Part shown: piece by piece, positions 1-64,000 of the stretch | Layout of the letters: each line of letters begins with the position of its first letter | Position numbering within the stretch: the stretch's first letter is position 1 | Assembly (NCBI RefSeq): GCF_007096885.1 | Contig: NZ_VJNO01000015.1 | Coordinates: forward strand, 1-64,000 | Direction: 5' to 3' | DNA from: Streptomyces sp. 130 | GTDB lineage: Bacteria > Actinomycetota > Actinomycetes > Streptomycetales > Streptomycetaceae | Length of the DNA stretch: 64,000 nucleotides | Made by a program: the position numbers and the translations under genes | The notes under the pieces: generated by a model | Databases searched by the model: none | What the model saw: the letters and a program-made list of their open reading frames with translations, nothing else | Told to the model about the DNA's origin: nothing

Positions 1-104
1 AGACCCGGCATCTCGTGCTCGGCAAGCGTGATCTCCTTCCGCCCGAAAGCGGCGAGGGAGAGATCGGCGACCTTGAAGTCCTGTTGGTTGGCGACCGTCG
101 TCAT
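1..104 (-). CDS. ahcY: S-adenosylhomocysteinase, N-terminal fragment (runs off left edge)
   Basis: Only the first 34 codons are inside the window. They start at the ATG at 104-102 and read [20 protein letters not shown], then [14 protein letters not shown]. This is the characteristic N-terminus of adenosylhomocysteinase, which splits S-adenosylhomocysteine to adenosine and homocysteine in the activated methyl cycle, using bound NAD. A purine-rich stretch (GAGGAG on the minus strand at about 112-117) lies at Shine-Dalgarno distance. The catalytic and NAD-binding parts are outside the window, so the call rests on the N-terminal signature alone. It is the last gene of a minus-strand run that begins near 6.6 kb. 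Confidence 0.85.
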
Positions 105-277
105 AACGGGCTGCTCCTCGTTGTGGAGTTGTGGGTGGGTAGGGCGGCTCTGCGGCGGCGGGCACACGAATGCCCGGGCGCTCGCAGCGCAGTCCGTCGG
201 AGGCCCTCTCTCCCTCGGCCGGTCCGGCGTACGGACCGATCGACCGCCATCAGCAGCGACGTCTGACACTGCCGTCG

Positions 278-283
278 AATCTA
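278..283 (-). promoter_or_regulatory. possible -10 element for ahcY
   Basis: The 268 bp between the ahcY start and the cation transporter contain TAGATT on the minus strand, matching the Streptomyces TAGRRT -10 pattern. No convincing -35 hexamer is seen at the right spacing, so this is tentative. I looked for the conserved core of an SAH riboswitch in this leader and did not find it. Confidence 0.3.
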
Positions 284-372
284 CACCGAACGGCGCAGCC
301 GCTCCCAGTCCACCGGAGCGGGTCCGGGGTGGGAGCGGCTGTGTCGGGTGCGCGATGGCGGGTCCGGTGCGG

Positions 373-1428
373 TCAGTGGCCGGATTCCGCCGGGCCGGTG
401 TCCTCCGTGCCCGCCGGGGTGTCGGCCGCCTCGGAGCCCGGGCCGGCGGCTCCTGGTGCGGGGGTGGCGTGGGTGCCGCCGGGGGCCTTGGCCGGGTTGG
501 TGCCGGCCGCTGCCGCCGCCGCGTTGTAGATGTCCGGCTCCAGATAGATCACCCGGGCGATGGGAACCGCGGCGCGGATGCGGGACTCGGCGGCGTTGAT
601 GGCGTTGGCGACCTCGTCGGCGGTGTCGTCGTGCTGGACCGCGATCTTGGCGGCGACCAGCAGCTCCTCCGGGCCGAGGTGGAGCGTGCGCATGTGGATG
701 ACCCCGGTGACGGTGTCGCCGTCGACCACCGCGTCCTTGATCTTCTCCACCTGGTCGGCGCCCGCGGCCTCACCGAGCAGCAGGGACTTGGTCTCGGCGG
801 CCAGCACGATCGCGATGGCGATCAGCAGGATGCCGATGCAGAGGGTGCCGATGCCGTCCCAGACGCCGTTGCCCGTGCCGAGGGCCAGCCCGACTCCGCC
901 GAGGGCGAGGACCAGACCGATCAGCGCGCCGAAGTCCTCGAGGAGCACGACGGGCAGTTCCGGTGCCTTCGCGCGGCGGATGAACTCCGTCCAGCTGAGC
1001 GAGCCGCGCGACTCGTTGGACTCCTTGATCGCCGTACGGAAGGAGAAGCCCTCGGCGATGATCGCGAAGACCAGGACGCCGACGGGCCAGTACCAGGCCT
1101 CCAGCTCGTGGGGGTGCCTGATCTTCTCGTAGCCCTCGTACACCGCGAACATGCCGCCCACGGAGAACAGGACGATGGAGACGAGGAAGGCGTAGATGTA
1201 GCGCTCGCGGCCGTACCCGAAGGGGTGCTGCGGGGTGGCCACGCGCTGGGCCCGCTTGCCGCCGAGGAGCAGCAGTCCCTGGTTGCCGGAGTCGGCGAGC
1301 GAGTGGACGCTCTCCGCGAGCATCGACGAGGACCCGCTGAACAGGAACGCCACGAATTTGGCCACTGCGATCGCGAGGTTGGCGCCGAGTGCCGCCACGA
1401 TCGCCTTGGTTCCGCCTGACGCACTCAT
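373..1428 (-). CDS. cation diffusion facilitator (CDF) family transporter, 351 aa
   Basis: A membrane transporter of the CDF family (PF01545), which exchanges divalent cations such as Zn or Mn for protons. The first hydrophobic helix is followed by [11 protein letters not shown], where His42 and Asp46 match the metal-site helix 2 pattern. Further membrane segments lie at about 80-100, 115-135, 180-200 and 205-230. After about residue 235 comes the cytoplasmic ferredoxin-like domain with an '[18 protein letters not shown]' segment. The last 40 residues are a Pro/Ala/Gly-rich tail. I chose the ATG at 1428 because the protein aligns with the family from there; an upstream extension of 19 residues is Arg-rich and unlike the family. 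The substrate cannot be told from sequence. Confidence 0.85.
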
Positions 1429-1515
1429 GGGTGCCTGGTGTCCCTTCTTCGGTCTGCGGCTCCGACGGCCGCGGTGTGGCGGCACATTGTTGCAGCCGTC
1501 GTCGCGGACGGTGCG

Positions 1516-2709
1516 TCAGGCCACCACTGTCGCACGGAACAGCGTGCCCGCTCCGGACACTTGTACCCGCTCGCCCGCCGGTACGAAGACCGATTCGCCG
1601 GGTGCGAGGGCGAGGTCCCCGGCGCTCGGGGCGCCCGCCGTGCACAGCAGGATCTGCGGGGTGGGCGCGGTCAGGTCGGCGGGGGCGGCGCCGGGCGACA
1701 GGTCGAAGCGGGAGAGGCGGAACTCGTCCACCGGCGTCTCGTACAGCTCCTCGCCCGACGGGGAGGCCTCCGGGCGCAGGATGCCCGGGTCGGTCGCCTC
1801 GAAGCGGACGATGCGCAGGAGTTCGGGTACGTCGATGTGCTTGGGCGTCAGGCCGCAGCGCAGCACGTTGTCCGAATTGGCCATGATCTCGACTCCGAGG
1901 CCGTCGAGGTACGCGTGCGGGACGCCGGCGCCGAGGAACAGCGCCTCGCCGGGCTGGAGCCGTACGTAGTTGAGCAGCATAGCCGCGATGACGCCGGCGT
2001 CCCCGGGGAAGTGGTGGGCGATGCGGGCGTACGGGGCGTAGGCACCGCCGATCCGTTCTGCGGCGGCTGCGGCGGCGGTCACCGTTTCGGCCATCTCGTC
2101 CGGGTCCGCGGTGAGGATCGCCGTCAGCACCTCGCGCAGCGCGGCCTCCTCGGGCTGGGCGCGCAACAGGTCCGCGTAGGGCTTGAGGGAGTCGACGCCC
2201 AGGCCCTCCATCGCCTCGGCCGCCTCCAGGGGGCGGCGGAATCCGCACAGGCCGTCGAAGGGGGTGAGCGCGCAGATCAGCTCGGGCTTGTGGTTGGCGT
2301 CCTTGTACGTGCGGTGGGGGGCGTCGATCGGGACGGACCGGCCCTCCTCGTCCGCGTAACCCGCCTTGGCCTGGTCCAGGTTGGGGTGCACCTGGAGGGA
2401 GAGGGGGGCGCCCGCGGCGAGCAGCTTGAGGAGGAAGGGGAGGCGGGGGCCGAACTTCTCGACGGTCGCCGTGCCGAGTTCGCCGGCGGGGTCGGCGTCG
2501 ATGACGTCGGTGAGGGACTGCTCGGGGGCGGTACCGGTTGCGGTGGTGCCGGCGGTTTTGGTGCGGGTGATCCGGGAAGGGGCGCCCGGGTGGGCGCCCA
2601 TCCACATCTCGGCCTGTGGCTCGCCGGTCGGGGCGACGCCCAGCAGGGCGGGGATCGCGGTGGTCGAGCCCCAGGCATACGGGCGCACGGTGTTGGAGAG
2701 CCGGTCCAT
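1516..2709 (-). CDS. manA: mannose-6-phosphate isomerase, class I, 397 aa
   Basis: Interconverts fructose-6-phosphate and mannose-6-phosphate, the entry step to GDP-mannose. It is a cupin-fold zinc enzyme (PF01238). The N-terminus MDRLSNTVRPYAWGSTTAIP is typical of type I isomerases, and 'LSLQVHPNLDQA' carries the Gln106 and His108 zinc ligands. 'GDAGVIAAMLLNYVRLQPGE' and 'PAGVPHAYLDG'-like segments (here GAGVPHAYLDGLG) are the later active-site strands. It lies 67 bp downstream of the SIS-domain gene on the same strand and shares a pathway with the phosphomannomutase (4770-6167) and the guanylyltransferase-like gene (18411-19502). Confidence 0.93.
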   Translation of the reverse strand: MDRLSNTVRPYAWGSTTAIPALLGVAPTGEPQAEMWMGAHPGAPSRITRTKTAGTTATGTAPEQSLTDVIDADPAGELGTATVEKFGPRLPFLLKLLAAGAPLSLQVHPNLDQAKAGYADEEGRSVPIDAPHRTYKDANHKPELICALTPFDGLCGFRRPLEAAEAMEGLGVDSLKPYADLLRAQPEEAALREVLTAILTADPDEMAETVTAAAAAAERIGGAYAPYARIAHHFPGDAGVIAAMLLNYVRLQPGEALFLGAGVPHAYLDGLGVEIMANSDNVLRCGLTPKHIDVPELLRIVRFEATDPGILRPEASPSGEELYETPVDEFRLSRFDLSPGAAPADLTAPTPQILLCTAGAPSAGDLALAPGESVFVPAGERVQVSGAGTLFRATVVA

Positions 2710-2776
2710 GGATCAGTCCTTGTGTTGCTGTGTGCGGTGCGGTGTCGCCGCGCTGTGTTGACGTGGTACGAGGTGG

Positions 2777-3913
2777 TCAGGCGTCGGCCGACGAGGCGAG
2801 CGAGAGGTAGACCGCGGCGAAGTCGGTGACGGCGAGCAGTTCCGCGAGGGATTCGAGGATGCCGCCCTCCTCCGGTTCGAGCTCGCTGATCGCGGTGTCG
2901 TGGCCGAGGGCCAGTTCGCGGGCGGCCGGGGCGGCGCTGAGGCCGCCGGTCGGGCGGTCGCGGAGCAGCACCACCCGGGCGTGCAGGGTCTCCGGCTCCT
3001 CGACGCGGTCGCGGAAGAAGTCGTCCGGGTCCGCGCCCGCGGCGAAGGCGCCCGCCAGCAGGCCCCCGTGCGCGGGAAGCGCCTCCGGGAGCGCGGCGGC
3101 GAGGGCCGGGCGCCCCGCGAGCTCCGCCAGGACCGCGGCGAACCGGCGTCCGACGGGGCCGGCCGCTTCGCCCTCCGTCCAGATCAGCGGGAGGGTGTCC
3201 GCGAGTTCGGCGGCGAGGGTCTTGGCCGGGTTGCTGTACGTGGCGATGGCCGGGCCGCAGCGCTCCGCCGTACGGTCCAGGCGGTCGGCGACGCTCTGGA
3301 GCGTGTCGGCGGGGGCGGTGACGAGGCCGACGCGGTCGAGCAGGGCGAGGAGCGGGGTGAGCAGGGCCCAGAGGGTGCCGGGGCCTGCGGCCGACGTCTC
3401 GGCGTCGTATTCGCCGTGGGGGGCGGAGGCCATGGGTACGACGAGGCCGTGCACCCCGTGGACCGCCTCCCGGAGCGGGGAGCGCAGCGGGGCGACGGCC
3501 ACGACCGTGCAGCCGCGGCGGTACGCCTGCTCCGCGAGGAGGGCGAGGCCCGGTTCGGAGCCGTCCGCCGTGGCGATGAGCAGCAGGTCCACGGAGCCGG
3601 CCCAGCCGGGGAGGGTCCAGCGGAGGGCGCCGGGGGCGGGGGCGACGCCGGTCGGGGGGATGCGGGTGACCGGGGCGGAGGCGCCGGCGAGTGCGGCGAT
3701 CAGGTCCGCGACGCCGGTCGCGGCGGTTCCGGGGCCCGCGACCAGGACGGCGCGCGGGCGGCCCTCCGGCTTCAGCTCGGTGATCCCGGCCTCCGTCGCG
3801 TGCCGCGCGGCGGTACGGACCCGGGCCCCGGCCTCGGCGGCGCCGCGGAGCAGGTCGCGGCGGTCGGCTCGGGCCAGGGCGTCGGGGGCGTCGAGCAACG
3901 ACTCGTCGAGCAT
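2777..3913 (-). CDS. SIS-domain phosphosugar isomerase-like protein, 378 aa
   Basis: Resembles the archaeal/actinobacterial glucose-6-phosphate/mannose-6-phosphate isomerase-like SIS proteins found beside manA in actinomycetes. A SIS-type nucleotide/sugar-binding fold is suggested at about 50-170 (AVLVAGPGTAATGVADLIAA, then VDLLLIATADGSEPGL). The C-terminal half carries 'YSNPAKTLAAELADTLPLIW', a second isomerase-like subdomain. Bifunctional isomerase activity is possible but not proven, because I cannot confirm the catalytic Glu/His pair. The ATG at 3913 gives a start in line with the family. Its position between the Trm112-like gene and manA suggests co-transcription with mannose metabolism genes. 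Confidence 0.7.
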   Translation of the reverse strand: MLDESLLDAPDALARADRRDLLRGAAEAGARVRTAARHATEAGITELKPEGRPRAVLVAGPGTAATGVADLIAALAGASAPVTRIPPTGVAPAPGALRWTLPGWAGSVDLLLIATADGSEPGLALLAEQAYRRGCTVVAVAPLRSPLREAVHGVHGLVVPMASAPHGEYDAETSAAGPGTLWALLTPLLALLDRVGLVTAPADTLQSVADRLDRTAERCGPAIATYSNPAKTLAAELADTLPLIWTEGEAAGPVGRRFAAVLAELAGRPALAAALPEALPAHGGLLAGAFAAGADPDDFFRDRVEEPETLHARVVLLRDRPTGGLSAAPAARELALGHDTAISELEPEEGGILESLAELLAVTDFAAVYLSLASSADA

Positions 3914-3980
3914 GGGGCGGTCCTCCGATCACATGCCGGTCACCGGCTGGTGCGGGTGCGGTGCGGCCGCTGCGGGCCGG

Positions 3981-4163
3981 TTACGCCGGGCGGCGGGCCT
4001 CGTCGACGAGGAGTACGGGGATGCCGTCCCGGACGGGGTAGGCGAGGCCGCAGTCGGTGCCGGTGCAGATGAGTTCCGGGGTGTCGGCTGCCGTCTGGTC
4101 GTCCAGGGGGGCGTGGCAGGCGGGGCAGGCCAGGATCTCCAGGAGGCCGGCTTCGAGCGGCAT
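3981..4163 (-). CDS. Trm112-family zinc-binding protein, 60 aa
   Basis: A very short protein with two zinc-binding pairs: Cys13 and Cys16 in ILACPACHAPL, and Cys33 and Cys38 in LICTGTDCGLAYPV. It ends with the PVRDGIPVLLVDEA strand typical of Trm112 (PF03966, formerly UPF0434). In eukaryotes and archaea Trm112 activates methyltransferases. The bacterial role is not established and nothing here shows a partner. It sits between the phosphomannomutase and the SIS-domain gene on the same strand, as is usual in actinomycetes. Confidence 0.9.
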   Translation of the reverse strand: MPLEAGLLEILACPACHAPLDDQTAADTPELICTGTDCGLAYPVRDGIPVLLVDEARRPA

Positions 4164-4384
4164 GGGGTGTCCCTTCGGGCGGTCTGTTGTCGGGGCCCTT
4201 GTGGGGGCGTGGTCAGCCTACCGCTGGGGTGGGGTGGGGTGCGTGTCGTGGGGCGGCGGGGGGCGGGGGGCGGGGGGGGCGGTGCGGGAGTGCGGTGCGG
4301 GTGCGTTGGGCGGTGCGGGTGCGTTGCGCCTGCGGCGGGCCTGTTCCCCTCCCCGCCCCTTCCCGAAACCGGGGCGCTGCCCCG

Positions 4385-4795
4385 GGCCCCGCTCCTCAAG
4401 CGCCGGAGGGGCTGGGTTTTGGGGCTTCGCCCCGGGCCCCGCGCCTCAAGCGCCGGCGGGGCTGGAGATTCGGGGCGCTGCCCCGGGCCCCGCTCCTCAA
4501 GCGCCGGAGGGGCTGGGTTTTGGGGCTTCGCCCCGGGCCCCGCTCCTCAAGCGCCGGAGGGGCTGGGTTTTGGGGCTCCGCCCCGGGCCCCGCGCCTCAA
4601 ACGCCGGCGGGGCTGGAGATTCGGGGCGCTGCCCTGGACCCCGCTTCCCAAACGCCGGAGGGACTGGGGGTGCGCGGCGGGGCGGGTTTCGGGCGCTGGC
4701 CCGGGCCCCGCTCCCCAAGCGCCGGAGGGGCTGGGGTGGGCTTCGGGGCTTTGCCCCGGGTTCCGCGCCTCAAGCGTCGGCGGGGCTGGGGTTCG
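4385..4795. repeat. tandem array of about eight ~50-bp palindromic intergenic units
   Basis: Between the phosphomannomutase and the Trm112-like gene lies an array built on CTCAAGCGCCGGAGGGGCTGG followed by a short hairpin of the GGGGCTTCGCCCC type and a GGGCCCCGC stretch. Copies begin near 4394, 4444, 4493, 4543, 4593, 4643, 4712 and 4764, so the unit is about 50 bp with one longer interval. Copies alternate between 'GGAGGGG' and 'GGCGGGG' variants. The array overlaps the last codons of the phosphomannomutase. The same family recurs at about 16.95 kb. The rest of 4164-4384 is G-rich, with no gene seen. Confidence 0.85.
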
Positions 4796-6167
4796 CGCTG
4801 GGGGTGGATCGGATCAGGGCCAGGACCTCGTCCCTCACGCGCCTCATCGTCTCCCCGTCCCTCGCCTCCACGTTCAGGCGCAGCAGCGGTTCCGTGTTGG
4901 ACGGGCGGAGGTTGAACCACCAGGTGGGGGTGGTCACCGTGAGGCCGTCCAGGGTGTCCGCGGTGGCGTTCTCCTGGTGGGCGAAGGCGGTGGCGACCTT
5001 CGCCGTGCTGGTCTGCTGGTCGTCGACCGTGGAGTTGATCTCGCCGGAGGCGGCGTAGCGGTCGTACTGGGCGACCAGGGCCGAGAGGGGCCCCTCCTGG
5101 CCTCCCAGGGCGGCCAGGACGTGGAGGGCGGCGAGCATGCCCGTATCGGCGTTCCAGAAGTCGCGGAAGTAGTAGTGGGCCGAGTGCTCACCGCCGAAGA
5201 TCGCGCCGTGGGCGGCCATCTCGGCCTTGATGAAGGAGTGGCCGACCCTGGTGCGGACGGGGGTGCCCCCGTGTTCGCGTACGACCTCGGGGACGGAGTG
5301 GGAGGTGATCAGGTTGTGGATGACCGTGCCCCGGCCGCCGTTGCGGGCCAGTTCCCGGGCCGCGACCAGGGCGGTGATCGCCGACGGGGAGACGCCTTCG
5401 CCCCGTTCGTCCACCACGAAGCAGCGGTCCGCGTCGCCGTCGAAGGCGAGGCCCAGGTCGGCGCCCTCGGCCACCACGCGGGCCTGGAGGTCCGTGATGT
5501 TCTTCGGGTCCAGGGGGTTGGCCTCGTGGTTCGGGAACGTGCCGTCCAGCTCGAAGTACATCGGGACCAGGTCCACGGGCAGCCCGGCGAAGACCGTGGG
5601 GACGGTGTGGCCGCCCATGCCGTTGCCCGCGTCCACGACGACCTTGAGGGGGCGGATCTCCGTCAGGTCCACCAGGGAGAGCAGGTGGGCGGCGTAGTCC
5701 GTGAGGGTGTCGCGCTCGGTGACCGTCCCCGGGGCCGCGACCGGTTCGGGGGCGCCCTTCTCGGACCACTCCTCGGCCAGCGCGCGGATCTCGGCGAGGC
5801 CCGTGTCCTGGCCCACCGGTGCCGCGCCCGCCCGGCACATCTTGATGCCGTTGTACCGCGCGGGGTTGTGCGAGGCGGTGAACATCGCGCCGGGCAGGTG
5901 CAGCGCCCCGGACGCGTAGTACAGCTGGTCCGTCGAGCAGAGGCCGATCATGGTGACGTCGGCGCCGCGTCCCGCCGCGCCCCGGGCGAACGCACCCGAC
6001 AGGGCCGGGGAGGTGGGGCGCATGTCGTGGCCGATCACGATCGCGTCCGCGCCGGTCACTTCGACGAAGGCCGCCCCGAAGAGTCCGGCCAGCTTCTCGT
6101 CCCACTGGTCGGGCACGACTCCGCGCACGTCGTACGCCTTCACGAGCTGCGACAGGTCTGCGGTCAC
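4770..6167 (-). CDS. manB: phosphomannomutase/phosphoglucomutase, 465 aa
   Basis: Converts hexose-6-phosphates to hexose-1-phosphates; the paired isomerase and guanylyltransferase-like genes suggest mannose-1-phosphate as a product. It is an alpha-D-phosphohexomutase (PF02878-PF02880). The phosphoserine loop reads MFTASHNPARYNGIKM with Ser99, the Mg loop 'AFDGDADRCFVVDERG' follows at about 240, and the sugar-binding 'GGEHSAHYYFRDF' at about 325. The C-terminal domain has 'LRPSNTEPLLRLNVEA', the phosphate-binding loop. The start is a GTG at 6167; AYDVRGVVPD follows at the usual distance. Length is normal. Confidence 0.93.
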   Translation of the reverse strand: MTADLSQLVKAYDVRGVVPDQWDEKLAGLFGAAFVEVTGADAIVIGHDMRPTSPALSGAFARGAAGRGADVTMIGLCSTDQLYYASGALHLPGAMFTASHNPARYNGIKMCRAGAAPVGQDTGLAEIRALAEEWSEKGAPEPVAAPGTVTERDTLTDYAAHLLSLVDLTEIRPLKVVVDAGNGMGGHTVPTVFAGLPVDLVPMYFELDGTFPNHEANPLDPKNITDLQARVVAEGADLGLAFDGDADRCFVVDERGEGVSPSAITALVAARELARNGGRGTVIHNLITSHSVPEVVREHGGTPVRTRVGHSFIKAEMAAHGAIFGGEHSAHYYFRDFWNADTGMLAALHVLAALGGQEGPLSALVAQYDRYAASGEINSTVDDQQTSTAKVATAFAHQENATADTLDGLTVTTPTWWFNLRPSNTEPLLRLNVEARDGETMRRVRDEVLALIRSTPSANPSPADA

Positions 6168-6227
6168 GGGCCGGTCCTCCAGGGGGTTGCTTCGGACCGC
6201 CCAACGTACCCGGCGGCCGACGGTCCC

Positions 6228-6605
6228 TCAGGAGTCGGGTGAGCGCAGGACGCGGAGGTGACCCCTGCGGGCGACCTCCATCGGGTCGGCGGTCCGGCGG
6301 CCACCGCCCTGGGCGCCGTCGCCGCGCTCCTGCGGACGCGCGGCTTCCCGTACGGCGTTGGCCAGCGCTTCCAGGTCGTCGCCGCTGGGGCGGCTGGGCG
6401 CGGAGGGGTCGGAGAGCCGGACGACTTCCCAGCCGCGCGGCGCGGTCAGCCGCTCGCTGTGCTCGGCACAGAGGTCGTAGCAGTGGGGCTCGGCGTAGGT
6501 GGCGAGCGGGCCGAGGACCGCAGTCGAGTCGGCATAGACGTACGTCAGTGTCGCGACGGCAGGGCGGCCGCACGCGGTGCGCGAACAGCGACGTACAGGG
6601 CTCAC
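6228..6605 (-). CDS. DUF3499-family protein, 125 aa
   Basis: An actinobacterial protein of unknown function. It has two possible zinc ligand pairs: RRCSRTACGRPAVATLTYVY near the start and 'EPHCYDLCAEHSERL' at about 40-55, together giving four Cys and nearby His. The remainder is a low-complexity charged tail. I placed the start at the GTG at 6605, directly before SPVRRCSR. An in-frame reading continues upstream to 6767, so a longer start is possible, though that part is Arg/Ser-rich with no strong Shine-Dalgarno. It is the first gene of the minus-strand run leading to ahcY and is divergent from the metallopeptidase-like gene. Confidence 0.75.
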   Translation of the reverse strand: MSPVRRCSRTACGRPAVATLTYVYADSTAVLGPLATYAEPHCYDLCAEHSERLTAPRGWEVVRLSDPSAPSRPSGDDLEALANAVREAARPQERGDGAQGGGRRTADPMEVARRGHLRVLRSPDS

Positions 6606-6926
6606 GATGTTGGACGGTACCGCACTCTTGAGCGGGCTGCGACGACTCTCCCCCAGCTCACTCCTCCGTGTCGCCCTGTGACCTCCGGCACATGCGCCCC
6701 CCGGGCAACTCCGCTGACCTGCGCGGGAGGAGATGGAGAGGGTCCTGACGGCCATGATTCCGGTCACCGCTGCGCCGCGAATCTTTCAGAAGGCATCGGC
6801 CCGGCGGTCGCGAGCGGGGCTGGAAACGGGCTCCGGTGTGACCGGATCGCTCAGGAGCGGACAGGACGGGGTGGGCCCGCTCGTCCTCCGGCCGGGCGGT
6901 CCGCCGGGGGTTAGGCTGCGTCGGTG
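6606..6926. other. divergent intergenic region
   Basis: This stretch of 321 bp separates the DUF3499 gene from the metallopeptidase-like gene and must hold both promoters. I see no clear -35/-10 pair, no repeat and no small gene with a convincing ribosome site. Confidence 0.4.
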
Positions 6927-7355
6927 ATGGACAGTTCCGTACCGCCCAGCCCGTCCGAGCCGCGTCCGCGGCGCCGGGACCGACACGGCCGAGGCATGCG
7001 CGGGCCCGTCGCCCCGCCGCAGGTGCCGCTGTCGACGAGCCGCGCGGACAGCTTCCGCGATCTCGTCCAGGATTCGGTGGAGCGGCTGGAGCGGCGCTGG
7101 CCGCAGCTGGCCGAGGTCGACTTCGTCGTCCTGGAGGTGCCGGAGACGGCGGAGGAGACGGTTCCGCTGGGCGACGCGGTCTCCGCCGAGAAGGGCCGGC
7201 CCGCCCGCGTCGCCGTCTACCGGCGCCCCGTCGAGCTGCGGACCAAGAGCCGCGACGAGCGCGCCCTGCTCGTCCACGAGATCGTGGTCGAGCAGGTCGC
7301 GGAGCTGCTGGGGCTGGCGCCGGAGTCGGTCGATCCCCGGTACGGGCAGGAGTAG
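6927..7355 (+). CDS. metallopeptidase-like protein with degenerate HExxH, 142 aa
   Basis: Resembles the small zincin-like family PF06262. After a basic, disordered N-terminus (residues 1-45) comes 'FRDLVQDSVERLERRWPQL', then a beta-strand 'VDFVVLEVPETA', and a helix ERALLVHEIVVEQVAELLGL holding the motif position. The canonical zinc motif is HExxH. Here the sequence is HEIVV, so the first His and Glu are kept but the second His is replaced by Val. It may therefore be a non-catalytic relative; this is inference. The start is the ATG at 6927, with a GTG directly before it at 6924 as an equal alternative. The gene converges on the DUF5719-like gene. Confidence 0.75.
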   Translation: MDSSVPPSPSEPRPRRRDRHGRGMRGPVAPPQVPLSTSRADSFRDLVQDSVERLERRWPQLAEVDFVVLEVPETAEETVPLGDAVSAEKGRPARVAVYRRPVELRTKSRDERALLVHEIVVEQVAELLGLAPESVDPRYGQE

Positions 7356-7375
7356 CGGCCCGCTCGGCCGCCCGC

Positions 7376-8911
7376 TCAGTCGTCCAGCACCGACAGGTCC
7401 TGCCGGGCCGCCGGGACCTCCACCGTGCCCCGGTCGTCCGGCAGCGTCTGCACCGTGAACATCTGGATGCCGTTCACCGTCTCCGTGAGGGTGCGCGCGG
7501 CGTGCACCGGGCCGCCCGACTGCGTTTCGACCGTCAGGGCGTAGGTGCCCTTGAGGCCCGTCGGCACGGGCGGGGTGACCGCCGTGGTCGTGCCCGCCGC
7601 GATCTTGTACGTCTTGCTGACCGGCGTACCGCCGCCGCTGCCCGCCGACGCCGTGACCTTGACCGTCGCGGCGGCGCCGGGGGCGGTGAGGGAGAGGACC
7701 GAGCCCTTGGACCGGTTGTCCGCGACGGTCGCGCGCGCGCCCACCGGGCCGGTCGCCGGGATGTAGGCGACCTCCCGCTTGTCGCCCTTGCCCCGGACCA
7801 CGCGCAGGGCGGCGACGACCGGGGTGGCCCTGCCCTTCTCGGAGGGCACCAGCATCAGCGAGCCCGCCTCGCCGCGGGTGATGTCCTTCAGGTCCATTCC
7901 GGCGGTCATGTGCGACTTGACGTGCAGCTCCTCGTGGCCGGCCGGGGTGACCGCGCCGGTCTTGCCGAGCAGCTTCAGATCGAGGTCGGCGTCGTCGTCG
8001 CCGGGGGCGAAGGCCACCAGGCGGACGGAGGTCGCGTCGGCCGGGATGCCGGGCAGCACGACCGTGCCGGCCGGTTCGGCGGAGGCGGTGAGCCAGTCGC
8101 TGCCGGTCTCGTCGTCCGCCGTCCTGACGGCCGCGCCGACCCTGCCCGTGCGGGTGGTGACGTGGACGGTGACGTCGTCGGCGGCCTTGCTGGTGAGCGT
8201 CGAGATGAGGACGCGTACGCCGGAGCCCGCCGGGACCGTGATGCCCTCGCCGACGTCGGACTTGAGGGAGCCGTCCGGACCGTACAGCTCGATGTCGGCG
8301 ACGGCGGCGGTGTCGTCCGGGTTGGTGAGGTGGACGTAGTCCTCGCGGGACTTGGCCGTGCTCGCCGCCGGGAACCAGAAGTCGGTGTCGGGCACGGTGC
8401 AGCTGATGCCGAGCAGGCCGCGTCCGTCGCCCGCCTCGATGGTGGTGGTCTGCTGGGCGGTCCAGCCGGGGGCGAAGCGGCCCGTCGCGGTGCCGATGAG
8501 GGCGGGCGAGTCCGCGCCCGATGCCTCGCCGGTGGCGGGCTTGCCGGGCTCCTTGAGGGAGACCACCGGCTTGTCCTTCCCGCCCTTCTCGCTCTTGCCC
8601 TTCTTCTCCTTGTCGTCGGACTTCTCGTCGGACTTGTCGTCGGACTTCGCGGAGGACAGGAGCCCGGCGGAGCCGGCCGTGGCGGAGCCGCCGCTTCCGC
8701 CGGACGGCGTGAAGGCGGTGTACGCCGTCTCCGAGAGGTCGGAGAGGCCGGGCGCCGGGCAGAGCAGGCTGGTGCGTTCGACGGGCAGCCGTGCGGCCGT
8801 CTTCGCTTCGGCCGTGCCGCCGCCCGACGGCTCGTTGAGCGCGGCGAACCCGGTGACGGCGGCCAGGGCGACCGCTCCGGCGATGAGGGACAGGGCGCTG
8901 GTGGACTTCAC
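7376..8911 (-). CDS. DUF5719-like exported protein, 511 aa
   Basis: A predicted secreted or membrane-anchored protein of unknown function. The N-terminus VKSTSALSLIAGAVALAAVT is a signal/anchor sequence. A Ser/Lys/Asp-rich linker (about 80-130, repeating SDDKSDEKSDDKEKKG) follows, and the rest is beta-rich with repeated 'VAGPVGARATVADNRS'-type strands, suggesting immunoglobulin-like folds outside the membrane. The GTG start at 8911 overlaps the glycosyltransferase stop by 4 bp (GTGA), so it is translationally coupled. A longer reading from 8947 adds only Arg-rich residues. The constant pairing with the giant glycosyltransferase suggests an envelope role; no enzymatic motif was recognised. Confidence 0.75.
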   Translation of the reverse strand: MKSTSALSLIAGAVALAAVTGFAALNEPSGGGTAEAKTAARLPVERTSLLCPAPGLSDLSETAYTAFTPSGGSGGSATAGSAGLLSSAKSDDKSDEKSDDKEKKGKSEKGGKDKPVVSLKEPGKPATGEASGADSPALIGTATGRFAPGWTAQQTTTIEAGDGRGLLGISCTVPDTDFWFPAASTAKSREDYVHLTNPDDTAAVADIELYGPDGSLKSDVGEGITVPAGSGVRVLISTLTSKAADDVTVHVTTRTGRVGAAVRTADDETGSDWLTASAEPAGTVVLPGIPADATSVRLVAFAPGDDDADLDLKLLGKTGAVTPAGHEELHVKSHMTAGMDLKDITRGEAGSLMLVPSEKGRATPVVAALRVVRGKGDKREVAYIPATGPVGARATVADNRSKGSVLSLTAPGAAATVKVTASAGSGGGTPVSKTYKIAAGTTTAVTPPVPTGLKGTYALTVETQSGGPVHAARTLTETVNGIQMFTVQTLPDDRGTVEVPAARQDLSVLDD

Positions 8912-11900
8912 TCGGACTCGCCTCGCGATGCGTTGCCGGTCGGCCACGGGTTCTGCCCCGGGGCGGGGTTCTCGGGGTTCTGCGGGTCGTGCGGGTGCTG
9001 CTCGCCGTACGGCCCGGCCTCGGGGGCGTACCCGTTGGGGTCATAGGTCCGGGGGTCGTACGCGGGCGGGTCGTACGGCCCCGCGTACTGGCCGTCCTGG
9101 TACTGGCCGTCCTGGTACTGGCCGTCCTGATACTGCTGGGGGTAGCCGTACGGGTCGTAGCCACCGGTTTCCGGCTGCTGCCGGCCCTCGGCGTACGGGT
9201 CCTGGTAGGGGGCGCCGTCCTGGTACTGCGGATAGCCCGCGTCCTGGTACTGGCCCTGACCGTTGTCCCAGTCGCCGTACTGCTGCCGCGGTACGAAGAC
9301 GTCGTCGTCCTCCGGGGCCGCCGGACCGGTTTCGGCGCTCTGCTGGGCGGGAACGTACGCGGGCTGCTCGCCGGTCTCCTCGTCCTGGACCGGAGCCGGG
9401 TCCGGGGCGCCCTCGGCGTCCTGCCGGCCGGGGGCGGCTTCGGCGGCTTCGGCTGCCTCGGCGGCCTCGCTCTCGGCCAGGGCGGCGGCGCGCAGCCTGC
9501 GGGCGCGGCGGCCCTCGCCGGCGACCGGTTCGGCGGCGAGGGCCTCGGCCTCCTCCGGCAGGTCGTCGTCGATCTCGCGGCGGCGGCCGGGCAGGGCCAT
9601 GACCACGAGGACCACGGCGAGCGCGATCTGCGCCCAGATCCACACGGTGTGGGTGAAGGGCTCCTCGTACGTCAGGTCCAGGGTGCCGCCCTCGGCGGGC
9701 AGTTCGAAGCCCTGGGCCCAGCCGTCCACGGTCTTCGCGGTCAGCGCGCGGCCGTTGAGCGTGGCCTGCCAGCCGGGGTCGGCGGCGTCGGCGATCCGCA
9801 GCACCCGGCCGTTGCCGCCCGCCGGGATCTTGGTGTGCGCCTCGACCGGCTGGGAGCCCACGGGGAGCGGCTCGTCGCCGGCCTCGGACGGGACGATCAT
9901 GATCCGGGCGACCTGCCGGTCCACCCGCCACAGGGCGCTGCCGTCGAGCTGGCTGAGCCGGCTCAGGCCCGGGGTCGCGTCGAGCACCCGGCTCATCTGC
10001 TTGGGCGCACCGTCGCGCACGAGGACGTAACGGATCGCGAAGCCGCTGAGCTGGCTGCCCTGGTCGGCGCCGGAGCCGGCGACCAGGTTGGCGACGACCT
10101 TGTCGAGGTGGCCGTTGCCGCCCTGGGCCTCGGCCAGCTCCGCGTCGCCGAGGCGGGCGCCCGAGCCGCGGACGAGGGTGTAGTCGACGGAGGCGGACGA
10201 GGTGCCGCCCAGGACCAGGGTGCGCGGCTGGTCGCGGGTGCCGCTCTCCTCCGCGACGAACGCGGGCACCTGGACCGGGTCTCGGCGTTCCAGCGGGCCC
10301 GCCGCGCCGCCGATCATCCAGCCGGCGGCGGCCAGCACGGGGGCCGCGCCCGCCGCGAGGGCGATCAACGCGGCGACCGGCTGGCGCCAGCCGAAGCTCA
10401 GTTCGGCGACGCGGATGCGGGCACCGTCGGCGCCGACCAGCGCGGCGGCGATGAGCGCGGCGCCGTAGACCAGGGTCGCGGGGCCCGCCCAGCCGGAGCC
10501 GTTGGCGAGGCCGGCGAACGCGAGGGAGACCAGCGCGGCCACCCAGGCCGTCCGGACGGCGAACTGCCGCTCCCCGCGCAGCAGGGCGGCCAGCGCCGCG
10601 AGGACGATGCCCAGGAGCAGGACGCCGCCCGCCGCCTTCGGCCCGCCGGGGCTGATGCCGAGCAGGTCCAGCGCGGAGGCGGAGCCCGTACCGGTCTCCA
10701 GTCCGGCTTCCTCCAGGAACGCGGACGGGCTGCTCAGCAGCGAGAGCGACCAGGGTGCGAGGACCAGGACCGGGGTGCCGACGGCGGCGAGGAAGCGGAG
10801 CCCGTACGCGGTGATGTCGCGGCGCCGCAGCACCAGGACGCCGAGGCCGAGGACCACGGCGAGCGGCCACACGATCGGGGTGAACGCCATGGCGAGGGTG
10901 AGGAGCAGGGTGTAGGCCCAGGTGGCGCGCCAGCTGCCGCGGGCGTCACCGGTGGCGCGCATGCCGTGTGCGGAGACGGCGGTGCGCGCGAGCAGCGGCA
11001 GCAGGACGGCCAGGACGGCGGTGCCGAGGCGGCCGGTCGCCAGGGCGCCGGTCGCGGCGGGCAGGAAGGCGTACGCGACGCTCGCCCAGGCCCGCAGCAG
11101 GCGCGAGGGCAGCAGCGGGCGGGTGACGAAGTACGCGGTGAGTCCGGCGAGCGGGACCGAGCAGACGAGCAGCAGGGTGAGCGCGAAGCCGGTGGAGCCG
11201 AGGAACAGCGCGGACAGGGCCGAGATGACCGCCAGGTAGGGCGGGGCGGTCTGGGTGCCGCCGGTGCCCACGGTGTGCCAGCCGTCCGCGTACCGCGCCC
11301 AGAGGTCGGAGACGTCTCCGGGGGCGGGCAGCAGGGCGCCGCCGGCCAGTGCGCCGCCGCCGATGAGGTCGCGGCAGGCGACGAGGGAGACGAGGAGGAG
11401 CAGGGCGAAGAGGACGGGTCCCGGCTTGCGGCCGACCTTCTTCAGCCGGGCGAACTGGTCGATCTCCAGATAGTCGGCGTCGTCGCCGCCCGGCCCGGAC
11501 TCGACGGCGCCGTGCCGGGAGCCGCCGGAGTCGGCGTCGGAGCCGCCGCCGAAGTTCCCGGCGACCTGTTCGACGGTGGCGCGGACGGTGGCGCCGGGTG
11601 CGGGGAAGAGGCCGCGCAGTTCGGCGGCGTCGACGGCGCCCTTCCCCCGGGCGCGGCGGGCGGCCAGGATGCGGCCGGGGCGCAGCAGGGTGCTCAGGAG
11701 GCCGGTGACTTCGTCGATGGCCTGGCCGGGGACCTTGCCGACGAGGTAGGCGAGGGTGCGCAGCAGGGTGCCGAGGACGAGCCGGAGCAGCACCCAGGGC
11801 AGCTTCTTGCCGCGTGCGTTGACGAGCATCGTGTAGACGGCGCCGGCCTTGTCCACGCGGTGCGGGCTGGCGACCGTGCGGCCGGCGCAGTCGATCGGGC

Positions 11901-12741
11901 GGCGTTCCCGCGCGGACGCCTCGGCATGCCGCAGGACGGCGTCGGGGGCGACGAGCACCCGGTGGCCCGCCATGTGGGCGCGCCAGCACAGGTCGACGTC
12001 GTCGCGCATGAGCGGGAGCCCGCGGTCGAAGCCGCCCAGCTCCTCCCAGACGTCGCGCCGGACGAGCATGCCGGCGGTGGAGACGGACAGGACGGTGCGG
12101 ACCTGGTCGTGCTGGCCCTGGTCCTGCTCGCGGCGGTCGAGGCCGGTCCAGCGGCGGCCGCTGTTGGCGATGGAGACGCCGACTTCGAGGAGCTGGCGGC
12201 GGTCGTACCAGCCGCGCAGCTTGGGCCCGACGATCGCGGCGTGCCGGTCGTTGTCCACGACGCGCAGCATCTCGGCGAGCGCGTCGGGCGCGGGCGCGCA
12301 GTCGTCGTGGAGCAGCCAGAGCCACTGCACCGGCTCGCCGTGCGGCAGCTCGGGCATCTCGTACGCCTCGTCGTGCCAGGTCCGGGTGACCGGGTCCCAG
12401 CCGCTGGGCCGCTTCAGGTAGGGCAGGTCGTCCGGGGTGAGGACGCCGGCCGTGCGGCTCGCCTCGTCGACGGCGGTGCCGAAGCTCGTACGCCGCGCCA
12501 GGTGCAGGACCCGGTCGGCGCCGAGTGCCTCGGTGACCAGGCGTGCGGAGTCGTCGGCGCTGCCGGTGTCGGCGGCGATGACGTTCTGTACGGGGCGTTC
12601 CTGGCCGAGCAGTCCGGCGAGCGCGTCGGGCAGCCAGCGTGCGCCGTCGTGGGAGACGAGCACGGCGGTGACGACATGCCGGGGGAACTCGGGGGCGGCG
12701 GCGGCCGCGTACGGCGCCGTTGATTGGCTGTGCACGGACAT
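8908..12741 (-). CDS. giant membrane-integrated family 2 glycosyltransferase, 1277 aa
   Basis: An N-terminal GT-A domain (about 22-300) begins VVTAVLVSHDGARWLPDALA, carries WLLHDDCAP at about 143-150 as the metal/nucleotide-sugar site, and has LMRDDVDLCWRAHMAGH near 245, as in rhamnosyl- or galactofuranosyl-type transferases. The middle (about 440-860) holds a dozen or more hydrophobic helices. A large extracytoplasmic beta-rich domain follows, then one more helix near 1050. The cytoplasmic tail is very Gln/Tyr/Pro-rich with a short tandem repeat. I chose the ATG at 12741 (MSVHSQSTAP). The donor sugar and product are unknown. Its stop overlaps the start of the DUF5719-like gene, so both probably act together in envelope polysaccharide assembly. 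Confidence 0.85.
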   Translation of the reverse strand: MSVHSQSTAPYAAAAAPEFPRHVVTAVLVSHDGARWLPDALAGLLGQERPVQNVIAADTGSADDSARLVTEALGADRVLHLARRTSFGTAVDEASRTAGVLTPDDLPYLKRPSGWDPVTRTWHDEAYEMPELPHGEPVQWLWLLHDDCAPAPDALAEMLRVVDNDRHAAIVGPKLRGWYDRRQLLEVGVSIANSGRRWTGLDRREQDQGQHDQVRTVLSVSTAGMLVRRDVWEELGGFDRGLPLMRDDVDLCWRAHMAGHRVLVAPDAVLRHAEASARERRPIDCAGRTVASPHRVDKAGAVYTMLVNARGKKLPWVLLRLVLGTLLRTLAYLVGKVPGQAIDEVTGLLSTLLRPGRILAARRARGKGAVDAAELRGLFPAPGATVRATVEQVAGNFGGGSDADSGGSRHGAVESGPGGDDADYLEIDQFARLKKVGRKPGPVLFALLLLVSLVACRDLIGGGALAGGALLPAPGDVSDLWARYADGWHTVGTGGTQTAPPYLAVISALSALFLGSTGFALTLLLVCSVPLAGLTAYFVTRPLLPSRLLRAWASVAYAFLPAATGALATGRLGTAVLAVLLPLLARTAVSAHGMRATGDARGSWRATWAYTLLLTLAMAFTPIVWPLAVVLGLGVLVLRRRDITAYGLRFLAAVGTPVLVLAPWSLSLLSSPSAFLEEAGLETGTGSASALDLLGISPGGPKAAGGVLLLGIVLAALAALLRGERQFAVRTAWVAALVSLAFAGLANGSGWAGPATLVYGAALIAAALVGADGARIRVAELSFGWRQPVAALIALAAGAAPVLAAAGWMIGGAAGPLERRDPVQVPAFVAEESGTRDQPRTLVLGGTSSASVDYTLVRGSGARLGDAELAEAQGGNGHLDKVVANLVAGSGADQGSQLSGFAIRYVLVRDGAPKQMSRVLDATPGLSRLSQLDGSALWRVDRQVARIMIVPSEAGDEPLPVGSQPVEAHTKIPAGGNGRVLRIADAADPGWQATLNGRALTAKTVDGWAQGFELPAEGGTLDLTYEEPFTHTVWIWAQIALAVVLVVMALPGRRREIDDDLPEEAEALAAEPVAGEGRRARRLRAAALAESEAAEAAEAAEAAPGRQDAEGAPDPAPVQDEETGEQPAYVPAQQSAETGPAAPEDDDVFVPRQQYGDWDNGQGQYQDAGYPQYQDGAPYQDPYAEGRQQPETGGYDPYGYPQQYQDGQYQDGQYQDGQYAGPYDPPAYDPRTYDPNGYAPEAGPYGEQHPHDPQNPENPAPGQNPWPTGNASRGESE
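9086..9130 (-). repeat. three 15-bp tandem repeats coding QDGQY
   Basis: Three copies of the 15-bp unit TACTGGCCGTCCTGG (the third ends in A) lie end to end inside the glycosyltransferase gene. They encode three QDGQY units in the disordered C-terminal tail. Such in-frame repeats are prone to copy-number change without frameshift. Confidence 0.9.
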
Positions 12742-12969
12742 CGAGGTACGGGCCCTCCGGCCGGGTCCGGGGGACGTCCCCCCGGGGGCTGCATCGGTGT
12801 ACACGCGCGCTCTGTCGGGTCGTTGGCGCGTCTCGGACGGGGCCCCACACTAACGGTAGGGGTAACCGGGGTGGCGCGGTGCGGTTGAACGAGGGCGCGG
12901 GAGGGTAGCGGCCGACGCGCGTTCCGCAGGGGTGCCGGCATGGTGGTGGCGCTTTCCGGGTACGGCGAA

Positions 12970-13003
12970 GGCCCGCCGCCCGCGGGGGTGCGGGCGGCGG
13001 GCC
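12970..13003 (-). terminator. whiB transcription terminator
   Basis: A perfect 14-bp stem (12970-12983 paired with 12990-13003) with a 6-nt loop lies 40 bp past the whiB stop, read on the minus strand. It has no U-tract, which is common in Streptomyces. The rest of 12742-13043 holds the glycosyltransferase promoter region; no gene is seen there. Confidence 0.75.
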
Positions 13004-13043
13004 TCGGTGCTCGCGCGCGGTGGGCCGGGCCGGTCGGGACCGG

Positions 13044-13307
13044 TCAGACGGCCGCCTTCTTCAGGCGTCGGCGCTCGCGCTCGGAGAGGCCGCCCCAGAT
13101 GCCGAACCGCTCGTCCTTAGAGAGGGCGTACTCCAGGCACTCGGACCGGACTTCACAGGCGAGGCAGACTTTCTTCGCCTCTCGGGTCGATCCACCCTTC
13201 TCGGGGAAGAAGGACTCGGGATCGGTCTGGGCGCACAGCGCGCGCTCTTGCCAGCCGAGCTCTTCGTCCGCGTCCTCGACCAGCAGTTGCTGGAACAGCT
13301 CGGTCAT
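13044..13307 (-). CDS. whiB: WhiB transcription factor, 87 aa
   Basis: An iron-sulfur transcription factor of the Wbl family (PF02467). Four cysteines (25, 48, 51 and 57, spaced C-x22-C-x2-C-x5-C) bind a [4Fe-4S] cluster, followed by the GIWGG turn at 69-73 and a basic C-terminal tail RERRRLKKAAV for DNA contact. The length and the sequence MTELFQQLLVEDADEELG match WhiB itself, which acts with WhiA to switch aerial hyphae to sporulation septation. The start is the ATG at 13307 with GAGGGG upstream. A strong promoter and a leader hairpin lie upstream. Assignment to WhiB rather than another Wbl protein rests on recall of sequence and gene neighbourhood. Confidence 0.88.
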   Translation of the reverse strand: MTELFQQLLVEDADEELGWQERALCAQTDPESFFPEKGGSTREAKKVCLACEVRSECLEYALSKDERFGIWGGLSERERRRLKKAAV

Positions 13308-13342
13308 GTGCGCCCCTCGTCTGTCTCTTGCGTCCCGTGATG

Positions 13343-13363
13343 CGGCCGTTACCGAAACGGCCG
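13343..13363 (-). promoter_or_regulatory. hairpin in the whiB 5' leader
   Basis: CGGCCGTT (13343-13350) pairs perfectly with AACGGCCG (13356-13363) around a 5-nt loop. If transcription starts near 13372, this hairpin would form near the 5' end of a leader of about 65 nt and could affect mRNA stability or translation. It could equally be an operator. Confidence 0.5.
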
Positions 13364-13378
13364 AACGACACGGGTGGA

Positions 13379-13407
13379 ATTACAAGCGTGTAGCTCTGGC
13401 TGGTCAA
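13379..13407 (-). promoter_or_regulatory. housekeeping-type promoter of whiB
   Basis: On the minus strand TTGACC (13407-13402) and TGTAAT (13384-13379) are separated by exactly 17 bp, close to the vegetative consensus. The expected start is near 13372. The remaining 13408-13723 has no gene and no other clear element. Confidence 0.7.
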
Positions 13408-13723
13408 GCCCGGATCTGCTATTGGCCTCGGTATTCACCCTGCGGCACCAACCGTATGCGTTAAGTGTTCAAATCACCAAAAACCTGACATATGCCATGG
13501 GCCCTACCGCGTACCCGCCTGCCATGGAGACAAACTGTCGCGGACTCGGACACGTTGCGATTCGATCACCGAAGCGACCAAGATCACATTCGGGTCACGG
13601 TGCCGTGCCCATGTTTGGCAGCACGACTGCTGCGCCACCTGTCCCCACCACGGCCCGCTAAAACCTTTCTCCGATCGGAGTAACCGGATGAGGTGAAACA
13701 TTGCCGCCAAACCGGGCATTGGG

Positions 13724-13752
13724 TTGACACCGGGCGACCCTCCGGTTCTCCT
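13724..13752 (+). promoter_or_regulatory. candidate promoter for the Cys-rich leader peptide
   Basis: A perfect TTGACA at 13724-13729 is followed 17 bp later by a weak -10 (TCTCCT, 13747-13752). A start about 7 nt downstream would fall at the ATG at 13760, making the leader peptide mRNA leaderless. The -10 is poor, so this is tentative. Confidence 0.45.
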
Positions 13753-13759
13753 TGATGGC

Positions 13760-13855
13760 ATGCCAGCGACCTCAGCGACGCACGCGACCCGCGCCCGTGG
13801 GTTCCGCAGCGCTGTCCAGGCTCGCTGTCGCTGTTCCAGCTGTCTCAGCTGTTGA
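13760..13855 (+). CDS. Cys-rich leader peptide, 31 aa, upstream of cysteine dioxygenase
   Basis: A short reading frame from the ATG at 13760 encodes MPATSATHATRARGFRSAV followed by QARCRCSSCLSC and a TGA at 13853. Five of the last nine residues are cysteine, including the final codon. It lies 172 bp upstream of a cysteine dioxygenase-like gene on the same strand. There is no Shine-Dalgarno, but a TTGACA hexamer at the right distance suggests leaderless initiation. Leaderless polycysteine-coding short frames that act as cysteine-responsive attenuators are known in mycobacteria. By analogy this frame probably senses Cys-tRNA supply; the role here is inference. It is too short for standard gene finders. 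Confidence 0.7.
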   Translation: MPATSATHATRARGFRSAVQARCRCSSCLSC

Positions 13856-13882
13856 TGCCGCCGACGCCGTCGTAGCCCTCCC

Positions 13883-13928
13883 GCTCCGGCCCGGCACCGC
13901 CCGTCCCGCCCCGCCCCGCACCCGGAGC
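13883..13928 (+). promoter_or_regulatory. possible leader hairpin between Cys peptide and cysteine dioxygenase gene
   Basis: GCTCCGG (13883-13889) can pair with CCGGAGC (13922-13928) in the 172-nt spacer after the leader peptide. The 32-nt loop is C-rich. It is a weak structure but in the right place for an attenuation switch. No U-tract follows. Confidence 0.3.
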
Positions 13929-14027
13929 CCATGGCCCTTCCGGCCTCCGTTCCCGGTCCACCGGGCCTCGCGACGGACCCACCGCACGCCGCACCCGCAC
14001 TCGCACCCCGCCGAGGAACCACGCTCC

Positions 14028-14561
14028 ATGAACAGCAGCGACAGCGACCTCCAGATCGCCGGCGACCTCCTGGAGGTCCAGCACCTTCTCCGCCCCGCCC
14101 CCGAACACCCCGCCACCGTCGCGGAGTTCGTCGGCCTCGCCCGTACGATCGCGGCCGACCGCGACCGGTGGGCGCCGCTCGTCCGGTACGACGCCACCAC
14201 CCGCTGGTACCACCGGCTGCGCAAAGTCCCCCGAGGTCTCGGCTCCGCCCGACCGGGGGAGACCCCGCTCGGCTACGAGGTCTGGCTGCTGAGCTGGGTG
14301 CCCGGGCAGGGCAGCGGGCCGCACGACCACGGGCCGTCCTCCGGCGTCCTGACCGTCCTCGACGGCGAACTGACCGAACGTACGGAACGGGGGAAGCGGA
14401 CGCTGGGCGCGGGCGCGCAGCGCGTCTTCGCCCCCGGCTACCGCCACGAGGTCGTCAACGACTCCCTGGAACCGGCCGTCAGCCTGCACATCTACTACCC
14501 GGGACTCACCGACATGCCGATGCACGCGGCGCGGTGCGCCCAGGCGGTAGCAACGGCCTGA
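14028..14561 (+). CDS. cysteine dioxygenase-family cupin, 177 aa
   Basis: A small cupin of the cysteine dioxygenase type I family (PF05995), which oxidises cysteine to cysteine sulfinate with non-haem iron and O2. The iron-binding triad is visible: His99 and His101 in GSGPHDHGPSSGVLTVLDGE, and His140 in 'FAPGYRHEVVNDS'. The reading frame is open upstream to 13752, but that part is Arg/Pro/Ser-rich and overlaps the Cys-rich leader in another frame. I therefore start at the ATG at 14028 (MNSSDSDLQIAGDLLEV). The gene lies 60 bp before cofD. Thiol substrates other than cysteine (for example mercaptopropionate) cannot be excluded. Confidence 0.82.
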   Translation: MNSSDSDLQIAGDLLEVQHLLRPAPEHPATVAEFVGLARTIAADRDRWAPLVRYDATTRWYHRLRKVPRGLGSARPGETPLGYEVWLLSWVPGQGSGPHDHGPSSGVLTVLDGELTERTERGKRTLGAGAQRVFAPGYRHEVVNDSLEPAVSLHIYYPGLTDMPMHAARCAQAVATA

Positions 14562-14620
14562 CGCCCCGTCGCCCGCCACCACCCCGACGAAGATCAGGCT
14601 TCGCCTGACAGACTGTTTGC

Positions 14621-15577
14621 ATGCGCATTGTGGTTCTGGCCGGCGGTATCGGTGGTGCTCGTTTCCTGCGGGGTCTCAAGGAGGCCGCGCCCGACGCGGA
14701 CATCACGGTCATCGGCAACACCGGTGACGACATCCATCTGTTCGGGCTCAAGGTCTGCCCCGACCTCGACACCGTGATGTACACCCTCGGCGGTGGCATC
14801 AACGAGGAGCAGGGCTGGGGCCGCACCGACGAGACGTTCCACGTCAAGGAGGAGCTCGCCGCCTACGGCGTGGGTCCCGAGTGGTTCGGGCTCGGCGACC
14901 GCGACTTCGCGACGCACATCGTCCGTACGCAGATGCTCGGCGCGGGCTACCCGCTCAGCGCCGTCACCGAAGCGCTCTGCGCCCGCTGGAAGCCGGGCGT
15001 CCGGCTGCTGCCCATGTCCGACGACCGCGTCGAGACCCATGTGGCGATCGAGGAGGACGGCGAGAGCCGGGCCGTGCACTTCCAGGAGTACTGGGTGAAG
15101 CTGCGGGCCGCCGTGCCGGCGCGGGCGGTCGTGCCCGTCGGCGCGGAGCAGGCGAAGCCGGCGCCCGGGGTCCTGGAGGCGATCGCCGGGGCCGACGTCA
15201 TCCTCTTCCCGCCGTCCAACCCGGTCGTCTCCGTCGGCACGATCCTCGCCGTGCCCGGCATCCGCGAGGCCATCGCCGAGGCCGGGGTGCCGGTCGTCGG
15301 CCTCTCCCCCATCGTCGGTGACGCGCCGGTGCGCGGGATGGCCGACAAGGTCCTCGCGGCGGTGGGCGTGGAGTCGACCGCCGCCGCCGTCGCCGAGCAC
15401 TACGGGTCCGGGCTGCTCGACGGCTGGCTGGTCGACACCGTGGACGCGGGGGCGGTCGAGCGGGTGGAGTCGGCGGGCATCCGCTGCCGGGCCGTACCGC
15501 TGATGATGACCGATGCCGCCGCCACCGCCGAGATGGCCCGGCAGGCGCTCGCCCTCGCCGAGGAGGTCCGCGCGTGA
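14621..15577 (+). CDS. fbiA: 2-phospho-L-lactate/phosphoenolpyruvate transferase, F420 biosynthesis, 318 aa
   Basis: CofD/FbiA transfers a phospho-lactyl or phosphoenolpyruvyl group to the deazaflavin Fo, giving (dehydro)F420-0. The N-terminus [20 protein letters not shown], '[18 protein letters not shown]' and '[18 protein letters not shown]' are the signatures of family PF01933. Length is normal. There is no clear Shine-Dalgarno before the ATG; a small hairpin (TCAGGC-TTC-GCCTGA) precedes it within 20 nt, so it may be translated leaderless. It overlaps fbiB by 4 bp (GTGA), so the two are coupled. Confidence 0.93.
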
Positions 15578-16884
15578 GCTCCGCCGACGCCCCCTCCTAC
15601 CGGGTGTGGGCCCTTCCCGGGCTGCCCGAGGTCCGGCCCGGGGACGACCTCGCGAAGCTGATCGCGGCCGCCGAACCGGGGCTCGCCGACGGTGACGTGC
15701 TGCTCGTCACCTCGAAGATCGTCTCCAAGGCGGAGGGCCGGATCGCCGAGGCCCCCGACCGGGAGGCGGCGATAGACGCGGAGACGGTACGGGTGGTGGC
15801 GCGGCGCGGTCCGCTGCGGATCGTGGAGAACCGGCAGGGCCTGGTCATGGCCGCCGCCGGTGTCGACGCGTCCAACACCCCCGCCGGAACGGTCCTGCTG
15901 CTCCCGGAGGACCCCGACGCCTCGGCCCGGGCGATCCGGGACGGGCTGCGGGCGGCGCTCGGCGTCGAGGTCGGCGTCCTCGTCACGGACACCTTCGGGC
16001 GGCCCTGGCGCAACGGGCTGACCGATGTCGCCATCGGCGCCGCGGGGGTGCGGGTGCTGGACGACCTGCGGGGCGGGCGGGACGCGCACGGCAATCCGCT
16101 GAACGCGACCGTGATCGCCACCGCCGACGAGCTGGCCGCCGCGGGTGACCTGGTCAAGGGCAAGACGGACGGGCTGCCCGTCGCCGTCGTGCGCGGGCTC
16201 GGGCACGTCGTGGACGCGGCGGACGAGCAGGGTGCCCGTGCGATGGTGCGGGTCGCGGCCGACGACATGTTCCGGCTGGGCACCTCCGAGGCGGTGCGTG
16301 AGGCGGTGACGCAGCGGCGTACGGTGCGCGAGTTCACGGACGAGCCGGTGGACGCGGGGGCGGTACGGCGTGCGGTCGCCGCCGCCGTGACCGCGCCCGC
16401 GCCGCACCACACGACCCCGTGGCGGTTCGTGCTGCTGGAGTCACCGGAAGCGCGGACCCGGCTGCTGGACGCGATGCGGGACGCGTGGATCGCGGATCTG
16501 CGGCGCGACGGCAAGAGCGAGGAGTCGGTCGCCAAGCGCGTGCGGCGGGGCGATGTGCTGCGCCGGGCGCCGTATCTGGTGGTGCCGTGCATGGTGATGG
16601 ACGGCTCGCACACGTACGGGGACGAGCGGCGGGACGGCGCGGAGCGCGAGATGTTCGTGGTCGCGGCCGGGGCAGGCATCCAGAACTTCCTGGTGGCGCT
16701 GGCCGGTGAGCGGCTGGGGTCGGCGTGGGTGTCCTCGACGATGTTCTGCCGGGATGTGGTGCGGGACGTTCTGGGGCTCCCGTCGTCCTGGGACCCGCTG
16801 GGCGCGGTGGCCGTGGGACACGCGGTTTCGGCGCCCGGGCCGCGGGTGGGGCGTTCCGCGGAGGACTTCCTCGTAGTGCGTTAG
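15574..16884 (+). CDS. fbiB: coenzyme F420:L-glutamate ligase fused to FMN-dependent dehydro-F420-0 reductase, 436 aa
   Basis: The N-terminal half (about 1-245) is the F420:glutamyl ligase (PF01996) that adds glutamates: it starts [19 protein letters not shown], followed by [20 protein letters not shown] and [20 protein letters not shown]. The C-terminal half (about 245-436) is nitroreductase-like ([20 protein letters not shown]; '[14 protein letters not shown]') and binds FMN. In mycobacterial FbiB the C-terminal domain reduces dehydro-F420-0. The fusion is normal for actinobacteria. The start GTG at 15574 lies inside the fbiA stop. Confidence 0.93.
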
Positions 16885-16899
16885 GCGCCTGCGGCGCCG

Positions 16900-17335
16900 A
16901 GTTTCGGGGCTCTGGCTCGGTGCCCCTGAGCCCTGAGCGCCGGTGGGCGGTTTCGGGGCTCTGCCCCGGACCCCGGTCCTCAATCGCCGGACGGGCTTGA
17001 TTTCACCGCCGGACGGGCCCGATTTCGGCAACCGGGCGGGCCTGGCTCCACCGCCGGGCGGGCCTGGCTCCACCGCCGGGCGGGCCTGGCTTCACCGCCC
17101 GGCGGGCCCGGTTTCGGCAGGCGGCGGGGCTGATTTCGCAGCCGGGCGGGCCTGATTTCGGCAACCGGCGGGGCCTGGCTTCACCGCCGGACGGGCCCGG
17201 TTTCGGCAGGCGGCGGGCCTGGCTTCACCGCCGGACGGGCCCGATTTCGGCAGCCGGGCGCGCCTGGCTCCACCGCCGGGCGGGCCTGGTTTCACCGCCC
17301 GGCGGGCCCGGTTTCGGCAGGCGGCGGGGGTGGGG
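16900..17335. repeat. intergenic palindromic repeat array, second copy
   Basis: After fbiB, one unit of the same family as at 4.4 kb (GGGGCTCTGCCCCGG, then TCCTCAATCGCCGGACGGGC) is followed by about twelve shorter degenerate units of about 23-30 bp alternating 'CCGCCGGGCGGGCCTGG' and 'TTTCGGCAGGCGGCGGG'. No coding frame here resembles a protein. It fills the convergent gap between fbiB and the DNA glycosylase gene. Confidence 0.8.
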
Positions 17336-18319
17336 TCACAGTCGGGCGATGTCCCTCGGCTGGAAGCGCGGGGCCCTTCTCGGGGGCGTCGCGCCTGAGA
17401 GCAGGATCAGGCGGGTCGCCCGGTGGCGCTGGCCCTCGTACGGGGTCAGGAGGTTCAGCATCTCCTCGTCGTCCGCGTGGCGGTTGCCCGCCAGGGCGTG
17501 GCCGACGATGCCGGGGAGGTGGAAGTCGCCCACCGTCACCGCGTCCGGCGCGCCGTTCGAGCGTTGCAGGGTCTCCGCCGCCGTCCAGGGGCCGATGCCC
17601 GGGATCGCCTGGAGGCGGGTCAGCGCGTCGGGGAGGTCCATCGCGGCCGCCTCCTCCATGCGGCGGGCGACCCGCACCGTGCGCAGGATCGTCGCCGAGC
17701 GCTTGCTGTCGACGCCCGCGCGGTGCCAGTCCCAGGACGGGATCAGCGACCAGGTGCGGGCGTCCGGCATGACGTAGAGGCCGTACTCCTGCGGGCCGGG
17801 CGCGGGCTCCCCGTACTGGCGCACCAGGAGGCGCCAGGCGCGGTACGCCTCGTCCGTCGTGACCTTCTGCTCCAGGATCGACGGGATCAGCGACTCCAGC
17901 ACCAGGCCCGTGCGCAGCAGCCGCAGGCCGGGGCGGCGGTGCTGGGTCTGGGCGAGGAGGCGGTGGCGCGGGGTGAAGGCCGCCGGGTCGTCGCCCGCGC
18001 CGAGCAGCGTGGGCAGCTGGTCCAGCAGCCAGGGCGCGCCGGGCCCCCAGGCGGACGCCTCGATCCGGCCGTCGCGGGCGACGACGTGGAGCGTGCCGGG
18101 GCCCTCGGGGGTGCGGCTGGCCCGGCGTACGGAGCCGTCGGCGACCATCCGGAACGTGGGGTCGGCGGGGCCCCGGCGCAGCGGGCCGAGTACGAGCCTC
18201 AGGTCGAGCGGGCCCGGCGGCGTCCAGACACGGGTCTGCGCCGCCGGTACGGGCGTGGCCGCCGCCTGGTGCGGGACGGGCGCGCGCCGGGCGTTGCGGG
18301 GAGCGAATCGTCCTGCCAC
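17336..18319 (-). CDS. DNA-3-methyladenine glycosylase II-type (AlkA-like) protein, 327 aa
   Basis: A helix-hairpin-helix DNA glycosylase that would remove alkylated purines. An N-terminal beta domain (about 25-110; PLDLRLVLGPLRRGPADPTF) resembles the AlkA/OGG N-domain. The HhH-GPD domain follows, with SLIPSILEQKVTTDEAYRAW (helices holding the base-flipping site) and 'LQAIPGIGPWTAAETLQRSNG', the HhH hairpin. 'GAPDAVTVGDFHLPGIVGHA' contains the Asp expected after the hairpin in this superfamily. I chose the GTG at 18319 (VAGRFAPRN); a longer reading to 18376 adds a basic segment and cannot be excluded. Confidence 0.82.
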   Translation of the reverse strand: MAGRFAPRNARRAPVPHQAAATPVPAAQTRVWTPPGPLDLRLVLGPLRRGPADPTFRMVADGSVRRASRTPEGPGTLHVVARDGRIEASAWGPGAPWLLDQLPTLLGAGDDPAAFTPRHRLLAQTQHRRPGLRLLRTGLVLESLIPSILEQKVTTDEAYRAWRLLVRQYGEPAPGPQEYGLYVMPDARTWSLIPSWDWHRAGVDSKRSATILRTVRVARRMEEAAAMDLPDALTRLQAIPGIGPWTAAETLQRSNGAPDAVTVGDFHLPGIVGHALAGNRHADDEEMLNLLTPYEGQRHRATRLILLSGATPPRRAPRFQPRDIARL

Positions 18320-18410
18320 GGAAGAGGTCCTCGGTCGTCGGGGCTGCCTGTCGAGGGTACGGCGCTTTTCGGCCACTCGGTCCCCGTACGGGCCGGAGTG
18401 GCCGGGTCGC

Positions 18411-19502
18411 TCACTCGTCCGAGGAGAACCGTACCGACGCGTCCGGCAGCCGCGCCCCGCACCAGACGCGGACGCCCTCGCGGAGCTCGTTGTCGGCGCC
18501 CACCTCCGCGCCGTCGCCGACGACCGCGCCGGCCAGCACCGTACGGCTGCCGACCCTGGCGCCCTCGCCGACCAGGGAGTCCGTGATCACCGCGCCGGGC
18601 TCGACGACCGCGCCCGCGAGCACGGTGGAGCCGTCGATCCGGGCACCCGCGCCGATCACCGCGCCGTCGCCGATGACCGTACCGCCGAAGAGCTTGGCGT
18701 CGGGGGCGACCGAGGCGGTCGGCAGGACGAGGCTGTCGCCGCAGCGGCCCGGCACCGCCGGGGAGGGCGCGCGGCCGAGCACCAGGTCGGCGGAGCCCCT
18801 GACGAACGCCTGCGGAGTGCCGAGATCCAGCCAGTACGTGGAGTCGACCATGCCCTGGAGGTGGGCGCCGTCGGCGAGGAGACCGGGGAAGGTCTCGCGT
18901 TCGACGGAGACGGGGCGGCCGGCCGGAATCGTGTCGATGACCGAGCGGCGGAAGATGTACGCGCCGGCGTTGATCTGGTCGGTGACGATCTCCTCGGGCG
19001 TCTGCGGCTTCTCCAGGAAGGCGGTGACGCGGCCGGTGTCGTCGGTGGGCACGAGGCCGAAGGCGCGCGGGTCCTCGACCCGGGTCAGGTGGAGGGAGAC
19101 GTCGGCGCCGGAGTCGGCGTGCGAGGTGACCAGGGCCCGGATGTCGAGCCCGGTGAGGATGTCGCCGTTGAAGATGAGGACCGGTTCGTCCGGGCCCGAG
19201 GCGAGCCGGTGGGCGACGTTGCGGATGGCGCCGCCGGTGCCGAGCGGTTCGCGCTCGGTGACGTACTCGATGTGCAGGCCGAGCGAGGAGCCGTCGCCGA
19301 AGTACGGCTCGAAGACCTCGGCGAGATACGAGGTGGCGAGGACGATGTGCTCCACCCCGGCGGCCCGGGCACGCGCCAGCTGGTGCGTGAGGAAGGGGAC
19401 GCCCGCCGCCGGGACCATGGGCTTGGGCGTGTGCACCGTGAGCGGGCGCAGCCGGGTTCCCTTGCCGCCGACCAGGAGGATCGCTTCTTTTGCCTCTGTC
19501 AC
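18411..19502 (-). CDS. mannose-1-phosphate guanylyltransferase-like sugar nucleotidyltransferase, 363 aa
   Basis: Makes an activated sugar from sugar-1-phosphate and NTP; GDP-mannose is the likely product given manA and manB in the window. The pyrophosphorylase loop is ILLVGGKGTRLRPLTVHTPK at 7-26. 'VLIFNGDILTG' carries the metal-binding Asp, and the 'LEKP' loop and 'NAGAYIFRRSVID' follow. The C-terminal part (about 250-345) is a left-handed beta helix of hexapeptide units (VVEPGAVITDSLVGEGARVG). I took the GTG at 19502 as the start (VTEAKEAILLV); the frame stays open upstream but without a protein-like sequence. UDP- or dTDP-sugar specificity is possible. Confidence 0.85.
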   Translation of the reverse strand: MTEAKEAILLVGGKGTRLRPLTVHTPKPMVPAAGVPFLTHQLARARAAGVEHIVLATSYLAEVFEPYFGDGSSLGLHIEYVTEREPLGTGGAIRNVAHRLASGPDEPVLIFNGDILTGLDIRALVTSHADSGADVSLHLTRVEDPRAFGLVPTDDTGRVTAFLEKPQTPEEIVTDQINAGAYIFRRSVIDTIPAGRPVSVERETFPGLLADGAHLQGMVDSTYWLDLGTPQAFVRGSADLVLGRAPSPAVPGRCGDSLVLPTASVAPDAKLFGGTVIGDGAVIGAGARIDGSTVLAGAVVEPGAVITDSLVGEGARVGSRTVLAGAVVGDGAEVGADNELREGVRVWCGARLPDASVRFSSDE

Positions 19503-19697
19503 AGCACTGTCTTCGCTTCCTGCTGGGCCGGGCGTCGTTACGGCTGGCCAGTGTATGCAGCCGCAGGGGGGCGCCTTCGGACGGTGGGGCCCGGCCGGCC
19601 CCGGTTCTCTGTAGAGACGCGCTCCCGGCCATTCGGTTGCGCGTCCGGTGAAACGGTGTACGCGGCTGCCGCCGGCCCCGCCACGTACGCTTCCGCC

Positions 19698-20447
19698 ATG
19701 AACGCCAGCGACCGCACCCCCGCCGACCTGCTGCGTTCCGCGCTCGCCGCGGACCCGGCCCGCCCCCTGGTCACCTTCTACGACGACGCCACCGGAGAAC
19801 GCGTCGAACTGTCGGTGGCCACCTTCGCCAACTGGGTGGCCAAGACCGCCAACCTGCTCCAGGGCGATCTGGCTGCCGAGCCCGGGGACCGGCTCGCACT
19901 GCTGCTCCCGGCGCACTGGCAGTCCGCGGTCTGGCTGCTGGCGTGCGCCTCGGTCGGCGTGGTCGCCGAGGTGGGGGGCGATCCGGCCGCCGCCGACCTG
20001 GTCGTCTCCGGCCCGGACACGCTGGACGCGGCGCGGGCCTGCCGGGGCGAGCGGATCGCGCTGGCGCTGCGCCCGTTGGGCGGGCGGTTCCCGCAGGCGC
20101 CCGAGGGCTTCGCGGACTACGCGGTGGAGGTGCCGGGGCAGGGCGACCGGTTCGCGCCGTTCGCCCCGGTGGACCCGGACGCGCCGGCGCTGACGGTGGG
20201 CGGGGTCTCCTTCACGGCGGCGGAGCTGGTGGCGCGGGGGCGCGAGGACGGGGCGGCGCTGGGCCTGGGCCCCGGTGCGCGGCTGCTGTCGGGGCGTACG
20301 TACGACACCTGGGACGGGCTCAGCGCGGGGCTCTACGCGCCGCTGGCGACCGGGGGCTCCGTGGTCCTGTGCCGCCACCTCGACCGGGTGGGCGCCCAGG
20401 CGCTGGCGCAGCGGGTGGAGAGCGAGCGGGTCACGCTGACGGTGTGA
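19698..20447 (+). CDS. TIGR03089-family (truncated AMP-binding-like) protein, 249 aa
   Basis: An actinobacterial family resembling the N-terminal part of acyl-CoA synthetase-type AMP-binding enzymes. It begins MNASDRTPADLLRSALAADP, then VTFYDDATGERVELSVATFA and 'NLLQGDLAAEPGDRLALLLPAHW'. It ends at 249 residues, so the adenylate-forming core with the P-loop-like T/S-G-rich motif and the C-terminal lid are absent. The family is always short, so this is not a recent truncation. Function is unknown. It is divergent from the guanylyltransferase-like gene and 200 bp before the first LCP gene. Confidence 0.8.
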   Translation: MNASDRTPADLLRSALAADPARPLVTFYDDATGERVELSVATFANWVAKTANLLQGDLAAEPGDRLALLLPAHWQSAVWLLACASVGVVAEVGGDPAAADLVVSGPDTLDAARACRGERIALALRPLGGRFPQAPEGFADYAVEVPGQGDRFAPFAPVDPDAPALTVGGVSFTAAELVARGREDGAALGLGPGARLLSGRTYDTWDGLSAGLYAPLATGGSVVLCRHLDRVGAQALAQRVESERVTLTV

Positions 20448-20647
20448 CGGCGGGGGTGGGCCCGGGGCCGGTATGACAAGAGGCCCGGGGAGGGCACTCG
20501 TCCGGCCCATCGTGGGCCGAGTCCCCCGTGTCGGCGCTCAACTCCGGTACATGATCTGCCGTACAGACCAGCCGAGGCACAACCAAGCGTGAGGTTCAGC
20601 CGTCTACTTCTGCGACCGGCGGCCCAGCGCGCCGCCGAACGTGAAGG

Positions 20648-21964
20648 ATGGACGCAGACGTGACCGAAAGCGCCGGCACTCCGGGCGACCCCGACGACTC
20701 GGCCGCGGGCGAGGACCGGACACCGGACGCGCCACCGCCCGGCGCGGCGGCCGCCCCCGGCGGTGAGACCCGCAGCGGGTCCGGGAGCGGCCCCGGGCCC
20801 GCCCCGGAGAAACCCTCGGGGGACGGCGGCGGGGGCCTCGACATCACGGTCAGGCGCAAGCACCACTGGCTGCGCTGGACCGCGCTCGGCGCCTCGTTCG
20901 TCGTGCTCGTCGCGGCGGGCGTCGGCTGGTGGCTGTACAAGAAGCTGGACGGCAACATCCGGACGGACACCTCGGCGGCGGCCGAGCTGAAGGCGTACGA
21001 GAAGGAGCGGCCGGTCTCCGTCGTGCACGACGCGGAGAACATCCTGCTGATCGGCTCGGACAGCCGGGCCGGCGACAACCGCGAGTACGGCCGCGACGAC
21101 GGCGGCAGCCAGCGCTCGGACACGACGATCCTGCTGCACCTGGCGGCGGACCGGAAGAGCGCGACCGCGATGTCGATCCCGCGCGACCTGATGGTCGACA
21201 TCCCGGCCTGCCACCAGGCCGGCAAGGCCGCCACCAGGGCCCAGTTCGCGCAGTTCAACTGGGCCTTCGAGATGGGCGGGACCGCCTGCACCATCCGGAC
21301 CGTCGAGAAGATGACGGGCATCCGCATCGACCACCACATGGTCATCGACTTCAACGGCTTCAAGGACATGGTCGACGCGGTGCAGGGGGTGGAGGTCTGC
21401 CTCAAGGAGCCGGTCGACGACAAGGACGCCCACCTCAAGCTCAAGGCGGGCCGCCAGAAGCTCGACGGCGAGCAGGCGCTGGGCTACGTACGGGCCCGGA
21501 AGTCGCTCGGCAACGGGAGCGACACCGACCGCATGGACCGCCAGCAGCAGTTCCTGGGGGCGCTCGTCAACAAGGTGCAGAGCAACGGCGTCCTGCTCAA
21601 CCCGACGCGCCTCTACCCGGTGCTCGACGCGGCCACGAAGGCGCTGACCACGGACCCGGGCCTGGACAGCCTGAAGGACCTCTACGACCTGGTGCGGGGC
21701 ATGCGCGACGTCCCCACCGAGAAGGTGCAGTTCCTGACGGTGCCCCGGCAGCCGTACCACCTCAACAGGAACCGGGACGAGCTGGTGCAGCCCGACGCGG
21801 ACAAGTTGTTCAAACAGCTCCGCGAGGACGAGCCGGTCGCCGTGGTGCCCGCCGGCAAGCTCAAGGGCGGCGACAAGAGCCCGGACCCGGCCGACGCCTC
21901 GGGGCCGTCGCCCACACCCACGTATTCGGGGAACAATGCCGCGACCGACCTGTGCGAGCAGTAA
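20648..21964 (+). CDS. LCP-family cell-wall polymer ligase 1, 438 aa
   Basis: LytR-CpsA-Psr proteins (PF03816) transfer lipid-linked polymers such as teichoic acids or polysaccharides to peptidoglycan outside the membrane. A disordered cytoplasmic N-terminus (1-68) leads to a membrane helix at about 75-97. The extracellular LCP core has NILLIGSDSR at 131-140, RSDTTILLHL at 156-165 and SIPRDLMVDIP at 176-186, which carry the conserved Asp and Arg residues for pyrophosphate and Mg binding. A later 'LDGEQALGYVRAR' completes the site. There is no LytR_C domain; the C-terminus is a short Pro/Ser tail. The ATG at 20648 is preceded by GAAGG. First of five LCP genes. Confidence 0.92.
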   Translation: MDADVTESAGTPGDPDDSAAGEDRTPDAPPPGAAAAPGGETRSGSGSGPGPAPEKPSGDGGGGLDITVRRKHHWLRWTALGASFVVLVAAGVGWWLYKKLDGNIRTDTSAAAELKAYEKERPVSVVHDAENILLIGSDSRAGDNREYGRDDGGSQRSDTTILLHLAADRKSATAMSIPRDLMVDIPACHQAGKAATRAQFAQFNWAFEMGGTACTIRTVEKMTGIRIDHHMVIDFNGFKDMVDAVQGVEVCLKEPVDDKDAHLKLKAGRQKLDGEQALGYVRARKSLGNGSDTDRMDRQQQFLGALVNKVQSNGVLLNPTRLYPVLDAATKALTTDPGLDSLKDLYDLVRGMRDVPTEKVQFLTVPRQPYHLNRNRDELVQPDADKLFKQLREDEPVAVVPAGKLKGGDKSPDPADASGPSPTPTYSGNNAATDLCEQ

Positions 21965-22187
21965 AGCAATGGCCAAACAGACACCAACATTCCGCGCGCA
22001 ATGGGAAGAATGCCCGGTTGTAAGGGGCGTGGAATGTGTCACGCGCGTCGCTGGACGCCGAATGAGACGGATAGTGTGACGCGATCCGGTGCTACCGGCC
22101 GTCCGGCCGCGCACTTCCGGAGAGAAAGACTGAGCGCCTTTTCGGGGGAGGCGCCTCGCGTGGCACCGACGGAGGACTCGAGCAACC

Positions 22188-23930
22188 GTGGATGCGCAAA
22201 GCCGTGGGCGGGCGGAAGACATGGATCCCGCAGACCAGTGGGTTCTCAACCCGGACACCGGCGATTACGAACTGCGACTGAACCACTCCGGAGGGAACAC
22301 CCCCCGGTCCTCGGTCCCTCCGGCCCAGCGCGGCCCGTCGAGCACCCCTCGCCGTGCCCCCGCGGCCGACTCCCCGCGGCGCGCAACCGAGGTGCCGCGC
22401 CAGGGCGGGCGCCGGTCGGCGAACGGCCCGCGCGGCCGGCAGCGCCCCGCGCCCGGCGACGCCGGCCCGGGGCGTCGTAAGCGCAAGGCCGCCAAGTCGC
22501 GCGGCAGGAAGGCGCTGATGTGGACGGGCGGCGTGATGGCGTTCGTGCTCGTGGGGGTCGCGGCCGGCGGCTACTGGCTGTACCAGCGCCTCAACGGCAA
22601 CATCAACACCGTGGACATCGGCGACGCCGGCAACAAGGACGTCGTCACCGCCAACGCCCCGATCAACATATTGATCATCGGTACGGACAAACGCACCGGT
22701 AAGGGCAACGAGGGCTACGGCGACAAGGGCAGCGTCGGCCACGCGGACACCAACATCCTCTTCCACGTCTCCGAGGACCGCACCAACGCCACGGCGATGA
22801 GCATCCCGCGCGACCTCATCACCGACATCCCGGACTGCACCTCCAAGCAGGAGGACGGCTCGGAGAAGGACATCCCGGGGCTGAAGCACGTCCGGTTCAA
22901 CCGGAGCCTCGGCGAGGAGGGCCGCGACCCCGGCTGCACGATGAAGACGGTCACGGAGCTGACCGGGGTGAAGATCGACCACTTCATGATGGTCGACTTC
23001 AACGCGGTGAAGACCCTGTCCACGGCGGTCGGCGGCGTCAACATCTGCCTCGACCACGCCATCAACGACCCCAAGTCCCACCTGAATCTGCCCGCGGGCC
23101 CGAACAAGGTCCAGGGCGAGGACGCGCTGGCGTTCGTACGGACGCGGCACGCCTACAGCAACGGGAGCGACCTCGACCGGATCAAGGGCCAGCAGCAGTT
23201 CATCGGGTCGATGATCAAGCAGGCCAAGTCGGACGACACGCTGACCAGCCCGACGAAGCTGTTCAAGCTGGCGGACGCGGCGACCAAGGCCCTGACGGTC
23301 GACAAGGCCATCGGCGACGTGAAGAAGCTCAGCACGCTCGCCAAGGAGATCACCAAGACGAACACGAAGAACATCACGTTCGTCACCATGCCCGTGATCG
23401 ACAACCCCGACGAGCCCAAGCCCGTCACGGTCGTCCCGCACCCGACACAGGCCGAGCAGCTGTTCTCGATGCTGCGCGACGACACCTCGCTGACCGAGGT
23501 CGCCGCGCAGAAGAAGAAGGCCAAGAGCAAGCAGGACGCGCTGCTCAAGGGAACCAAGGCCGCGCCGGCCGACGTCCGGGTCGATGTGTACAACGGTGGC
23601 GAGGTCCCCGGCGGAGCCCAGCAGACGGTCACCTGGCTGCAGAACACCAAGGGCGTCCTGAAGTCCACGAACAAGGCCAACGCGCCCGAGAAGATCGCCA
23701 AGACGACGCTGGAGTACGCCCCGAACCAGGCGGACCAGGCCCGTGCCCTGGCCGAGATGATGGGGCTGCCCGGCTCCGCGATGAAGCCGGGCACCACCGA
23801 CGCCGAGGGACTTCAGGCGATGGTGCTGACGCTGGGCAAGGACTTCCAGGCGGCCGGCACGCCCATCACGGCGCCGAAGAAGATCGACATTCCGAAGTCC
23901 AGCGCCGAATCCGCGGGGTGCTCCAAGTGA
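22188..23930 (+). CDS. LCP-family cell-wall polymer ligase 2 with LytR_C domain, 580 aa
   Basis: A long basic cytoplasmic tail (1-105), a membrane helix at about 108-132, then the LCP core: NILIIGTDKR at 160-169, HADTNILFHV at 185-194 and SIPRDLITDIP at 205-215, with 'VQGEDALAFVRTRHAY' later. A C-terminal LytR_C-type domain (PF13399) begins at about residue 465 (VRVDVYNGGEVPGGAQQTV) and ends with a Ser/Cys tail. The start is the GTG at 22188. The intergenic 21965-22187 has a possible -10 (TAGTGT near 22071), but no clear -35. Confidence 0.92.
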   Translation: MDAQSRGRAEDMDPADQWVLNPDTGDYELRLNHSGGNTPRSSVPPAQRGPSSTPRRAPAADSPRRATEVPRQGGRRSANGPRGRQRPAPGDAGPGRRKRKAAKSRGRKALMWTGGVMAFVLVGVAAGGYWLYQRLNGNINTVDIGDAGNKDVVTANAPINILIIGTDKRTGKGNEGYGDKGSVGHADTNILFHVSEDRTNATAMSIPRDLITDIPDCTSKQEDGSEKDIPGLKHVRFNRSLGEEGRDPGCTMKTVTELTGVKIDHFMMVDFNAVKTLSTAVGGVNICLDHAINDPKSHLNLPAGPNKVQGEDALAFVRTRHAYSNGSDLDRIKGQQQFIGSMIKQAKSDDTLTSPTKLFKLADAATKALTVDKAIGDVKKLSTLAKEITKTNTKNITFVTMPVIDNPDEPKPVTVVPHPTQAEQLFSMLRDDTSLTEVAAQKKKAKSKQDALLKGTKAAPADVRVDVYNGGEVPGGAQQTVTWLQNTKGVLKSTNKANAPEKIAKTTLEYAPNQADQARALAEMMGLPGSAMKPGTTDAEGLQAMVLTLGKDFQAAGTPITAPKKIDIPKSSAESAGCSK

Positions 23931-23976
23931 CACCGGGCCACCGCGCCATACGAGTCTGAGCAGCAGGGGGGACCTG

Positions 23977-25671
23977 GTGGGACGGAGCAGCACAGCCGGG
24001 GAGGGGACGCGGTCGCGGACGCACTCCCGCCGGAAGGCCGGGGACGGGGGCGACGGCGACCGGGCCGGCGCGCACCCCGGTGACACCGGGCCGGGCGGCG
24101 ACGGCGGCGGGCGGTCGGGCCATCGGCGTGCCAAGCCGCGTAAGCGGGCTGCGAAGAAGTCCCGAAGACGCCGGGTGCTCCGGTGGATGGCGATATCCAT
24201 GGCGGTGCTGGTCCTGGGCACCGCCACCGCCGGATACCTCTACTACCGGCACCTCAACAACAACATCCGCAGCAGCGCCCGCACCGGCGGCGACAGCGGT
24301 GTGAAGAAGGCCGCGCCGAACGCCCAGGGCGATACGCCGCTCAACATCCTGCTGATCGGCTCGGACAGCCGGAACACCGCGGAGAACGTGAAGCTCGGCG
24401 GGAGCAGGGACACGGTCGGGGACAAGCCCCGGGCCGACGTCCAGATGCTGCTGCACATCTCGGCGGACCGGAAGAACTCCTCGCTGGTCAGCATTCCGCG
24501 CGACACGATCCTCGAGATCCCCGAGTGCACGGACTCCGAGACCGGCCAGAAGTACCCGGCGACCGACAACAGGCCCATCAACGAATCCCTCCAGCGCGGT
24601 GGCCCCGGCTGCACGCTGACCACCTGGGAGAAGCTGACCGGCGTCTACATCGACCACTGGATCATGCTCGACTTCGCGGGTGTGGTGGCCATGGCCGACG
24701 CGATCGGCGGCGTGGAGGTCTGTGTGAAGACGGGAGTGTGGGACAAGCCCACGCGCCTCGTTCCCGGCGGCTCCGGTCTGAAGCTGCCCGCCGGCAAGAA
24801 CACGGTGCAGGGCGAGCAGGCGCTGCAGTGGCTGCGTACCCGGCACGCGTTCGGCAACGACCAGAACCGGGCCAAGGCACAGCACATGTACATGAACTCC
24901 ATGCTGCGCACGCTGAAGAAGCAGAACCTCTGGTCGGACGCGGGCCGGCTGATGAACCTCGCGGAGACGGCCACCAAGGCCCTCCAGGTCTCCGACGAGA
25001 TCCGTTCGGTCAAGAAGCTCTACGACCTGGCGATGCAGCTCAAGAGCGTGCCGATCAACCGCATCACCATGACGACGATGCCGACGGCCGAGTGGTCGCA
25101 GGACAAGAACAAGCTCGTCCCCGTCGAGAAGTCCGCGGACGCCCTGTGGCGCCTGGTCCGCGAGGACGTCGCGTTCGACAAGAACGGCAAGGAGAAGAAG
25201 AAGCCCTCGTCCTCCGCGTCCCCCTCCGGCCCGCCCGCCGCGGATCCGGCGACGCTCGGCGTCTCGGTGGTGAACGGCACGGGTGTCGGCCAGGCGCCCA
25301 AGGACGGGCGGGCCTCCGAGGTCGCCGGCATCCTGCACGACAAGGGCTTCGCCGAGGCGGAGACCTCGCAGACCGCCGAGCCGGTCAAGGACACGGCGGT
25401 GCGGTACGCGAAGGAGGACGGCGACCAGGGCAGGTCGGACGCGCTGTCCGTCGCCAAGGCGCTGGGCCTCCCGACGACCGCGGTCAAGGCCGACCCGAAG
25501 GCCGGCGGGCTGACCGTCGTCGTCGGCGCGGACTGGCGCGAGGGGACCGTGTACAAGGCCCCCAAGGTCGAGGCGGGTGATCTTCCGGAGGGCGCGGACG
25601 ACCTCAACGCCGCGGACGAGGGTCAGTGCATGGACATCTACTCCGTCTACAAGTGGGACGGAAAGAGCTGA
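23977..25671 (+). CDS. LCP-family cell-wall polymer ligase 3 with LytR_C domain, 564 aa
   Basis: The layout is as in its neighbour: a basic, Gly-rich cytoplasmic N-terminus, a membrane helix at about 67-90, then NILLIGSDSR at 123-132, RADVQMLLHI at 152-161 and SIPRDTILEIP at 172-182. 'VQGEQALQWLRTRHAFG' closes the active site. A LytR_C domain follows (LGVSVVNGTGVGQAPKDGRA, from about 427). The GTG at 23977 has a good Shine-Dalgarno (AGGGGGG). It starts 46 bp after LCP 2, so the two are probably co-transcribed, and it ends at a strong bidirectional terminator. Confidence 0.92.
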   Translation: MGRSSTAGEGTRSRTHSRRKAGDGGDGDRAGAHPGDTGPGGDGGGRSGHRRAKPRKRAAKKSRRRRVLRWMAISMAVLVLGTATAGYLYYRHLNNNIRSSARTGGDSGVKKAAPNAQGDTPLNILLIGSDSRNTAENVKLGGSRDTVGDKPRADVQMLLHISADRKNSSLVSIPRDTILEIPECTDSETGQKYPATDNRPINESLQRGGPGCTLTTWEKLTGVYIDHWIMLDFAGVVAMADAIGGVEVCVKTGVWDKPTRLVPGGSGLKLPAGKNTVQGEQALQWLRTRHAFGNDQNRAKAQHMYMNSMLRTLKKQNLWSDAGRLMNLAETATKALQVSDEIRSVKKLYDLAMQLKSVPINRITMTTMPTAEWSQDKNKLVPVEKSADALWRLVREDVAFDKNGKEKKKPSSSASPSGPPAADPATLGVSVVNGTGVGQAPKDGRASEVAGILHDKGFAEAETSQTAEPVKDTAVRYAKEDGDQGRSDALSVAKALGLPTTAVKADPKAGGLTVVVGADWREGTVYKAPKVEAGDLPEGADDLNAADEGQCMDIYSVYKWDGKS

Positions 25672-25682
25672 CAGGCGGTACG

Positions 25683-25721
25683 CGAGAGGGGGCGCCCGGT
25701 CCGGCCGGGCGCCCCCTCTCG
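25683..25721. terminator. bidirectional terminator between LCP 3 and the glycosyltransferase
   Basis: A perfect 17-bp stem (25683-25699 with 25705-25721) and a 5-nt loop lie between two convergent genes, 11 bp after one stop and 13 bp before the other. Confidence 0.88.
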
Positions 25722-25734
25722 TCGTCCGCGCGGG

Positions 25735-26766
25735 TCAGGCCACCGGCGCGCCCGGCTCGGCGATCGCCGGGCGGCGGCTCGCGATGACCTTCCTCGCCAG
25801 CGAGCGCGGGCTCGTCAGGAAGCCGTAGCCCCAGGACATGTGCATGGTCGCCAGCGCGACCGGGATCTGCGCGCGGGCCTTCAGCGACAGGCCCTTGCCC
25901 GCCGGGAGGGAGCCCGCGACGATCGCCGCGACGTACCCGCCGGGGACGATCAGCGCCCACGGGGTGACCGCCGCGCCCACCACGAGGCCGGCCGCGATGG
26001 CGACGACGGCGGTCGGGGGCGCCAGGTAGCGCAGGTTGATGGACCCGGCGTGGTAGCGGGCGACGACGTGGCGCCAGCGGCCGTAGTCCTTGTACTGCTT
26101 GGCGAGCGCCCGGACGGAGGGGCGGGGGCGGTACTGGACGCGCAGCTCGGGCGAGAACCAGATCAGGCCGCCGGACTCGCGGATGCGGAAGTTCAGCTCC
26201 CAGTCCTGGGCGCGGATGAACTCGACGTTGTACCCGTCTGCCTTCTCCAGCGCCTCGCGGCGGAAGACGCCCAGGTAGACGGTCTCGGCGGGGCCCGCCT
26301 GGCCGCCGGTGTGGAAGGCCGCGTTGCCGACGCCGATCTTCGAGGTCATGGCCGCCGCGACGGCGTCCTCCCAGGCGTTCTCGCCCTCGGCGTGCATGAT
26401 GCCGCCGACGTTCTGCGCGCCCGTCTCCTCCAGGAGCCGGACGGCGGTCGCGATGTAGTTCGGCGAGAGCATGCCGTGGCCGTCGACGCGGACGACTATC
26501 GGGTGGCTCGACGCCTTGATCGCGGCGTTGAGGGCGGCGGGGGTGCGGCCGGTCGGGTTCGGCACGGTGTGGACACGGGGGTCCTCCGCGACCAGCTCGG
26601 CGGCGATCTCGTCCGTACGGTCCGTGGACGGGCCGAGCGCGATCACGACCTCCATCTCGCCCGCGTACTCCTGCTCCAGGATGTGGCGTACGGAGTTACG
26701 GAGATGGCGCTCCTCGTTGAGCACCGGCATGATCACGGAGACGGCGGGAGGCTGCGCGGCAGACAT
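25735..26766 (-). CDS. family 2 glycosyltransferase with C-terminal membrane helices, 343 aa
   Basis: A cytoplasmic GT-A domain begins VSVIMPVLNEERHLRNSVRH and carries VVRVDGHGMLSPNY, where VDGHG (94-98) replaces the usual DXD metal motif. 'FIRAQDWELNFRIRESGG' is the acceptor/catalytic region (the ED/QDWE element). Two or three hydrophobic helices at about 265-315 anchor it to the membrane. It resembles succinoglycan-type glycosyltransferases. I chose the ATG at 26766 (MSAAQPPAVSV); the open frame upstream is not protein-like. It sits inside the LCP cluster in the opposite orientation, so it may make the polymer or lipid-linked sugar that LCP enzymes transfer. That link is inference. Confidence 0.87.
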   Translation of the reverse strand: MSAAQPPAVSVIMPVLNEERHLRNSVRHILEQEYAGEMEVVIALGPSTDRTDEIAAELVAEDPRVHTVPNPTGRTPAALNAAIKASSHPIVVRVDGHGMLSPNYIATAVRLLEETGAQNVGGIMHAEGENAWEDAVAAAMTSKIGVGNAAFHTGGQAGPAETVYLGVFRREALEKADGYNVEFIRAQDWELNFRIRESGGLIWFSPELRVQYRPRPSVRALAKQYKDYGRWRHVVARYHAGSINLRYLAPPTAVVAIAAGLVVGAAVTPWALIVPGGYVAAIVAGSLPAGKGLSLKARAQIPVALATMHMSWGYGFLTSPRSLARKVIASRRPAIAEPGAPVA

Positions 26767-26944
26767 GTGGTCCTCGGGTGGTCCTCGGGGGCGCCGGGGG
26801 CTCGTACCCCACCAGGCGGTATTCGGCCGCCACGTTACCGCGAACGGGGGACAGCGGCGCGCGCCGCCGGGTGGCCTACCGGGATGAGGATCATATGGGC
26901 CTACCGTGCGAACGGTCCCCCTCGCATCGCGGAGGTGTCTCCCC

Positions 26945-28411
26945 GTGCCCACGCCGCACCGCTCCCCCCGCCCCGTCCGGCCCCGCCCCGCGCCCGCGCG
27001 GCGCCGGCGGCCGAGAAGGCAGGGCGGACGGCCGCGCTGGGGCACGCGGGTGGCGACCGGCCTCTCGGTCCTGGTGCTCGGGGCGGGCGGGATCGGGCAC
27101 GCGGTCGTGACGAATCTGGAGAGCGGGATCGACCGCGTCGACCCGTTCAAGGACATGAAGAACCGGCCTGCGGGCGGGCGCGGCTTGAATCTGCTGCTGG
27201 TCGGCACCGACGGCCGCGAGAAGATCGGCGAGGACGAGAAGCGGAAGTACCGGCTGGGCGGTGAGCCCTGCCACTGCACGGACACGATCATGCTGGTCCA
27301 CCTGTCGGCCGACGAGGAACGCGCCAGCGTCGTCAGCCTCCCCCGCGACAGCTACGCGGAGGTCCCGGCCCATCGGGACCGTACGACCGGCAAGGAGCAC
27401 GCGGCGCATCCGGTGAAGCTGAACGCGGCGTACGCGGAGGGCGGGCCGGCCCTGACCGTGCGTACCGTCGAACACATGACCGGCGTCAAGATCGACCACT
27501 ATCTGGAGGTCGACTTCACCAGCTTCATGACCACGGTCGACACCCTCGGCGGTGTGAAGATCTGCACGCCCCGCCCGTTGAAGGACTCCTACACCGGCCT
27601 GGACCTCGCGCCCGGGCCCCACACGCTCGACGGCGGCCAGGCGCTCCAGTACGTACGGTCCCGGCACATCGACGGGGCCGCCGACCTGGGCCGGATGCAG
27701 CGCCAGCAGAAGTTCCTGGCGTCGTTGATCAAGCAGGCGACGAGCAGCGGGGTGCTGCTGAACCCGGTGAAGTTCCGCGAGGTCGCCTCGACGACGCTGA
27801 AGTCCGTACGGGCCGACCGGGGCTTCGACACGGAGCGGATGCTCGCCCTCGGCCAGGCGATGCGGGGCTTCTCCCCCGCGTCGTCGGAGTTCGCCTCGGT
27901 GCCGATGGGCGATGTCGCGTACCAGGTCAAGGGCATCGGCTCCACGGTCAAGTGGGACCCGGTCAAGTCGAAGCAGCTGTTCACCGCCCTGCGCGAGGAC
28001 AAACCCCTCACCACCGCCCGGCCCGCCGAGCAGGACCCCGCGAAGAAGGTGGACGTGCCGCCGCGGCAGATCCGCGTCCAGGTCTACAACGGCACCGCCA
28101 AGGACGGCCTGGGCTCCGAGGTCGACGCCGCGCTGCACGCGACCGGCTTCGACACGACCCGGGCCCCGCTCACCGCACCGCAGCACGACCTGAAGCGCAC
28201 CCTGGTCACGTACGACCCGCGCTGGGACCGGTCCGCGAAGACCCTGGCGGCGGCACTGCCGGGCGCCGAGCTGCGGGCGGTGCCGGGACAGGGGGCGACG
28301 ATGCGGGTGACGGCGGGCACGGAGCACCACACGGTCGAGCGGGTCCACGCGGAGGAGCCGGAGCCGGGGAGGTTCGGCGCGGTGAGGGGGGACGAGGTGG
28401 TGTGCCCGTGA
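26945..28411 (+). CDS. LCP-family cell-wall polymer ligase 4 with LytR_C domain, 488 aa
   Basis: A short, strongly basic cytoplasmic segment (1-34), a membrane helix at about 35-55, and the LCP core: NLLLVGTDGR at 82-91, TDTIMLVHL at 112-120 and SLPRDSYAEVP at 131-141, with 'LDGGQALQYVRSRHID' later. 'GGEPCHCTDT' adds a Cys pair just before the TDT motif that the other four lack. A LytR_C domain starts at about 378 (IRVQVYNGTAKDGLGSEVDA). The GTG at 26945 is preceded by GGAGGTG at ideal spacing, so I prefer it to a GTG 39 bp upstream. It is divergent from the glycosyltransferase. Confidence 0.9.
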   Translation: MPTPHRSPRPVRPRPAPARRRRPRRQGGRPRWGTRVATGLSVLVLGAGGIGHAVVTNLESGIDRVDPFKDMKNRPAGGRGLNLLLVGTDGREKIGEDEKRKYRLGGEPCHCTDTIMLVHLSADEERASVVSLPRDSYAEVPAHRDRTTGKEHAAHPVKLNAAYAEGGPALTVRTVEHMTGVKIDHYLEVDFTSFMTTVDTLGGVKICTPRPLKDSYTGLDLAPGPHTLDGGQALQYVRSRHIDGAADLGRMQRQQKFLASLIKQATSSGVLLNPVKFREVASTTLKSVRADRGFDTERMLALGQAMRGFSPASSEFASVPMGDVAYQVKGIGSTVKWDPVKSKQLFTALREDKPLTTARPAEQDPAKKVDVPPRQIRVQVYNGTAKDGLGSEVDAALHATGFDTTRAPLTAPQHDLKRTLVTYDPRWDRSAKTLAAALPGAELRAVPGQGATMRVTAGTEHHTVERVHAEEPEPGRFGAVRGDEVVCP

Positions 28412-28523
28412 GACGGGGAACCCCAGCCCGTCCGGCACGTGAGGACGGAACCGGTCGGGGGTGAGCCCCGCGCGCCTCGGCCGGCCTCGCGCCTTCAGCC
28501 GCCCCTCGCGGAGGCCCGCGACC

Positions 28524-29072
28524 TCAGTCCTCGATGCCGTCGGCCAGCCGCTTCTCGCGGAGCTCCCTGATCGCGCGGCGCCGTGCCAGGCGGTGGGTGC
28601 GGCGGATCTGCGCCTCCTGGTAGCGCCGCTTGTCGCGTTCCGTCTCCGGGATCACCGGCGGCACGGGGCGGGGCCGGCCGTCCGCGTCGACCGCAGCGAA
28701 CACCAGGTACGCGCTGCCGACCTGGGTGGCGGGCGTCGACTCGTTCCAGCGCTCGGCCATGACCCGGACGCCGACCTCCATGGAGGACCGCCCGGTCCAG
28801 TTGACCTGGGCGCGCACGTGCACGAGGTCGCCGACGCGGACCGGCTCCAGGAAGACCATCTCGTCCATCGAGGCCGTGACGGCGGGCCCGCCGGAGTGCC
28901 GGCCGGCCACGGCGCCGGCCGCGTCGTCCACCAGTTTCATGATCACGCCGCCGTGCACCGTACCCAGCAGATTGGTGTCGCTGCCGGTCATGATGTGGCT
29001 GAGGGTGGTCCGGGAGGCCGCGGTGGGCTTGCCCGGAATGTCGCTCTCCGGGCGCGGAGCCTGATCTGTCAT
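28524..29072 (-). CDS. hotdog-fold acyl-CoA thioesterase, 182 aa
   Basis: Hydrolyses acyl-CoA to free acid and CoA. It is a single hotdog domain (PF03061, YciA/BFIT-like): SHIMTGSDTNLLGTVHGGVI followed by MKLVDDAAGAVAGRHSGGPA holds the central helix with the catalytic Asp of this class. 'FLEPVRVGDLVHVRAQVNWTG' and 'AYLVFAAVDADGRPRPVPPV' are the outer strands. The C-terminus is a basic coiled segment. An in-frame ATG three codons upstream (29081) is an equal start. It is convergent with LCP 4 and divergent from LCP 5. Confidence 0.88.
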   Translation of the reverse strand: MTDQAPRPESDIPGKPTAASRTTLSHIMTGSDTNLLGTVHGGVIMKLVDDAAGAVAGRHSGGPAVTASMDEMVFLEPVRVGDLVHVRAQVNWTGRSSMEVGVRVMAERWNESTPATQVGSAYLVFAAVDADGRPRPVPPVIPETERDKRRYQEAQIRRTHRLARRRAIRELREKRLADGIED

Positions 29073-29191
29073 ACCGTCCACCTTATGCGTGGGCCCGTAG
29101 GCCGTCGCAATGCATCAGCTTCGCAACAGCCCCGGTGCGATTTTCCTCGCACCCTGTAAGCGGGACGGCCCCGGCCTGCACACTGGTCCGT

Positions 29192-30490
29192 ATGAACGAT
29201 TGGCCCGACGGCTGGACCGACGACAACCGCAGCGGCAACCGCTACGGGCAGGGCAGCGCGAGCGAGCGACCCGAGAGCGCCCGCTCGATGCCGCACGTCC
29301 AGCGCCGCCCGGCCCCGCCCCAGCAGCGCCCCGCGCCGCCGAGGCAGCGCCCGGTGCCGCAGCAGCCCTCGGGCTACGACGGTGGTTACCCGCAGTACGA
29401 CGAGGGTTACGACAGCGGGTACAACACCGGCCAGGTCTACGGCACCGGCAGCGGCGGCCACGGCCCGGGCTCCGGCGGTGGCAGGGGCCCGGCGCAGGGC
29501 CGCCCCAGACCCGCGCCCAACTGGGGCCGCCGGATCAAGATCGGCGCGCTGGTCCTGGTCGTCGCGCTGCTCGGCGTCTCCGTGGGCACGTACTTCTGGG
29601 CCGACTCCAAGCTGAACCGCGCCGTGGACCTGTCGAAGGTCATCGAGCGGCCGGAGGCGGGCAAGGGGACGAACTACCTGATCGTCGGCTCGGACAGCCG
29701 CGAGGGCATGACGTCCGAGGACAAGAAGCGGCTCCACACGGGTTCGGCCGAGGGCAAGCGGACCGACTCGATGATGATCCTGCACACCGGCGACAACGGC
29801 CCGACGCTGGTCTCGCTGCCGCGTGACTCGAACGTCGAGATCCCGTCGTTCGTCGGCTCCGAGTCCGGCAAGAAGTACCCGGCCACGGGCAGGACGACGA
29901 AGCTGAACGCCGCGTACGCCTCGGACGGGCCCGAGCTGCTGGTCCGCACGGTCGAGTACAACACCGGTCTGCACATCGACCACTACGTCGAGATCGGCTT
30001 CGGCGGCTTCGCCAAGGTCGTGGACGCGATCGGCGGGGTGGAGCTGGACATCCCGAAGGCGTTCAAGGACAAGTGGTCGGGGGCCGACTTCGAGGCCGGC
30101 AAGCAGACCCTGAACGGCCAGGAGGCCCTGGCTTTCGTCCGCACCCGCCACGCCTTCACCTCGGACCTGGACCGTACGAAGAACCAGCAGAAGTTCCTCG
30201 CGGCCCTGGCGAGCCAGACGGCGACCTTCTCCACGATCGCCAACCCGTTCAAGCTGTACCCGACGATGGGCGCGGGGCTGGACACGCTGATCGTGGACAA
30301 GGACATGTCGCTCTGGTCGCTCGGCAAGATGTTCTTCGCGATGAAGGGCGTCACCGGCGGCGAGGGCACGTCGATGAACATCCCGATCGCGGGCAACGTG
30401 GGCTCCAATCTGGCCTGGGACAAGGCGAAGGTGAAGCAGCTGGTGGAGCAGCTGAAGAACGACGAGAAGGTCACGGTCACGGAGAACTGA
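29192..30490 (+). CDS. LCP-family cell-wall polymer ligase 5, 432 aa
   Basis: A long cytoplasmic Pro/Gln/Gly/Tyr-rich N-terminus (1-112) with repeated 'GYDGGYPQYDEGYDSGY' leads to a membrane helix at about 115-136. The LCP core has NYLIVGSDSR at 161-170, RTDSMMILHT at 190-199 and SLPRDSNVEIP at 208-218, with 'LNGQEALAFVRTRHAF' later. There is no LytR_C domain; it ends in a charged helix. The ATG at 29192 was chosen because the preceding in-frame residues are unlike a protein start. It is the last of five LCP genes and is followed by a repeat-containing gap. Confidence 0.91.
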   Translation: MNDWPDGWTDDNRSGNRYGQGSASERPESARSMPHVQRRPAPPQQRPAPPRQRPVPQQPSGYDGGYPQYDEGYDSGYNTGQVYGTGSGGHGPGSGGGRGPAQGRPRPAPNWGRRIKIGALVLVVALLGVSVGTYFWADSKLNRAVDLSKVIERPEAGKGTNYLIVGSDSREGMTSEDKKRLHTGSAEGKRTDSMMILHTGDNGPTLVSLPRDSNVEIPSFVGSESGKKYPATGRTTKLNAAYASDGPELLVRTVEYNTGLHIDHYVEIGFGGFAKVVDAIGGVELDIPKAFKDKWSGADFEAGKQTLNGQEALAFVRTRHAFTSDLDRTKNQQKFLAALASQTATFSTIANPFKLYPTMGAGLDTLIVDKDMSLWSLGKMFFAMKGVTGGEGTSMNIPIAGNVGSNLAWDKAKVKQLVEQLKNDEKVTVTEN

Positions 30491-30628
30491 GGGGGCGCGC
30501 GGGCGCGCCTCTTCCCCTTACGCGGCGCCGCCATGCCCGTCCGGATCGTGTACGAGTCGCACGCCACGACCACCGGCAACGAGGCGGGTACCGCCACGGG
30601 ACGGCTGCCGGGCCGCGTCTCTGCCACA

Positions 30629-30750
30629 CCGGACGGCTGCCGCCGGCTCTCCCTCGCCGGACGCCTGCCCGGACCGGCTCTCCCCGCCGGACGCCTGCCC
30701 GGGCCGGCTCTCCCCCGCCGGACGGCTGCCCGGGCCGGCTCTCCCCCACC
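30629..30750. repeat. four imperfect ~30-bp tandem repeats
   Basis: Units of the form CCGGACGCCTGCCCGG followed by CCGGCTCTCCCCG begin near 30629, 30657, 30687 and 30718. The first is shorter and more diverged. They lie in a 473-bp gap (30491-30963) between LCP 5 and the methyltransferase gene, which run convergently. No other feature is seen in that gap. Confidence 0.75.
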
Positions 30751-30963
30751 GGACGCCGCCGGGCCGCCGAACCGGGCGACCGGCGGCGCGGCACCGGGCT
30801 CGACGCCGTCTGGACCTTGACCCGGCGCGCGCCGTGGAGACGGCCCGCATCGCATTCGCCGGTGAGCCGTCCCCGGTCCTCCCGCAAGGACGCACGCTGC
30901 GGGAATGCGCGCCCGGCTGGAGAGCGTCGTCGCGGACCCGCCGCCGTGGCGGCCGGGCCTCTC

Positions 30964-31770
30964 CTACACCCTGCCCTGAGCGAGCACCGCCGCGTGCGGC
31001 AGGGTCAGCAGACCGTCGTCCGCGAGGAATTCGCGGCACAGCACGTCGTACTCGCGTTTGGCCGCCGCCACGCCCTCCGGGCCGGCGCCGGTCACCATCC
31101 CGCCGATCGCGCCGATCCCCGCGGCGGGCCCGGCCCACCACTCCTCCGGATCGACCCGGTGGTCCCAGGCGTGGGTGGCGCTCCGTACGTCCGCGAACCC
31201 GGCCGACGCGAGCAGCGCGCTCAAGCCGTCCGGGGTGCGCGCGAAGTCGCGTTCCTCGTCCACCGTGGCCACCCAGTCGGGGCGGGTGAGTCCGGCGGCC
31301 TGGGCGGCCCGCCCGACCAGCGCCTGCCCCGGGGTGCCCGGCAGCTGCCAGACGGTGACGGCGACGGTCCCCCCGGGGCGGGTGACCCGGCGCATCTCGG
31401 CCAGCGCCTCCAGGGGGCGGCCGACGTGGTTGAGCACGAAGTTGCCGACGACCGCCTCGAACTCCCCGTCGGGATACGGCAGCCGGGGCAGCGTCCCGGA
31501 GCGCACCTCGGCCCCGGGCGCCGCCCGCCGGGTCGCCGCGACCATGTCCGGCTCGGCGTCGACCGCCCGGACGGCGGCGCCCCGGGCCAGGGCGGCTACG
31601 GTCACGTTCCCGGTGCCGCACCCCACGTCGAGCAGGCGCGTACCGGCGCCGACGCCGGCCGCGTCCAGCAGGGCGGGCACGGTGCGGACACAGAGCAGGG
31701 CGGCGGTGCGGGCGAAGGCATCGGCCTGCCCGTCCCATATCCGCCGCTCCATCACGTCGAACGCGGTCAT
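30964..31770 (-). CDS. class I SAM-dependent methyltransferase, 268 aa
   Basis: A Methyltransf_11/25-type fold. The SAM-binding motif I is LLDVGCGTGNVTVAALARGA, followed by AVRAVDAEPDMVAATRRAA (motif II acidic residue) and 'VGNFVLNHVGRPLEALAEMRRVTRPGG' (motifs III-IV). The substrate cannot be inferred. The ATG at 31770 overlaps the upstream hypothetical gene's stop by 4 bp (ATGA), so it is translationally coupled to it. Confidence 0.85.
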   Translation of the reverse strand: MTAFDVMERRIWDGQADAFARTAALLCVRTVPALLDAAGVGAGTRLLDVGCGTGNVTVAALARGAAVRAVDAEPDMVAATRRAAPGAEVRSGTLPRLPYPDGEFEAVVGNFVLNHVGRPLEALAEMRRVTRPGGTVAVTVWQLPGTPGQALVGRAAQAAGLTRPDWVATVDEERDFARTPDGLSALLASAGFADVRSATHAWDHRVDPEEWWAGPAAGIGAIGGMVTGAGPEGVAAAKREYDVLCREFLADDGLLTLPHAAVLAQGRV

Positions 31771-32258
31771 CCGGTGTCTCCTCCGGTACGGCTGGTCGGG
31801 GTCTGCGGTTCCGTCTCGTTCAGGTCCTCGTGCAGGGCGCCGAGGACGCGCCCGGTGGGCTCGGCGCGCGCGGACAGCTCCGCGAGGGCCCACCCGGGCA
31901 GCCGGCCGGCCACCTCCTCCGGCTCGTCGCCCCGTTCCGGATCGTCCAGCGCCTGGAGCAGGGCGAACGCGGTCTCCCTGGCCACCTCGCGGGCGATCTC
32001 GCCCAGTTCCTCGGCGGTGAGCCCGAGGCGCACGGCGCGCTCGACGGCGCCCCCGGCCGCGCCTGCCCGGCGGTAGGCGGCGACCCAGTCGGACGCGGTG
32101 GTGCTCCAGGCGTCGATGTCCTGCCACACCGTCCGCAGGAACCGGAACCGGGCCAGCTGCGGCAGCCCCTCCTCGGCCTCGGACTCGGCCCACCCCTCGG
32201 CGTCCTCGGCCCCGAGCGCGTCGAACAGCCGGGCCAGCCGCGTCGTGTCCTCCTCCAC
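31767..32258 (-). CDS. hypothetical protein coupled to methyltransferase, 163 aa
   Basis: I do not recognise the family. It is acidic and mainly helical: MEEDTTRLARLFDALGAEDA, then 'LARFRFLRTVWQDIDAWSTTASDWVAAYRR' and 'LTAEELGEIAREVARETAFALLQAL', with a polar C-terminal tail. No membrane segment, signal peptide or metal motif is seen. Its stop overlaps the methyltransferase start by 4 bp, suggesting the two proteins are made in fixed ratio and may interact. Confidence 0.65.
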   Translation of the reverse strand: MEEDTTRLARLFDALGAEDAEGWAESEAEEGLPQLARFRFLRTVWQDIDAWSTTASDWVAAYRRAGAAGGAVERAVRLGLTAEELGEIAREVARETAFALLQALDDPERGDEPEEVAGRLPGWALAELSARAEPTGRVLGALHEDLNETEPQTPTSRTGGDTG

Positions 32259-32716
32259 CGCACTCCCCTCAGCCGCTGCGCGCGTATCGCGCGAGAGCGA
32301 TGGCCGATGCCGGTCATCGTGCCACGGTCAGCCCTCCCCGGGGCCCCGGGGAGGAGTACAGGACGAGCACGGGAGCGGGCCCGCGGCCGGAGGGGCGGAC
32401 CGCCTTCGCGGAACCGATGCAGCGCCACCGGGTCGCGGGAAACCACGACGCGGTGCGCCAGGACACGGAGCCCCGCGACCCGGTGCGCCACGACGCCAAA
32501 CGCTTTGAAAGAACCCGGGAAAGAACCCAACCCCACCCCACCCGAACCCGGTACGAACGCTGATCACTCGCGCGGGTGACAAATGGCAACTGAGCTGGAT
32601 TTGGGGCCGGTTGTCGGGCATATGCTCGCGGCACCAACCACAGACACGAGTCGGCCCCGACCGGGACAGCGAATCCCGGACGGGGCCTGACCACCGAGGA
32701 AGAAGAGACCTTCCCG
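32259..32716. other. 458-bp intergenic region with short direct repeats
   Basis: The region lies between divergent genes. It contains a perfect 10-bp direct repeat GAAAGAACCC (32507-32516 and 32519-32528) and a pair of CGGTGCGCCA motifs (32451-32460 and about 32481-32490). A TATGCT near 32620-32627 could be a -10 for the downstream HTH gene, but no -35 is clear. No gene is seen. Confidence 0.45.
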
Positions 32717-33613
32717 ATGACTGCCCAGCAGGCTATCGCGCCCCAGTGCGCCCCGCCCGGTTCCACCGGCGGCGTCACACCGACCTCCGGTGTCATCCAC
32801 GTCAACTCCCGCCACACGTCCGGCTTCACGGTCATCGGCAACCACCTGGCCCAGCACGGCGACCTCTCCCTCCTCGCGATCGGTCTCGCCGTCCACATCC
32901 AGTCGCTGCCCGAGGGCGCGAAGATCGGCGTCAAGGTGCTCGCCGCGCGCTTCCCGGAGAGCGAGATGCGGATCGCCGCCGCACTGCGGGAGTTGGAGGC
33001 GGCGGGCTATCTGCGCCGCATCCGCGTCCGCCTGCGGGACGGCCGCGTACGCACGCGTACGGAGTCGCACAACCGGCCGTACGCCACGGCTCCGCCGGCC
33101 CCGGTGCCACGCGACGCCCCGCGCGAGACGGACCCGCCGCCCACCGCGCCGTACGACTGCACCGCCACCCCCGCCCCGACGCCCCCGCCCCGCGAAGCAC
33201 GCCCCGAGCGGAAACCCGGTGCCGCACGCGTGCTGAAGCCGCTCCCCCGGCCCCGCACCCCCGCACTCCACGAGACCGCCGCCCTGCTCCTCGCGGACCT
33301 CCGCCGCCACGCACCCGTGCTGACGCTCTCCGAGGCGGACGTGGCCGCCCTCGCCCCGGGGGTGGCCGCCTGGCTGGAGCGCGCGCACCCCGACGCCATC
33401 CGCCGGGCCCTCACCGCAGACCTCCCGGCGCCCCTCGCCCACCCGGCGCGCCTCCTCCGCCACCGGATCACGGCCCTCCTGCCACCCCCACTCCCGGCCC
33501 CGGCCGCAACGCCCGCCGTCATCCCCCTCCAGAACTGCGACGACTGCAACCGCGCCTTCCGCGCCCCGGAACCGGGAGCCTGCCGCGACTGCCGGACGGG
33601 CGGTTTCCAGTAA
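32717..33613 (+). CDS. winged-helix DNA-binding protein with C-terminal zinc ribbon, 298 aa
   Basis: The N-terminal domain (about 25-110) is a winged helix like those in replication-initiator and GntR-type proteins: 'HTSGFTVIGNHLAQHGDLSLLAIGLAVHIQSLPEG', then 'IGVKVLAARFPESEMRIAAALRELEAAGYLRR' is the recognition region. A long Pro/Arg/Thr-rich linker (about 125-190) follows, then a helical domain. The C-terminus has CDDCNRAFRAPEPGACRDC, a four-Cys zinc ribbon. Similar proteins are frequent in Streptomyces and of unknown function. Good base composition for the host. Confidence 0.7.
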   Translation: MTAQQAIAPQCAPPGSTGGVTPTSGVIHVNSRHTSGFTVIGNHLAQHGDLSLLAIGLAVHIQSLPEGAKIGVKVLAARFPESEMRIAAALRELEAAGYLRRIRVRLRDGRVRTRTESHNRPYATAPPAPVPRDAPRETDPPPTAPYDCTATPAPTPPPREARPERKPGAARVLKPLPRPRTPALHETAALLLADLRRHAPVLTLSEADVAALAPGVAAWLERAHPDAIRRALTADLPAPLAHPARLLRHRITALLPPPLPAPAATPAVIPLQNCDDCNRAFRAPEPGACRDCRTGGFQ

Positions 33614-33690
33614 CGGAAACTCCACCCTCTTGCTCCCGAGCAACGCGACAGCAAGCATCGGATCGCCGCACTCGTCCGTAAGGAGACTCC

Positions 33691-33882
33691 GTGAAGCTGA
33701 CACGACTGGTTGGCCAGTGCGACGAGGGCGAGTGCCCTGCGATCTACATGACGGACCGGGGGACACTCGCCGTCCAAGGAGGCCGTTTAGCCGACCACGG
33801 ACTGGATATTCCCGCTCACGAGACACTGGTGGAAGTCCCCGTCGAGCTCATCCGAAAGGCCGTGCGTGACAACCTCATCTAA
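33691..33882 (+). CDS. small conserved-type hypothetical protein, 63 aa
   Basis: Begins at a GTG with a strong Shine-Dalgarno (AAGGAGA). The sequence MKLTRLVGQCDEGECPAIYM, then TDRGTLAVQGGRLADHGLDI, has two cysteines four residues apart and looks like a small beta-rich protein. It overlaps the DUF6879-like gene by 17 bp, and then a GTGA junction leads to the XRE regulator, so the three form one translation unit. It is not a DUF397 (BldB-partner) protein, although it occupies the same place in this kind of cluster. Function unknown. Confidence 0.7.
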   Translation: MKLTRLVGQCDEGECPAIYMTDRGTLAVQGGRLADHGLDIPAHETLVEVPVELIRKAVRDNLI

Positions 33883-34393
33883 GTCCCTTGGAGAGTGGCT
33901 CGAAGGCTTCGAACGGGAAGCGTTCCGGCTTGAGACTCTGGACGATTACAGCAAATCAGGCGGAGTGGAGGCTTACCAAGCTTTTCTGGCGGGAGAGCCG
34001 CAGCCGGAGAGCTACAAGAAATCCGGCTGGATCACCACGGTCGGAGACGCAGTTCGGTCAGGAAAGCGCATCTATCGCGTACACATCCTCGCTCGCCCAC
34101 TGACGGACTATCTACGTTTCGAGCTGTCCTGGGGATACCGCCGCAACATGGCTGCCGGTGAGGAGTTGTACATCCTGGACACCACCACACAGGGCAACCC
34201 CATCGCGGATGCACCGGACTTCTGGATGTTCGACGAGCGAGCCGTCGGGAAGATGCGCTACACACGGGACGGCCGGTACACCGGCTCCGAATTCCTCGGA
34301 GAGGACCAGCTGTCGGCATACCTGACGTTCAGGGACAAGGCGATGGAGCACGCCATCCCCTTCACCGAATGGTGGGCGAAGTACGGCGAGTGA
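33866..34393 (+). CDS. DUF6879-like protein, 175 aa
   Basis: Resembles the actinobacterial DUF6879 family that accompanies XRE-DUF5753 regulators. The family-like features are 'FEREAFRLETLDDYSKSGGVEAYQAFLAG', 'RIYRVHILARPLTDYLRFELSWGYRRNMAAGEELYIL', 'DFWMFDERAVGKMRYTRDGRY' and the C-terminal 'AMEHAIPFTEWWAKYGE'. No catalytic motif is known. The start is the GTG at 33866 within the preceding gene. GC content and codon use are lower than the neighbours (many AA/AC/TT third positions), which suggests acquisition by transfer. Confidence 0.75.
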   Translation: MTTSSKSLGEWLEGFEREAFRLETLDDYSKSGGVEAYQAFLAGEPQPESYKKSGWITTVGDAVRSGKRIYRVHILARPLTDYLRFELSWGYRRNMAAGEELYILDTTTQGNPIADAPDFWMFDERAVGKMRYTRDGRYTGSEFLGEDQLSAYLTFRDKAMEHAIPFTEWWAKYGE

Positions 34394-35220
34394 ACAAACA
34401 CAGCCTCGGACCTGCGCTGCGGGAACTGCGCGAGGCTTCCGGACTCGAAGCCAAAGCAGTTGCCCGTGGCGCTGCCATGTCCCGGTCCAAGCTGTCGAAG
34501 ATCGAGAATGCGAACACGGCTCCGAGCGTCACCGACGTCGACTGCATCCTCACCGCGATAGGCGTATCGGATGAAGTGAAGGCCGAGTACATGGTCGCAG
34601 CCAGAGAAGCAGCGACGGAAGCCACAGCATGGCGGCTGATTCGACGGCTGGGCTACAGCCGCAAGCAGCAGCAGGTGCAGGCCCTCGAATCACAGACCAC
34701 GCTGCTGCGCCTGTTCCAGCCTTCTCTGGTCCCCGGCCTGCTCCAGACACCTGAGTACGTGCGGGCAGTCTTCGCTCGACGACACTTGAGCGAAGCACAG
34801 TTGGAACGAACGATCGGCGCAAGACTGGCGCGGCAGAGTGTCCTGTACTCAGAAGGAAAGACATTCCGTTTCGTCATCACGGAGTCGGTTCTCCGATGGC
34901 GGATCGTTCCACCCCTGGTGCTCGTCGGGCAGCTCGATCGGCTGATTTCAGCGTCCCGGCTACCCAACGTGGACATCAGAGTCATCAGGTCATCGGCCCC
35001 GCAACGCGATTTTCCGGGGCACTCGTTCTCGATCAAGGATGACCGCATTGTCACCATCGAGACAGTCCACGCAGAAATGGTGGTTACTGATCCCAGGGAC
35101 ATCGCCCTATACGTTTCCAAGTTCGAAGGATTCAGCGCGTCCGCTTGTTCCGGTGAGGAAATGAGAGCGCTGATCGGGCACCTCCGGGACGAACTTTTGC
35201 GCGAACAGGAAACCACCTAG
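34390..35220 (+). CDS. XRE-family regulator with DUF5753 (Scr1-type antitoxin-like) domain, 276 aa
   Basis: The N-terminal HTH (about 5-65) is LGPALRELREASGLEAKAVA with the recognition helix 'MSRSKLSKIENANTAPSVTDVDC'. The DUF5753 domain covers 90-270: 'QSTLLRLFQPSLVPGLLQTPEYVRAVF', 'FVITESVLRWRI' and 'SACSGEEMRALIGHLRDELL'. This architecture is the WhiJ-like/Scr1 family, some of which control development together with small partner proteins. The GTG at 34390 overlaps the preceding stop (GTGA). It shares the low-GC composition of its neighbours. Its targets are unknown; the adjacent genes are the obvious candidates. Confidence 0.85.
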   Translation: MNKHSLGPALRELREASGLEAKAVARGAAMSRSKLSKIENANTAPSVTDVDCILTAIGVSDEVKAEYMVAAREAATEATAWRLIRRLGYSRKQQQVQALESQTTLLRLFQPSLVPGLLQTPEYVRAVFARRHLSEAQLERTIGARLARQSVLYSEGKTFRFVITESVLRWRIVPPLVLVGQLDRLISASRLPNVDIRVIRSSAPQRDFPGHSFSIKDDRIVTIETVHAEMVVTDPRDIALYVSKFEGFSASACSGEEMRALIGHLRDELLREQETT

Positions 35221-35281
35221 GAATCGGCCCCGCACCCAGTCACGATGAGGTGACGAATCCCGAAGTGACGAAGGGTGCACC

Positions 35282-35722
35282 ATGGCAACCACGGTCAAAT
35301 CCCCTGTCGCCCTGCGACGCGGACGGGACCTCCTCGATCCCGAACTGTTCGAGAAGGTGTCCGAGTTCTGCGCCACGGAGTACGGCCACGAGATGTGCAC
35401 GGCACGAAATGTCGTGGACCAGGCCCTCGCCTTTCTCAAGGTCATGGGCGATACCCGAGCGTTCGACATGTCGCCGTCCCGGATCGTTGACCCGGGCTGG
35501 CACTCGTTCGCGCTCCATACGCGCGCCTACGCCGCCTGGTGCCAGGAGCAGTTCGGCTACTTCCTGGACCACGAACCCGGGGCCGCCGTCCGCACACGCC
35601 CGCTGATCGGCTCCGTGGTGGAGCGAGTCAGGGCAGCCGGCTTCTACGTGGACGAGCGGATGTGGGGCGTGGCGAAGGAATGCAACGCTCCGGCCTGCTG
35701 CGGCGACGGCGACGGTTGCTGA
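35282..35722 (+). CDS. GRDP-like (glycine-rich domain-type) hypothetical protein, 146 aa
   Basis: No clear named family, but 'FDMSPSRIVDPGWHSFALHTRAYAAWCQEQFGYFLDHEPG' closely follows the pattern of GRDP-type proteins (PF07173), where S-P-S, V-D-x-x-W-H and a Y-x-x-(F/W)-C-x-x-x-F-G run precede an H-x-P. The first 60 residues are helical. The C-terminus ends CNAPACCGDGDGC, a cluster of four cysteines that may bind metal. The ATG at 35282 has a weak Shine-Dalgarno. It follows the XRE regulator by 61 bp. The domain assignment is from pattern only. Confidence 0.6.
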   Translation: MATTVKSPVALRRGRDLLDPELFEKVSEFCATEYGHEMCTARNVVDQALAFLKVMGDTRAFDMSPSRIVDPGWHSFALHTRAYAAWCQEQFGYFLDHEPGAAVRTRPLIGSVVERVRAAGFYVDERMWGVAKECNAPACCGDGDGC

Positions 35723-35739
35723 GCGAAGGCGCGCCGCCC

Positions 35740-36168
35740 GTGGCCTCCGGCGGCGCGCTCACCGGCAGCAGCCGAGTGACCGTGTACGTCATGTTCGGCG
35801 TGGTCTTCGGGTACGCCACCCACCACCGCGACGAACGGCGGCTCGGGGACATTGCCGTTGTCGGCCCCCTGACGCCCGGGGTCGAGTGGGGCCGCCTGTG
35901 GCAGATGGCCCGCCACTGCGGACGGCCCAGTGCGGGCGAAACAGAACTTGCCCAGTGGGTACTGGCGCAAGCCACGCGGGCGTTCGTGTGCGGCAGCGGC
36001 CGCATCGCACAATTGCGTGAACGCGGGTGGAAATTGCAACCTGGCGGCAAGCGCGTTCGGTTCGAGTCGACGTACGCCAATCGTGACCACCTCTGGACGG
36101 GAAACCTGTCCGTCGACGGACTCACCCCCGACCAGATCGCGGAACGGCACACGCTCTACCCCGCCTGA
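35740..36168 (+). CDS. hypothetical protein, 142 aa
   Basis: I do not recognise the family. The likely body reads VTVYVMFGVVFGYATHHRDE, then 'LGDIAVVGPLTPGVEWGRLWQMARHCGRP' and 'QLRERGWKLQPGGKRVRFESTYANRDHLW'. I put the start at a GTG at 35740; others at 35680, 35776 and 35791 are possible. It looks more like a real protein than the overlapping reverse frame because hydrophobic and charged residues are spaced as in a folded protein. It is immediately downstream of the GRDP-like gene. Confidence 0.45.
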   Translation: MASGGALTGSSRVTVYVMFGVVFGYATHHRDERRLGDIAVVGPLTPGVEWGRLWQMARHCGRPSAGETELAQWVLAQATRAFVCGSGRIAQLRERGWKLQPGGKRVRFESTYANRDHLWTGNLSVDGLTPDQIAERHTLYPA

Positions 36169-36169
36169 C

Positions 36170-36550
36170 GGCGACTTCCGCGCCCAGGTCCTGGCCCGCG
36201 CCGACCATGCCGGCATCGCTGCCATACTCACCGCACAGGGCCTGGGCAGTCGTCCGGTCGCACAACAGTGGAGGAACCTGGTGGCCGTGGACACCTCTTT
36301 CTACAAGTCCGCCATGTCGGAGGAGATCCGGGACGAGGGCCGGGCGGAAGGCCGGGCGGAAGGCCGGGCGGAAGGCCGGGCGGAAGGCCGGGCCGAAGGT
36401 CTCCTCCTGCTTCTCGGTGTACGTGGCATCGCCCTCACCGACGCGGACCGCGACAAGATCACCACCTGCACCGACCCCCAGCTCCTGCACCAGTGGCTCC
36501 AGCGCGCCGCGACGGCCGCCTCCGCCGAGGAAGTGTTCCGCGCCCCGTGA
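36170..36550 (+). pseudogene. 3' remnant of a Streptomyces Rpn/PD-(D/E)XK-transposase-like hypothetical protein
   Basis: The frame reads 'AGIAAILTAQGLGSRPVAQQWRNL', 'AVDTSFYKSAMSEEIRDEG', a run of EGRA repeats, then 'LLLLGVRGIALTDADRDKITTCTDPQLLHQWLQRAATAASAEEVF'. This matches the C-terminal third of a common Streptomyces protein of about 300 aa in which such an E-rich linker is followed by a helical tail. The N-terminal nuclease-like part is missing and no start codon with a ribosome site precedes it. It is therefore called a truncated gene. Its TGA overlaps the start of the AlkD-like gene (GTGA). The family assignment is from memory. Confidence 0.55.
36338..36397 (+). repeat. five 12-bp tandem repeats coding EGRA
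   Basis: Five copies of GGCCGGGCGGAA (the last has one change) lie in frame in the remnant above and give five E-G-R-A units. Number of units probably varies between strains. Confidence 0.9.
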
Positions 36551-37218
36551 CCGATCCGACCGCCACCGACGTCCTCACCGAGCTCGCCGCGCTCGACGAC
36601 CCCAAGGCCCGCGCCGTCAACGCGCGGCACGGGGACGACCACGGGGTCAACCTCACCAAACTGCGCGCCCTCGCCAAGCGGCTGGGGAAGCGGCAGGAGC
36701 TGGCCGTCGAGCTGTGGGAGACGGACGACACCGCCGCGCGGCTCGTGGCGCTGCTGGTCTGCCGGCCGAAGGCGTACCCGCGGGACGAGCTGGACCGCAT
36801 GCTGCGCGAGGCGCGGGCGCCGAAGGTGCACGACTGGCTCGTGGGGTACGTGGTGAAGAAGAGCCCGTACGCGGAGGAGCTGCGTCTCGCCTGGACCGCG
36901 GACGCCGATCCGGTCGTCGCGAGCGCCGGGTGGGCGCTCACCGCCGACCGGGTCGTGAAGAAGCCCGACGGGCTCGACCTGGGCGGGCTGCTCGACGTCA
37001 TCGAGGCGGAGATGCGCGACGCCCCCGACCGCCTCCAGTGGGCCATGAACACCTGCCTCGCCCAGATCGGCATCGAGCACCCGGAGCACCGCGCCCGTGC
37101 CCTCGCGATCGGTGAGCGGCTGGGCGTGCTGAAGGACTATCCGACGCCCCGGGGCTGCACGTCGCCGTACGCGCCGGTGTGGATCGGCGAGATGGTGCGG
37201 CGCAAGGGCGGGGCCTGA
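36547..37218 (+). CDS. DNA alkylation repair (AlkD-like) HEAT-repeat protein, 223 aa
   Basis: A HEAT-like helical protein related to AlkD (PF08713), a glycosylase that excises bulky or charged alkylated bases. It starts MTDPTATDVLTELAALDDPK, with 'KLRALAKRLGKRQELAVELWETDDTAARLVALLV' and 'WLVGYVVKKSPYAEELRLAWTADADPVVASAGWALTADRVVKK' as repeated helices; the latter carries the W and D/R positions seen in the AlkD cleft. The C-terminal 'CTSPYAPVWIGEMVRRKGG' is typical of the short actinobacterial subfamily. The start GTG at 36547 overlaps the remnant's stop by 4 bp. Activity on DNA is inferred. Confidence 0.78.
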   Translation: MTDPTATDVLTELAALDDPKARAVNARHGDDHGVNLTKLRALAKRLGKRQELAVELWETDDTAARLVALLVCRPKAYPRDELDRMLREARAPKVHDWLVGYVVKKSPYAEELRLAWTADADPVVASAGWALTADRVVKKPDGLDLGGLLDVIEAEMRDAPDRLQWAMNTCLAQIGIEHPEHRARALAIGERLGVLKDYPTPRGCTSPYAPVWIGEMVRRKGGA

Positions 37219-37224
37219 GCCACG

Positions 37225-38859
37225 CTAGGCCGCGTTGCGCCAGACCGTCAGGTCTCCCGTGACGAAGGCCAGCTCCGGCAGCGCGGTCGACTTCGTCGCG
37301 ATCACGTACAGCGCGATGTCTCCCGAGGCGTTCTTGACGCAGATCTCGCTTCCGTTGGCCGAGGTGGCCAGCGGCAGGTTGTGACTCTTGGTGTGGTTGA
37401 GAAACAGGCGGCACTCGTCGAGCGTGGCGCCCGGCTTGCCGGGCATCGCCATGAAGACGCTCGTGTCGCTCTTGAGTTCGCAGCCGACCGACTCGCAGCT
37501 GAAGCGGATGTCGCCCGTGCGGCCGTCCAGTTCCTTGTCCGGCTCCGCGAGGTTCACCGAGTGCTTCGCGTCCACCATGACCTGGGGGTGCGGCTCCGCC
37601 TGCGGCTCCCGGGGCGAGGGTGACACGCTCGGAACGGTCAGCGCGTCGGCGGCCCGGCCCGCCGCCGAGGAACCCGCGGGCTCCGGCGTGGTCCTCCCCG
37701 CCCCAGCGGGCGGGGTGGCGGACACCGACGCCGGCGCACCGGCTTCGTTCCGGTGTTCTCCCCCGCCCATGGACCCCATCGCCTGCCAGGCCAGACCGAG
37801 GGCCAGCAGCGCGCTCACCACGCCGACGCCCGACACCAGCGCGACGCGCCTCCTGCGCGCCCTTCGCTCGGCCGGGTCCACGGGCCGGGGCTCAGGCGCG
37901 GCCCAGGGGTTCGTCCGCACCAGGGTGGAATGGGCCACCGGGACCGGAACCGGAGCCGAGACCGGGGACGGGACCGCGACCTCCGGGCCGCCGATCTCCC
38001 GCCACGCGGCGGGCGCCCCGTCCGCCTCGGCCTCCGCGCCCAGCCGCTGCCGGCACCACTTCGCGATCCCCGCCGGGGCGGGCCGCTCGGCCGGGTCGGC
38101 GGCCAGGCAGCGGGCGAGGAGCGGGCGCAGGGGCTCGGGCAGCAGGGTCAGGTCGGGCTCGGAGTGGATGATCCGGTACAGCACGTAGACGCCCGGGCCG
38201 TCACCGTAGAGCGGCTTGCCCAGCGCCGCGTACGCCGCGGTCTGGGCCAGGGCGAAGACGTCGCTCGCCGCCGTGGCCCCCTCCCCGGACGCCTGCTCCG
38301 GGGCCATGTACGAGGGGGTGCCGATCGGGTGCCCCGTCGTGGTGTACGAGGACGCGTCGGTGGCCAGGGCGATGCCGAAGTCGATCACGCGCGGCCCGTC
38401 GGCGGCCAGCAGCACATTGGACGGCTTCAGGTCCCGGTGCACGATGCCCTCGGCGTGGATGGCCCGGAGCGCCTCGGCCATCCCGGCCATCAGCCACAGC
38501 ACCGCGGACACCGGCAGGGGGCCCCGCCGGGCCACGGCCTGGGTGAGGGACGGGCCGGGCACGTACAGCGTGGCCAGCCAGGGCGTCGGGGCCTCGGCGT
38601 CGGCGTCGACCAGCTCGGCCGTGTACGCGCCGCGCACCCGCCGGGCCGCCCGGACCTCCCGGCCGAACCGCTTCCTGAACGCCGGGTCGTCCGCCAGCTC
38701 CGGACGTACGACCTTGATCGCCACGGCCCGGCCGTCCTCGGTGTGCGAGAGGTAGACCCGGCCCATGCCGCCCGCGCCGAGCCGGGCGGCGAGCCGGTAG
38801 CCCGCGACCTCGGCCGGATCGGTCGTCTGAAGTGGCTCGAAGACATCCGTCACGTCCAT
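37225..38859 (-). CDS. PknB-type membrane Ser/Thr protein kinase, 544 aa
   Basis: The kinase domain is at about 21-275: glycine loop GAGGMGRVYLS at 28-38, Lys49 in VAIKVV, catalytic HRDLKPSN at 141-148, DFG at 160-162 and the activation segment GTPSYMAPE at 180-188. A Pro-rich juxtamembrane linker leads to one membrane helix at about 339-360. The extracytoplasmic part is Pro/Ser/Thr-rich, then a compact domain at about 445-544 with four cysteines ('FSCESVGCEL', 'LDECRLF', 'SEICVKN'). There are no PASTA repeats, so the external ligand is unknown. I chose the ATG at 38859. It is convergent with the AlkD-like gene. Confidence 0.9.
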   Translation of the reverse strand: MDVTDVFEPLQTTDPAEVAGYRLAARLGAGGMGRVYLSHTEDGRAVAIKVVRPELADDPAFRKRFGREVRAARRVRGAYTAELVDADAEAPTPWLATLYVPGPSLTQAVARRGPLPVSAVLWLMAGMAEALRAIHAEGIVHRDLKPSNVLLAADGPRVIDFGIALATDASSYTTTGHPIGTPSYMAPEQASGEGATAASDVFALAQTAAYAALGKPLYGDGPGVYVLYRIIHSEPDLTLLPEPLRPLLARCLAADPAERPAPAGIAKWCRQRLGAEAEADGAPAAWREIGGPEVAVPSPVSAPVPVPVAHSTLVRTNPWAAPEPRPVDPAERRARRRRVALVSGVGVVSALLALGLAWQAMGSMGGGEHRNEAGAPASVSATPPAGAGRTTPEPAGSSAAGRAADALTVPSVSPSPREPQAEPHPQVMVDAKHSVNLAEPDKELDGRTGDIRFSCESVGCELKSDTSVFMAMPGKPGATLDECRLFLNHTKSHNLPLATSANGSEICVKNASGDIALYVIATKSTALPELAFVTGDLTVWRNAA

Positions 38860-39024
38860 CGGCCCGCTCCCCCACTGTGATGCACCGGCCAACGCCCGCA
38901 GCCTAACAACGGCTTCGGGGGCGTTGATCAACGCACGCACACGACGGCCCCCGGCATCGCGGCCGGGACAGTTCCCGGCCCAGGGTTCCCCGGCACGACG
39001 GCCGGGAACAGCCCGGAACGGGCT

Positions 39025-39064
39025 CGGGCGGTCCGGGAGCCGTTCAGGGCTCCCGGACCGCCCG
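39025..39064 (-). terminator. terminator of the acyl-CoA dehydrogenase gene
   Basis: A perfect 17-bp stem (39025-39041 with 39048-39064) and a 6-nt loop begins 29 bp past the dehydrogenase stop on the minus strand. Confidence 0.88.
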
Positions 39065-39092
39065 GAAGGGCCATTGGCCCGTGCGAGTTCTG

Positions 39093-40259
39093 CTACGGCA
39101 GGTTGCGCGCCATCACGATGCGCTGGACCTGGTTCGTGCCCTCGTAGATCTGCGTGATCTTCGCGTCGCGCATCATCCGCTCCACCGGGTAGTCCCGCGT
39201 GTAGCCGTAGCCGCCGAGGAGCTGGACCGCGTCCGTGGTGATCTCCATCGCGACGTCCGAGGCGAAGCACTTGGCGGCGGCGCCGAAGAACGTGAGGTCG
39301 GCGTCGACGCGCTCGGACTTGGCGGCGGCCGAGTACGTGAGCTGGCGGGCGGCCTCCAGCTTCATGGCCATGTCGGCGAGCATGAACTGCACGCCCTGGA
39401 AGTCCGCGATCGGCTTGCCGAACTGCTTGCGCTCCTGGACGTAGCCCTTGGCGTAGTCCAGCGCGCCCTGGGCGACGCCGAGGGCCTGGGCCGCGATGGT
39501 GATGCGGGTGTGGTCCAAGGTCTTCATGGCGGTGGCGAAGCCGGTGCCCTCCTCGCCGATCATGCGGTCGGCGGGGATGCGGACGTTGTCGAAGTAGACC
39601 TCCCGGGTCGGGGAGCCCTTGATGCCGAGCTTCTTCTCGGGGGCCCCGAAGGAGACGCCCTCGTCGGACTTCTCCACGACGAAGGCCGAGATGCCCTTGG
39701 AGCGCTTCTCCGGGTCCGTGACGGCCATGACCGTGTAGTACTCGGAGACGCCCGCGTTGGTGATCCAGCGCTTCACACCGTTGAGGACCCAGAAGTCGCC
39801 GTCGCGCACGGCGCGGGTCTTCATGCCGGCGGCGTCGGAGCCCGCGTCCGGCTCGGAGAGGCAGTACGAGAACATGCCGTCGCCCTTGGCCAGCGGGCCC
39901 AGGTACTTCTTCTTCAGCGCCTCGGAGCCGGACAGGACGACCGGGAGCGAGCCGAGCTTGTTCACGGCCGGGATCAGGGAGGAGGACACGCAGGCGCGGG
40001 CCACCTCCTCGATCACGATGACCGTGGCGAGCGCGTCGGCGCCGGCGCCGCCGTACTCCTCCGGTACGTGGACCGCGTGCAGATCGGCGGCGGTGAGGGC
40101 GTCCAGCGCCTCCTGCGGGAAGCGGGCCTCCTCGTCGACCGCGGCCGCGAACGGGGCGATCTTCGCCTCGGCGAGCGCACGCACCGTCTCACGGAGCATC
40201 TCGTGCTCCTCAGCCGGACGGTACAGGTCGAAATCGGTCGAACCCGCCAAGACGCTCAC
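39093..40259 (-). CDS. acyl-CoA dehydrogenase, 388 aa
   Basis: Introduces a trans double bond into acyl-CoA using FAD. The three domains are in order: N-terminal helical (1-125), beta ('FSYCLSEPDAGSDAAGMKTRAV', 'WVLNGVKRWITNAGVSEYYTVMA') and C-terminal helical ('KTLDHTRITIAAQALGVAQGALDYAKGYVQERKQFG'). Glu373 in QIYEGTNQVQRI is the catalytic base position of short/medium-chain enzymes. 'AVQLLGGYGYTRDYPVERMMRDAK' is the acyl-pocket signature. The start is the GTG at 40259. A palindromic operator-like sequence lies just upstream. Branched-chain or short-chain substrates are likely, but not shown. Confidence 0.92.
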   Translation of the reverse strand: MSVLAGSTDFDLYRPAEEHEMLRETVRALAEAKIAPFAAAVDEEARFPQEALDALTAADLHAVHVPEEYGGAGADALATVIVIEEVARACVSSSLIPAVNKLGSLPVVLSGSEALKKKYLGPLAKGDGMFSYCLSEPDAGSDAAGMKTRAVRDGDFWVLNGVKRWITNAGVSEYYTVMAVTDPEKRSKGISAFVVEKSDEGVSFGAPEKKLGIKGSPTREVYFDNVRIPADRMIGEEGTGFATAMKTLDHTRITIAAQALGVAQGALDYAKGYVQERKQFGKPIADFQGVQFMLADMAMKLEAARQLTYSAAAKSERVDADLTFFGAAAKCFASDVAMEITTDAVQLLGGYGYTRDYPVERMMRDAKITQIYEGTNQVQRIVMARNLP

Positions 40260-40270
40260 TCCCCAGGGTG

Positions 40271-40289
40271 CTAACTACCGTTAAGTAAC
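40271..40289 (-). promoter_or_regulatory. imperfect palindrome, candidate TetR/FadR-type operator of the acyl-CoA dehydrogenase gene
   Basis: On the minus strand GTTACTTAACGGTAGTTAG lies 12 bp upstream of the dehydrogenase start. The half TTACTTAACG resembles one arm of the TTAACG-N2-CGTTAA sites bound by fatty-acid-responsive TetR regulators, while the other arm is degenerate. Confidence 0.5.
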
Positions 40290-40438
40290 CCAATTTTAGG
40301 TGTTCCACCCACCCCCGGCATACGCGCTCGGGCCGTGAGCTGCGCGACAGCCGGAAATGGGAGGTTTCACGGGCGGGACTATGCTCGTTCACCGCGTCAC
40401 CGCACGCATTTTCTGCCCGCGTCTCACAGGAGCACTTC

Positions 40439-41782
40439 ATGGCCCTCAGGATCACCGTGATCGGCACCGGCTATCTGGGCGCCACGCACGCCGCGGCCAT
40501 GGCGGAGCTCGGCTTCGAGGTCCTGGGCCTCGACGTCGTGCCCGAGAAGATCGAGATGCTGTCCGCCGGACGGGTCCCGATGTACGAGCCGGGCCTCGAG
40601 GAGATGCTCCAGCGACACGTCGCGGGCATCGAGGGCTCCACCGGGCGGCTCCGGTTCACCACCTCCTGGGAAGAGGTCGCCGACTTCGGCGACGTGCACT
40701 TCGTCTGCACCAACACTCCCCAGAAGCACGGCGAGTACGCCTGCGACATGACGTACGTCGAGAGCGCCTTCGACTCGCTCGCCCCGCTCCTGACCCGCCC
40801 CGTCCTCGTCGTCGGCAAGTCCACCGTGCCCGTCGGCTCCGCCGCCCGCCTCGCCGCCCGCCTCGCGGAGCTGGCCCCCGCGGGCGCCGACGCGGAGCTC
40901 GCCTGGAACCCGGAGTTCCTGCGCGAGGGCTTCGCGGTGGACGACACGCTCCACCCGGACCGGATCGTCGTCGGCGTGACGAGCGAACGGGCCGAGAAGG
41001 TGCTGCGCGAGGTGTACGCCGGCCCGGTCGCGGAGGGCTCCCCGTTCGTCGTGACGGACTACCCGACCGCCGAACTGGTGAAGACGGCCGCCAACTCCTT
41101 CCTGGCCACCAAGATCTCGTTCATCAACGCCATGGCCGAGGTGTGCGAGGCCGCCGACGGCGACGTCGCGAAGCTGGCCGAGGCCATCGGCCACGACGAG
41201 CGCATCGGGAAGAAGTTCCTGCGGGCCGGCATCGGCTTCGGCGGCGGCTGCCTGCCCAAGGACATCCGCGCCTTCATGGCCCGCGCCGGTGAGCTGGGCG
41301 CCGACCAGGCGCTGACGTTCCTCCGCGAGGTCGACTCGATCAACATGCGCCGCCGGGGCCACATGGTCGAGCTGGCCCGCGAGGCCGTGGGCGGCGGCTC
41401 CTTCCTCGGCAAGCGGGTCGCCGTGCTGGGCGCCACGTTCAAGCCGGACTCGGACGACGTACGCGACTCGCCCGCGCTCAACGTGGCCGGCCAGATCCAC
41501 CTCCAGGGCGGACAGGTCACCGTCTTCGACCCGAAGGGCATGGAGAACGCCCGCCGCGTCTTCCCCACCCTCGGTTACGCGGAGAGCGCGCTCGACGCGG
41601 TGCGCGGCGCGGACGTCGTGCTGCACCTGACGGAGTGGCGCGAGTTCCGCGAGCTGGACGCGGAGGCGCTGGGCGCGGTCGCGGGCCACCGGATCATCCT
41701 CGACGGGCGCAACGCCCTCGACCCCGCCGCGTGGCGCGAGGCCGGCTGGACCTTCCGCGCGATGGGCCGCCCGACGGCCTGA
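40439..41782 (+). CDS. UDP-glucose 6-dehydrogenase, 447 aa
   Basis: Oxidises UDP-glucose to UDP-glucuronate with two NAD. The Rossmann loop is ITVIGTGYLGATHAAAMAEL at 5-24. 'KSTVPVGS' (127-134) and 'AWNPEFLREG' (165-174) bind substrate. The catalytic Cys271 lies in GIGFGGGCLPKDIRAF. The C-terminal domain has VAVLGATFKPDSDDVRDSPA. It is a full-length member of the UDP-glucose/GDP-mannose dehydrogenase family. The ATG has a good site (GGAG). It supplies a charged sugar nucleotide, consistent with the wall-polymer genes in the window. GDP-mannose as substrate cannot be fully excluded. Confidence 0.9.
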   Translation: MALRITVIGTGYLGATHAAAMAELGFEVLGLDVVPEKIEMLSAGRVPMYEPGLEEMLQRHVAGIEGSTGRLRFTTSWEEVADFGDVHFVCTNTPQKHGEYACDMTYVESAFDSLAPLLTRPVLVVGKSTVPVGSAARLAARLAELAPAGADAELAWNPEFLREGFAVDDTLHPDRIVVGVTSERAEKVLREVYAGPVAEGSPFVVTDYPTAELVKTAANSFLATKISFINAMAEVCEAADGDVAKLAEAIGHDERIGKKFLRAGIGFGGGCLPKDIRAFMARAGELGADQALTFLREVDSINMRRRGHMVELAREAVGGGSFLGKRVAVLGATFKPDSDDVRDSPALNVAGQIHLQGGQVTVFDPKGMENARRVFPTLGYAESALDAVRGADVVLHLTEWREFRELDAEALGAVAGHRIILDGRNALDPAAWREAGWTFRAMGRPTA

Positions 41783-41862
41783 CCCGGCCCGGCGCACGCG
41801 GGCGGCCTGCCCGGCCCGGCGCGCGCGGGTGGCGCGGCTCGGGACGAACGCGCCCCGGTGGC

Positions 41863-43059
41863 TCAGGCCGCCGGGGCGTCCAGCTGCTCGATCGTGGCGT
41901 GCGACGGGCCGCGCCGGGTGCGCAGGTCCCGCGCCACGTCCTCGGCGGCGCGCAGCACCCGTACGGCGTTCTGCCAGGTGAGCTTGGCCAGGTCGGCGGC
42001 GGACCAGCCCCGGCGCAGCAGCTCCGCGATCAGGTTCGGGTAGCCGGCGACGCTCTCCAGGCCCTCCGGGAGGAAGGCGGTGCCGTCGTAGTCGCCGCCG
42101 ATGCCGATGTGGTCGACGCCCGCGACCTCGCGCATGTGGTCGAGGTGGTCGGCGATGGTGGCCGCGGTCGCGACCGGGCGGGGGTTGGCCGCCTCGAACG
42201 CCGCGTGCAGCTTCATCGCGCGCTCGGTGGTGTCCAGGTGGTGCAGCCCGTGCGCGCGCAGGTTCTCGTCGGCCGCCCGCGTCCAGGCGACGGCCTCGGG
42301 CAGGACGAACTTCGGTACGAAGGTGGCCATGGCGATGCCGCCGTTGGCCGGGAGCTGGGCGAGGACGTCGTCGGGGATGTTGCGCGGGTGGTCGCAGACG
42401 GCGCGCGCGGAGGAGTGCGAGAACATCACCGGCGCGACGGAGGTGGCGAGCGCGTCCCGCATGGTCGTCGCCGCGACGTGCGAGAGGTCGACCAGCATGC
42501 CGGTGCGGTTCATCTCGCGGACGACTTCGTGGCCGAACGGCGAGAGGCCGCCCACTCCCGGCTCGTCGGTCGCGGAGTCCGCCCAGGCGATGTTGTCGTT
42601 GTGGGTGAGCGTCATGTAGCGGACGCCCAGGGCGTGCAGGCCGCGCAGGGTGCCCAGCGAGTTGGCGATGGAGTGGCCGCCCTCGGCACCCATCAGGGAG
42701 GCGATCCGGCCCTCGGCGCGGGCGGCCTCCATGTCGTCGGCGGTCAGCGCGCGCCGGAGGTCGCCCGGGTAGCGGTCGAGCAGTTCGGCGACGGCGTCGA
42801 TCTGTTCCAGGGTCGCGCTGACGGCGGCGTCGCCCGCGAGGTCGGAGCGCACGTAGACGGACCAGAACTGGGCGCCGACGCCCCCGGCGCGCAGCCGGGG
42901 GATGTCGGTGTGCAGGTGGGCCGACTGGTCGGTGGCGATGTCGCGTACGGCCAGGTCGTAGCCGACCTGCTCGCGCAGCGCCCACGGGAGGTCGTTGTGG
43001 CCGTCGACGACGGGGTACTCGGCGAGGAGCTCCCGTGCCCGGTCCAGTCGGTCCGTCAT
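41863..43059 (-). CDS. membrane dipeptidase (peptidase M19), 398 aa
   Basis: A zinc dipeptidase of the renal dipeptidase family (PF01244). The metal-binding N-terminal motif is [20 protein letters not shown] with H-x-D. Others are '[33 protein letters not shown]' (bridging Glu), '[17 protein letters not shown]' and '[21 protein letters not shown]'. The C-terminal '[19 protein letters not shown]' carries the Asp of the site. No signal peptide is seen, so it is cytoplasmic. It starts 7 bp after purE, so it probably belongs to the purK-purE operon. Confidence 0.92.
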
Positions 43060-43066
43060 GGTGTGC

Positions 43067-43606
43067 CTACTTCCCGAAGCCGAAGGACTCCGCGCCCGCC
43101 GCCTTCTGGCGCAGCCGCTTGCCCTTCTCGGTGGCCTGGTCGTTCAGGTCCCCCAGGAACTTTGTCATCCGGCCCTGGAGCCCGGGGTCGACGGCGGCCA
43201 GGACGCGGACGGCCAGCAGTCCGGCGTTGCGCGCGCCGGCGATGGAGACCGTGGCGACGGGGATGCCGGCGGGCATCTGGACGATGGACATCAGGCTGTC
43301 CATGCCGTCCAGGTACTTCAGCGGGACCGGTACGCCGATGACCGGCAGCGGGGTGACCGAGGCGAGCATGCCGGGCAGGTGGGCGGCGCCGCCCGCCCCC
43401 GCGATGATCGCCCTGAGGCCGCGGCCCGCCGCGTTCTCGCCGTAGGCGATCATCTCGCGGGGCATGCGGTGGGCGGAGACGACGTCGACCTCGTACGGGA
43501 TGCCGAACTCGTCCAGGGCCTTGGCCGCCGCTTCCATGACGGGCCAGTCGGAGTCCGAGCCCATGACGATGCCGACGACCGGGGCGGCGGAGGCGGGGGA
43601 GGTCAT
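43067..43606 (-). CDS. purE: 5-(carboxyamino)imidazole ribonucleotide mutase, 179 aa
   Basis: Converts N5-CAIR to CAIR in purine synthesis. [20 protein letters not shown] at the start, '[18 protein letters not shown]' with the active-site His, and '[26 protein letters not shown]' are the class I PurE signatures. Length is normal. The ATG at 43606 overlaps the purK stop by 4 bp. Confidence 0.96.
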
Positions 43607-44742
43607 TCGGTGATCGTTCCTCGCAGGTAGTCGGCCGCGTGCCGGGCGCGCTCGCGCACGTCCGCCAGGTCGTCGCCGTAGGTGTTGACGTGTCCGACCT
43701 TGCGGCCGGGCTTCACGTCCTTGCCGTACATGTGGATCTTGAGCTGCGGGTCGCGCGCCATGCAGTGCAGGTAGCCCTGGTACATGTCCGGGAAGTCGCC
43801 GCCCAGGACGTTGCACATGACCGTCCAGGGGGCGCGGGGGCGCGGGTCGCCGAGGGGGAGGTCGAGGACCGCGCGGACGTGGTTGGCGAACTGCGAGGTG
43901 ATCGCGCCGTCCATGGTCCAGTGGCCGGAGTTGTGCGGGCGCATGGCCAGCTCGTTGACCAGGATGCGGCCGTCGCCGGTCTCGAAGAGCTCGACCGCGA
44001 GGTGTCCGACGACGCCCAGCTCGGAGGCGATGCGCAGGGCGAGCTGCTGGGCCTCGCCCGCCAGCGCCTCGTCCAGCTCGGGGGCCGGGGCGATGACCGT
44101 GTCGCAGACGCCGTCGACCTGGACGGACTCGACGACCGGGTAGGCGACGGCCTGGCCGTGCGGCGAGCGGACGATGTTGGCCGCCAGCTCCCGTACGAAG
44201 TCGACCTTCTCCTCCGCGAGGACCGGGACACCGGCCCGGAACGGCTCGGCCGCGTCCGCCTCGGAGCGGACCACCCAGACGCCCTTGCCGTCGTAGCCGC
44301 CGCGCACGGTCTTGAGGACGACCGGGAAGCCCGTGCCCTCCTCGGCGAAGGCCACGACGTCGGCCGGGTCCTTCACGATGCGGTGGCGGGGGCAGGGCGC
44401 GCCGATCTCGGTGAGCTTCGCGCGCATCACCCCCTTGTCCTGGGCGTGCACCAGGGCGTCGGGGCCGGGGCGCACGGGGATGCCGTCCGCCTCCAGGGCC
44501 CGCAGGTGCTCGGTGGGCACGTGCTCGTGATCGAAGGTGATCACGTCACAGCCGCGCGCGAAGGCCCTCAGCGTCTCCAGGTCGCGGTAGTCGCCGACGA
44601 CGACCTCGCCCGCCACCTGCGCCGCGGAGTCCTGAGCGGTGTCGCTGAGGAGCTTGAACTTGATGCCGAGGGGGATGCCCGCCTCGTGGGTCATACGGGC
44701 GAGCTGACCGCCACCGACCATGCCGACTACCGGGAACGTCAC
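43603..44742 (-). CDS. purK: 5-(carboxyamino)imidazole ribonucleotide synthase, 379 aa
   Basis: An ATP-grasp enzyme that carboxylates AIR with bicarbonate. [20 protein letters not shown] at the start is the PurK nucleotide-binding loop; '[17 protein letters not shown]' and '[19 protein letters not shown]' form the ATP-grasp. '[28 protein letters not shown]' holds the metal-binding Glu and Asn. I chose the GTG at 44742 (VTFPVVG). It is coupled to purE and divergent from the GtrA gene. Confidence 0.95.
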
Positions 44743-44899
44743 GCTCCCAGGGTATCCGCACCGCCTGCCCACGCCCGTGGGCGGGGGCCGGGCCCGCCAC
44801 ACCCGTCCCCCGTACGCACAGGCGTCCGGCGGGTGTCCTGGTTAGCATGGCCGGGTTGACGGAACATGGAGCGGGACCTACGGACGGACGAGCGATCAC

Positions 44900-45421
44900 A
44901 TGAGCGAGCGAGGCGCACTGCGGGCCCGGCTGGAGCTGCTGGCCCGGGAGATCGCCAAGTTCGGCGTGGTCGGCGCGGTCGGCCTCGTCGTGAACATCGC
45001 CGTGTCGAACCTGCTGTGGCGCTACACCGATATCCCCACCGTGCGGGCCGGGCTGCTCGCCACGTTCGTCGCGATCCTCTGCAACTACGTGGGCTTCCGC
45101 CACTGGACCTACCGCGACCGCGACAAGACCGGCCGCACGCGTGAGCTGACCCTGTTCCTGCTGTTCAGCGCGGCGGGCGCGGTGATCGAGACGGGCGTGC
45201 TGTACGTGGCGACGTACGGCTTCGGCTGGGACACCCCGGTCCAGAGCAACGTCTTCAAGATCGTCGGGATCGGCGTCGCGACGCTGTTCCGCTTCTGGTC
45301 GTACCGGACGTGGGTCTTCAAGGCGCTGCCCGCCCCCGCGGAGGCGGCCCCCGGCAAAGGGGCCCTCGTGACCGTGCCGGCGCCGGCCGTACGGGTCGAG
45401 CCCGATCCCGCGCGACGCTAG
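44900..45421 (+). CDS. GtrA-family membrane protein, 173 aa
   Basis: A four-helix membrane protein of the GtrA/DPMS family (PF04138), usually involved in moving lipid-linked sugars across the membrane. Helices are at about 20-40, 47-67, 82-104 and 117-135, with 'FVAILCNYVGFRHWTYRDRD' as the conserved loop. The C-terminus (140-173) is a cytoplasmic, Pro/Ala-rich tail. Its stop codon shares the CTAG with that of the convergent histidine kinase gene. It fits the envelope glycan theme. Confidence 0.87.
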   Translation: MSERGALRARLELLAREIAKFGVVGAVGLVVNIAVSNLLWRYTDIPTVRAGLLATFVAILCNYVGFRHWTYRDRDKTGRTRELTLFLLFSAAGAVIETGVLYVATYGFGWDTPVQSNVFKIVGIGVATLFRFWSYRTWVFKALPAPAEAAPGKGALVTVPAPAVRVEPDPARR

Positions 45422-46683
45422 CGCACCGGGCGTTCCGGTTCCGTCCGGTCCTGGCCCGTGCGGCTCAGGAAGAGGGCGAAGACCGGGGGCTGCTGCTGGA
45501 GGAGTTCCAGGCGCCCGCCGTCCGCCTCGGCGAGGTCGCGGGCGACCGCGAGGCCGATGCCCGTGGAGTTGCGGCCGCTGATGGTCCGCTCGAAGATCCG
45601 GGCGCCCAGGTCCGCCGGGACGCCGGGGCCCTCGTCCGTGACCTCGATGACCGCCTGGTTGCCGGTGACCCTCGTGCGCAGCGCGACCGTACCGCCGCCG
45701 TGCATCAGGGAGTTCTCGATCAGCGCGGCCAGGACCTGGGCGACCGCGCCCGGGGTGCCGACGGCGCTCAGCCCGTGCTTGCCGGAGCAGACGATGGCGC
45801 GCCCCTCGCCCCGGTAGGCCGGCCGCCACTCCTCGATCTGCTGCTTGACGACCTCGTCCAGGTCGAAGACGACCGCCGAGCCGGTCCGGGGGTCCCGGGC
45901 GTTGGTCAGCAGCCGCTCCACCACGTCCGTGAGCCGTTCGACCTGGGCGAGGGCGATGTGCGCCTCCTCCTTGACGGTCTCCGGGTCGTCGGTCAGCGAG
46001 ATCTCCTCGATCCGCATGGACAGGGCCGTGAGCGGCGTACGCAGCTGGTGGGAGGCGTCCGCGGCGAGCCGGCGTTCGGCGGTGAGCATCCGGGCGATCC
46101 GCTCGGCGGAGGCGTCCAGGACGTCGGCGACGCGGTCCAGCTCGGGCACCCCGTACCGCTTGTGGCGCGGACGGGGGTCGCCGGAGCCCAGGCGTTCCGC
46201 GGTCTCCGCGAGGTCGGTGAGCGGCGAGGCGAGCTTGTTGGCCTGGCGTACGGCGAGGAGGACGGCGGAGACGATGGCCAGCAGCGCCACCGCGCCGATG
46301 ATCATCAGCGTGCGGCCGACCTCGCGGGTGACGGCGGAGCGGGACTCCTCGACGGTGACCGTCTCACCGTGCTCACCCGTCTCCGTGGCGGTGATCACAC
46401 TGCCGCGGGGGCGCTCGCCGACCTCGATGGGGGCGCGGCCGGGCATCTTGACGAGGGCGTAGCGCCTGTCGTCGATCTGCTCGTCCAGCACCTCGGGGTT
46501 GATCCGCTCGGAGCCCAGGAGCCGGCTCTCGATGACGCTGATCAGCCGCAGCGCCTCGGAGTCGACGCTCTCCTGGGCGCTGCTGCTGATGGTGCGGGTC
46601 TCGACGAGGACGAGGGACACGCCGAAGACGGCGATCACCACGAGCACGACGGCGAGGGTCGAGTTGATCAGTCGTCGGCGCAT
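45418..46683 (-). CDS. two-component sensor histidine kinase, 421 aa
   Basis: A membrane sensor: helix 1 at about 7-27, an extracytoplasmic domain at 28-120, helix 2 at about 124-145, a HAMP domain at 145-200, and a HisKA domain with the phosphoacceptor His212 in LAADASHQLRTPLTALSMRI. The HATPase has 'VLAALIENSLMHGGG' (N box), 'DEGPGVP' (G1) and 'STGIGLAVARDLAEADGG' (G2). The signal is unknown. Its gene follows the response regulator by 59 bp on the same strand. Confidence 0.92.
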   Translation of the reverse strand: MRRRLINSTLAVVLVVIAVFGVSLVLVETRTISSSAQESVDSEALRLISVIESRLLGSERINPEVLDEQIDDRRYALVKMPGRAPIEVGERPRGSVITATETGEHGETVTVEESRSAVTREVGRTLMIIGAVALLAIVSAVLLAVRQANKLASPLTDLAETAERLGSGDPRPRHKRYGVPELDRVADVLDASAERIARMLTAERRLAADASHQLRTPLTALSMRIEEISLTDDPETVKEEAHIALAQVERLTDVVERLLTNARDPRTGSAVVFDLDEVVKQQIEEWRPAYRGEGRAIVCSGKHGLSAVGTPGAVAQVLAALIENSLMHGGGTVALRTRVTGNQAVIEVTDEGPGVPADLGARIFERTISGRNSTGIGLAVARDLAEADGGRLELLQQQPPVFALFLSRTGQDRTEPERPVR

Positions 46684-46742
46684 GCCTGCTTCTGTACGTC
46701 AGTCGGCTCGGGCGGAGGGCTGTGCGCCCCGGCGCGTGTCCT

Positions 46743-47420
46743 TCAGCTCTTCTCGAAGCGGAATCCGACGCCCCGGACCGTGGCGATGTAGCGCGGGTTC
46801 GCCGCGTCGTCGCCGAGCTTCTTGCGGAGCCAGGAGATGTGCATGTCGAGCGTCTTGGTGGACGACCACCACGTGGTGTCCCAGACCTCGCGCATCAGCT
46901 GGTCGCGGGTGACGACCCGGCCCGCGTCCCGGACGAGGACCCGCAGGAGGTCGAACTCCTTCGCGGTGAGCTGCAGCTCCTCCTCGCCCATCCAGGCCCG
47001 GTGCGATTCGACGTCGATGCGGACGCCGTGCGTGGCGGGCTGGGGGGCGGGCTCGGTGGCGCCGCGCCGCAGCAGGGCCCGGACCCGGGCGAGGAGCTCG
47101 GCGAGGCGGAAGGGCTTGGTGACGTAGTCGTCGGCGCCCGCGTCGAGCCCGACGACCGTGTCCACCTCGTCCGCGCGGGCGGTCAGGACCAGGACCGGCA
47201 CGGTGTGACCCTCGGCACGCAGCCGGCGGGCGACTTCCAGGCCGTCCATCCCGGGCAGCCCCAGGTCGAGCACGACCAGGTCGATGCCGCCCTGGAGGCC
47301 GGCGTCGAGCGCGGTCGGTCCGTCTTCCCGCACCTCGACCTCGTAACCCTCCCGCCGCAGGGCGCGGGCCAGCGGCTCCGAGATGGATGCGTCGTCCTCG
47401 GCGAGCAGTACACGGGTCAT
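46743..47420 (-). CDS. OmpR-family response regulator, 225 aa
   Basis: An N-terminal receiver domain with Asp9, Asp10, phospho-acceptor Asp52 (in LVVLDLGLPGMDG), Thr80 and Lys102 (TKPFRL). The C-terminal winged helix has 'QLTAKEFDLLRVLVRDAGRVVTRDQLMREVW' and 'KTLDMHISWLRKKLGDD', typical of OmpR/PhoB DNA-binding domains. It pairs with the adjacent kinase and is divergent from the POT transporter gene, which may be a target. Confidence 0.93.
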   Translation of the reverse strand: MTRVLLAEDDASISEPLARALRREGYEVEVREDGPTALDAGLQGGIDLVVLDLGLPGMDGLEVARRLRAEGHTVPVLVLTARADEVDTVVGLDAGADDYVTKPFRLAELLARVRALLRRGATEPAPQPATHGVRIDVESHRAWMGEEELQLTAKEFDLLRVLVRDAGRVVTRDQLMREVWDTTWWSSTKTLDMHISWLRKKLGDDAANPRYIATVRGVGFRFEKS

Positions 47421-47510
47421 GCACTGATGGTAGTCCGCGAGGAGGACAGCTCGGGAGGTGATCCAAGAGCCCTGCGGGACTGGGCGCCGTTACCGGTAGG
47501 ACCTTCGAAT

Positions 47511-47540
47511 ATGGGAGCGTGGTTGCACCTGGACCTGTGA
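47511..47540 (+). CDS. possible 9-aa leader peptide upstream of the POT transporter
   Basis: ATG at 47511 encodes MGAWLHLDL and ends at a TGA at 47538. Three of nine residues are Leu, with single Trp, His and Asp codons. There is only GGA at Shine-Dalgarno distance, but TAGGAC at 47497-47502 could be a -10 for a leaderless start at the ATG. It is followed after 73 nt by an intrinsic terminator. Together this looks like a ribosome-mediated attenuator; it remains a hypothesis. Confidence 0.4.
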   Translation: MGAWLHLDL

Positions 47541-47611
47541 TCCATCTCTCAAGTCCTTTCATATCGGGCTCTGTCGTGTCGTATGGTGTTTCAACGCCTA
47601 TTGCACTACTC

Positions 47612-47651
47612 AAGGACCCTTGGGCAGCTCTGAGCACCGAGGGTCTCTTTT
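47612..47651 (+). terminator. intrinsic terminator/attenuator in the POT transporter leader
   Basis: GGACCCTTGG (47614-47623) pairs with CCGAGGGTCT (47637-47646), a 10-bp stem with two G-U pairs and a 13-nt loop, followed by CTTTT. It lies 195 bp before the transporter start. The 5' side AAGGAC (47612-47617) can instead pair with GTCCTT at 47553-47558, giving a possible antiterminator. The rest of 47421-47845 is a GC-rich leader with one more small palindrome (GCCGGTACCCGCCGGC). Confidence 0.6.
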
Positions 47652-47845
47652 GTGTGCGGGGCCGGTACCCGCCGGCCCGGAATTCTCAGTGAATGACCTG
47701 TGGGCCGGGCCCGGACCGCCGATGAGGGCGCTCCGGGTGTGGATCCCGTCGCGGAAGGGCGTGCCCGCGGCGGTGCCGGCCTCCCCCCACCGGGCGCGTA
47801 CCCGCTTCGTCGAGGCGCCGCGTCCCGAGCACACAAGGATCGATC

Positions 47846-49342
47846 ATGGCGTCCAGCCTGACGAAGGACTCGTCGAGCACCGCTGGTGGCGAGAAGACCT
47901 TCTTCGGCCACCCCCGGGGCCTGGCCACGCTCTTCATGGCCGAGATGTGGGAGCGTTACAGCTTCTACGGCATGAAGGCGCTGCTCCCGCTGTACCTGAT
48001 CGCGCCCGGCGGCCTGCACATGAGTGTGACCACTGCGACGGCGATCTACTCGGTCTACATGGCGATGGTGTACCTGCTCGCCATGCCCGGCGGCTGGATG
48101 GCCGACCGCTTCTGGGGGCCGCGCAAGACGGTCGCCGTCGGCGGCGCCGTCGTCATCCTCGGCCACATCACGCTCGCCGTACCCAACTCGGCGACCTTCT
48201 TCGCGGGCCTGGCGCTCGTGGCGCTCGGCTCCGGGCTGCTGAAGGCGAACATCTCCACGATGGTCGGCCACCTCTACGACGGACCGCAGGACCCGCGCCG
48301 CGACGGCGGCTTCACGCTCTTCTACATCGGCATCAACCTGGGAGCCTTCCTGGCCCCGTTGACCATCGGTACGGTCGGCGAGAACGTGAACTGGCACCTC
48401 GGCTTCGCGCTCGCCGCCGTGGGCATGGCGCTGGGGCTCGCCCAGTTCCTGCTCGGCTCGCGCCACCTCAGCCCGGAGAGCGACGTCGTCACCACGCCGG
48501 CGACGGAGCCGGAGAGGCGCTCCGTCCTGCGCAAGGGCCTGGTCTGGCTCGTCGTCGCGGTCGTCTTCTACAGCCTGCTCGGTGTCACCGGCAACTTCGC
48601 CGACTGGGCTCTGCTGCCGATCACGATCGCCGGCCTGATCATCCCGATCGCCGTCCTCGCCCGCATGAAGCGCGACAAGGAGCTGACGGCCACCGAGCAG
48701 TCCAAGGTCTCGGGCTACATCTGGTTCTTCGTGGTCGCCGCCGTCTTCTGGATGATCTACGACCAGAACGGCTCGACCCTGTCGATCTTCGGCGAGAACT
48801 CCACGACGAACAGCCTGCTCGGGTTCGGGTTCCCGACGTCCTGGTACCAGTCCCTGAACGCGATCTTCATCATGGCGCTGGCTCCCGTGGCCGCTTCGCT
48901 GTGGCTGTGGCTGAACAAGCGCGGCAAGGAGCCGAGCACCGCGGTCAAGTTCGCATCCAGCCTCATCCTGATCGGGATCTCCTTCGTCGTCTTCCTCATC
49001 CCGCTGCTCGACACCGCTGCGAACGGCGGCAGGGTCAGCCCGATGTGGCTCGTCGCGATCTACTTCATCCAGACGGTGGCGGAGCTGTGCCTCTCCCCGG
49101 TCGGCCTGTCCGTCACCACGAAGATGGCCCCGGCGAAGTACAGCTCGCAGATGATGGGCGTCTGGTTCCTCGCCGTCACCGCCGGTGACTCCGTGGCCGG
49201 CCTCCTCACGTCCCCGCAGCTCAACGTCGATCTCAACACCACCGGGGCGGTCGCCGTCGAGGCGGTCCTCGCGGTCATCGCCGGTGTGGGCATCTGGATG
49301 TACCGCAAGAAGGTCTCCCAGCACATGGGCGACGTGCGCTGA
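47846..49342 (+). CDS. POT-family di-/tripeptide proton symporter, 498 aa
   Basis: A major-facilitator-type transporter of the PTR2/POT family (PF00854) that takes up peptides with protons. The helix 1 motif 'MAEMWERYSFYGMKALLPLYL' (ExxERFxYY-like) and 'GGWMADRFWGPRKTVAVGG' (loop 2-3) are clear. 'GSGLLKANISTMVGHLY' and the PTR signature 'GFTLFYIGINLGAFLAPL' follow. About 14 membrane helices are predicted. The ATG at 47846 has AAGGATCG upstream. The adjacent two-component system and the attenuator-like leader suggest two layers of control. Confidence 0.93.
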   Translation: MASSLTKDSSSTAGGEKTFFGHPRGLATLFMAEMWERYSFYGMKALLPLYLIAPGGLHMSVTTATAIYSVYMAMVYLLAMPGGWMADRFWGPRKTVAVGGAVVILGHITLAVPNSATFFAGLALVALGSGLLKANISTMVGHLYDGPQDPRRDGGFTLFYIGINLGAFLAPLTIGTVGENVNWHLGFALAAVGMALGLAQFLLGSRHLSPESDVVTTPATEPERRSVLRKGLVWLVVAVVFYSLLGVTGNFADWALLPITIAGLIIPIAVLARMKRDKELTATEQSKVSGYIWFFVVAAVFWMIYDQNGSTLSIFGENSTTNSLLGFGFPTSWYQSLNAIFIMALAPVAASLWLWLNKRGKEPSTAVKFASSLILIGISFVVFLIPLLDTAANGGRVSPMWLVAIYFIQTVAELCLSPVGLSVTTKMAPAKYSSQMMGVWFLAVTAGDSVAGLLTSPQLNVDLNTTGAVAVEAVLAVIAGVGIWMYRKKVSQHMGDVR

Positions 49343-49379
49343 TCCGGCGGCCCCTTCCGTACGCCGTGCTGGTGTGCCG

Positions 49380-49889
49380 TTACGCCGGGGCGGCCAGCTC
49401 CGCCCACACGGTCTTGCCGGGCTCGCCCGGCACCCGTACGACCCCCCAGTCCAGGCAGAGCCGCTGCACGATGAACATGCCGTGGCCGCCCGGGCGCCCG
49501 GCCCGGTGCGGCGTACGCGGCGCGGGCTGGCCCGCGCCGCCGTCGGCGACCTCCACGCGGAGCGCCTTGGCGCTGCGGGCGATCCGGATCTCGTCGGGGC
49601 CGCCCGCGTGCAGGCACGCGTTGGTGACCAGCTCGGAGACGACCAGCAGGACGTCCTCCGCGGCGGCACGGCGGTCGGCGCCGGCCGCGGGGAGCCAGCC
49701 CCAGTCGTGGAGCGCCTGGCGGGCGAAATCACGGGCCGTCGGCACGATGCCGGTGGCCTCCCGCAACGACAGCGTGCGCCACTGCCGCTCGGCGGCCTCG
49801 GGCGGCCGGACGGGCTCGGCGGAGGAAACGCCCGCGCCCTCCGGCTCGCGGCCGAGGTCGCCCGGCGGATGCTGCCGGGTGGTGCTCAT
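49380..49889 (-). CDS. anti-sigma factor (RsbW-like HATPase), 169 aa
   Basis: A Streptomyces-type ATP-binding anti-sigma protein. The HATPase_c_2 fold spans about 45-165: 'ATGIVPTARDFARQALHDWGW', N box SELVTNACLHAGGPDEIRIA, 'VEVADGGAGQPAP' (G1) and GGHGMFIVQRLC (G2). The first 35 residues are disordered. It lies next to a STAS anti-anti-sigma gene and a sigma-B-type gene, so it probably binds that sigma factor. The ATG at 49889 gives a normal length. The order recalls the prsI-arsI-sigI locus of S. coelicolor. Confidence 0.85.
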   Translation of the reverse strand: MSTTRQHPPGDLGREPEGAGVSSAEPVRPPEAAERQWRTLSLREATGIVPTARDFARQALHDWGWLPAAGADRRAAAEDVLLVVSELVTNACLHAGGPDEIRIARSAKALRVEVADGGAGQPAPRTPHRAGRPGGHGMFIVQRLCLDWGVVRVPGEPGKTVWAELAAPA

Positions 49890-49948
49890 CAGCGCTTCAC
49901 CTCACCGATTCACCATGTCGCCCTTGGACGGACACGAACCATTGAACA

Positions 49949-49996
49949 GATACGACTACCCATACCGGTACGAATACCGATACGGACACTGATACA
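49949..49996. repeat. eight degenerate 6-bp repeats upstream of the anti-sigma gene
   Basis: Eight consecutive hexamers share TAC or CAC in the middle (GATACG, ACTACC, CATACC, GGTACG, AATACC, GATACG, GACACT, GATACA). They lie 60-107 bp upstream of the anti-sigma start, in the leader or promoter region. The rest of 49890-50145 holds no gene. Confidence 0.75.
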
Positions 49997-50145
49997 GGAA
50001 CCTCACAGGCACGGAGGGCCGGGCCGCCCGGGCTCGCCGGAAGATCTCCTGCCCGGCCGAACCGGGACGACACCCCTTACCGCTTCGCGTATCGCGTAAC
50101 CCACGCGACGCGCGAGGCGGCCGGCCACACCGGAACGCGGCGCGG

Positions 50146-50514
50146 TCAGGTCTCCAGGGCCTCGGCGAGGGTGGCGTGCACGGCGAACACCGCCTCGGCC
50201 CCGGTGATCTCGAAGACCCGTGCCACCACGGGCTGCATCGCGGCCAAATGAACCCCTCCCCCGGCTGCCTCCGCCTTGAGGCGTGCACCGAGCAGCACGT
50301 TCAGCCCGGTGGAATCACAGAAGTCGAGTCGCGAGCAGTCGACCACCAGGCGCGCACGCCCCTGGTCGACCGCGCTCTCCAGCGGCTCGCGCAGCAGATC
50401 CGCCGTGTGGTGATCGAGCTCACCCACGGGCGTCACCACCTCGCTGCGCCCCTCGGTCCGGACCTCGACCTGAAGCCGACCCCGGTTCGCACTGCCGACC
50501 GTCCCGCGGTCCAT
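50146..50514 (-). CDS. STAS-domain anti-anti-sigma factor, 122 aa
   Basis: A SpoIIAA/RsbV-like protein. The phosphorylatable Ser68 lies in SRLDFCDSTGLNVLLGARLK, the conserved DSxG-type loop; 'VVTPVGELDHHTADLLREPL' is the first strand and helix. The usual partner-switch is that the HATPase kinase phosphorylates this Ser and, when unphosphorylated, the protein releases the sigma factor. The kinase gene and sigma gene are its neighbours. It is divergent from the sigma gene, sharing a 289-bp region. Confidence 0.88.
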   Translation of the reverse strand: MDRGTVGSANRGRLQVEVRTEGRSEVVTPVGELDHHTADLLREPLESAVDQGRARLVVDCSRLDFCDSTGLNVLLGARLKAEAAGGGVHLAAMQPVVARVFEITGAEAVFAVHATLAEALET

Positions 50515-50666
50515 GCCCGTCCCTCTTCACCGCTCGTCACTGTCCGCATCACCACACCTGCGGATGCGTGTCCAGCTGTCACTGATGTTCTTGGAACACT
50601 ACGCGTTCCCTGGGCCACGCGGTAGCCGGAGACCTCAACAAAGCGGACATAGCTGGTCAATTGGTG

Positions 50667-50694
50667 GTTGTACCGAGTCATGGCGAGCGGGTAA
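50667..50694 (+). promoter_or_regulatory. candidate sigma-B-type promoter of the sigma factor gene
   Basis: GTTGTA (50667-50672) and GGGTAA (50689-50694) are 16 bp apart, close to the sigma-B/F-type pattern GNNT-N14-16-GGGTAC/T. The start would be near 50702, about 100 nt before the coding start. It suggests that the sigma factor, or a paralogue, transcribes its own gene. Confidence 0.55.
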
Positions 50695-50803
50695 GGGTAG
50701 AGGGACCCCAAAAAAACGCGACCGGCTTCGGAGGCGCCGCTTCACCGCAGGAACACGTATGGGCATCGGCAGCCATATGCCGAGAACGATGGAGGAGACC
50801 CTC

Positions 50804-51709
50804 ATGTCACCCCGGCTCGACGTACCGCGTACCCACAACGCGCCGTCGGCATGTCCTCAGGGACTGACCGAATCACACACCGAAGCGCTCGACGGACTCG
50901 AAGGACTCGAAGGACTTCCCGAGATCCCGCCCTACACCGAGGTGGGGGCGCTGGACGCCAGGGCCCTGTCGAAGACGCTCTTCACCCGGCTGGAGAACCT
51001 CGAAGAGGGCACGCCGGAGTACTCCTACGTACGCAACACCCTCGTCGAGCTGAACCTGGCCCTGGTCAAGTTCGCCGCCTCCCGGTTCCGCTCCCGGAGC
51101 GAGCCGATGGAGGACATCGTCCAGGTCGGCACGATCGGCCTGATCAAGGCGATCGACCGCTTCGAGCTCAGTCGGGGCGTCGAGTTCCCGACCTTCGCGA
51201 TGCCGACCATCGTCGGCGAGATCAAGCGCTTCTTCCGCGACACCAGCTGGTCCGTGCGCGTCCCGCGCCGCCTGCAGGAACTGCGGCTCGACCTGGCCAA
51301 GGCGGGCGACGAGCTCGCCCAGCGGCTCGACCGGGCGCCCACCGTGGGCGAGCTCGCCGACCGCCTCGGCCTCACCCGTGACGAGGTCGTGGAGGGCATG
51401 GCCGCGAGCAACGCGTACACCGCGAGCTCGCTCGACGCCAAGCCCGAGGAGGACGACCACGAGGGCGCGCTGGCCGACCGGATCGGCTACGAGGACCACG
51501 GGCTCGAAGGCATCGAGTACGTCGAGTCCCTGAAGCCGCTCATCGCGTCGCTGTCCGGCCGCGACCGCAAGATCCTCTCGCTCCGGTTCGTCGCCAACAT
51601 GACGCAGTCGGAGATCGGCGAGGAGCTGGGCATCTCGCAGATGCACGTGTCGAGACTGCTCTCGCGCACCCTGGTCAAGCTCCGCAAGGGCCTGACGCTG
51701 GACGAGTGA
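50804..51709 (+). CDS. sigma-B/F/G-family RNA polymerase sigma factor (SigI-like), 301 aa
   Basis: A group 3 sigma-70 protein. Region 2 is 'YVRNTLVELNLALVKFAASRF' and 'PMEDIVQVGTIGLIKAIDRFELSRGVEFPTFAMPTIVGEIKRFFRD', region 3 'SVRVPRRLQELRLDLAKAGDEL' with 'TVGELADRLGLTRDEVVEGM', and region 4 'LSGRDRKILSLRFVANMTQSEIGEELGISQMHVSRLLSRTLVKLR'. This resembles stress/osmotic sigma factors of Streptomyces. The ATG at 50804 has GGAGGAG 8 bp upstream and is preferred over earlier in-frame starts. The neighbouring anti-sigma and STAS genes form the partner switch. Confidence 0.9.
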   Translation: MSPRLDVPRTHNAPSACPQGLTESHTEALDGLEGLEGLPEIPPYTEVGALDARALSKTLFTRLENLEEGTPEYSYVRNTLVELNLALVKFAASRFRSRSEPMEDIVQVGTIGLIKAIDRFELSRGVEFPTFAMPTIVGEIKRFFRDTSWSVRVPRRLQELRLDLAKAGDELAQRLDRAPTVGELADRLGLTRDEVVEGMAASNAYTASSLDAKPEEDDHEGALADRIGYEDHGLEGIEYVESLKPLIASLSGRDRKILSLRFVANMTQSEIGEELGISQMHVSRLLSRTLVKLRKGLTLDE

Positions 51710-51748
51710 GCCGCCTCCCGCGCCGGGCGCACGGACAGCGCGGACAGC

Positions 51749-51786
51749 CGGAAAGGACCTGCCCCGGACGGGGGCGGGTCCTTCCG
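51749..51786. terminator. bidirectional terminator between sigma gene and hutI
   Basis: CGGAAAGGACCTGCCCC (51749-51765) pairs with GGGGCGGGTCCTTCCG (51771-51786), with one bulge and one G-U pair, and lies between two convergent genes. Confidence 0.85.
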
Positions 51787-51808
51787 CGTTCCCGGGCCCG
51801 GCCGGGGG

Positions 51809-52981
51809 TCAGACCACGCGTGCGCCCGCGCGCCACACCTCGCGCACGAGCGGCACGCCCGGCCGGTACGCGAGGTGGACGTGGCTGGGCGCGTCCAGGA
51901 TCACCAGGTCGGCGCGGGCGCCCGGGACGAGCCGGCCGATGTCGTCCCGCCGCAGCGCCGCCGCCCCGCCCGCCGTGGCGGACCAGAGGGCCTCGTCCGG
52001 GGTCATGCCCATGTCGCGCACGGCGAGGGCGACGCAGAACGGCAGGGACGAGGTGAACGAGGAGCCCGGGTTGCAGTCCGTGGACAGGGCCACCGTGGCG
52101 CCCGCGTCGAGCAGCCGGCGGGCGTCCGGCCAGGGGGCGCGGGTGGAGAACTCGGCGCCGGGCAGCAGCGTGGCGACGGTGTCCGACTGGGCCAGGGCGT
52201 CCACGTCCGCGTCGGTGAGGTGGGTGCAGTGGTCGGCGGACGCGGCGTCGAGCTCCACGGCGAGCTGGACGCCGGGGCCGTGGCCGAGCTGGTTGGCGTG
52301 GACCCGGGGGTGCAGGCCCCGGGCGCGGCCGGCGGTGAGGATCGCCCGCGCCTGGTCGCCGTCGAAGGCGCCGCGCTCGCAGAAGACGTCGATCCAGCGG
52401 GCGTACGGGGCGCAGGCGTCGAGCATCGGTCCGGTGACCAGGTCCACGTATCCGGCGGGGTCGTCGGCGTAGTCCGGGGAGACGATGTGGGCGCCGAGGA
52501 AGGTGACCTCGTCGGTGTGGCGGGCGGCGACGCGCAGGGCGCGGGCCTCGTCCTCGACCGTGAGGCCGTAGCCGGACTTGGTCTCGAAGGTGGTGGTGCC
52601 CTGGCGCAGCGCCTCGGCGAGGTAGCGGGCGACGTTGGCGGAGAGCTGTTCGTCGGTGGCCGCTCGGGTGGCGGCGACGGTGGTGCGGATGCCGCCCGCG
52701 CTGTAGGGGCGGCCGGACATCCGGGCGTTGAACTCCTGGGTGCGGTCGCCCGCGAAGACCAGGTGGGAGTGGGAGTCCACGAAGCCGGGGAGCACGGCCC
52801 GGCCGCCCGCGTCGACGGCGTTGTCAGTGGCGGGTGCTTTGCTGGAGGCACCGGTCCAGACGACGCGGTCGCCCTCGATGACGACGGCCGCGTCCTGGAT
52901 CAGTCCGAGGGGGGACTCGTCGCCGAGGGAGGGGTCGTTGGTGACCAGTGCGGAGATGTGGGTGATGGCGGTCGTCGTCAT
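51809..52981 (-). CDS. hutI: imidazolonepropionase, 390 aa
   Basis: Third step of histidine catabolism: opens 4-imidazolone-5-propionate to formiminoglutamate. It is an amidohydrolase: [20 protein letters not shown] has the H-x-H pair, '[20 protein letters not shown]' is specific to HutI, and '[12 protein letters not shown]' and '[11 protein letters not shown]' carry the other metal-site His and Asp. I chose the ATG at 52981 ([10 protein letters not shown]). Fourth and last gene of the hut operon. Confidence 0.94.
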
Positions 52982-53034
52982 GGGGGGACTGCTCTCCTTG
53001 CGGTGGGAGCCGGGGGAGTACGCCGGACTGCTGG

Positions 53035-54420
53035 TCAGGGGCGCAGGGCGGCGATGGCCTGGGCGAGCGCTCGCGGGACGTCGTCCACCAGCGTGTGCCG
53101 TCCGTCGCGTACGAGGTGGCGCCCCGCCACCACGGTGTGGCGGACGTCCGCCGCGGAGGCGGCGAATACGGCGGTCTCCGCTGCCAGCCGTGGCACCGGC
53201 CCCGCGGTCCTGACGGAGTCGAGGGCGATGGTCACCAGGTCGGCGGGGGCGCCCGGTTCGAGGACGCCCGCTCCGGGCCGGCCGAGCGCGGCGTGGCCGT
53301 CGGCGGAGGCGGCGCGCAGCAGGGCGGCGGCCGTCCAGTGGCCGCGCCTGCGGGTGCGCAGGCGCTCGTTCAGCTCCATCGCGCGGGCCTCCTCGAAGAG
53401 GTCGATCACCGCGTGGCTGTCGCTGCCGAGCGAGAGCGGGGAGCCGGCCTGCTGGAGGGCGGCGGCGGGGCCGATGCCGTCGGCGAGGTCCCGTTCGGTG
53501 GTCGGGCACATGCAGGTGCCGGTGCCGGTCGAGCCGATGAGGGCGATGTCCTCGTCGGTGAGGTGGGTGTTGTGGACGCCGGTGGTGCGGGGCCCGAGGA
53601 CGCCGTGGTCGGCGAGGAGCCGGGCCGGGGAGCGTCCGTGGGCGGCGAGGCAGGCGTCGTTCTCCGCGGTCTGCTCGGAGAGGTGGACGTGCAGGGGGGC
53701 CTGCCGCTCCTCGGCCCAGCGGGCGACGGTCGCGAGCTGCCCGGCCGGGACCGCCCGCACGGAGTGGACGGCGGCGCCGATGACGGTGTGGTCGTCGCCC
53801 TTGAGGAGGGCGGCGCGTTCGGCCCAGGCGTCGGCGGTCCCGTCGCTGAAGCGCGCCTGGTGCCGGTCGGGTTCGCGGTGGTCGTCGGGCCCGGAGCCGA
53901 ATCCGGCGGAGAGGTAGGCGGTGTCGAGCAGGGTGATCCGGATGCCGGCCGCGCGGGCGGCCTCGATCAGGGCCTCGCCCATGGCGTTGGGGTTGTCGTA
54001 GGGCGTGCCGCCGGGCGCGTGGTGCAGATAGTGGAATTCGCCGACCGCGGTGATGCCCGCGAGCGCCATCTCCGCGTACACGGCGCGGGCGAGCGCGTAG
54101 TAGGTGTCGGGGGTGAGCCGGGACGCGACCTGGTACATGGTCTCGCGCCAGGTCCAGAAGGTGCCCGAGCCGACCTGGACGGTCGAGCGCAGGGCGCGGT
54201 GGAAGGCGTGCGAGTGGGTGTTGGCCAGGCCCGGCAGGGTGAGCCCGCGCAGCGCGGTCGCGCCGGGCGGCGCGGCGTCCACTCCGGTGCGTACGCGGGC
54301 GATCCGCCCGTCGGACACGTCCAGGGCGACGCCCGGCTCGACATGGGTGCCGAGCCAGGCGTGGGACAGCCAGTACGTCTCGGTGACGGGTGTGCCCGTC
54401 GCCTCCGTGGTCAGCGGCAC
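53035..54420 (-). CDS. hutF: formimidoylglutamate deiminase, 461 aa
   Basis: Hydrolyses N-formimino-L-glutamate to N-formylglutamate and ammonia. It is an amidohydrolase of the HutF type: [20 protein letters not shown] gives the first metal His pair, '[21 protein letters not shown]' and '[21 protein letters not shown]' the second set, and '[33 protein letters not shown]' the catalytic Asp. The GTG at 54420 overlaps the amidohydrolase stop by 10 bp. Confidence 0.92.
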
Positions 54421-55760
54421 GCGAGACCTTCCAGTACGTCGGCGAGTGCGGTGACCCCGGCCGCGCAGTCGTCCTCGGCGGCGTGTTCGGCCGGCGAGTG
54501 CGAGATCCCGGTCGGGTTCCGTACGAACAGCATGGCGGTCGGGACCGAGGCGGACAAAATGCCCGCGTCGTGCCCGGCGCCGGTGCCGAGCACGGGGACC
54601 GGGCGGCCGGTGCCGTGCTCGGAGCCCTTGAGCAGGGCGGCCAGCTCGTCGCGCAGGGCGTGCCCGAACTCGACCACGGGCGTGAACGACTCGCGGACGA
54701 CGTCGAGGCCGATGCCGGCCCGCTCCGCGTGCTCCCGGGCGGCGCGCTCGACGGCGGCGACGACGGTGTCCAGGGTGCCCTGGTCGGCGGCGCGGGAGTC
54801 GAGCCAGCCGCGCACGAGGGAGGGGATCGCGTTGACCCCGTTGGGCTCGACGGCGACCTTGCCGAAGGTGGCGAGGGCGCCCGCGAGTTCCGCCACCCTG
54901 CGGGCGGCGACGACGGTCTCGGCGTACGTGAGCATCGGGTCCCGGCGGTCGGCGAGCCGGGTGGTGCCCGCGTGGTTCGCCTCGCCCCGGAAGTCGAACC
55001 GCCAGCGTCCGTGCGGCCAGATCGCGGAGGCGATGCCGACGGGGTCGCCGGTGAGGTCGAGGGCCCGGCCCTGCTCGACGTGGAGCTCCACGAACGCGCC
55101 GATCCGGGCGAGCCGTTCGGGGTCGGGGCCGATGGCGTCGGGGTCGTGCCCGGCGGCGGCCATGGCCTCGGGAAGGGTGACGCCGTCCGCGTCGCGCAGC
55201 CGGTGCGCGGCCTCGACGGTCAGCTGCCCCGCCGCGAGCCGGGAGCCGACGCAGGCGAGGCCGAACCGGGCGCCCTCCTCGTCGCCGAAGTTGGCGATGG
55301 CCAGCGGCTTGGTGAACTCCGCTCCCCTGCGGCGGAGTTCATCGAGCGCGGCGAACGAGGAGACGACGCCGAGCGGCCCGTCGAAGGCGCCGCCGTCGGG
55401 CACCGAGTCGAGGTGCGAGCCGGTGACGACGGCGTCCCCGGCGAGCGGGTCCCCGAGCCACGCCCACTGGTTGCCGTTCCGGTCGGTCTCGACCGCCAGT
55501 CCGCGCGCCTCGGCCTGCGCCCGGAACCACGCCCGGCACTCGGCGTCGGCCCCGGTCCAGGCGTACCGCCGGTATCCCCCGCTGCCGGGGTGCCGTCCGA
55601 TGGGGGCCAGCTCGGCCCACATGGCCTGGAAGCCGGGGCGCGGGCAGTCGTTCCGTACGGCGGAACTGGTGGGCGCGGCGGCTCGCGCACCCGGCGTCGG
55701 GCCCGCGCCCCCCACCGGGCCGCTGCCGCCGTCCGGGCCCCCCGGCCGCCCGGCCGTCAC
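54411..55760 (-). CDS. M20-family N-carbamoyl/allantoate-type amidohydrolase, 449 aa
   Basis: A zinc amidohydrolase of the allantoate amidohydrolase/beta-ureidopropionase group. '[23 protein letters not shown]' has the first His and bridging Asp, '[10 protein letters not shown]' the Glu pair, '[14 protein letters not shown]' the next His, and 'GAGHDAGIL' and '[10 protein letters not shown]' the later ones. '[20 protein letters not shown]' is the dimerisation-domain substrate loop. The first 35 residues are Gly/Pro-rich. The GTG at 55760 overlaps the hutU stop by 4 bp. In this operon it may deformylate N-formylglutamate, since no HutG is seen; this is inference. Confidence 0.85.
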
Positions 55761-57418
55761 GCGTCGCCCTCCCGCATCGGCACCCGCACGCCCTTGTCCG
55801 AAGCGACCTCGTCCGCCGCCTCGTACCCCGCGTCCACGTGCCGGATCACGCCCATGCCCGGGTCGTTCGTCAGGACCCGCCGGATCTTCTCGCCGGCCAG
55901 CGGCGTGCCGTCGGCGACGGTCACCTGTCCGGCGTGGATGGACCGGCCCATGCCGACCCCGCCGCCGTGGTGCAGGGAGACCCAGGAGGCGCCCGACGCC
56001 ACGTTGACCATGGCGTTCAGCAGCGGCCAGTCGGCGATCGCGTCGGAGCCGTCGAGCATGGCCTCGGTCTCGCGGTACGGGGAGGCCACGGACCCGCAGT
56101 CCAGGTGGTCGCGCCCGATCGCCAGCGGCGCCGCGAGTTCGCCGCTCGCCACCATGTCGTTGAAGCGCTCGCCGGCCCGGTCGCGTTCGCCGTAGCCCAG
56201 CCAGCAGATGCGGGCGGGCAGGCCCTGGAAGTGGACGCGCTCCCCGGCCATGTCGATCCAGCGGCGCAGGGACTCGTTCTCCGGGAAGAGGTCGAGCAGC
56301 GCCTTGTCCGTCTTGCGGATGTCGGACGCCTCGCCGGACAGGGCGGCCCAGCGGAAGGGACCCTTCCCCTCGCAGAACAGCGGCCGGATGTAGGCGGGGA
56401 CGAAGCCGGGGAAGTCGAAGGCCCGCTCGTATCCGGCGAGCCGCGCCTCGCCCCGGATCGAGTTGCCGTAGTCGAAGACCTCCGCGCCGGCGTCCATGAA
56501 GCCGACCATCGCCTCGACGTGCCGGGCCATCGACTCGCGGGCCCGGCTGGTGAAGTCGGCGGGCTTCTCGGCCGCGTACGCGGCCATGTCGTCGAAGTCG
56601 ACGCCGACCGGGAGGTAGGCCAGCGGGTCGTGCGCGCTGGTCTGGTCCGTGACGATGTCGATGGGGGCGCCCTCGGCGAGCATCCGGGGCAGCAGCTCCG
56701 CCGCGTTGCCCAGGAGGCCGATGGAGAGCGGGCGGCGGGCGTCGCGGGCCTCGACGGCGAGCCGGAGCGCGTGCTCCGGGGAGTCCGCCTGCACGTCCAG
56801 GTAGCGGTGCCCGATGCGGCGCTCGATGGCGCGCGGGTCGCAGTCGACGCAGATCGCGACGCCGTCGTTCATGGTCACGGCGAGCGGCTGGGCGCCGCCC
56901 ATCCCGCCGAGCCCGGCGGTCAGGGTGATCGTCCCGGCGAGGGTCCCGCCGAACTTCTTGGCGGCGACGGCGGCGAACGTCTCGTAGGTGCCCTGGAGGA
57001 TGCCCTGGGTGCCGATGTAGATCCAGGAACCGGCGGTCATCTGGCCGTACATGGTGAGCCCGAGCGCCTCCAGGCGGCGGAACTCCTCCCAGTTCGCCCA
57101 GTCGCCGACCAGGTTGGAGTTGGCGATCAGGACGCGCGGCGCCCACTCGTGCGTCTGCATGACGCCGACCGGCCGCCCGGACTGGACGAGCATCGTCTCG
57201 TCCTGCTTGAGCGTGCGCAGCGTACGGACCATCGCGTCGAAGGAGCGCCAGTCGCGGGCCGCCTTGCCGGTGCCCCCGTAGACGACGAGCTTGTCGGGGT
57301 GCTCGGCGACCTCGGGGTCGAGGTTGTTCTGGAGCATCCGCAGGGCGGCCTCCTGCTGCCATCCCAGGGCGGTCAGTTCCGTACCGCGCGGCGCCCGTAC
57401 GGGGCGGGGTCCTGACAT
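55757..57418 (-). CDS. hutU: urocanate hydratase, 553 aa
   Basis: Second step of histidine catabolism, converting urocanate to imidazolonepropionate with tightly bound NAD. The family signatures are '[24 protein letters not shown]', '[28 protein letters not shown]', '[13 protein letters not shown]' (the NAD-binding loop) and '[21 protein letters not shown]'. '[17 protein letters not shown]' is near the C-terminus. Normal length. The ATG has GAGGAGG at good spacing. It is the first gene of the hut operon; no hutH is in the window. Confidence 0.96.
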
Positions 57419-57437
57419 GGCGGTGCCTCCTCGCGAC

Positions 57438-57456
57438 TGTGATTTTTCTATTCACA
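57438..57456. promoter_or_regulatory. palindrome at the hutU promoter, candidate operator
   Basis: TGTGA (57438-57442) and TCACA (57452-57456) form a perfect 5-bp inverted repeat with a 9-nt AT-rich spacer. It abuts the proposed -10 and would cover the transcription start, a typical repressor position. Confidence 0.5.
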
Positions 57457-57484
57457 TCTTGAGTGGCTGAATACCCCCAGTCAA
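57456..57484 (-). promoter_or_regulatory. promoter of the hut operon
   Basis: On the minus strand TTGACT (57484-57479) and CAAGAT (57461-57456) are 17 bp apart. The 5' leader would be about 30 nt. Confidence 0.5.
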
Positions 57485-57602
57485 CAGGCGGGGCCGCAAG
57501 GGTTCACCGGCACGTCAGAAGCCGCGCGCGGCGGGGCATTCTCCACCAACCACCCGCATGTACCGATGGAAAATGCCAGAACCTCCACCAGGAGAGAGCA
57601 CG

Positions 57603-57689
57603 ATGCGTAGCCTCTGGGTCACAGCCGAACGCCGTGTCGGAGGGGAATTCGCGTGCCCGGAATCGACGAGTGCCTGCTCGACGTCATGA
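57603..57689 (+). CDS. possible 28-aa upstream small ORF overlapping the first Roadblock gene
   Basis: ATG at 57603 has a strong Shine-Dalgarno (AGGAGAG) and encodes MRSLWVTAERRVGGEFACPE plus eight residues, ending 36 bp inside the next gene in another frame. It could couple translation. Coding potential is not otherwise supported. Confidence 0.3.
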   Translation: MRSLWVTAERRVGGEFACPESTSACSTS

Positions 57690-58060
57690 GACTGCCCGGT
57701 GCCAGGGGCGCCGCCGTTGTCGACTGGACGAGCGGTCTCGCCCTCGGCACCGTCGGCGAGTCGCCCAACGGCGACCACGAGGCCACCGCGGCGGAGACGG
57801 CGGAGGTGGCGCGGATGGCCGCCGAACAGCCCGCCTTCGCCCTCGGGTCGCCGGAGCCGGCGGCGGGCGCGGCCGGGAGCGTCCCGCCGGTCGAGGACGT
57901 CATCGTCACCACCCGCGCCGGGTACCACATCCTCCGGTTCGTGGAGACGGACTTCGACAGCAGCGTCTTCCTGCACCTGTGGCTGGACCGTGCCGAGGGC
58001 AATCTCGCGCTCGCCCGGATACGCCTCGGTGAGATCGCCGAGCGGCTGGTCCTCGCGTGA
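57653..58060 (+). CDS. Roadblock/LC7-like protein A, 135 aa
   Basis: A single small Roadblock-type domain. The first strand 'GARGAAVVDWTSGLALGTVGE' closely matches protein C (59425-59799) of the same operon, so the two are paralogues. A longer acidic/Ala-rich insert (about 42-75) is followed by 'DVIVTTRAGYHILRFVETDF' and 'VFLHLWLDRAEGNLALARIRLGEIAERL'. The GTG at 57653 has GGAGGGG upstream. Roadblock proteins usually regulate small Ras-like GTPases; none is here. It overlaps the next gene by 4 bp (GTGA). Confidence 0.75.
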   Translation: MPGIDECLLDVMRLPGARGAAVVDWTSGLALGTVGESPNGDHEATAAETAEVARMAAEQPAFALGSPEPAAGAAGSVPPVEDVIVTTRAGYHILRFVETDFDSSVFLHLWLDRAEGNLALARIRLGEIAERLVLA

Positions 58061-58848
58061 CCGCCGCCGCCCTCGCGGACGACACCGCGGCCCCCGTGCT
58101 CTCCCCGATGCTCCAGCGCCTCGCCGCCGAACGGGCCACCGGCGCCCTGATGCGCGACCGGGGCACGCTGTACCTCGCCGACGGCGAGGTCGTCCACGCC
58201 GAGTCCCCCTCGACGCCCGGGATCGACGTGCTGCTGACCCGGGGCGGTGCGCTGCGCCGCGAGGGCTGGTGGGACGCGGTGGCCGAGGCGGGGGCCGGGC
58301 AGCGGGTCGGCCGGCATCTCGTGGACAGCGGCCGGGTGCCGGGCGGCGCGCTGGAGCTGTGCCACCTGGGCGCCCTGTACGACGCGGCGTTCTTCGCCCT
58401 CGCGCCGACCCGGACGCCCGCGCGCTTCCGGTACGGGGTCGCGCACTGGATCGGGCCCGTGCGGCCGGTCCCGGTGGACGCGGTGCAGCGCGAGACCCTG
58501 CGGCGCCGCGAACTGCTGGAGGGGATCTGGCCGGACGCCGCGGTGGACACGGCCCCGCTGACGCGGACGGGCCGGCCGTCCGACGCGCCCGTGCCGGCGG
58601 GCCGGCGCCGCGTGCTGGAGCGGGTGGACGGGGTGCGTACGGCCACCGGCATCGCGCAGGAGCTCGGCAGGTCCGCGTTCCACGTCCTGGTCGACCTGCG
58701 GCGGCTCGCGGCGGCCGGTCTGGTCGAGCCGGTCCCGCCGGCGGCCCCGGGCACCCCGGACCCGGCCCGGATCGCGTTCCCCGAAGTCACGGCGGACCCC
58801 GACGTCGCCCTGCTGCGCCGGCTCCGAGACGCATTGGAGGCCCTGTGA
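58057..58848 (+). CDS. DUF4388/PATAN-like protein with C-terminal winged helix, 263 aa
   Basis: The N-terminal part (about 12-110) looks like a DUF4388/PATAN domain: 'LSPMLQRLAAERATGALMRDRGTLYLADGEVVHAESP' is the typical start, with a strand-turn-strand that ends in a helix about sensing. A middle region (110-180) has 'RRRELLEGIWPDA'. The C-terminal part resembles a winged helix ('RRRVLERVDGVRTATGIAQELGRSAFHVLVDLRRLAAAGLV'). Neither end shows catalytic residues. It overlaps both neighbours by 4 bp, so the three are one translation unit. Role is unknown. Confidence 0.6.
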   Translation: MTAAALADDTAAPVLSPMLQRLAAERATGALMRDRGTLYLADGEVVHAESPSTPGIDVLLTRGGALRREGWWDAVAEAGAGQRVGRHLVDSGRVPGGALELCHLGALYDAAFFALAPTRTPARFRYGVAHWIGPVRPVPVDAVQRETLRRRELLEGIWPDAAVDTAPLTRTGRPSDAPVPAGRRRVLERVDGVRTATGIAQELGRSAFHVLVDLRRLAAAGLVEPVPPAAPGTPDPARIAFPEVTADPDVALLRRLRDALEAL

Positions 58849-59342
58849 TACGCGCGCTCAGACAGCGTGCCGGAAGGAGACAGCTGATGGTGCCCGAAGC
58901 CGAAGCGCAGGACGTCCTCGCCGAGCTCCAGCGGTTGCGGGCACGGGTCCCGCTCCTCTCCGGCGCCCTGGCGGCCAGCACCGACGGGCTCGTCCTGGCG
59001 CACGACACCCCGGGCGTCGAGGCCGAGGGGGTCGCCGCGCTCACCGCCGCCGCGCTCGGCGTCGCGATCCGGATGACCGAGGCCACCGGGCGGGGCGGCT
59101 TCCGCGAGCTGCTCGTGCGCGGCGAGACGGGCTACATCGCGACGTACGCGGCGGGGTCCCAGGCCGTCCTGACCCTGCTCGCCGAGGACCGGATCAACGT
59201 CGGCCGCCTGCATCTGGAGGGCCGCCGGGCCGGCTCCCGGATCGGCGGACTGATCGACCGCGCCCTGGCCCGCGCCCCGCAGCCGGCCCCCGCACCGCGC
59301 GCCCCGCAACAGCCGGGCGCCCTCCCGCAGCGCCCGACCTGA
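58845..59342 (+). CDS. Roadblock/LC7-domain protein B, 165 aa
   Basis: The most typical Roadblock protein of the operon (PF03259). 'VLAELQRLRARVPLLSGALAASTDGLVLAHDTPG' is the first helix and strand, 'VAALTAAALGVAIRMTEATGRGGFRELLVRGETGYIATYAAGSQAVLTLLAED' the rest, as in the CvnB subunits of Streptomyces conservons. A basic N-terminus and a Pro/Ala/Gln tail flank it. The GTG at 58845 lies in the previous stop (GTGA). Confidence 0.85.
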   Translation: MIRALRQRAGRRQLMVPEAEAQDVLAELQRLRARVPLLSGALAASTDGLVLAHDTPGVEAEGVAALTAAALGVAIRMTEATGRGGFRELLVRGETGYIATYAAGSQAVLTLLAEDRINVGRLHLEGRRAGSRIGGLIDRALARAPQPAPAPRAPQQPGALPQRPT

Positions 59343-59424
59343 GCGCACCGAACGTCTCTCGCACCACCCGCACCACGCAACCGAACCGGCCGTGGTGGCC
59401 GGTCAGAGAAAGGGAGCACCACTC

Positions 59425-59799
59425 ATGGCGAACACCGAAACGTCACTGAAGGAAGCGATGTCGTCCATCGAGGGCACCACCGGTGTCGCCCTCGTCGACT
59501 ACACGAGCGGCATGGCACTGGGCACGCTCGGCGGCGGCAAGGACTTCAACCTGGAGGTCGCGGCGGCCGGCAACACCGACGTCGTACGCGCCAAGCTCCG
59601 CACCATGGAGCACCTGGGCATCAAGGACGAGATCGAGGACATCCTGATCACCCTGGGCACGCAGTACCACCTGATCCGCCTCCTCAAGACCCGCGGCAAC
59701 AACGGCCTGTTCCTCTACCTGGTCCTCGACGCCGGCCGCGCCAACCTGGCGATGGCCCGCCACCAGCTGAAGAAGATCGAGGCGGACCTGGAGGTCTGA
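59425..59799 (+). CDS. Roadblock/LC7-like protein C, 124 aa
   Basis: MANTETSLKEAMSSIEGTTG followed by VALVDYTSGMALGTLGGGKD parallels protein A, and the middle has 'TDVVRAKLRTMEHLGIKDEIEDILITLGTQYHLIRLL'. It ends 'FLYLVLDAGRANLAMARHQLKKIEADLEV'. It is shorter than A and lacks the insert. It has its own Shine-Dalgarno (AAAGGGAG) after an 82-bp gap and may be expressed more than the rest. The operon ends at a strong terminator. Confidence 0.8.
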   Translation: MANTETSLKEAMSSIEGTTGVALVDYTSGMALGTLGGGKDFNLEVAAAGNTDVVRAKLRTMEHLGIKDEIEDILITLGTQYHLIRLLKTRGNNGLFLYLVLDAGRANLAMARHQLKKIEADLEV

Positions 59800-59813
59800 C
59801 CGGGGCCGTCCCC

Positions 59814-59843
59814 GGGGGCGGGCCGTCCGCGCGGCCCGCCCCC
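59814..59843. terminator. bidirectional terminator after the Roadblock operon
   Basis: A perfect 12-bp stem (59814-59825 with 59832-59843) and a 6-nt loop lie between convergent genes. Confidence 0.88.
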
Positions 59844-59851
59844 GCCCCGGT

Positions 59852-60697
59852 TCACTCCACGAACAGCCCCCGCGCCACCGCCCCCGCGTCGAACTCCTCC
59901 AGGCGGGCCTGGGCGTCGGGCAGGCCGTCGCACATGGCCTCCAGGAGGACCCGGCCCAGCAGCATCGGGGCGCAGGCCGTGTCGAAGGCGAGGCCGGTGC
60001 CGACGGCGGCCGGGATGAGCAGGTCGCTGTGGCGGGCCACCGGCGCGAACGCGGAGTCGGCCACCGACACCACGGTGAGCCCCCGGCCGCGCGCGTACGC
60101 CAGCGCGTCCACGACCTCGCGCGGGTGGCGGGGAAGCGCGAAGCAGATCAGCGCCGTCGCCCCGGCCCGCCGGGCGGCGTCGATCCGGTCGTGCAGCATG
60201 CTGCCGCCCTCGTCGAGCACCCGCACGTCCGGGTGCACCTTCGCCGCGAAGTATCCGAACCCGCGCGCCTGCGAGGACGCCGCGCGCAGTCCGAGCACCG
60301 GCAGCGGACGGGACGCGGCGAGCAGCCGGCCCGCCCGTTCGACGGGGCCCGGGTCGGCGAGGAGCTCGGCGAGGTGGCGCAGGTTCTCGATCTCCCCGAG
60401 GACGGCCTGCTGGTACTCGTTGTACGTCTCGTCGCCCTCGCCCGCCTCCGCCCCGGCCGGGGCGACCTCGCGCAGGTGCTTGCGCAGCGCCGGGTAGCCG
60501 TCGAAGCCGAGCGCGACGGCGAACCGGGTGACGGACGGCTGGCTGACCCCGGCCAGCTCGGCCAGCTCGACGCTGGAGAGGAACGGGGCGTCTCCGGCCC
60601 GGCGCACCATCGAGTGCGCGATGCGCCGCTGCGTGGGCGTGAGCCGGCGCCCCTCGAACAGCTCCTGCAACCGCGCGGCCGGGCTGCTCCCGCTCAT
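59852..60697 (-). CDS. MurR/RpiR-family transcriptional regulator, 281 aa
   Basis: The N-terminal HTH_6 domain (about 1-77) reads LQELFEGRRLTPTQRRIAHS and 'FLSSVELAELAGVSQPSVTRFAVALGFDGYPALRKHLRE'. The C-terminal SIS domain (about 115-270) has 'LPVLGLRAASSQARGFGYFAAKV' and 'ATALICFALPRHPREVVDALAYARGRGLTVVSVADS', and would bind a phosphosugar or other ligand. I chose the ATG at 60697. Position close to the hut operon makes it a candidate hut regulator; its own promoter has a palindrome at 60768-60783. That link is inference. Confidence 0.88.
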   Translation of the reverse strand: MSGSSPAARLQELFEGRRLTPTQRRIAHSMVRRAGDAPFLSSVELAELAGVSQPSVTRFAVALGFDGYPALRKHLREVAPAGAEAGEGDETYNEYQQAVLGEIENLRHLAELLADPGPVERAGRLLAASRPLPVLGLRAASSQARGFGYFAAKVHPDVRVLDEGGSMLHDRIDAARRAGATALICFALPRHPREVVDALAYARGRGLTVVSVADSAFAPVARHSDLLIPAAVGTGLAFDTACAPMLLGRVLLEAMCDGLPDAQARLEEFDAGAVARGLFVE

Positions 60698-60767
60698 CCT
60701 GTCCCCTCGGTAGGTCCGCCCGCGCCGCGGCCCGGCGCCGACGAATCCATTCAGCCAGCAAGGTGTC

Positions 60768-60783
60768 TGCATGTCCATATGCA
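60768..60783. promoter_or_regulatory. palindrome between rpiR-like and membrane protein genes
   Basis: TGCAT and ATGCA arms (60768-60772 and 60779-60783) flank a 6-nt spacer. It lies between divergent genes, 71 bp upstream of the regulator's start and 88 bp upstream of the membrane protein's, so it may be an autoregulatory operator. Confidence 0.4.
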
Positions 60784-60870
60784 ACGGGCCGGTACGGACC
60801 CTTCGCCGGCCCCGAAACCGGGGGGCTAGCCCCACTGTCCCGGCCGCCTCCGCTCCGTACCGTGAGAACC

Positions 60871-61296
60871 ATGGACGCACCCGACATCGAGCTCGACAAG
60901 GAGCTCAAGGCGACTCTGCAGGCCCGCGGCGAGCTGGGGGCCGACTACGACTCCGCGCTCGCCGAGTCGTTCCTGGAGAAGGTGGAGCAGCGGCTCGACG
61001 CCACGCTCGAGCGCAGGGTCCGGCGGCACCTCGCCGAGGAGCGGACCGCCGTCGCGCGGGGCATGCGGTCCCCGGAGCGGCCGTACGGGCACTTCGGCGA
61101 GCGCTACGGCTTCGGCATCATCTCGCTGGTCCTGGCCATTCCGCTGTCCGCGATCGGCGTCGCGCAGGCGGGCATCGGCGGGCTCGTCGTGGCCTGGCTC
61201 GGGATCGTCGGGGTCAACGCCTTCCAGGCCGGCCACGGCAGGCGGCTGTTCCGGGGCGGCGAGGAGCGGCGGACGGCCTCCGGCTGGGAGGACTGA
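60871..61296 (+). CDS. small membrane protein, 141 aa
   Basis: A hypothetical protein: an acidic, coiled-coil-like N-terminus (MDAPDIELDKELKATLQARG, then 'ALAESFLEKVEQRLDATLERRVRRHL') and two membrane helices at about 80-120 (YGFGIISLVLAIPLSAIGVA, 'GGLVVAWLGIVGVNAF'). The C-terminus is short and charged. Similar proteins are common in Streptomyces; function is unknown. The ATG at 60871 has GTGAGAACC upstream, a poor ribosome site. It ends before a long terminator. Confidence 0.75.
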   Translation: MDAPDIELDKELKATLQARGELGADYDSALAESFLEKVEQRLDATLERRVRRHLAEERTAVARGMRSPERPYGHFGERYGFGIISLVLAIPLSAIGVAQAGIGGLVVAWLGIVGVNAFQAGHGRRLFRGGEERRTASGWED

Positions 61297-61367
61297 GCCG
61301 CACGCCCGACGGGTCGGCCGGACGCGTGCGTGGCAGGGGACGCGGCGAGCCGCGCGGGAAACGGCAG

Positions 61368-61426
61368 TCGCGGGGACCGCCGCACCCCCGGTTTCCCAGG
61401 GGGCGGGACGACGGCGGTCCCCGCGA
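61368..61426. terminator. long hairpin terminator between membrane protein gene and cystathionine beta-synthase gene
   Basis: A perfect 15-bp stem (61368-61382 with 61412-61426) encloses 29 nt that fold again into a CCCCC/GGGGG hairpin. It lies in a 330-bp convergent gap (61297-61626) with no other feature. Confidence 0.82.
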
Positions 61427-61626
61427 GGGACGCGGTCCGGGTCAGGGCCGGGTGACGCGTCCGGGCGACGGTGGAGGTCCGGGAGCCGCTCCGTAGTCCG
61501 TTGTCGCCGTTCCGGTGCCGGCGGGCCTCCCCGCCGACACCCACTACTGTGCCCGTGCCGTGTTAAGCCGGTGCTGCGCCCACGTGACGCGCGCGTACCG
61601 TTTCCGCGAAGCGCGCGGCCACCCGG

Positions 61627-63033
61627 CTACTTCGCGGCGGCCGGGGCGCCCTTCGCCAGGTACGCCAGCAGGTCCTGGCGGCTGACGACGCCCTTCGGCC
61701 TGCCCTCCACCAGCACGATCGCCGCGTCCGCCGCGCCGGTGCCGCCGAGCACCGCCATCAGGTCCTCGACCGGCTCGCCGGAGCCGACCTGCGGCAGCGG
61801 CGGCGACATGTGCTTCTCCAGCGGGTCGCTGAGCGAGGCGCGCTGGGCGAACAGGGCGTTCAGCAGCTCGCGCTCCACGACCGAGCCGATGACCTCGGCG
61901 GCCATCACGTCCGGGTGGCCCGCGCCGGGCTTCACGATCGGCATCTGCGAGACGCCGTACTCGCGCAGCACGTCGATCGCCTCGCCGACCGTCTCCTCCG
62001 GGTGCATGTGGACGAGGGTGGGGATCGGCCCCTCCTTGTGGTCCAGGACGTCCGCGACCCGCGCCGAGGGGCCGCTGTCCTCCAGGAAGCCGTAGTCCGC
62101 CATCCACTCGTCGTTGAAGATCTTCGACAGATAGCCGCGCCCGCTGTCCGGGAGCAGGACGACGACGACGTCATCGGGACCGAGCCGCTTCGCGACCTCC
62201 AGGGCGCCCACGACCGCCATGCCGCAGGAGCCGCCGACGAGCAGCCCCTCCTCCTTGGCGAGCCGGCGGGTCATCTGGAAGGAGTCCTTGTCGGACACGG
62301 CGACGATCTCGTCGGTGACCGTCCGGTCGTAGGCGGAGGGCCAGAAGTCCTCGCCGACGCCCTCCACGAGGTAGGGCCGGCCGGAGCCGCCGGAGTAGAC
62401 CGAGCCCTCCGGGTCGGCGCCGACGACCTTGACCCGGCCGCCGCTGGCCTCCTTCAGATAGCGGCCGGTGCCGCTGATCGTGCCGCCGGTCCCGACGCCC
62501 GCCACGAAGTGCGTGATCTTCCCGTCCGTCTGCTCCCACAGCTCGGGACCGGTGGTCTCGTAGTGGGAGCGCGGGTTGTTCGGGTTGGAGTACTGGTCGG
62601 GCTTCCAGGCGCCCGGCGTCTCACGGACCAGCCGGTCGGAGACGTTGTAGTACGAGTCGGGGTGCTCGGGGTCGACCGCCGTGGGGCAGACGACGACCTC
62701 GGCACCGTAGGCGCGCAGTACGTTGATCTTGTCCGTGGACACCTTGTCCGGGCAGACGAAGACGCACTTGTACCCCTTCTGCTGCGCGACGATCGCCAGG
62801 CCGACGCCCGTGTTGCCGCTGGTCGGCTCGACGATCGTGCCGCCGGGCTTCAGCTCGCCGCTCTGCTCGGCGGCCTCGATCATGCGCAGGGCGATGCGGT
62901 CCTTGACCGACCCGCCGGGGTTGAAGTACTCGACCTTGGCCAGGACCGTCGCCTGGATTCCGGCCGTGACACTGCGCAGCCTCACCAGCGGGGTATTGCC
63001 TACGAGACTGATCATCGAATCGTGGTATCGCAC
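61627..63033 (-). CDS. cbs: cystathionine beta-synthase, 468 aa
   Basis: Condenses serine and homocysteine to cystathionine (reverse transsulfuration), a PLP enzyme. The N-terminal catalytic domain has ISLVGNTPLVRLRSVTAGIQ and the PLP-binding Lys44 in 'NPGGSVKDRIALRMIE'; 'TSGNTGVGLAIVAQQKGY' and 'GVGTGGTISGTGRYLKE' bind PLP phosphate and substrate. Two CBS domains (about 335-465; 'PIPTLVHMHPEETVGEAIDVLREYGVSQMPIV', 'GRPKGVVSRQDLLAYL') form the regulatory tail. It lacks the haem-binding N-terminus of animal enzymes. The GTG at 63033 has GGAG upstream. With ahcY (left edge) it links SAH recycling to cysteine. Confidence 0.93.
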   Translation of the reverse strand: MRYHDSMISLVGNTPLVRLRSVTAGIQATVLAKVEYFNPGGSVKDRIALRMIEAAEQSGELKPGGTIVEPTSGNTGVGLAIVAQQKGYKCVFVCPDKVSTDKINVLRAYGAEVVVCPTAVDPEHPDSYYNVSDRLVRETPGAWKPDQYSNPNNPRSHYETTGPELWEQTDGKITHFVAGVGTGGTISGTGRYLKEASGGRVKVVGADPEGSVYSGGSGRPYLVEGVGEDFWPSAYDRTVTDEIVAVSDKDSFQMTRRLAKEEGLLVGGSCGMAVVGALEVAKRLGPDDVVVVLLPDSGRGYLSKIFNDEWMADYGFLEDSGPSARVADVLDHKEGPIPTLVHMHPEETVGEAIDVLREYGVSQMPIVKPGAGHPDVMAAEVIGSVVERELLNALFAQRASLSDPLEKHMSPPLPQVGSGEPVEDLMAVLGGTGAADAAIVLVEGRPKGVVSRQDLLAYLAKGAPAAAK

Positions 63034-63182
63034 CGTGTACTCCGGGGTCTCCGAGATGGTCCGGCAAGCGTATGCGTACCGGCACGGGATCGGGCGGTGC
63101 GATTGAACAACGGCCGGTAGCGGGCAGGTAGCTCTGTGTACGGCTCTACTGCGGTACGTGGGACGAGGAGGTGGACCTGACT

Positions 63183-64000
63183 GTGTCGACGGCGAGAGTG
63201 GCACGGCGGATCGCGGCGGGCGCGGCGTACGGCGGGGGCAGCATCGGGCTGCTGGGCGCCGCCGCGGTGGGCGTCCTGCTGGCGGAGGTCCAGCTGGCGA
63301 AGCGGCAGGTCGGCGGCGGTATCGCCCCGGTCCCGCCGAGCGCGGACGGACGGTACGGAGTGGCGTTCACGGGCCCGGCCGAGCCCTTGCGCCTCGGGCT
63401 GCTCGGGGACTCCACGGCGGCCGGGCAGGGGGTGCGGCGGGCCGGGCAGACCCCGGGGGCGCTGCTGGCGTCGGGGCTGGCGGCGGTGTCCGAGCGGCCG
63501 GTGGACCTGCGCAACGTCGCGCTGCCGGGTGCCCGGTCGGACGATCTGGAGCGGCAGGTCTCGCTGATGCTCGCGGACCCGGCGCGGACGCCGGACGTGT
63601 GCGTGATCATGATCGGGGCGAACGACGTGACGCACCGGATGCCGGCCACGCAGTCGGTGCGCTGTCTGACCACGGCGGTGCGCAGGCTGCGGACGGCCGG
63701 GGCGGAGGTCGTCGTCGGGACCTGTCCGGACCTGGGCACGATCGAGCCGGTGTACCAGCCGCTGCGCTGGCTGGCCCGGCGGGTGAGCCGGCAGCTGGCG
63801 GCGGCGCAGACGATCGGCACGGTGGAGCAGGGCGGGCGCACCGTGTCGCTGGGAGACCTGCTGGGCCCGGAGTTCGAGGCGAATCCGCGGGAGCTGTTCG
63901 GCCCGGACAACTACCACCCGTCGGCCGAGGGGTACGCGACCGCTTCCATGGCGGTGCTGCCGACCCTGTGCGCGGTACTCGGTCTGTGGCCGGAGTCCGA
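63183..64000 (+). CDS. SGNH/GDSL hydrolase (membrane-anchored), truncated by right edge
   Basis: The reading frame from the GTG at 63183 is open to the window end (272 codons). It starts MSTARVARRIAAGAAYGGGS and a hydrophobic helix (residues 18-35) that is a signal anchor. The SGNH blocks are visible: block I LGLLGDSTAAGQGV with catalytic Ser, block III IMIGANDVTHR, and block V DNYHPSAEGYAT with Asp and His. Such enzymes are esterases or lipases. An in-frame GTG at 63171, with GAGGAG just before it, is an alternative start. It is divergent from the cystathionine beta-synthase gene. Confidence 0.85.
   Translation, partial: MSTARVARRIAAGAAYGGGSIGLLGAAAVGVLLAEVQLAKRQVGGGIAPVPPSADGRYGVAFTGPAEPLRLGLLGDSTAAGQGVRRAGQTPGALLASGLAAVSERPVDLRNVALPGARSDDLERQVSLMLADPARTPDVCVIMIGANDVTHRMPATQSVRCLTTAVRRLRTAGAEVVVGTCPDLGTIEPVYQPLRWLARRVSRQLAAAQTIGTVEQGGRTVSLGDLLGPEFEANPRELFGPDNYHPSAEGYATASMAVLPTLCAVLGLWPES

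Follow-up and report, generated by a model that had tools for sequence, protein, structure and literature searches.

A genus-wide Cys-codon leader ahead of cysteine dioxygenase in Streptomyces, most likely an attenuator whose Cys codons are complementary to the start of its target

The window, a stretch of 64,000 nucleotides from Streptomyces sp. 130, carries a cysteine dioxygenase type I gene (CDO) that is preceded by a short Cys-rich reading frame. The features of the locus are given below, with position 1 being the first letter of the window.

13044 to 13307 (-): divergent neighbour that anchors the locus, an open reading frame that is probably whiB-like by family likeness
13724 to 13729 (+): -35 element TTGACA, 30 nt ahead of the leader ATG
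13747 to 13752 (+): -10-like hexamer TCTCCT, weak, with no A at position 2
13760 to 13855 (+): leader ORF of 31 codons and TGA, with the predicted transcription start at its ATG
13856 to 14027 (+): spacer from the leader stop to CDO, C-rich and G-poor, a candidate Rho loading region
14013 to 14018 (+): Shine-Dalgarno-like GAGGAA of CDO, seen in the sequence and similar in many of the loci compared
14028 to 14561 (+): CDO gene, matching PF05995 (Pfam CDO_I) at 5.2e-15

The PF05995 score of the window CDO is 55.8 bits against a cut-off of 23, and the top chains of a PDB search are named cysteine dioxygenase (lowest E 3.2e-6). The protein has His99, His101 and His140, which would be the three Fe-binding ligands of this family. 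An earlier reading made from the letters alone (the sequence-only reading) had placed a CDO-like gene with these histidines 172 nt past the leader stop, and its ATG at 14028 is indeed found there. As an alternative enzyme, 3-mercaptopropionate dioxygenase, which would rescue the sign of control proposed in that reading (expression favoured when Cys-tRNA is charged), was rejected, the best PDB matches being named cysteine dioxygenase, a comparison at the level of names. The gene that follows CDO is presumably cofD-like. In S. coelicolor, whiB is SCO3034 (PMC4255298), and SCO3035, judged by its place beside whiB, would be the orthologue of the window CDO.

Translation of 13760-13855 gives the peptide MPATSATHATRARGFRSAVQARCRCSSCLSC followed by a stop, in agreement with the 31-codon frame first proposed; the five Cys codons once counted among the last nine come down to four (residues 23, 25, 28 and 31), all of them TGT. 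The promoter suggested along with this frame stands in part, in that TTGACA is separated by a 17-nt spacer from the hexamer at 13747-13752, while position 2 of TCTCCT is not the usual A and a sigma-70 scan found no promoter-like site at the leader promoter. The first T of the hexamer is kept in 91% of the 83 loci with a gap of 30 and in 72% of the 29 loci with a gap of 31, and the last T in 100% of both; across loci, then, most have T at -13 and all have T at -8, while A is as a rule absent from the second position. With so weak a -10, the putative leader promoter draws its support from conservation, the consensus match being poor. Much of the region from -60 to -1 is conserved across loci, and just 5' of the -35, at 13700-13723 of the window, lies a CGGNCAT block that is conserved genus-wide and may bind a regulator.

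Both strands of the window contain a single frame of this make-up (ATG or GTG start, 18-45 codons, at least four Cys in the last 14 residues, and a -35 with at least 5/6 matches at 29-31 nt), namely the leader, and 20 Markov-shuffled 64-kb strands contain none. Two other Cys-rich frames of the window were rejected as similar leaders, both being without the -35: frame 2660, antisense to a long ORF, and frame 35615, the end of a 146-codon ORF. The leader matched no Pfam family, nor any NCBIfam profile when matches up to E 10 were allowed, NF042934 (cut-off 27 bits) included, and no Rfam match in the leader region passed gathering, the single match (isrG, 13 bits vs 100) being at chance level. 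Elsewhere in the window, at 32476-32716 (+), Rfam RF02673 scr4677 (Streptomyces sRNA 4677) matches with 104.6 bits. A leader profile searched against the genome returned the leader itself at 6.4e-14 and the next best match at 0.05, making it the sole one of its kind; the weak matches elsewhere in the genome (best 0.05) were not accepted as relatives.

To follow the leader across genomes, 128 CDO loci were oriented, and a frame with at least three Cys in the last 14 residues and a -35 of at least 4/6 matches at 29-32 nt from its ATG was found in 113 of them. Thirteen of the 128 loci are paralogues or other families, one of which (L083) has a leader, so that in 112 of 115 Streptomyces orthologue loci, window included, a short frame rich in Cys lies ahead of CDO at 29-31 nt from TTGACA. 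Weaker orthologues are under-represented in this count, the 115 being the window's nearest relatives together with the highest-ranked of the genus genomes that gave a match (290 of 295), and related loci are not independent events. The Cys run proposed in the sequence-only reading is therefore kept across the genus. All 113 loci with a leader have an exact TTGACA 29-31 nt ahead of the leader ATG, while the distance to CDO varies from 74 to 218 nt. Nine loci were left unoriented, seven of them outgroup loci without a tblastn match and two (L001 and L002) set aside. The three misses comprise a locus with dissimilar upstream DNA and no whiB found (L007), one masked with N (L075), and one Streptomyces locus (L074) that keeps the promoter TTGACA, has no Cys leader and has lost AACAGC from its CDO start, which may be a case of natural loss of the leader. 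A second draw, consisting of the best 80 of 125 relatives among named genomes with strains partly shared with the first, gave a leader in 79 of 80 (76 with TTGACA and three with TTGACT), the one remaining locus being truncated by a contig end.

Beyond Streptomyces, a frame whose last 14 residues include two or more Cys (2-7) occurs in 24 of 28 loci from sister genera within the family, and a -35 of at least 5/6 matches lies at 30-31 nt in 23 of the 24; the four remaining loci are L159 (contig end), L168 and L169 (CDO not located) and L176. These peptides differ widely, with Cys near the end and the promoter spacing being kept. In 29 aligned leaders, M1, G14, A18 and C25 are invariant. Taken at genus level, Streptomyces CDO has a real Cys-codon leader, most likely an attenuator.

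Conservation extends to the level of nucleotides. Leader Cys codons are 446 TGT against 127 TGC, whereas in 31 long GC3-rich ORFs of the window the counts are 5 TGT and 103 TGC, and conserved leader residues show little synonymous change, their synonymous sites being nearly as frozen as the peptide. In CDO (54 full CDSs), codons 2-6 have a mean synonymous entropy of 0.09 and codons 8-12 of 0, whereas the average over 111 codons further on is 0.77, with 11 of these being invariant as well. A constraint at the RNA level seems to act on both the leader and the CDO start. These two regions are complementary to each other through the following segments.

13818 to 13835 (+): segment B, the Cys-codon run, antisense to the CDO start
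14034 to 14050 (+): segment D, CDO codons 3-8 in the window, the partner of B

When the span from stop+8 to CDO+45 is searched for the top complement of the Cys run, 97 of 111 loci have it starting at a distance of 0-9 nt from the CDO start (the 111 being the 113 without L083, which belongs to another family, and L072, which has a divergent leader), and in the second draw the best complement falls at the CDO start in 69 of 74. The duplex between the Cys run and the CDO start has a median of -23.7 kcal/mol over the 111 loci, with 2.2% of dinucleotide shuffles reaching the observed energy. When leader and CDO start are folded freely, the predicted P(B:D) has a median of 0.92 over 110 loci and is 0.76 in the window; on 55 loci (every second one) it averages 0.85 for native sequences vs 0.24 with the Cys tail shuffled. 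The folds, masks, swap and register tests all cover 110 of the 111 loci, leaving out L031, which has no ATGAAC start. In a fixed register B:D scores 2405 vs at most 1838 in fourteen slid controls; with the register set without reference to D, the same 2405 compares with 2406.6 (sd 4.4) after D is shuffled among species, so the arms of B:D appear conserved, with covariation beyond shuffles absent in the fixed register. A swap test favours the native pairs in 92 of 110 loci, which is weaker evidence because the registers were fitted. Where CDO codon 5 changes from AGC to AAC, a U stands opposite the changed base in 6 of 7 species in the fitted duplexes, which is not seen in the fixed register. 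As a rule, B:D was not found in 25 loci outside this set (23 from sister genera and two divergent Streptomyces, with starts picked by Shine-Dalgarno score and L154 left out), although a few, L145 and L174 among them, show part of it.

A second long-range pairing, for which the evidence is weaker, and a hairpin within the leader involve these segments.

13762 to 13772 (+): segment A0, the 5' end of the leader
14053 to 14063 (+): segment E, CDO codons 9-12, the partner of A0, with a synonymous entropy of about 0
13773 to 13814 (+): hairpin inside the leader, with outer stem 13773-13777:13810-13814 and inner stem 13786-13792:13797-13803

Of eight A0:E positions, seven are paired in 94 or more of 99 loci, and the mean predicted pairing probability is 0.52 vs 0.18 in shuffled sequences (50 loci, again every second one). 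Support within Streptomyces is moderate, E being the best complement of the leader 5' end in 46 of 110 loci; outside the genus A0:E was not found as a rule, with A0 best at E in 3 of the 25 loci. An alignment-wide alifold, tried as a route to B:D, found the A0:E pairs and did not find B:D. The leader hairpin was tested on 44 of 104 distinct leader segments, hand-picked for diversity: 90.2% of cells are paired vs at most 43.8% when the register is slid, and 36 cells are changed on both sides vs 11.4 in shuffles (0 of 500), while neither pairs changed on both sides (60 of 500) nor additional pair types (347 of 500) exceed the shuffles. There is thus some apparent covariation support for this hairpin; the automatic consensus fold of the leader is a different, weak fold. 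At 13600-14100 no intrinsic-terminator-like site was found, which separates the locus from a classical trp-type attenuator. The 13883-13928 hairpin, once put forward as a possible coupling device, showed no sign of such a role, a long-range helix at the start codon being predicted instead.

The effect of a stalled ribosome was modelled by masking 30 nt of the leader. A mask at the first Cys raises the predicted accessibility of the CDO start in 94 of 110 loci, and by more than 0.1 in 78, whereas control masks on the early leader and on the spacer produce a rise of more than 0.1 in 8 and 1 loci of 110, respectively. Mean start accessibility over the 110 loci is 0.34 unmasked, 0.51 with the first-Cys mask, 0.47 with the last-Cys mask and 0.42 with a mask at the stop codon; the contrast in the model is modest, since some opening of the start (from 0.34 to 0.42) is already predicted for a ribosome halted at the leader stop codon. 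The window's own sequence departs from the majority, in that the first-Cys mask lowers accessibility from 0.42 to 0.30 and the last-Cys mask brings it only to 0.47, because a second stretch of Cys codons can replace B. In the 25 other loci, where pairing between Cys run and start is rare, mean accessibility hardly changes under the first-Cys mask (0.47 to 0.49).

Cys leaders are found at further places in the genome. The second CDO (G000:C112, L001/L195; PF05995 at 6.1e-46) is preceded by the Cys leader MTDTDVRLWRRVHMDLLRYAGCVCRPSC, with TTGACC at 30 nt, and this leader, unlike the one in the window, matches NF042934 ("putative leader peptide") at 1.9e-9; a rhodanese-like frame lies downstream of the gene. 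In the genome, six matches to NF042934 exceed the cut-off, a seventh falls short of it (23 bits) and an eighth has E 0.9. The first seven are followed by ThiS-like and cysM-like genes, the second CDO, a solute-binding protein, a nitrite/sulfite reductase, a rhodanese, a flavin reductase and a symporter of the sodium:dicarboxylate family, the labels cysM-like and, for the rhodanese, thiosulfate sulfurtransferase-like being our own reading. The symporter, preceded by the leader MKTDVRLRSATSVPLVERLHVDLCRCMSAVCCRNV (L200, G000:C71), is perhaps a cystine importer, and the flavin reductase gene, preceded by the possible leader MPSDPLLHGRAYIDLARTAGACCPGA (L199, G000:C11), follows a thioredoxin-like frame. 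Of further CDO-like loci that are not orthologues, 5 of 13 have a Cys leader by a loose test. Two CDO-like paralogues in another genus (L170 and L173, g35) have leaders ending in CRLHVDLRRQASDMCAC with TTGACG at 30-31 nt; one of these leaders was scanned and scored below the NF042934 cut-off.

Published expression data bear on several of these genes. In S. coelicolor treated with H2O2, SCO3035, listed as "hypothetical", rises 6.5-fold and SCO5772 8.0-fold (PMC4991794), the latter having been called a putative cysteine dioxygenase (PMC3087709). SCO3035 rises alongside cysNDCHI, cysM and cysA in a table of 28 up-regulated genes that also holds ssu, SCO4164-4165, SCO2910-2912, SCO4498, metNIQ and others, and the experiment measured mRNA rather than translation (PMC4991794). 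Four targets of Cys leaders match this table by function, namely the sulfite reductase, the cysM-like gene, the thiosulfate sulfurtransferase-like gene and the second CDO, while the solute-binding protein and the flavin reductase are without a match; the symporter may be SCO4498 ("proton transport protein").

We consider it fairly probable that the leader is a leaderless Cys-codon ORF acting in cis as an attenuator of CDO translation, with CDO being ON at low Cys-tRNA. Transcription would begin at the leader ATG, and ribosomes would load there directly. With Cys-tRNA charged, the ribosome would reach the leader stop and leave, and the freed B would pair with D and hide the start; with Cys-tRNA short, it would stall on the TGT codons and cover B, and CDO would be translated. 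The C-rich spacer may add Rho-dependent polarity. Comparison of sequences shows a conserved leader with its promoter spacing and Cys codons, the complementarity and a nucleotide constraint on both arms; from these we infer that the leader is probably leaderless, that ribosomes stall on it, that B:D acts as a switch in cells, and which way the control runs. The published H2O2 table agrees with CDO being ON at low Cys-tRNA. Cys leader and promoter spacing are common to the family, while the direct start lock may be a feature of Streptomyces, with another coupling, perhaps Rho, operating elsewhere.

The predicted sign is opposite to that of the sequence-only reading, which had expected faster translation through the Cys codons to favour expression. 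A ribosome stalled on a Cys run that is complementary to the CDO start would be expected to free that start, and SCO3035 is up under H2O2, so that we depart from the earlier expectation. A weak point of the predicted sign is that a Cys-degrading enzyme switched on at low Cys brings no obvious benefit. The earlier sign could be obtained through Rho, if fast translation at high Cys favoured CDO and an early stall exposed the C-rich spacer to Rho-dependent termination. Such a scheme suits the metabolic logic of a catabolic gene, and it is compatible with a spacer that averages 48% C and 23% G (C exceeding G in all 113 loci, with lengths of 74-218) and has no intrinsic-terminator-like site. The spacer would, however, be untranslated with or without a stall, the complementarity predicts that a stall opens the start, and the S. 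coelicolor gene rises together with Cys biosynthesis (PMC4991794). In Streptomyces SCUT-3 two CDO genes are up 50- and 8-fold in feather medium vs LB (PMC7181669), which might be taken for induction by high Cys, but because LB is a rich medium the comparison fits either sign and cannot tell high from low Cys. We regard control through Rho with the earlier sign as unlikely.

It is also improbable that the leader serves as an RNA arm only, the GCTGT repeats being kept for pairing with CDO and the Cys codons being a by-product without any sensing. GCTGT does occur in the leader in a frame other than that of the Cys codons (GCT GTC), the synonymous sites are nearly frozen and B:D is strong in free folds, yet 24 leaders of the sister genera, where B:D is mostly missing, still have 2-7 Cys among their last 14 residues. 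A further scheme would reconcile the B:D anatomy with catabolic logic, namely an arrest peptide on which free Cys holds the ribosome and unmasks the CDO start, giving induction by substrate. The model for it is TnaC of the E. coli tryptophanase operon, likewise a leader peptide ahead of an amino-acid-degrading gene, where high tryptophan causes arrest and blocks Rho. Nothing at the CDO leader, in contrast, shows arrest by free Cys. The invariance of M1, G14, A18 and C25 could be read as that of an arrest sequence, but G14, A18 and C25 fall in the leader hairpin or in B, where with synonymous sites nearly frozen an RNA constraint can explain them; the sister-genus peptide is quite different, and SCO3035 is up under H2O2, which is expected to lower free Cys, leaving this scheme with little likelihood. 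Control purely at the level of transcription, exerted at the conserved promoter region by SenR, for instance, with a leader of no consequence, would account for the conservation from -60 to -1 and for an hbpS-senS-senR mutant in which, in the reported data, no gene passed as up-regulated by H2O2 (PMC4991794), but it is very hard to credit given the conserved Cys codons, the complementarity between leader and CDO, and the presence of a Cys leader of a different kind on the other CDO.

Returning to attenuation with CDO ON at low Cys-tRNA, a wider proposal can be made, which we put forward tentatively and hold to be somewhat short of probable: both Streptomyces CDO genes would belong to a Cys-shortage regulon and be switched on by stalls on different Cys leaders, the Cys codons of the present leader doubling as an antisense lock, and the H2O2 regulon of HbpS-SenS-SenR would largely be a read-out of Cys leaders. 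The authors of the H2O2 study ascribe the response to HbpS-SenS-SenR (PMC4991794), and Cys depletion as sensed by Cys leaders offers an alternative reading of it.

A likeness to the polycysteine frames of mycobacteria had been suggested from the sequence and is supported here, the conserved Cys-codon leader seeming to control CDO in cis; both systems share a leaderless short ORF (leaderlessness being predicted in our case) that ends in Cys codons before a gene of Cys metabolism. The mycobacterial leaders, studied by Canestrari et al. 2020, reportedly act as attenuators in which a stalled ribosome prevents the hiding of a downstream ribosome-binding site. The window leader differs in having another peptide and a target that degrades Cys, and its Cys codons form the antisense arm of the target's first codons, an arrangement that to our knowledge is not found in the mycobacterial case. 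Ribosome profiling has described a mycobacterial Cys-codon leader (PMC4633059), and Cys leaders have been predicted ahead of mycobacterial cys operons (PMC1262725). The latter share with the present leader runs of Cys codons near the stop and the lack of a terminator hairpin, whereas in the accessible text of that paper there is no Streptomyces or CDO case and no conserved hairpin, a start-codon helix being predicted here (PMC1262725). The attenuator family NF042934 (cis_reg_atten) likewise comprises short Cys-containing leaders before sulfur genes, including the second CDO of this genome, and differs in that the window leader has no match to its profile at E up to 10. Attenuators of S. lividans are leader peptides too, several of them leaderless, among them metL before metNIQ with three Cys; the eight leaders of Table 4 include none before CDO and none called Cys-dependent (PMC8079986). 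The metL peptide, MSTTSDRTPATEATTTPGARCMCRRMCAF, described as a "methionine" leader, has its three Cys in the last nine residues (PMC8079986), and may sense Cys rather than Met. Among open-licence papers we saw no description of a Cys leader ahead of CDO.

Cys-codon attenuators have been described for Cys-making genes of mycobacteria, whereas the probable one presented here occurs genus-wide on a gene whose product destroys Cys. It matches none of the profiles searched, its sensor codons would at the same time be the antisense lock of the target, and its predicted sign is paradoxical. This raises the question of why CDO should be made when Cys is short, with the supply of sulfite and the turnover of thiols under oxidative stress being possible reasons. 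The CDO leader also gives a published oxidative-stress regulon a possible explanation based on leaders.
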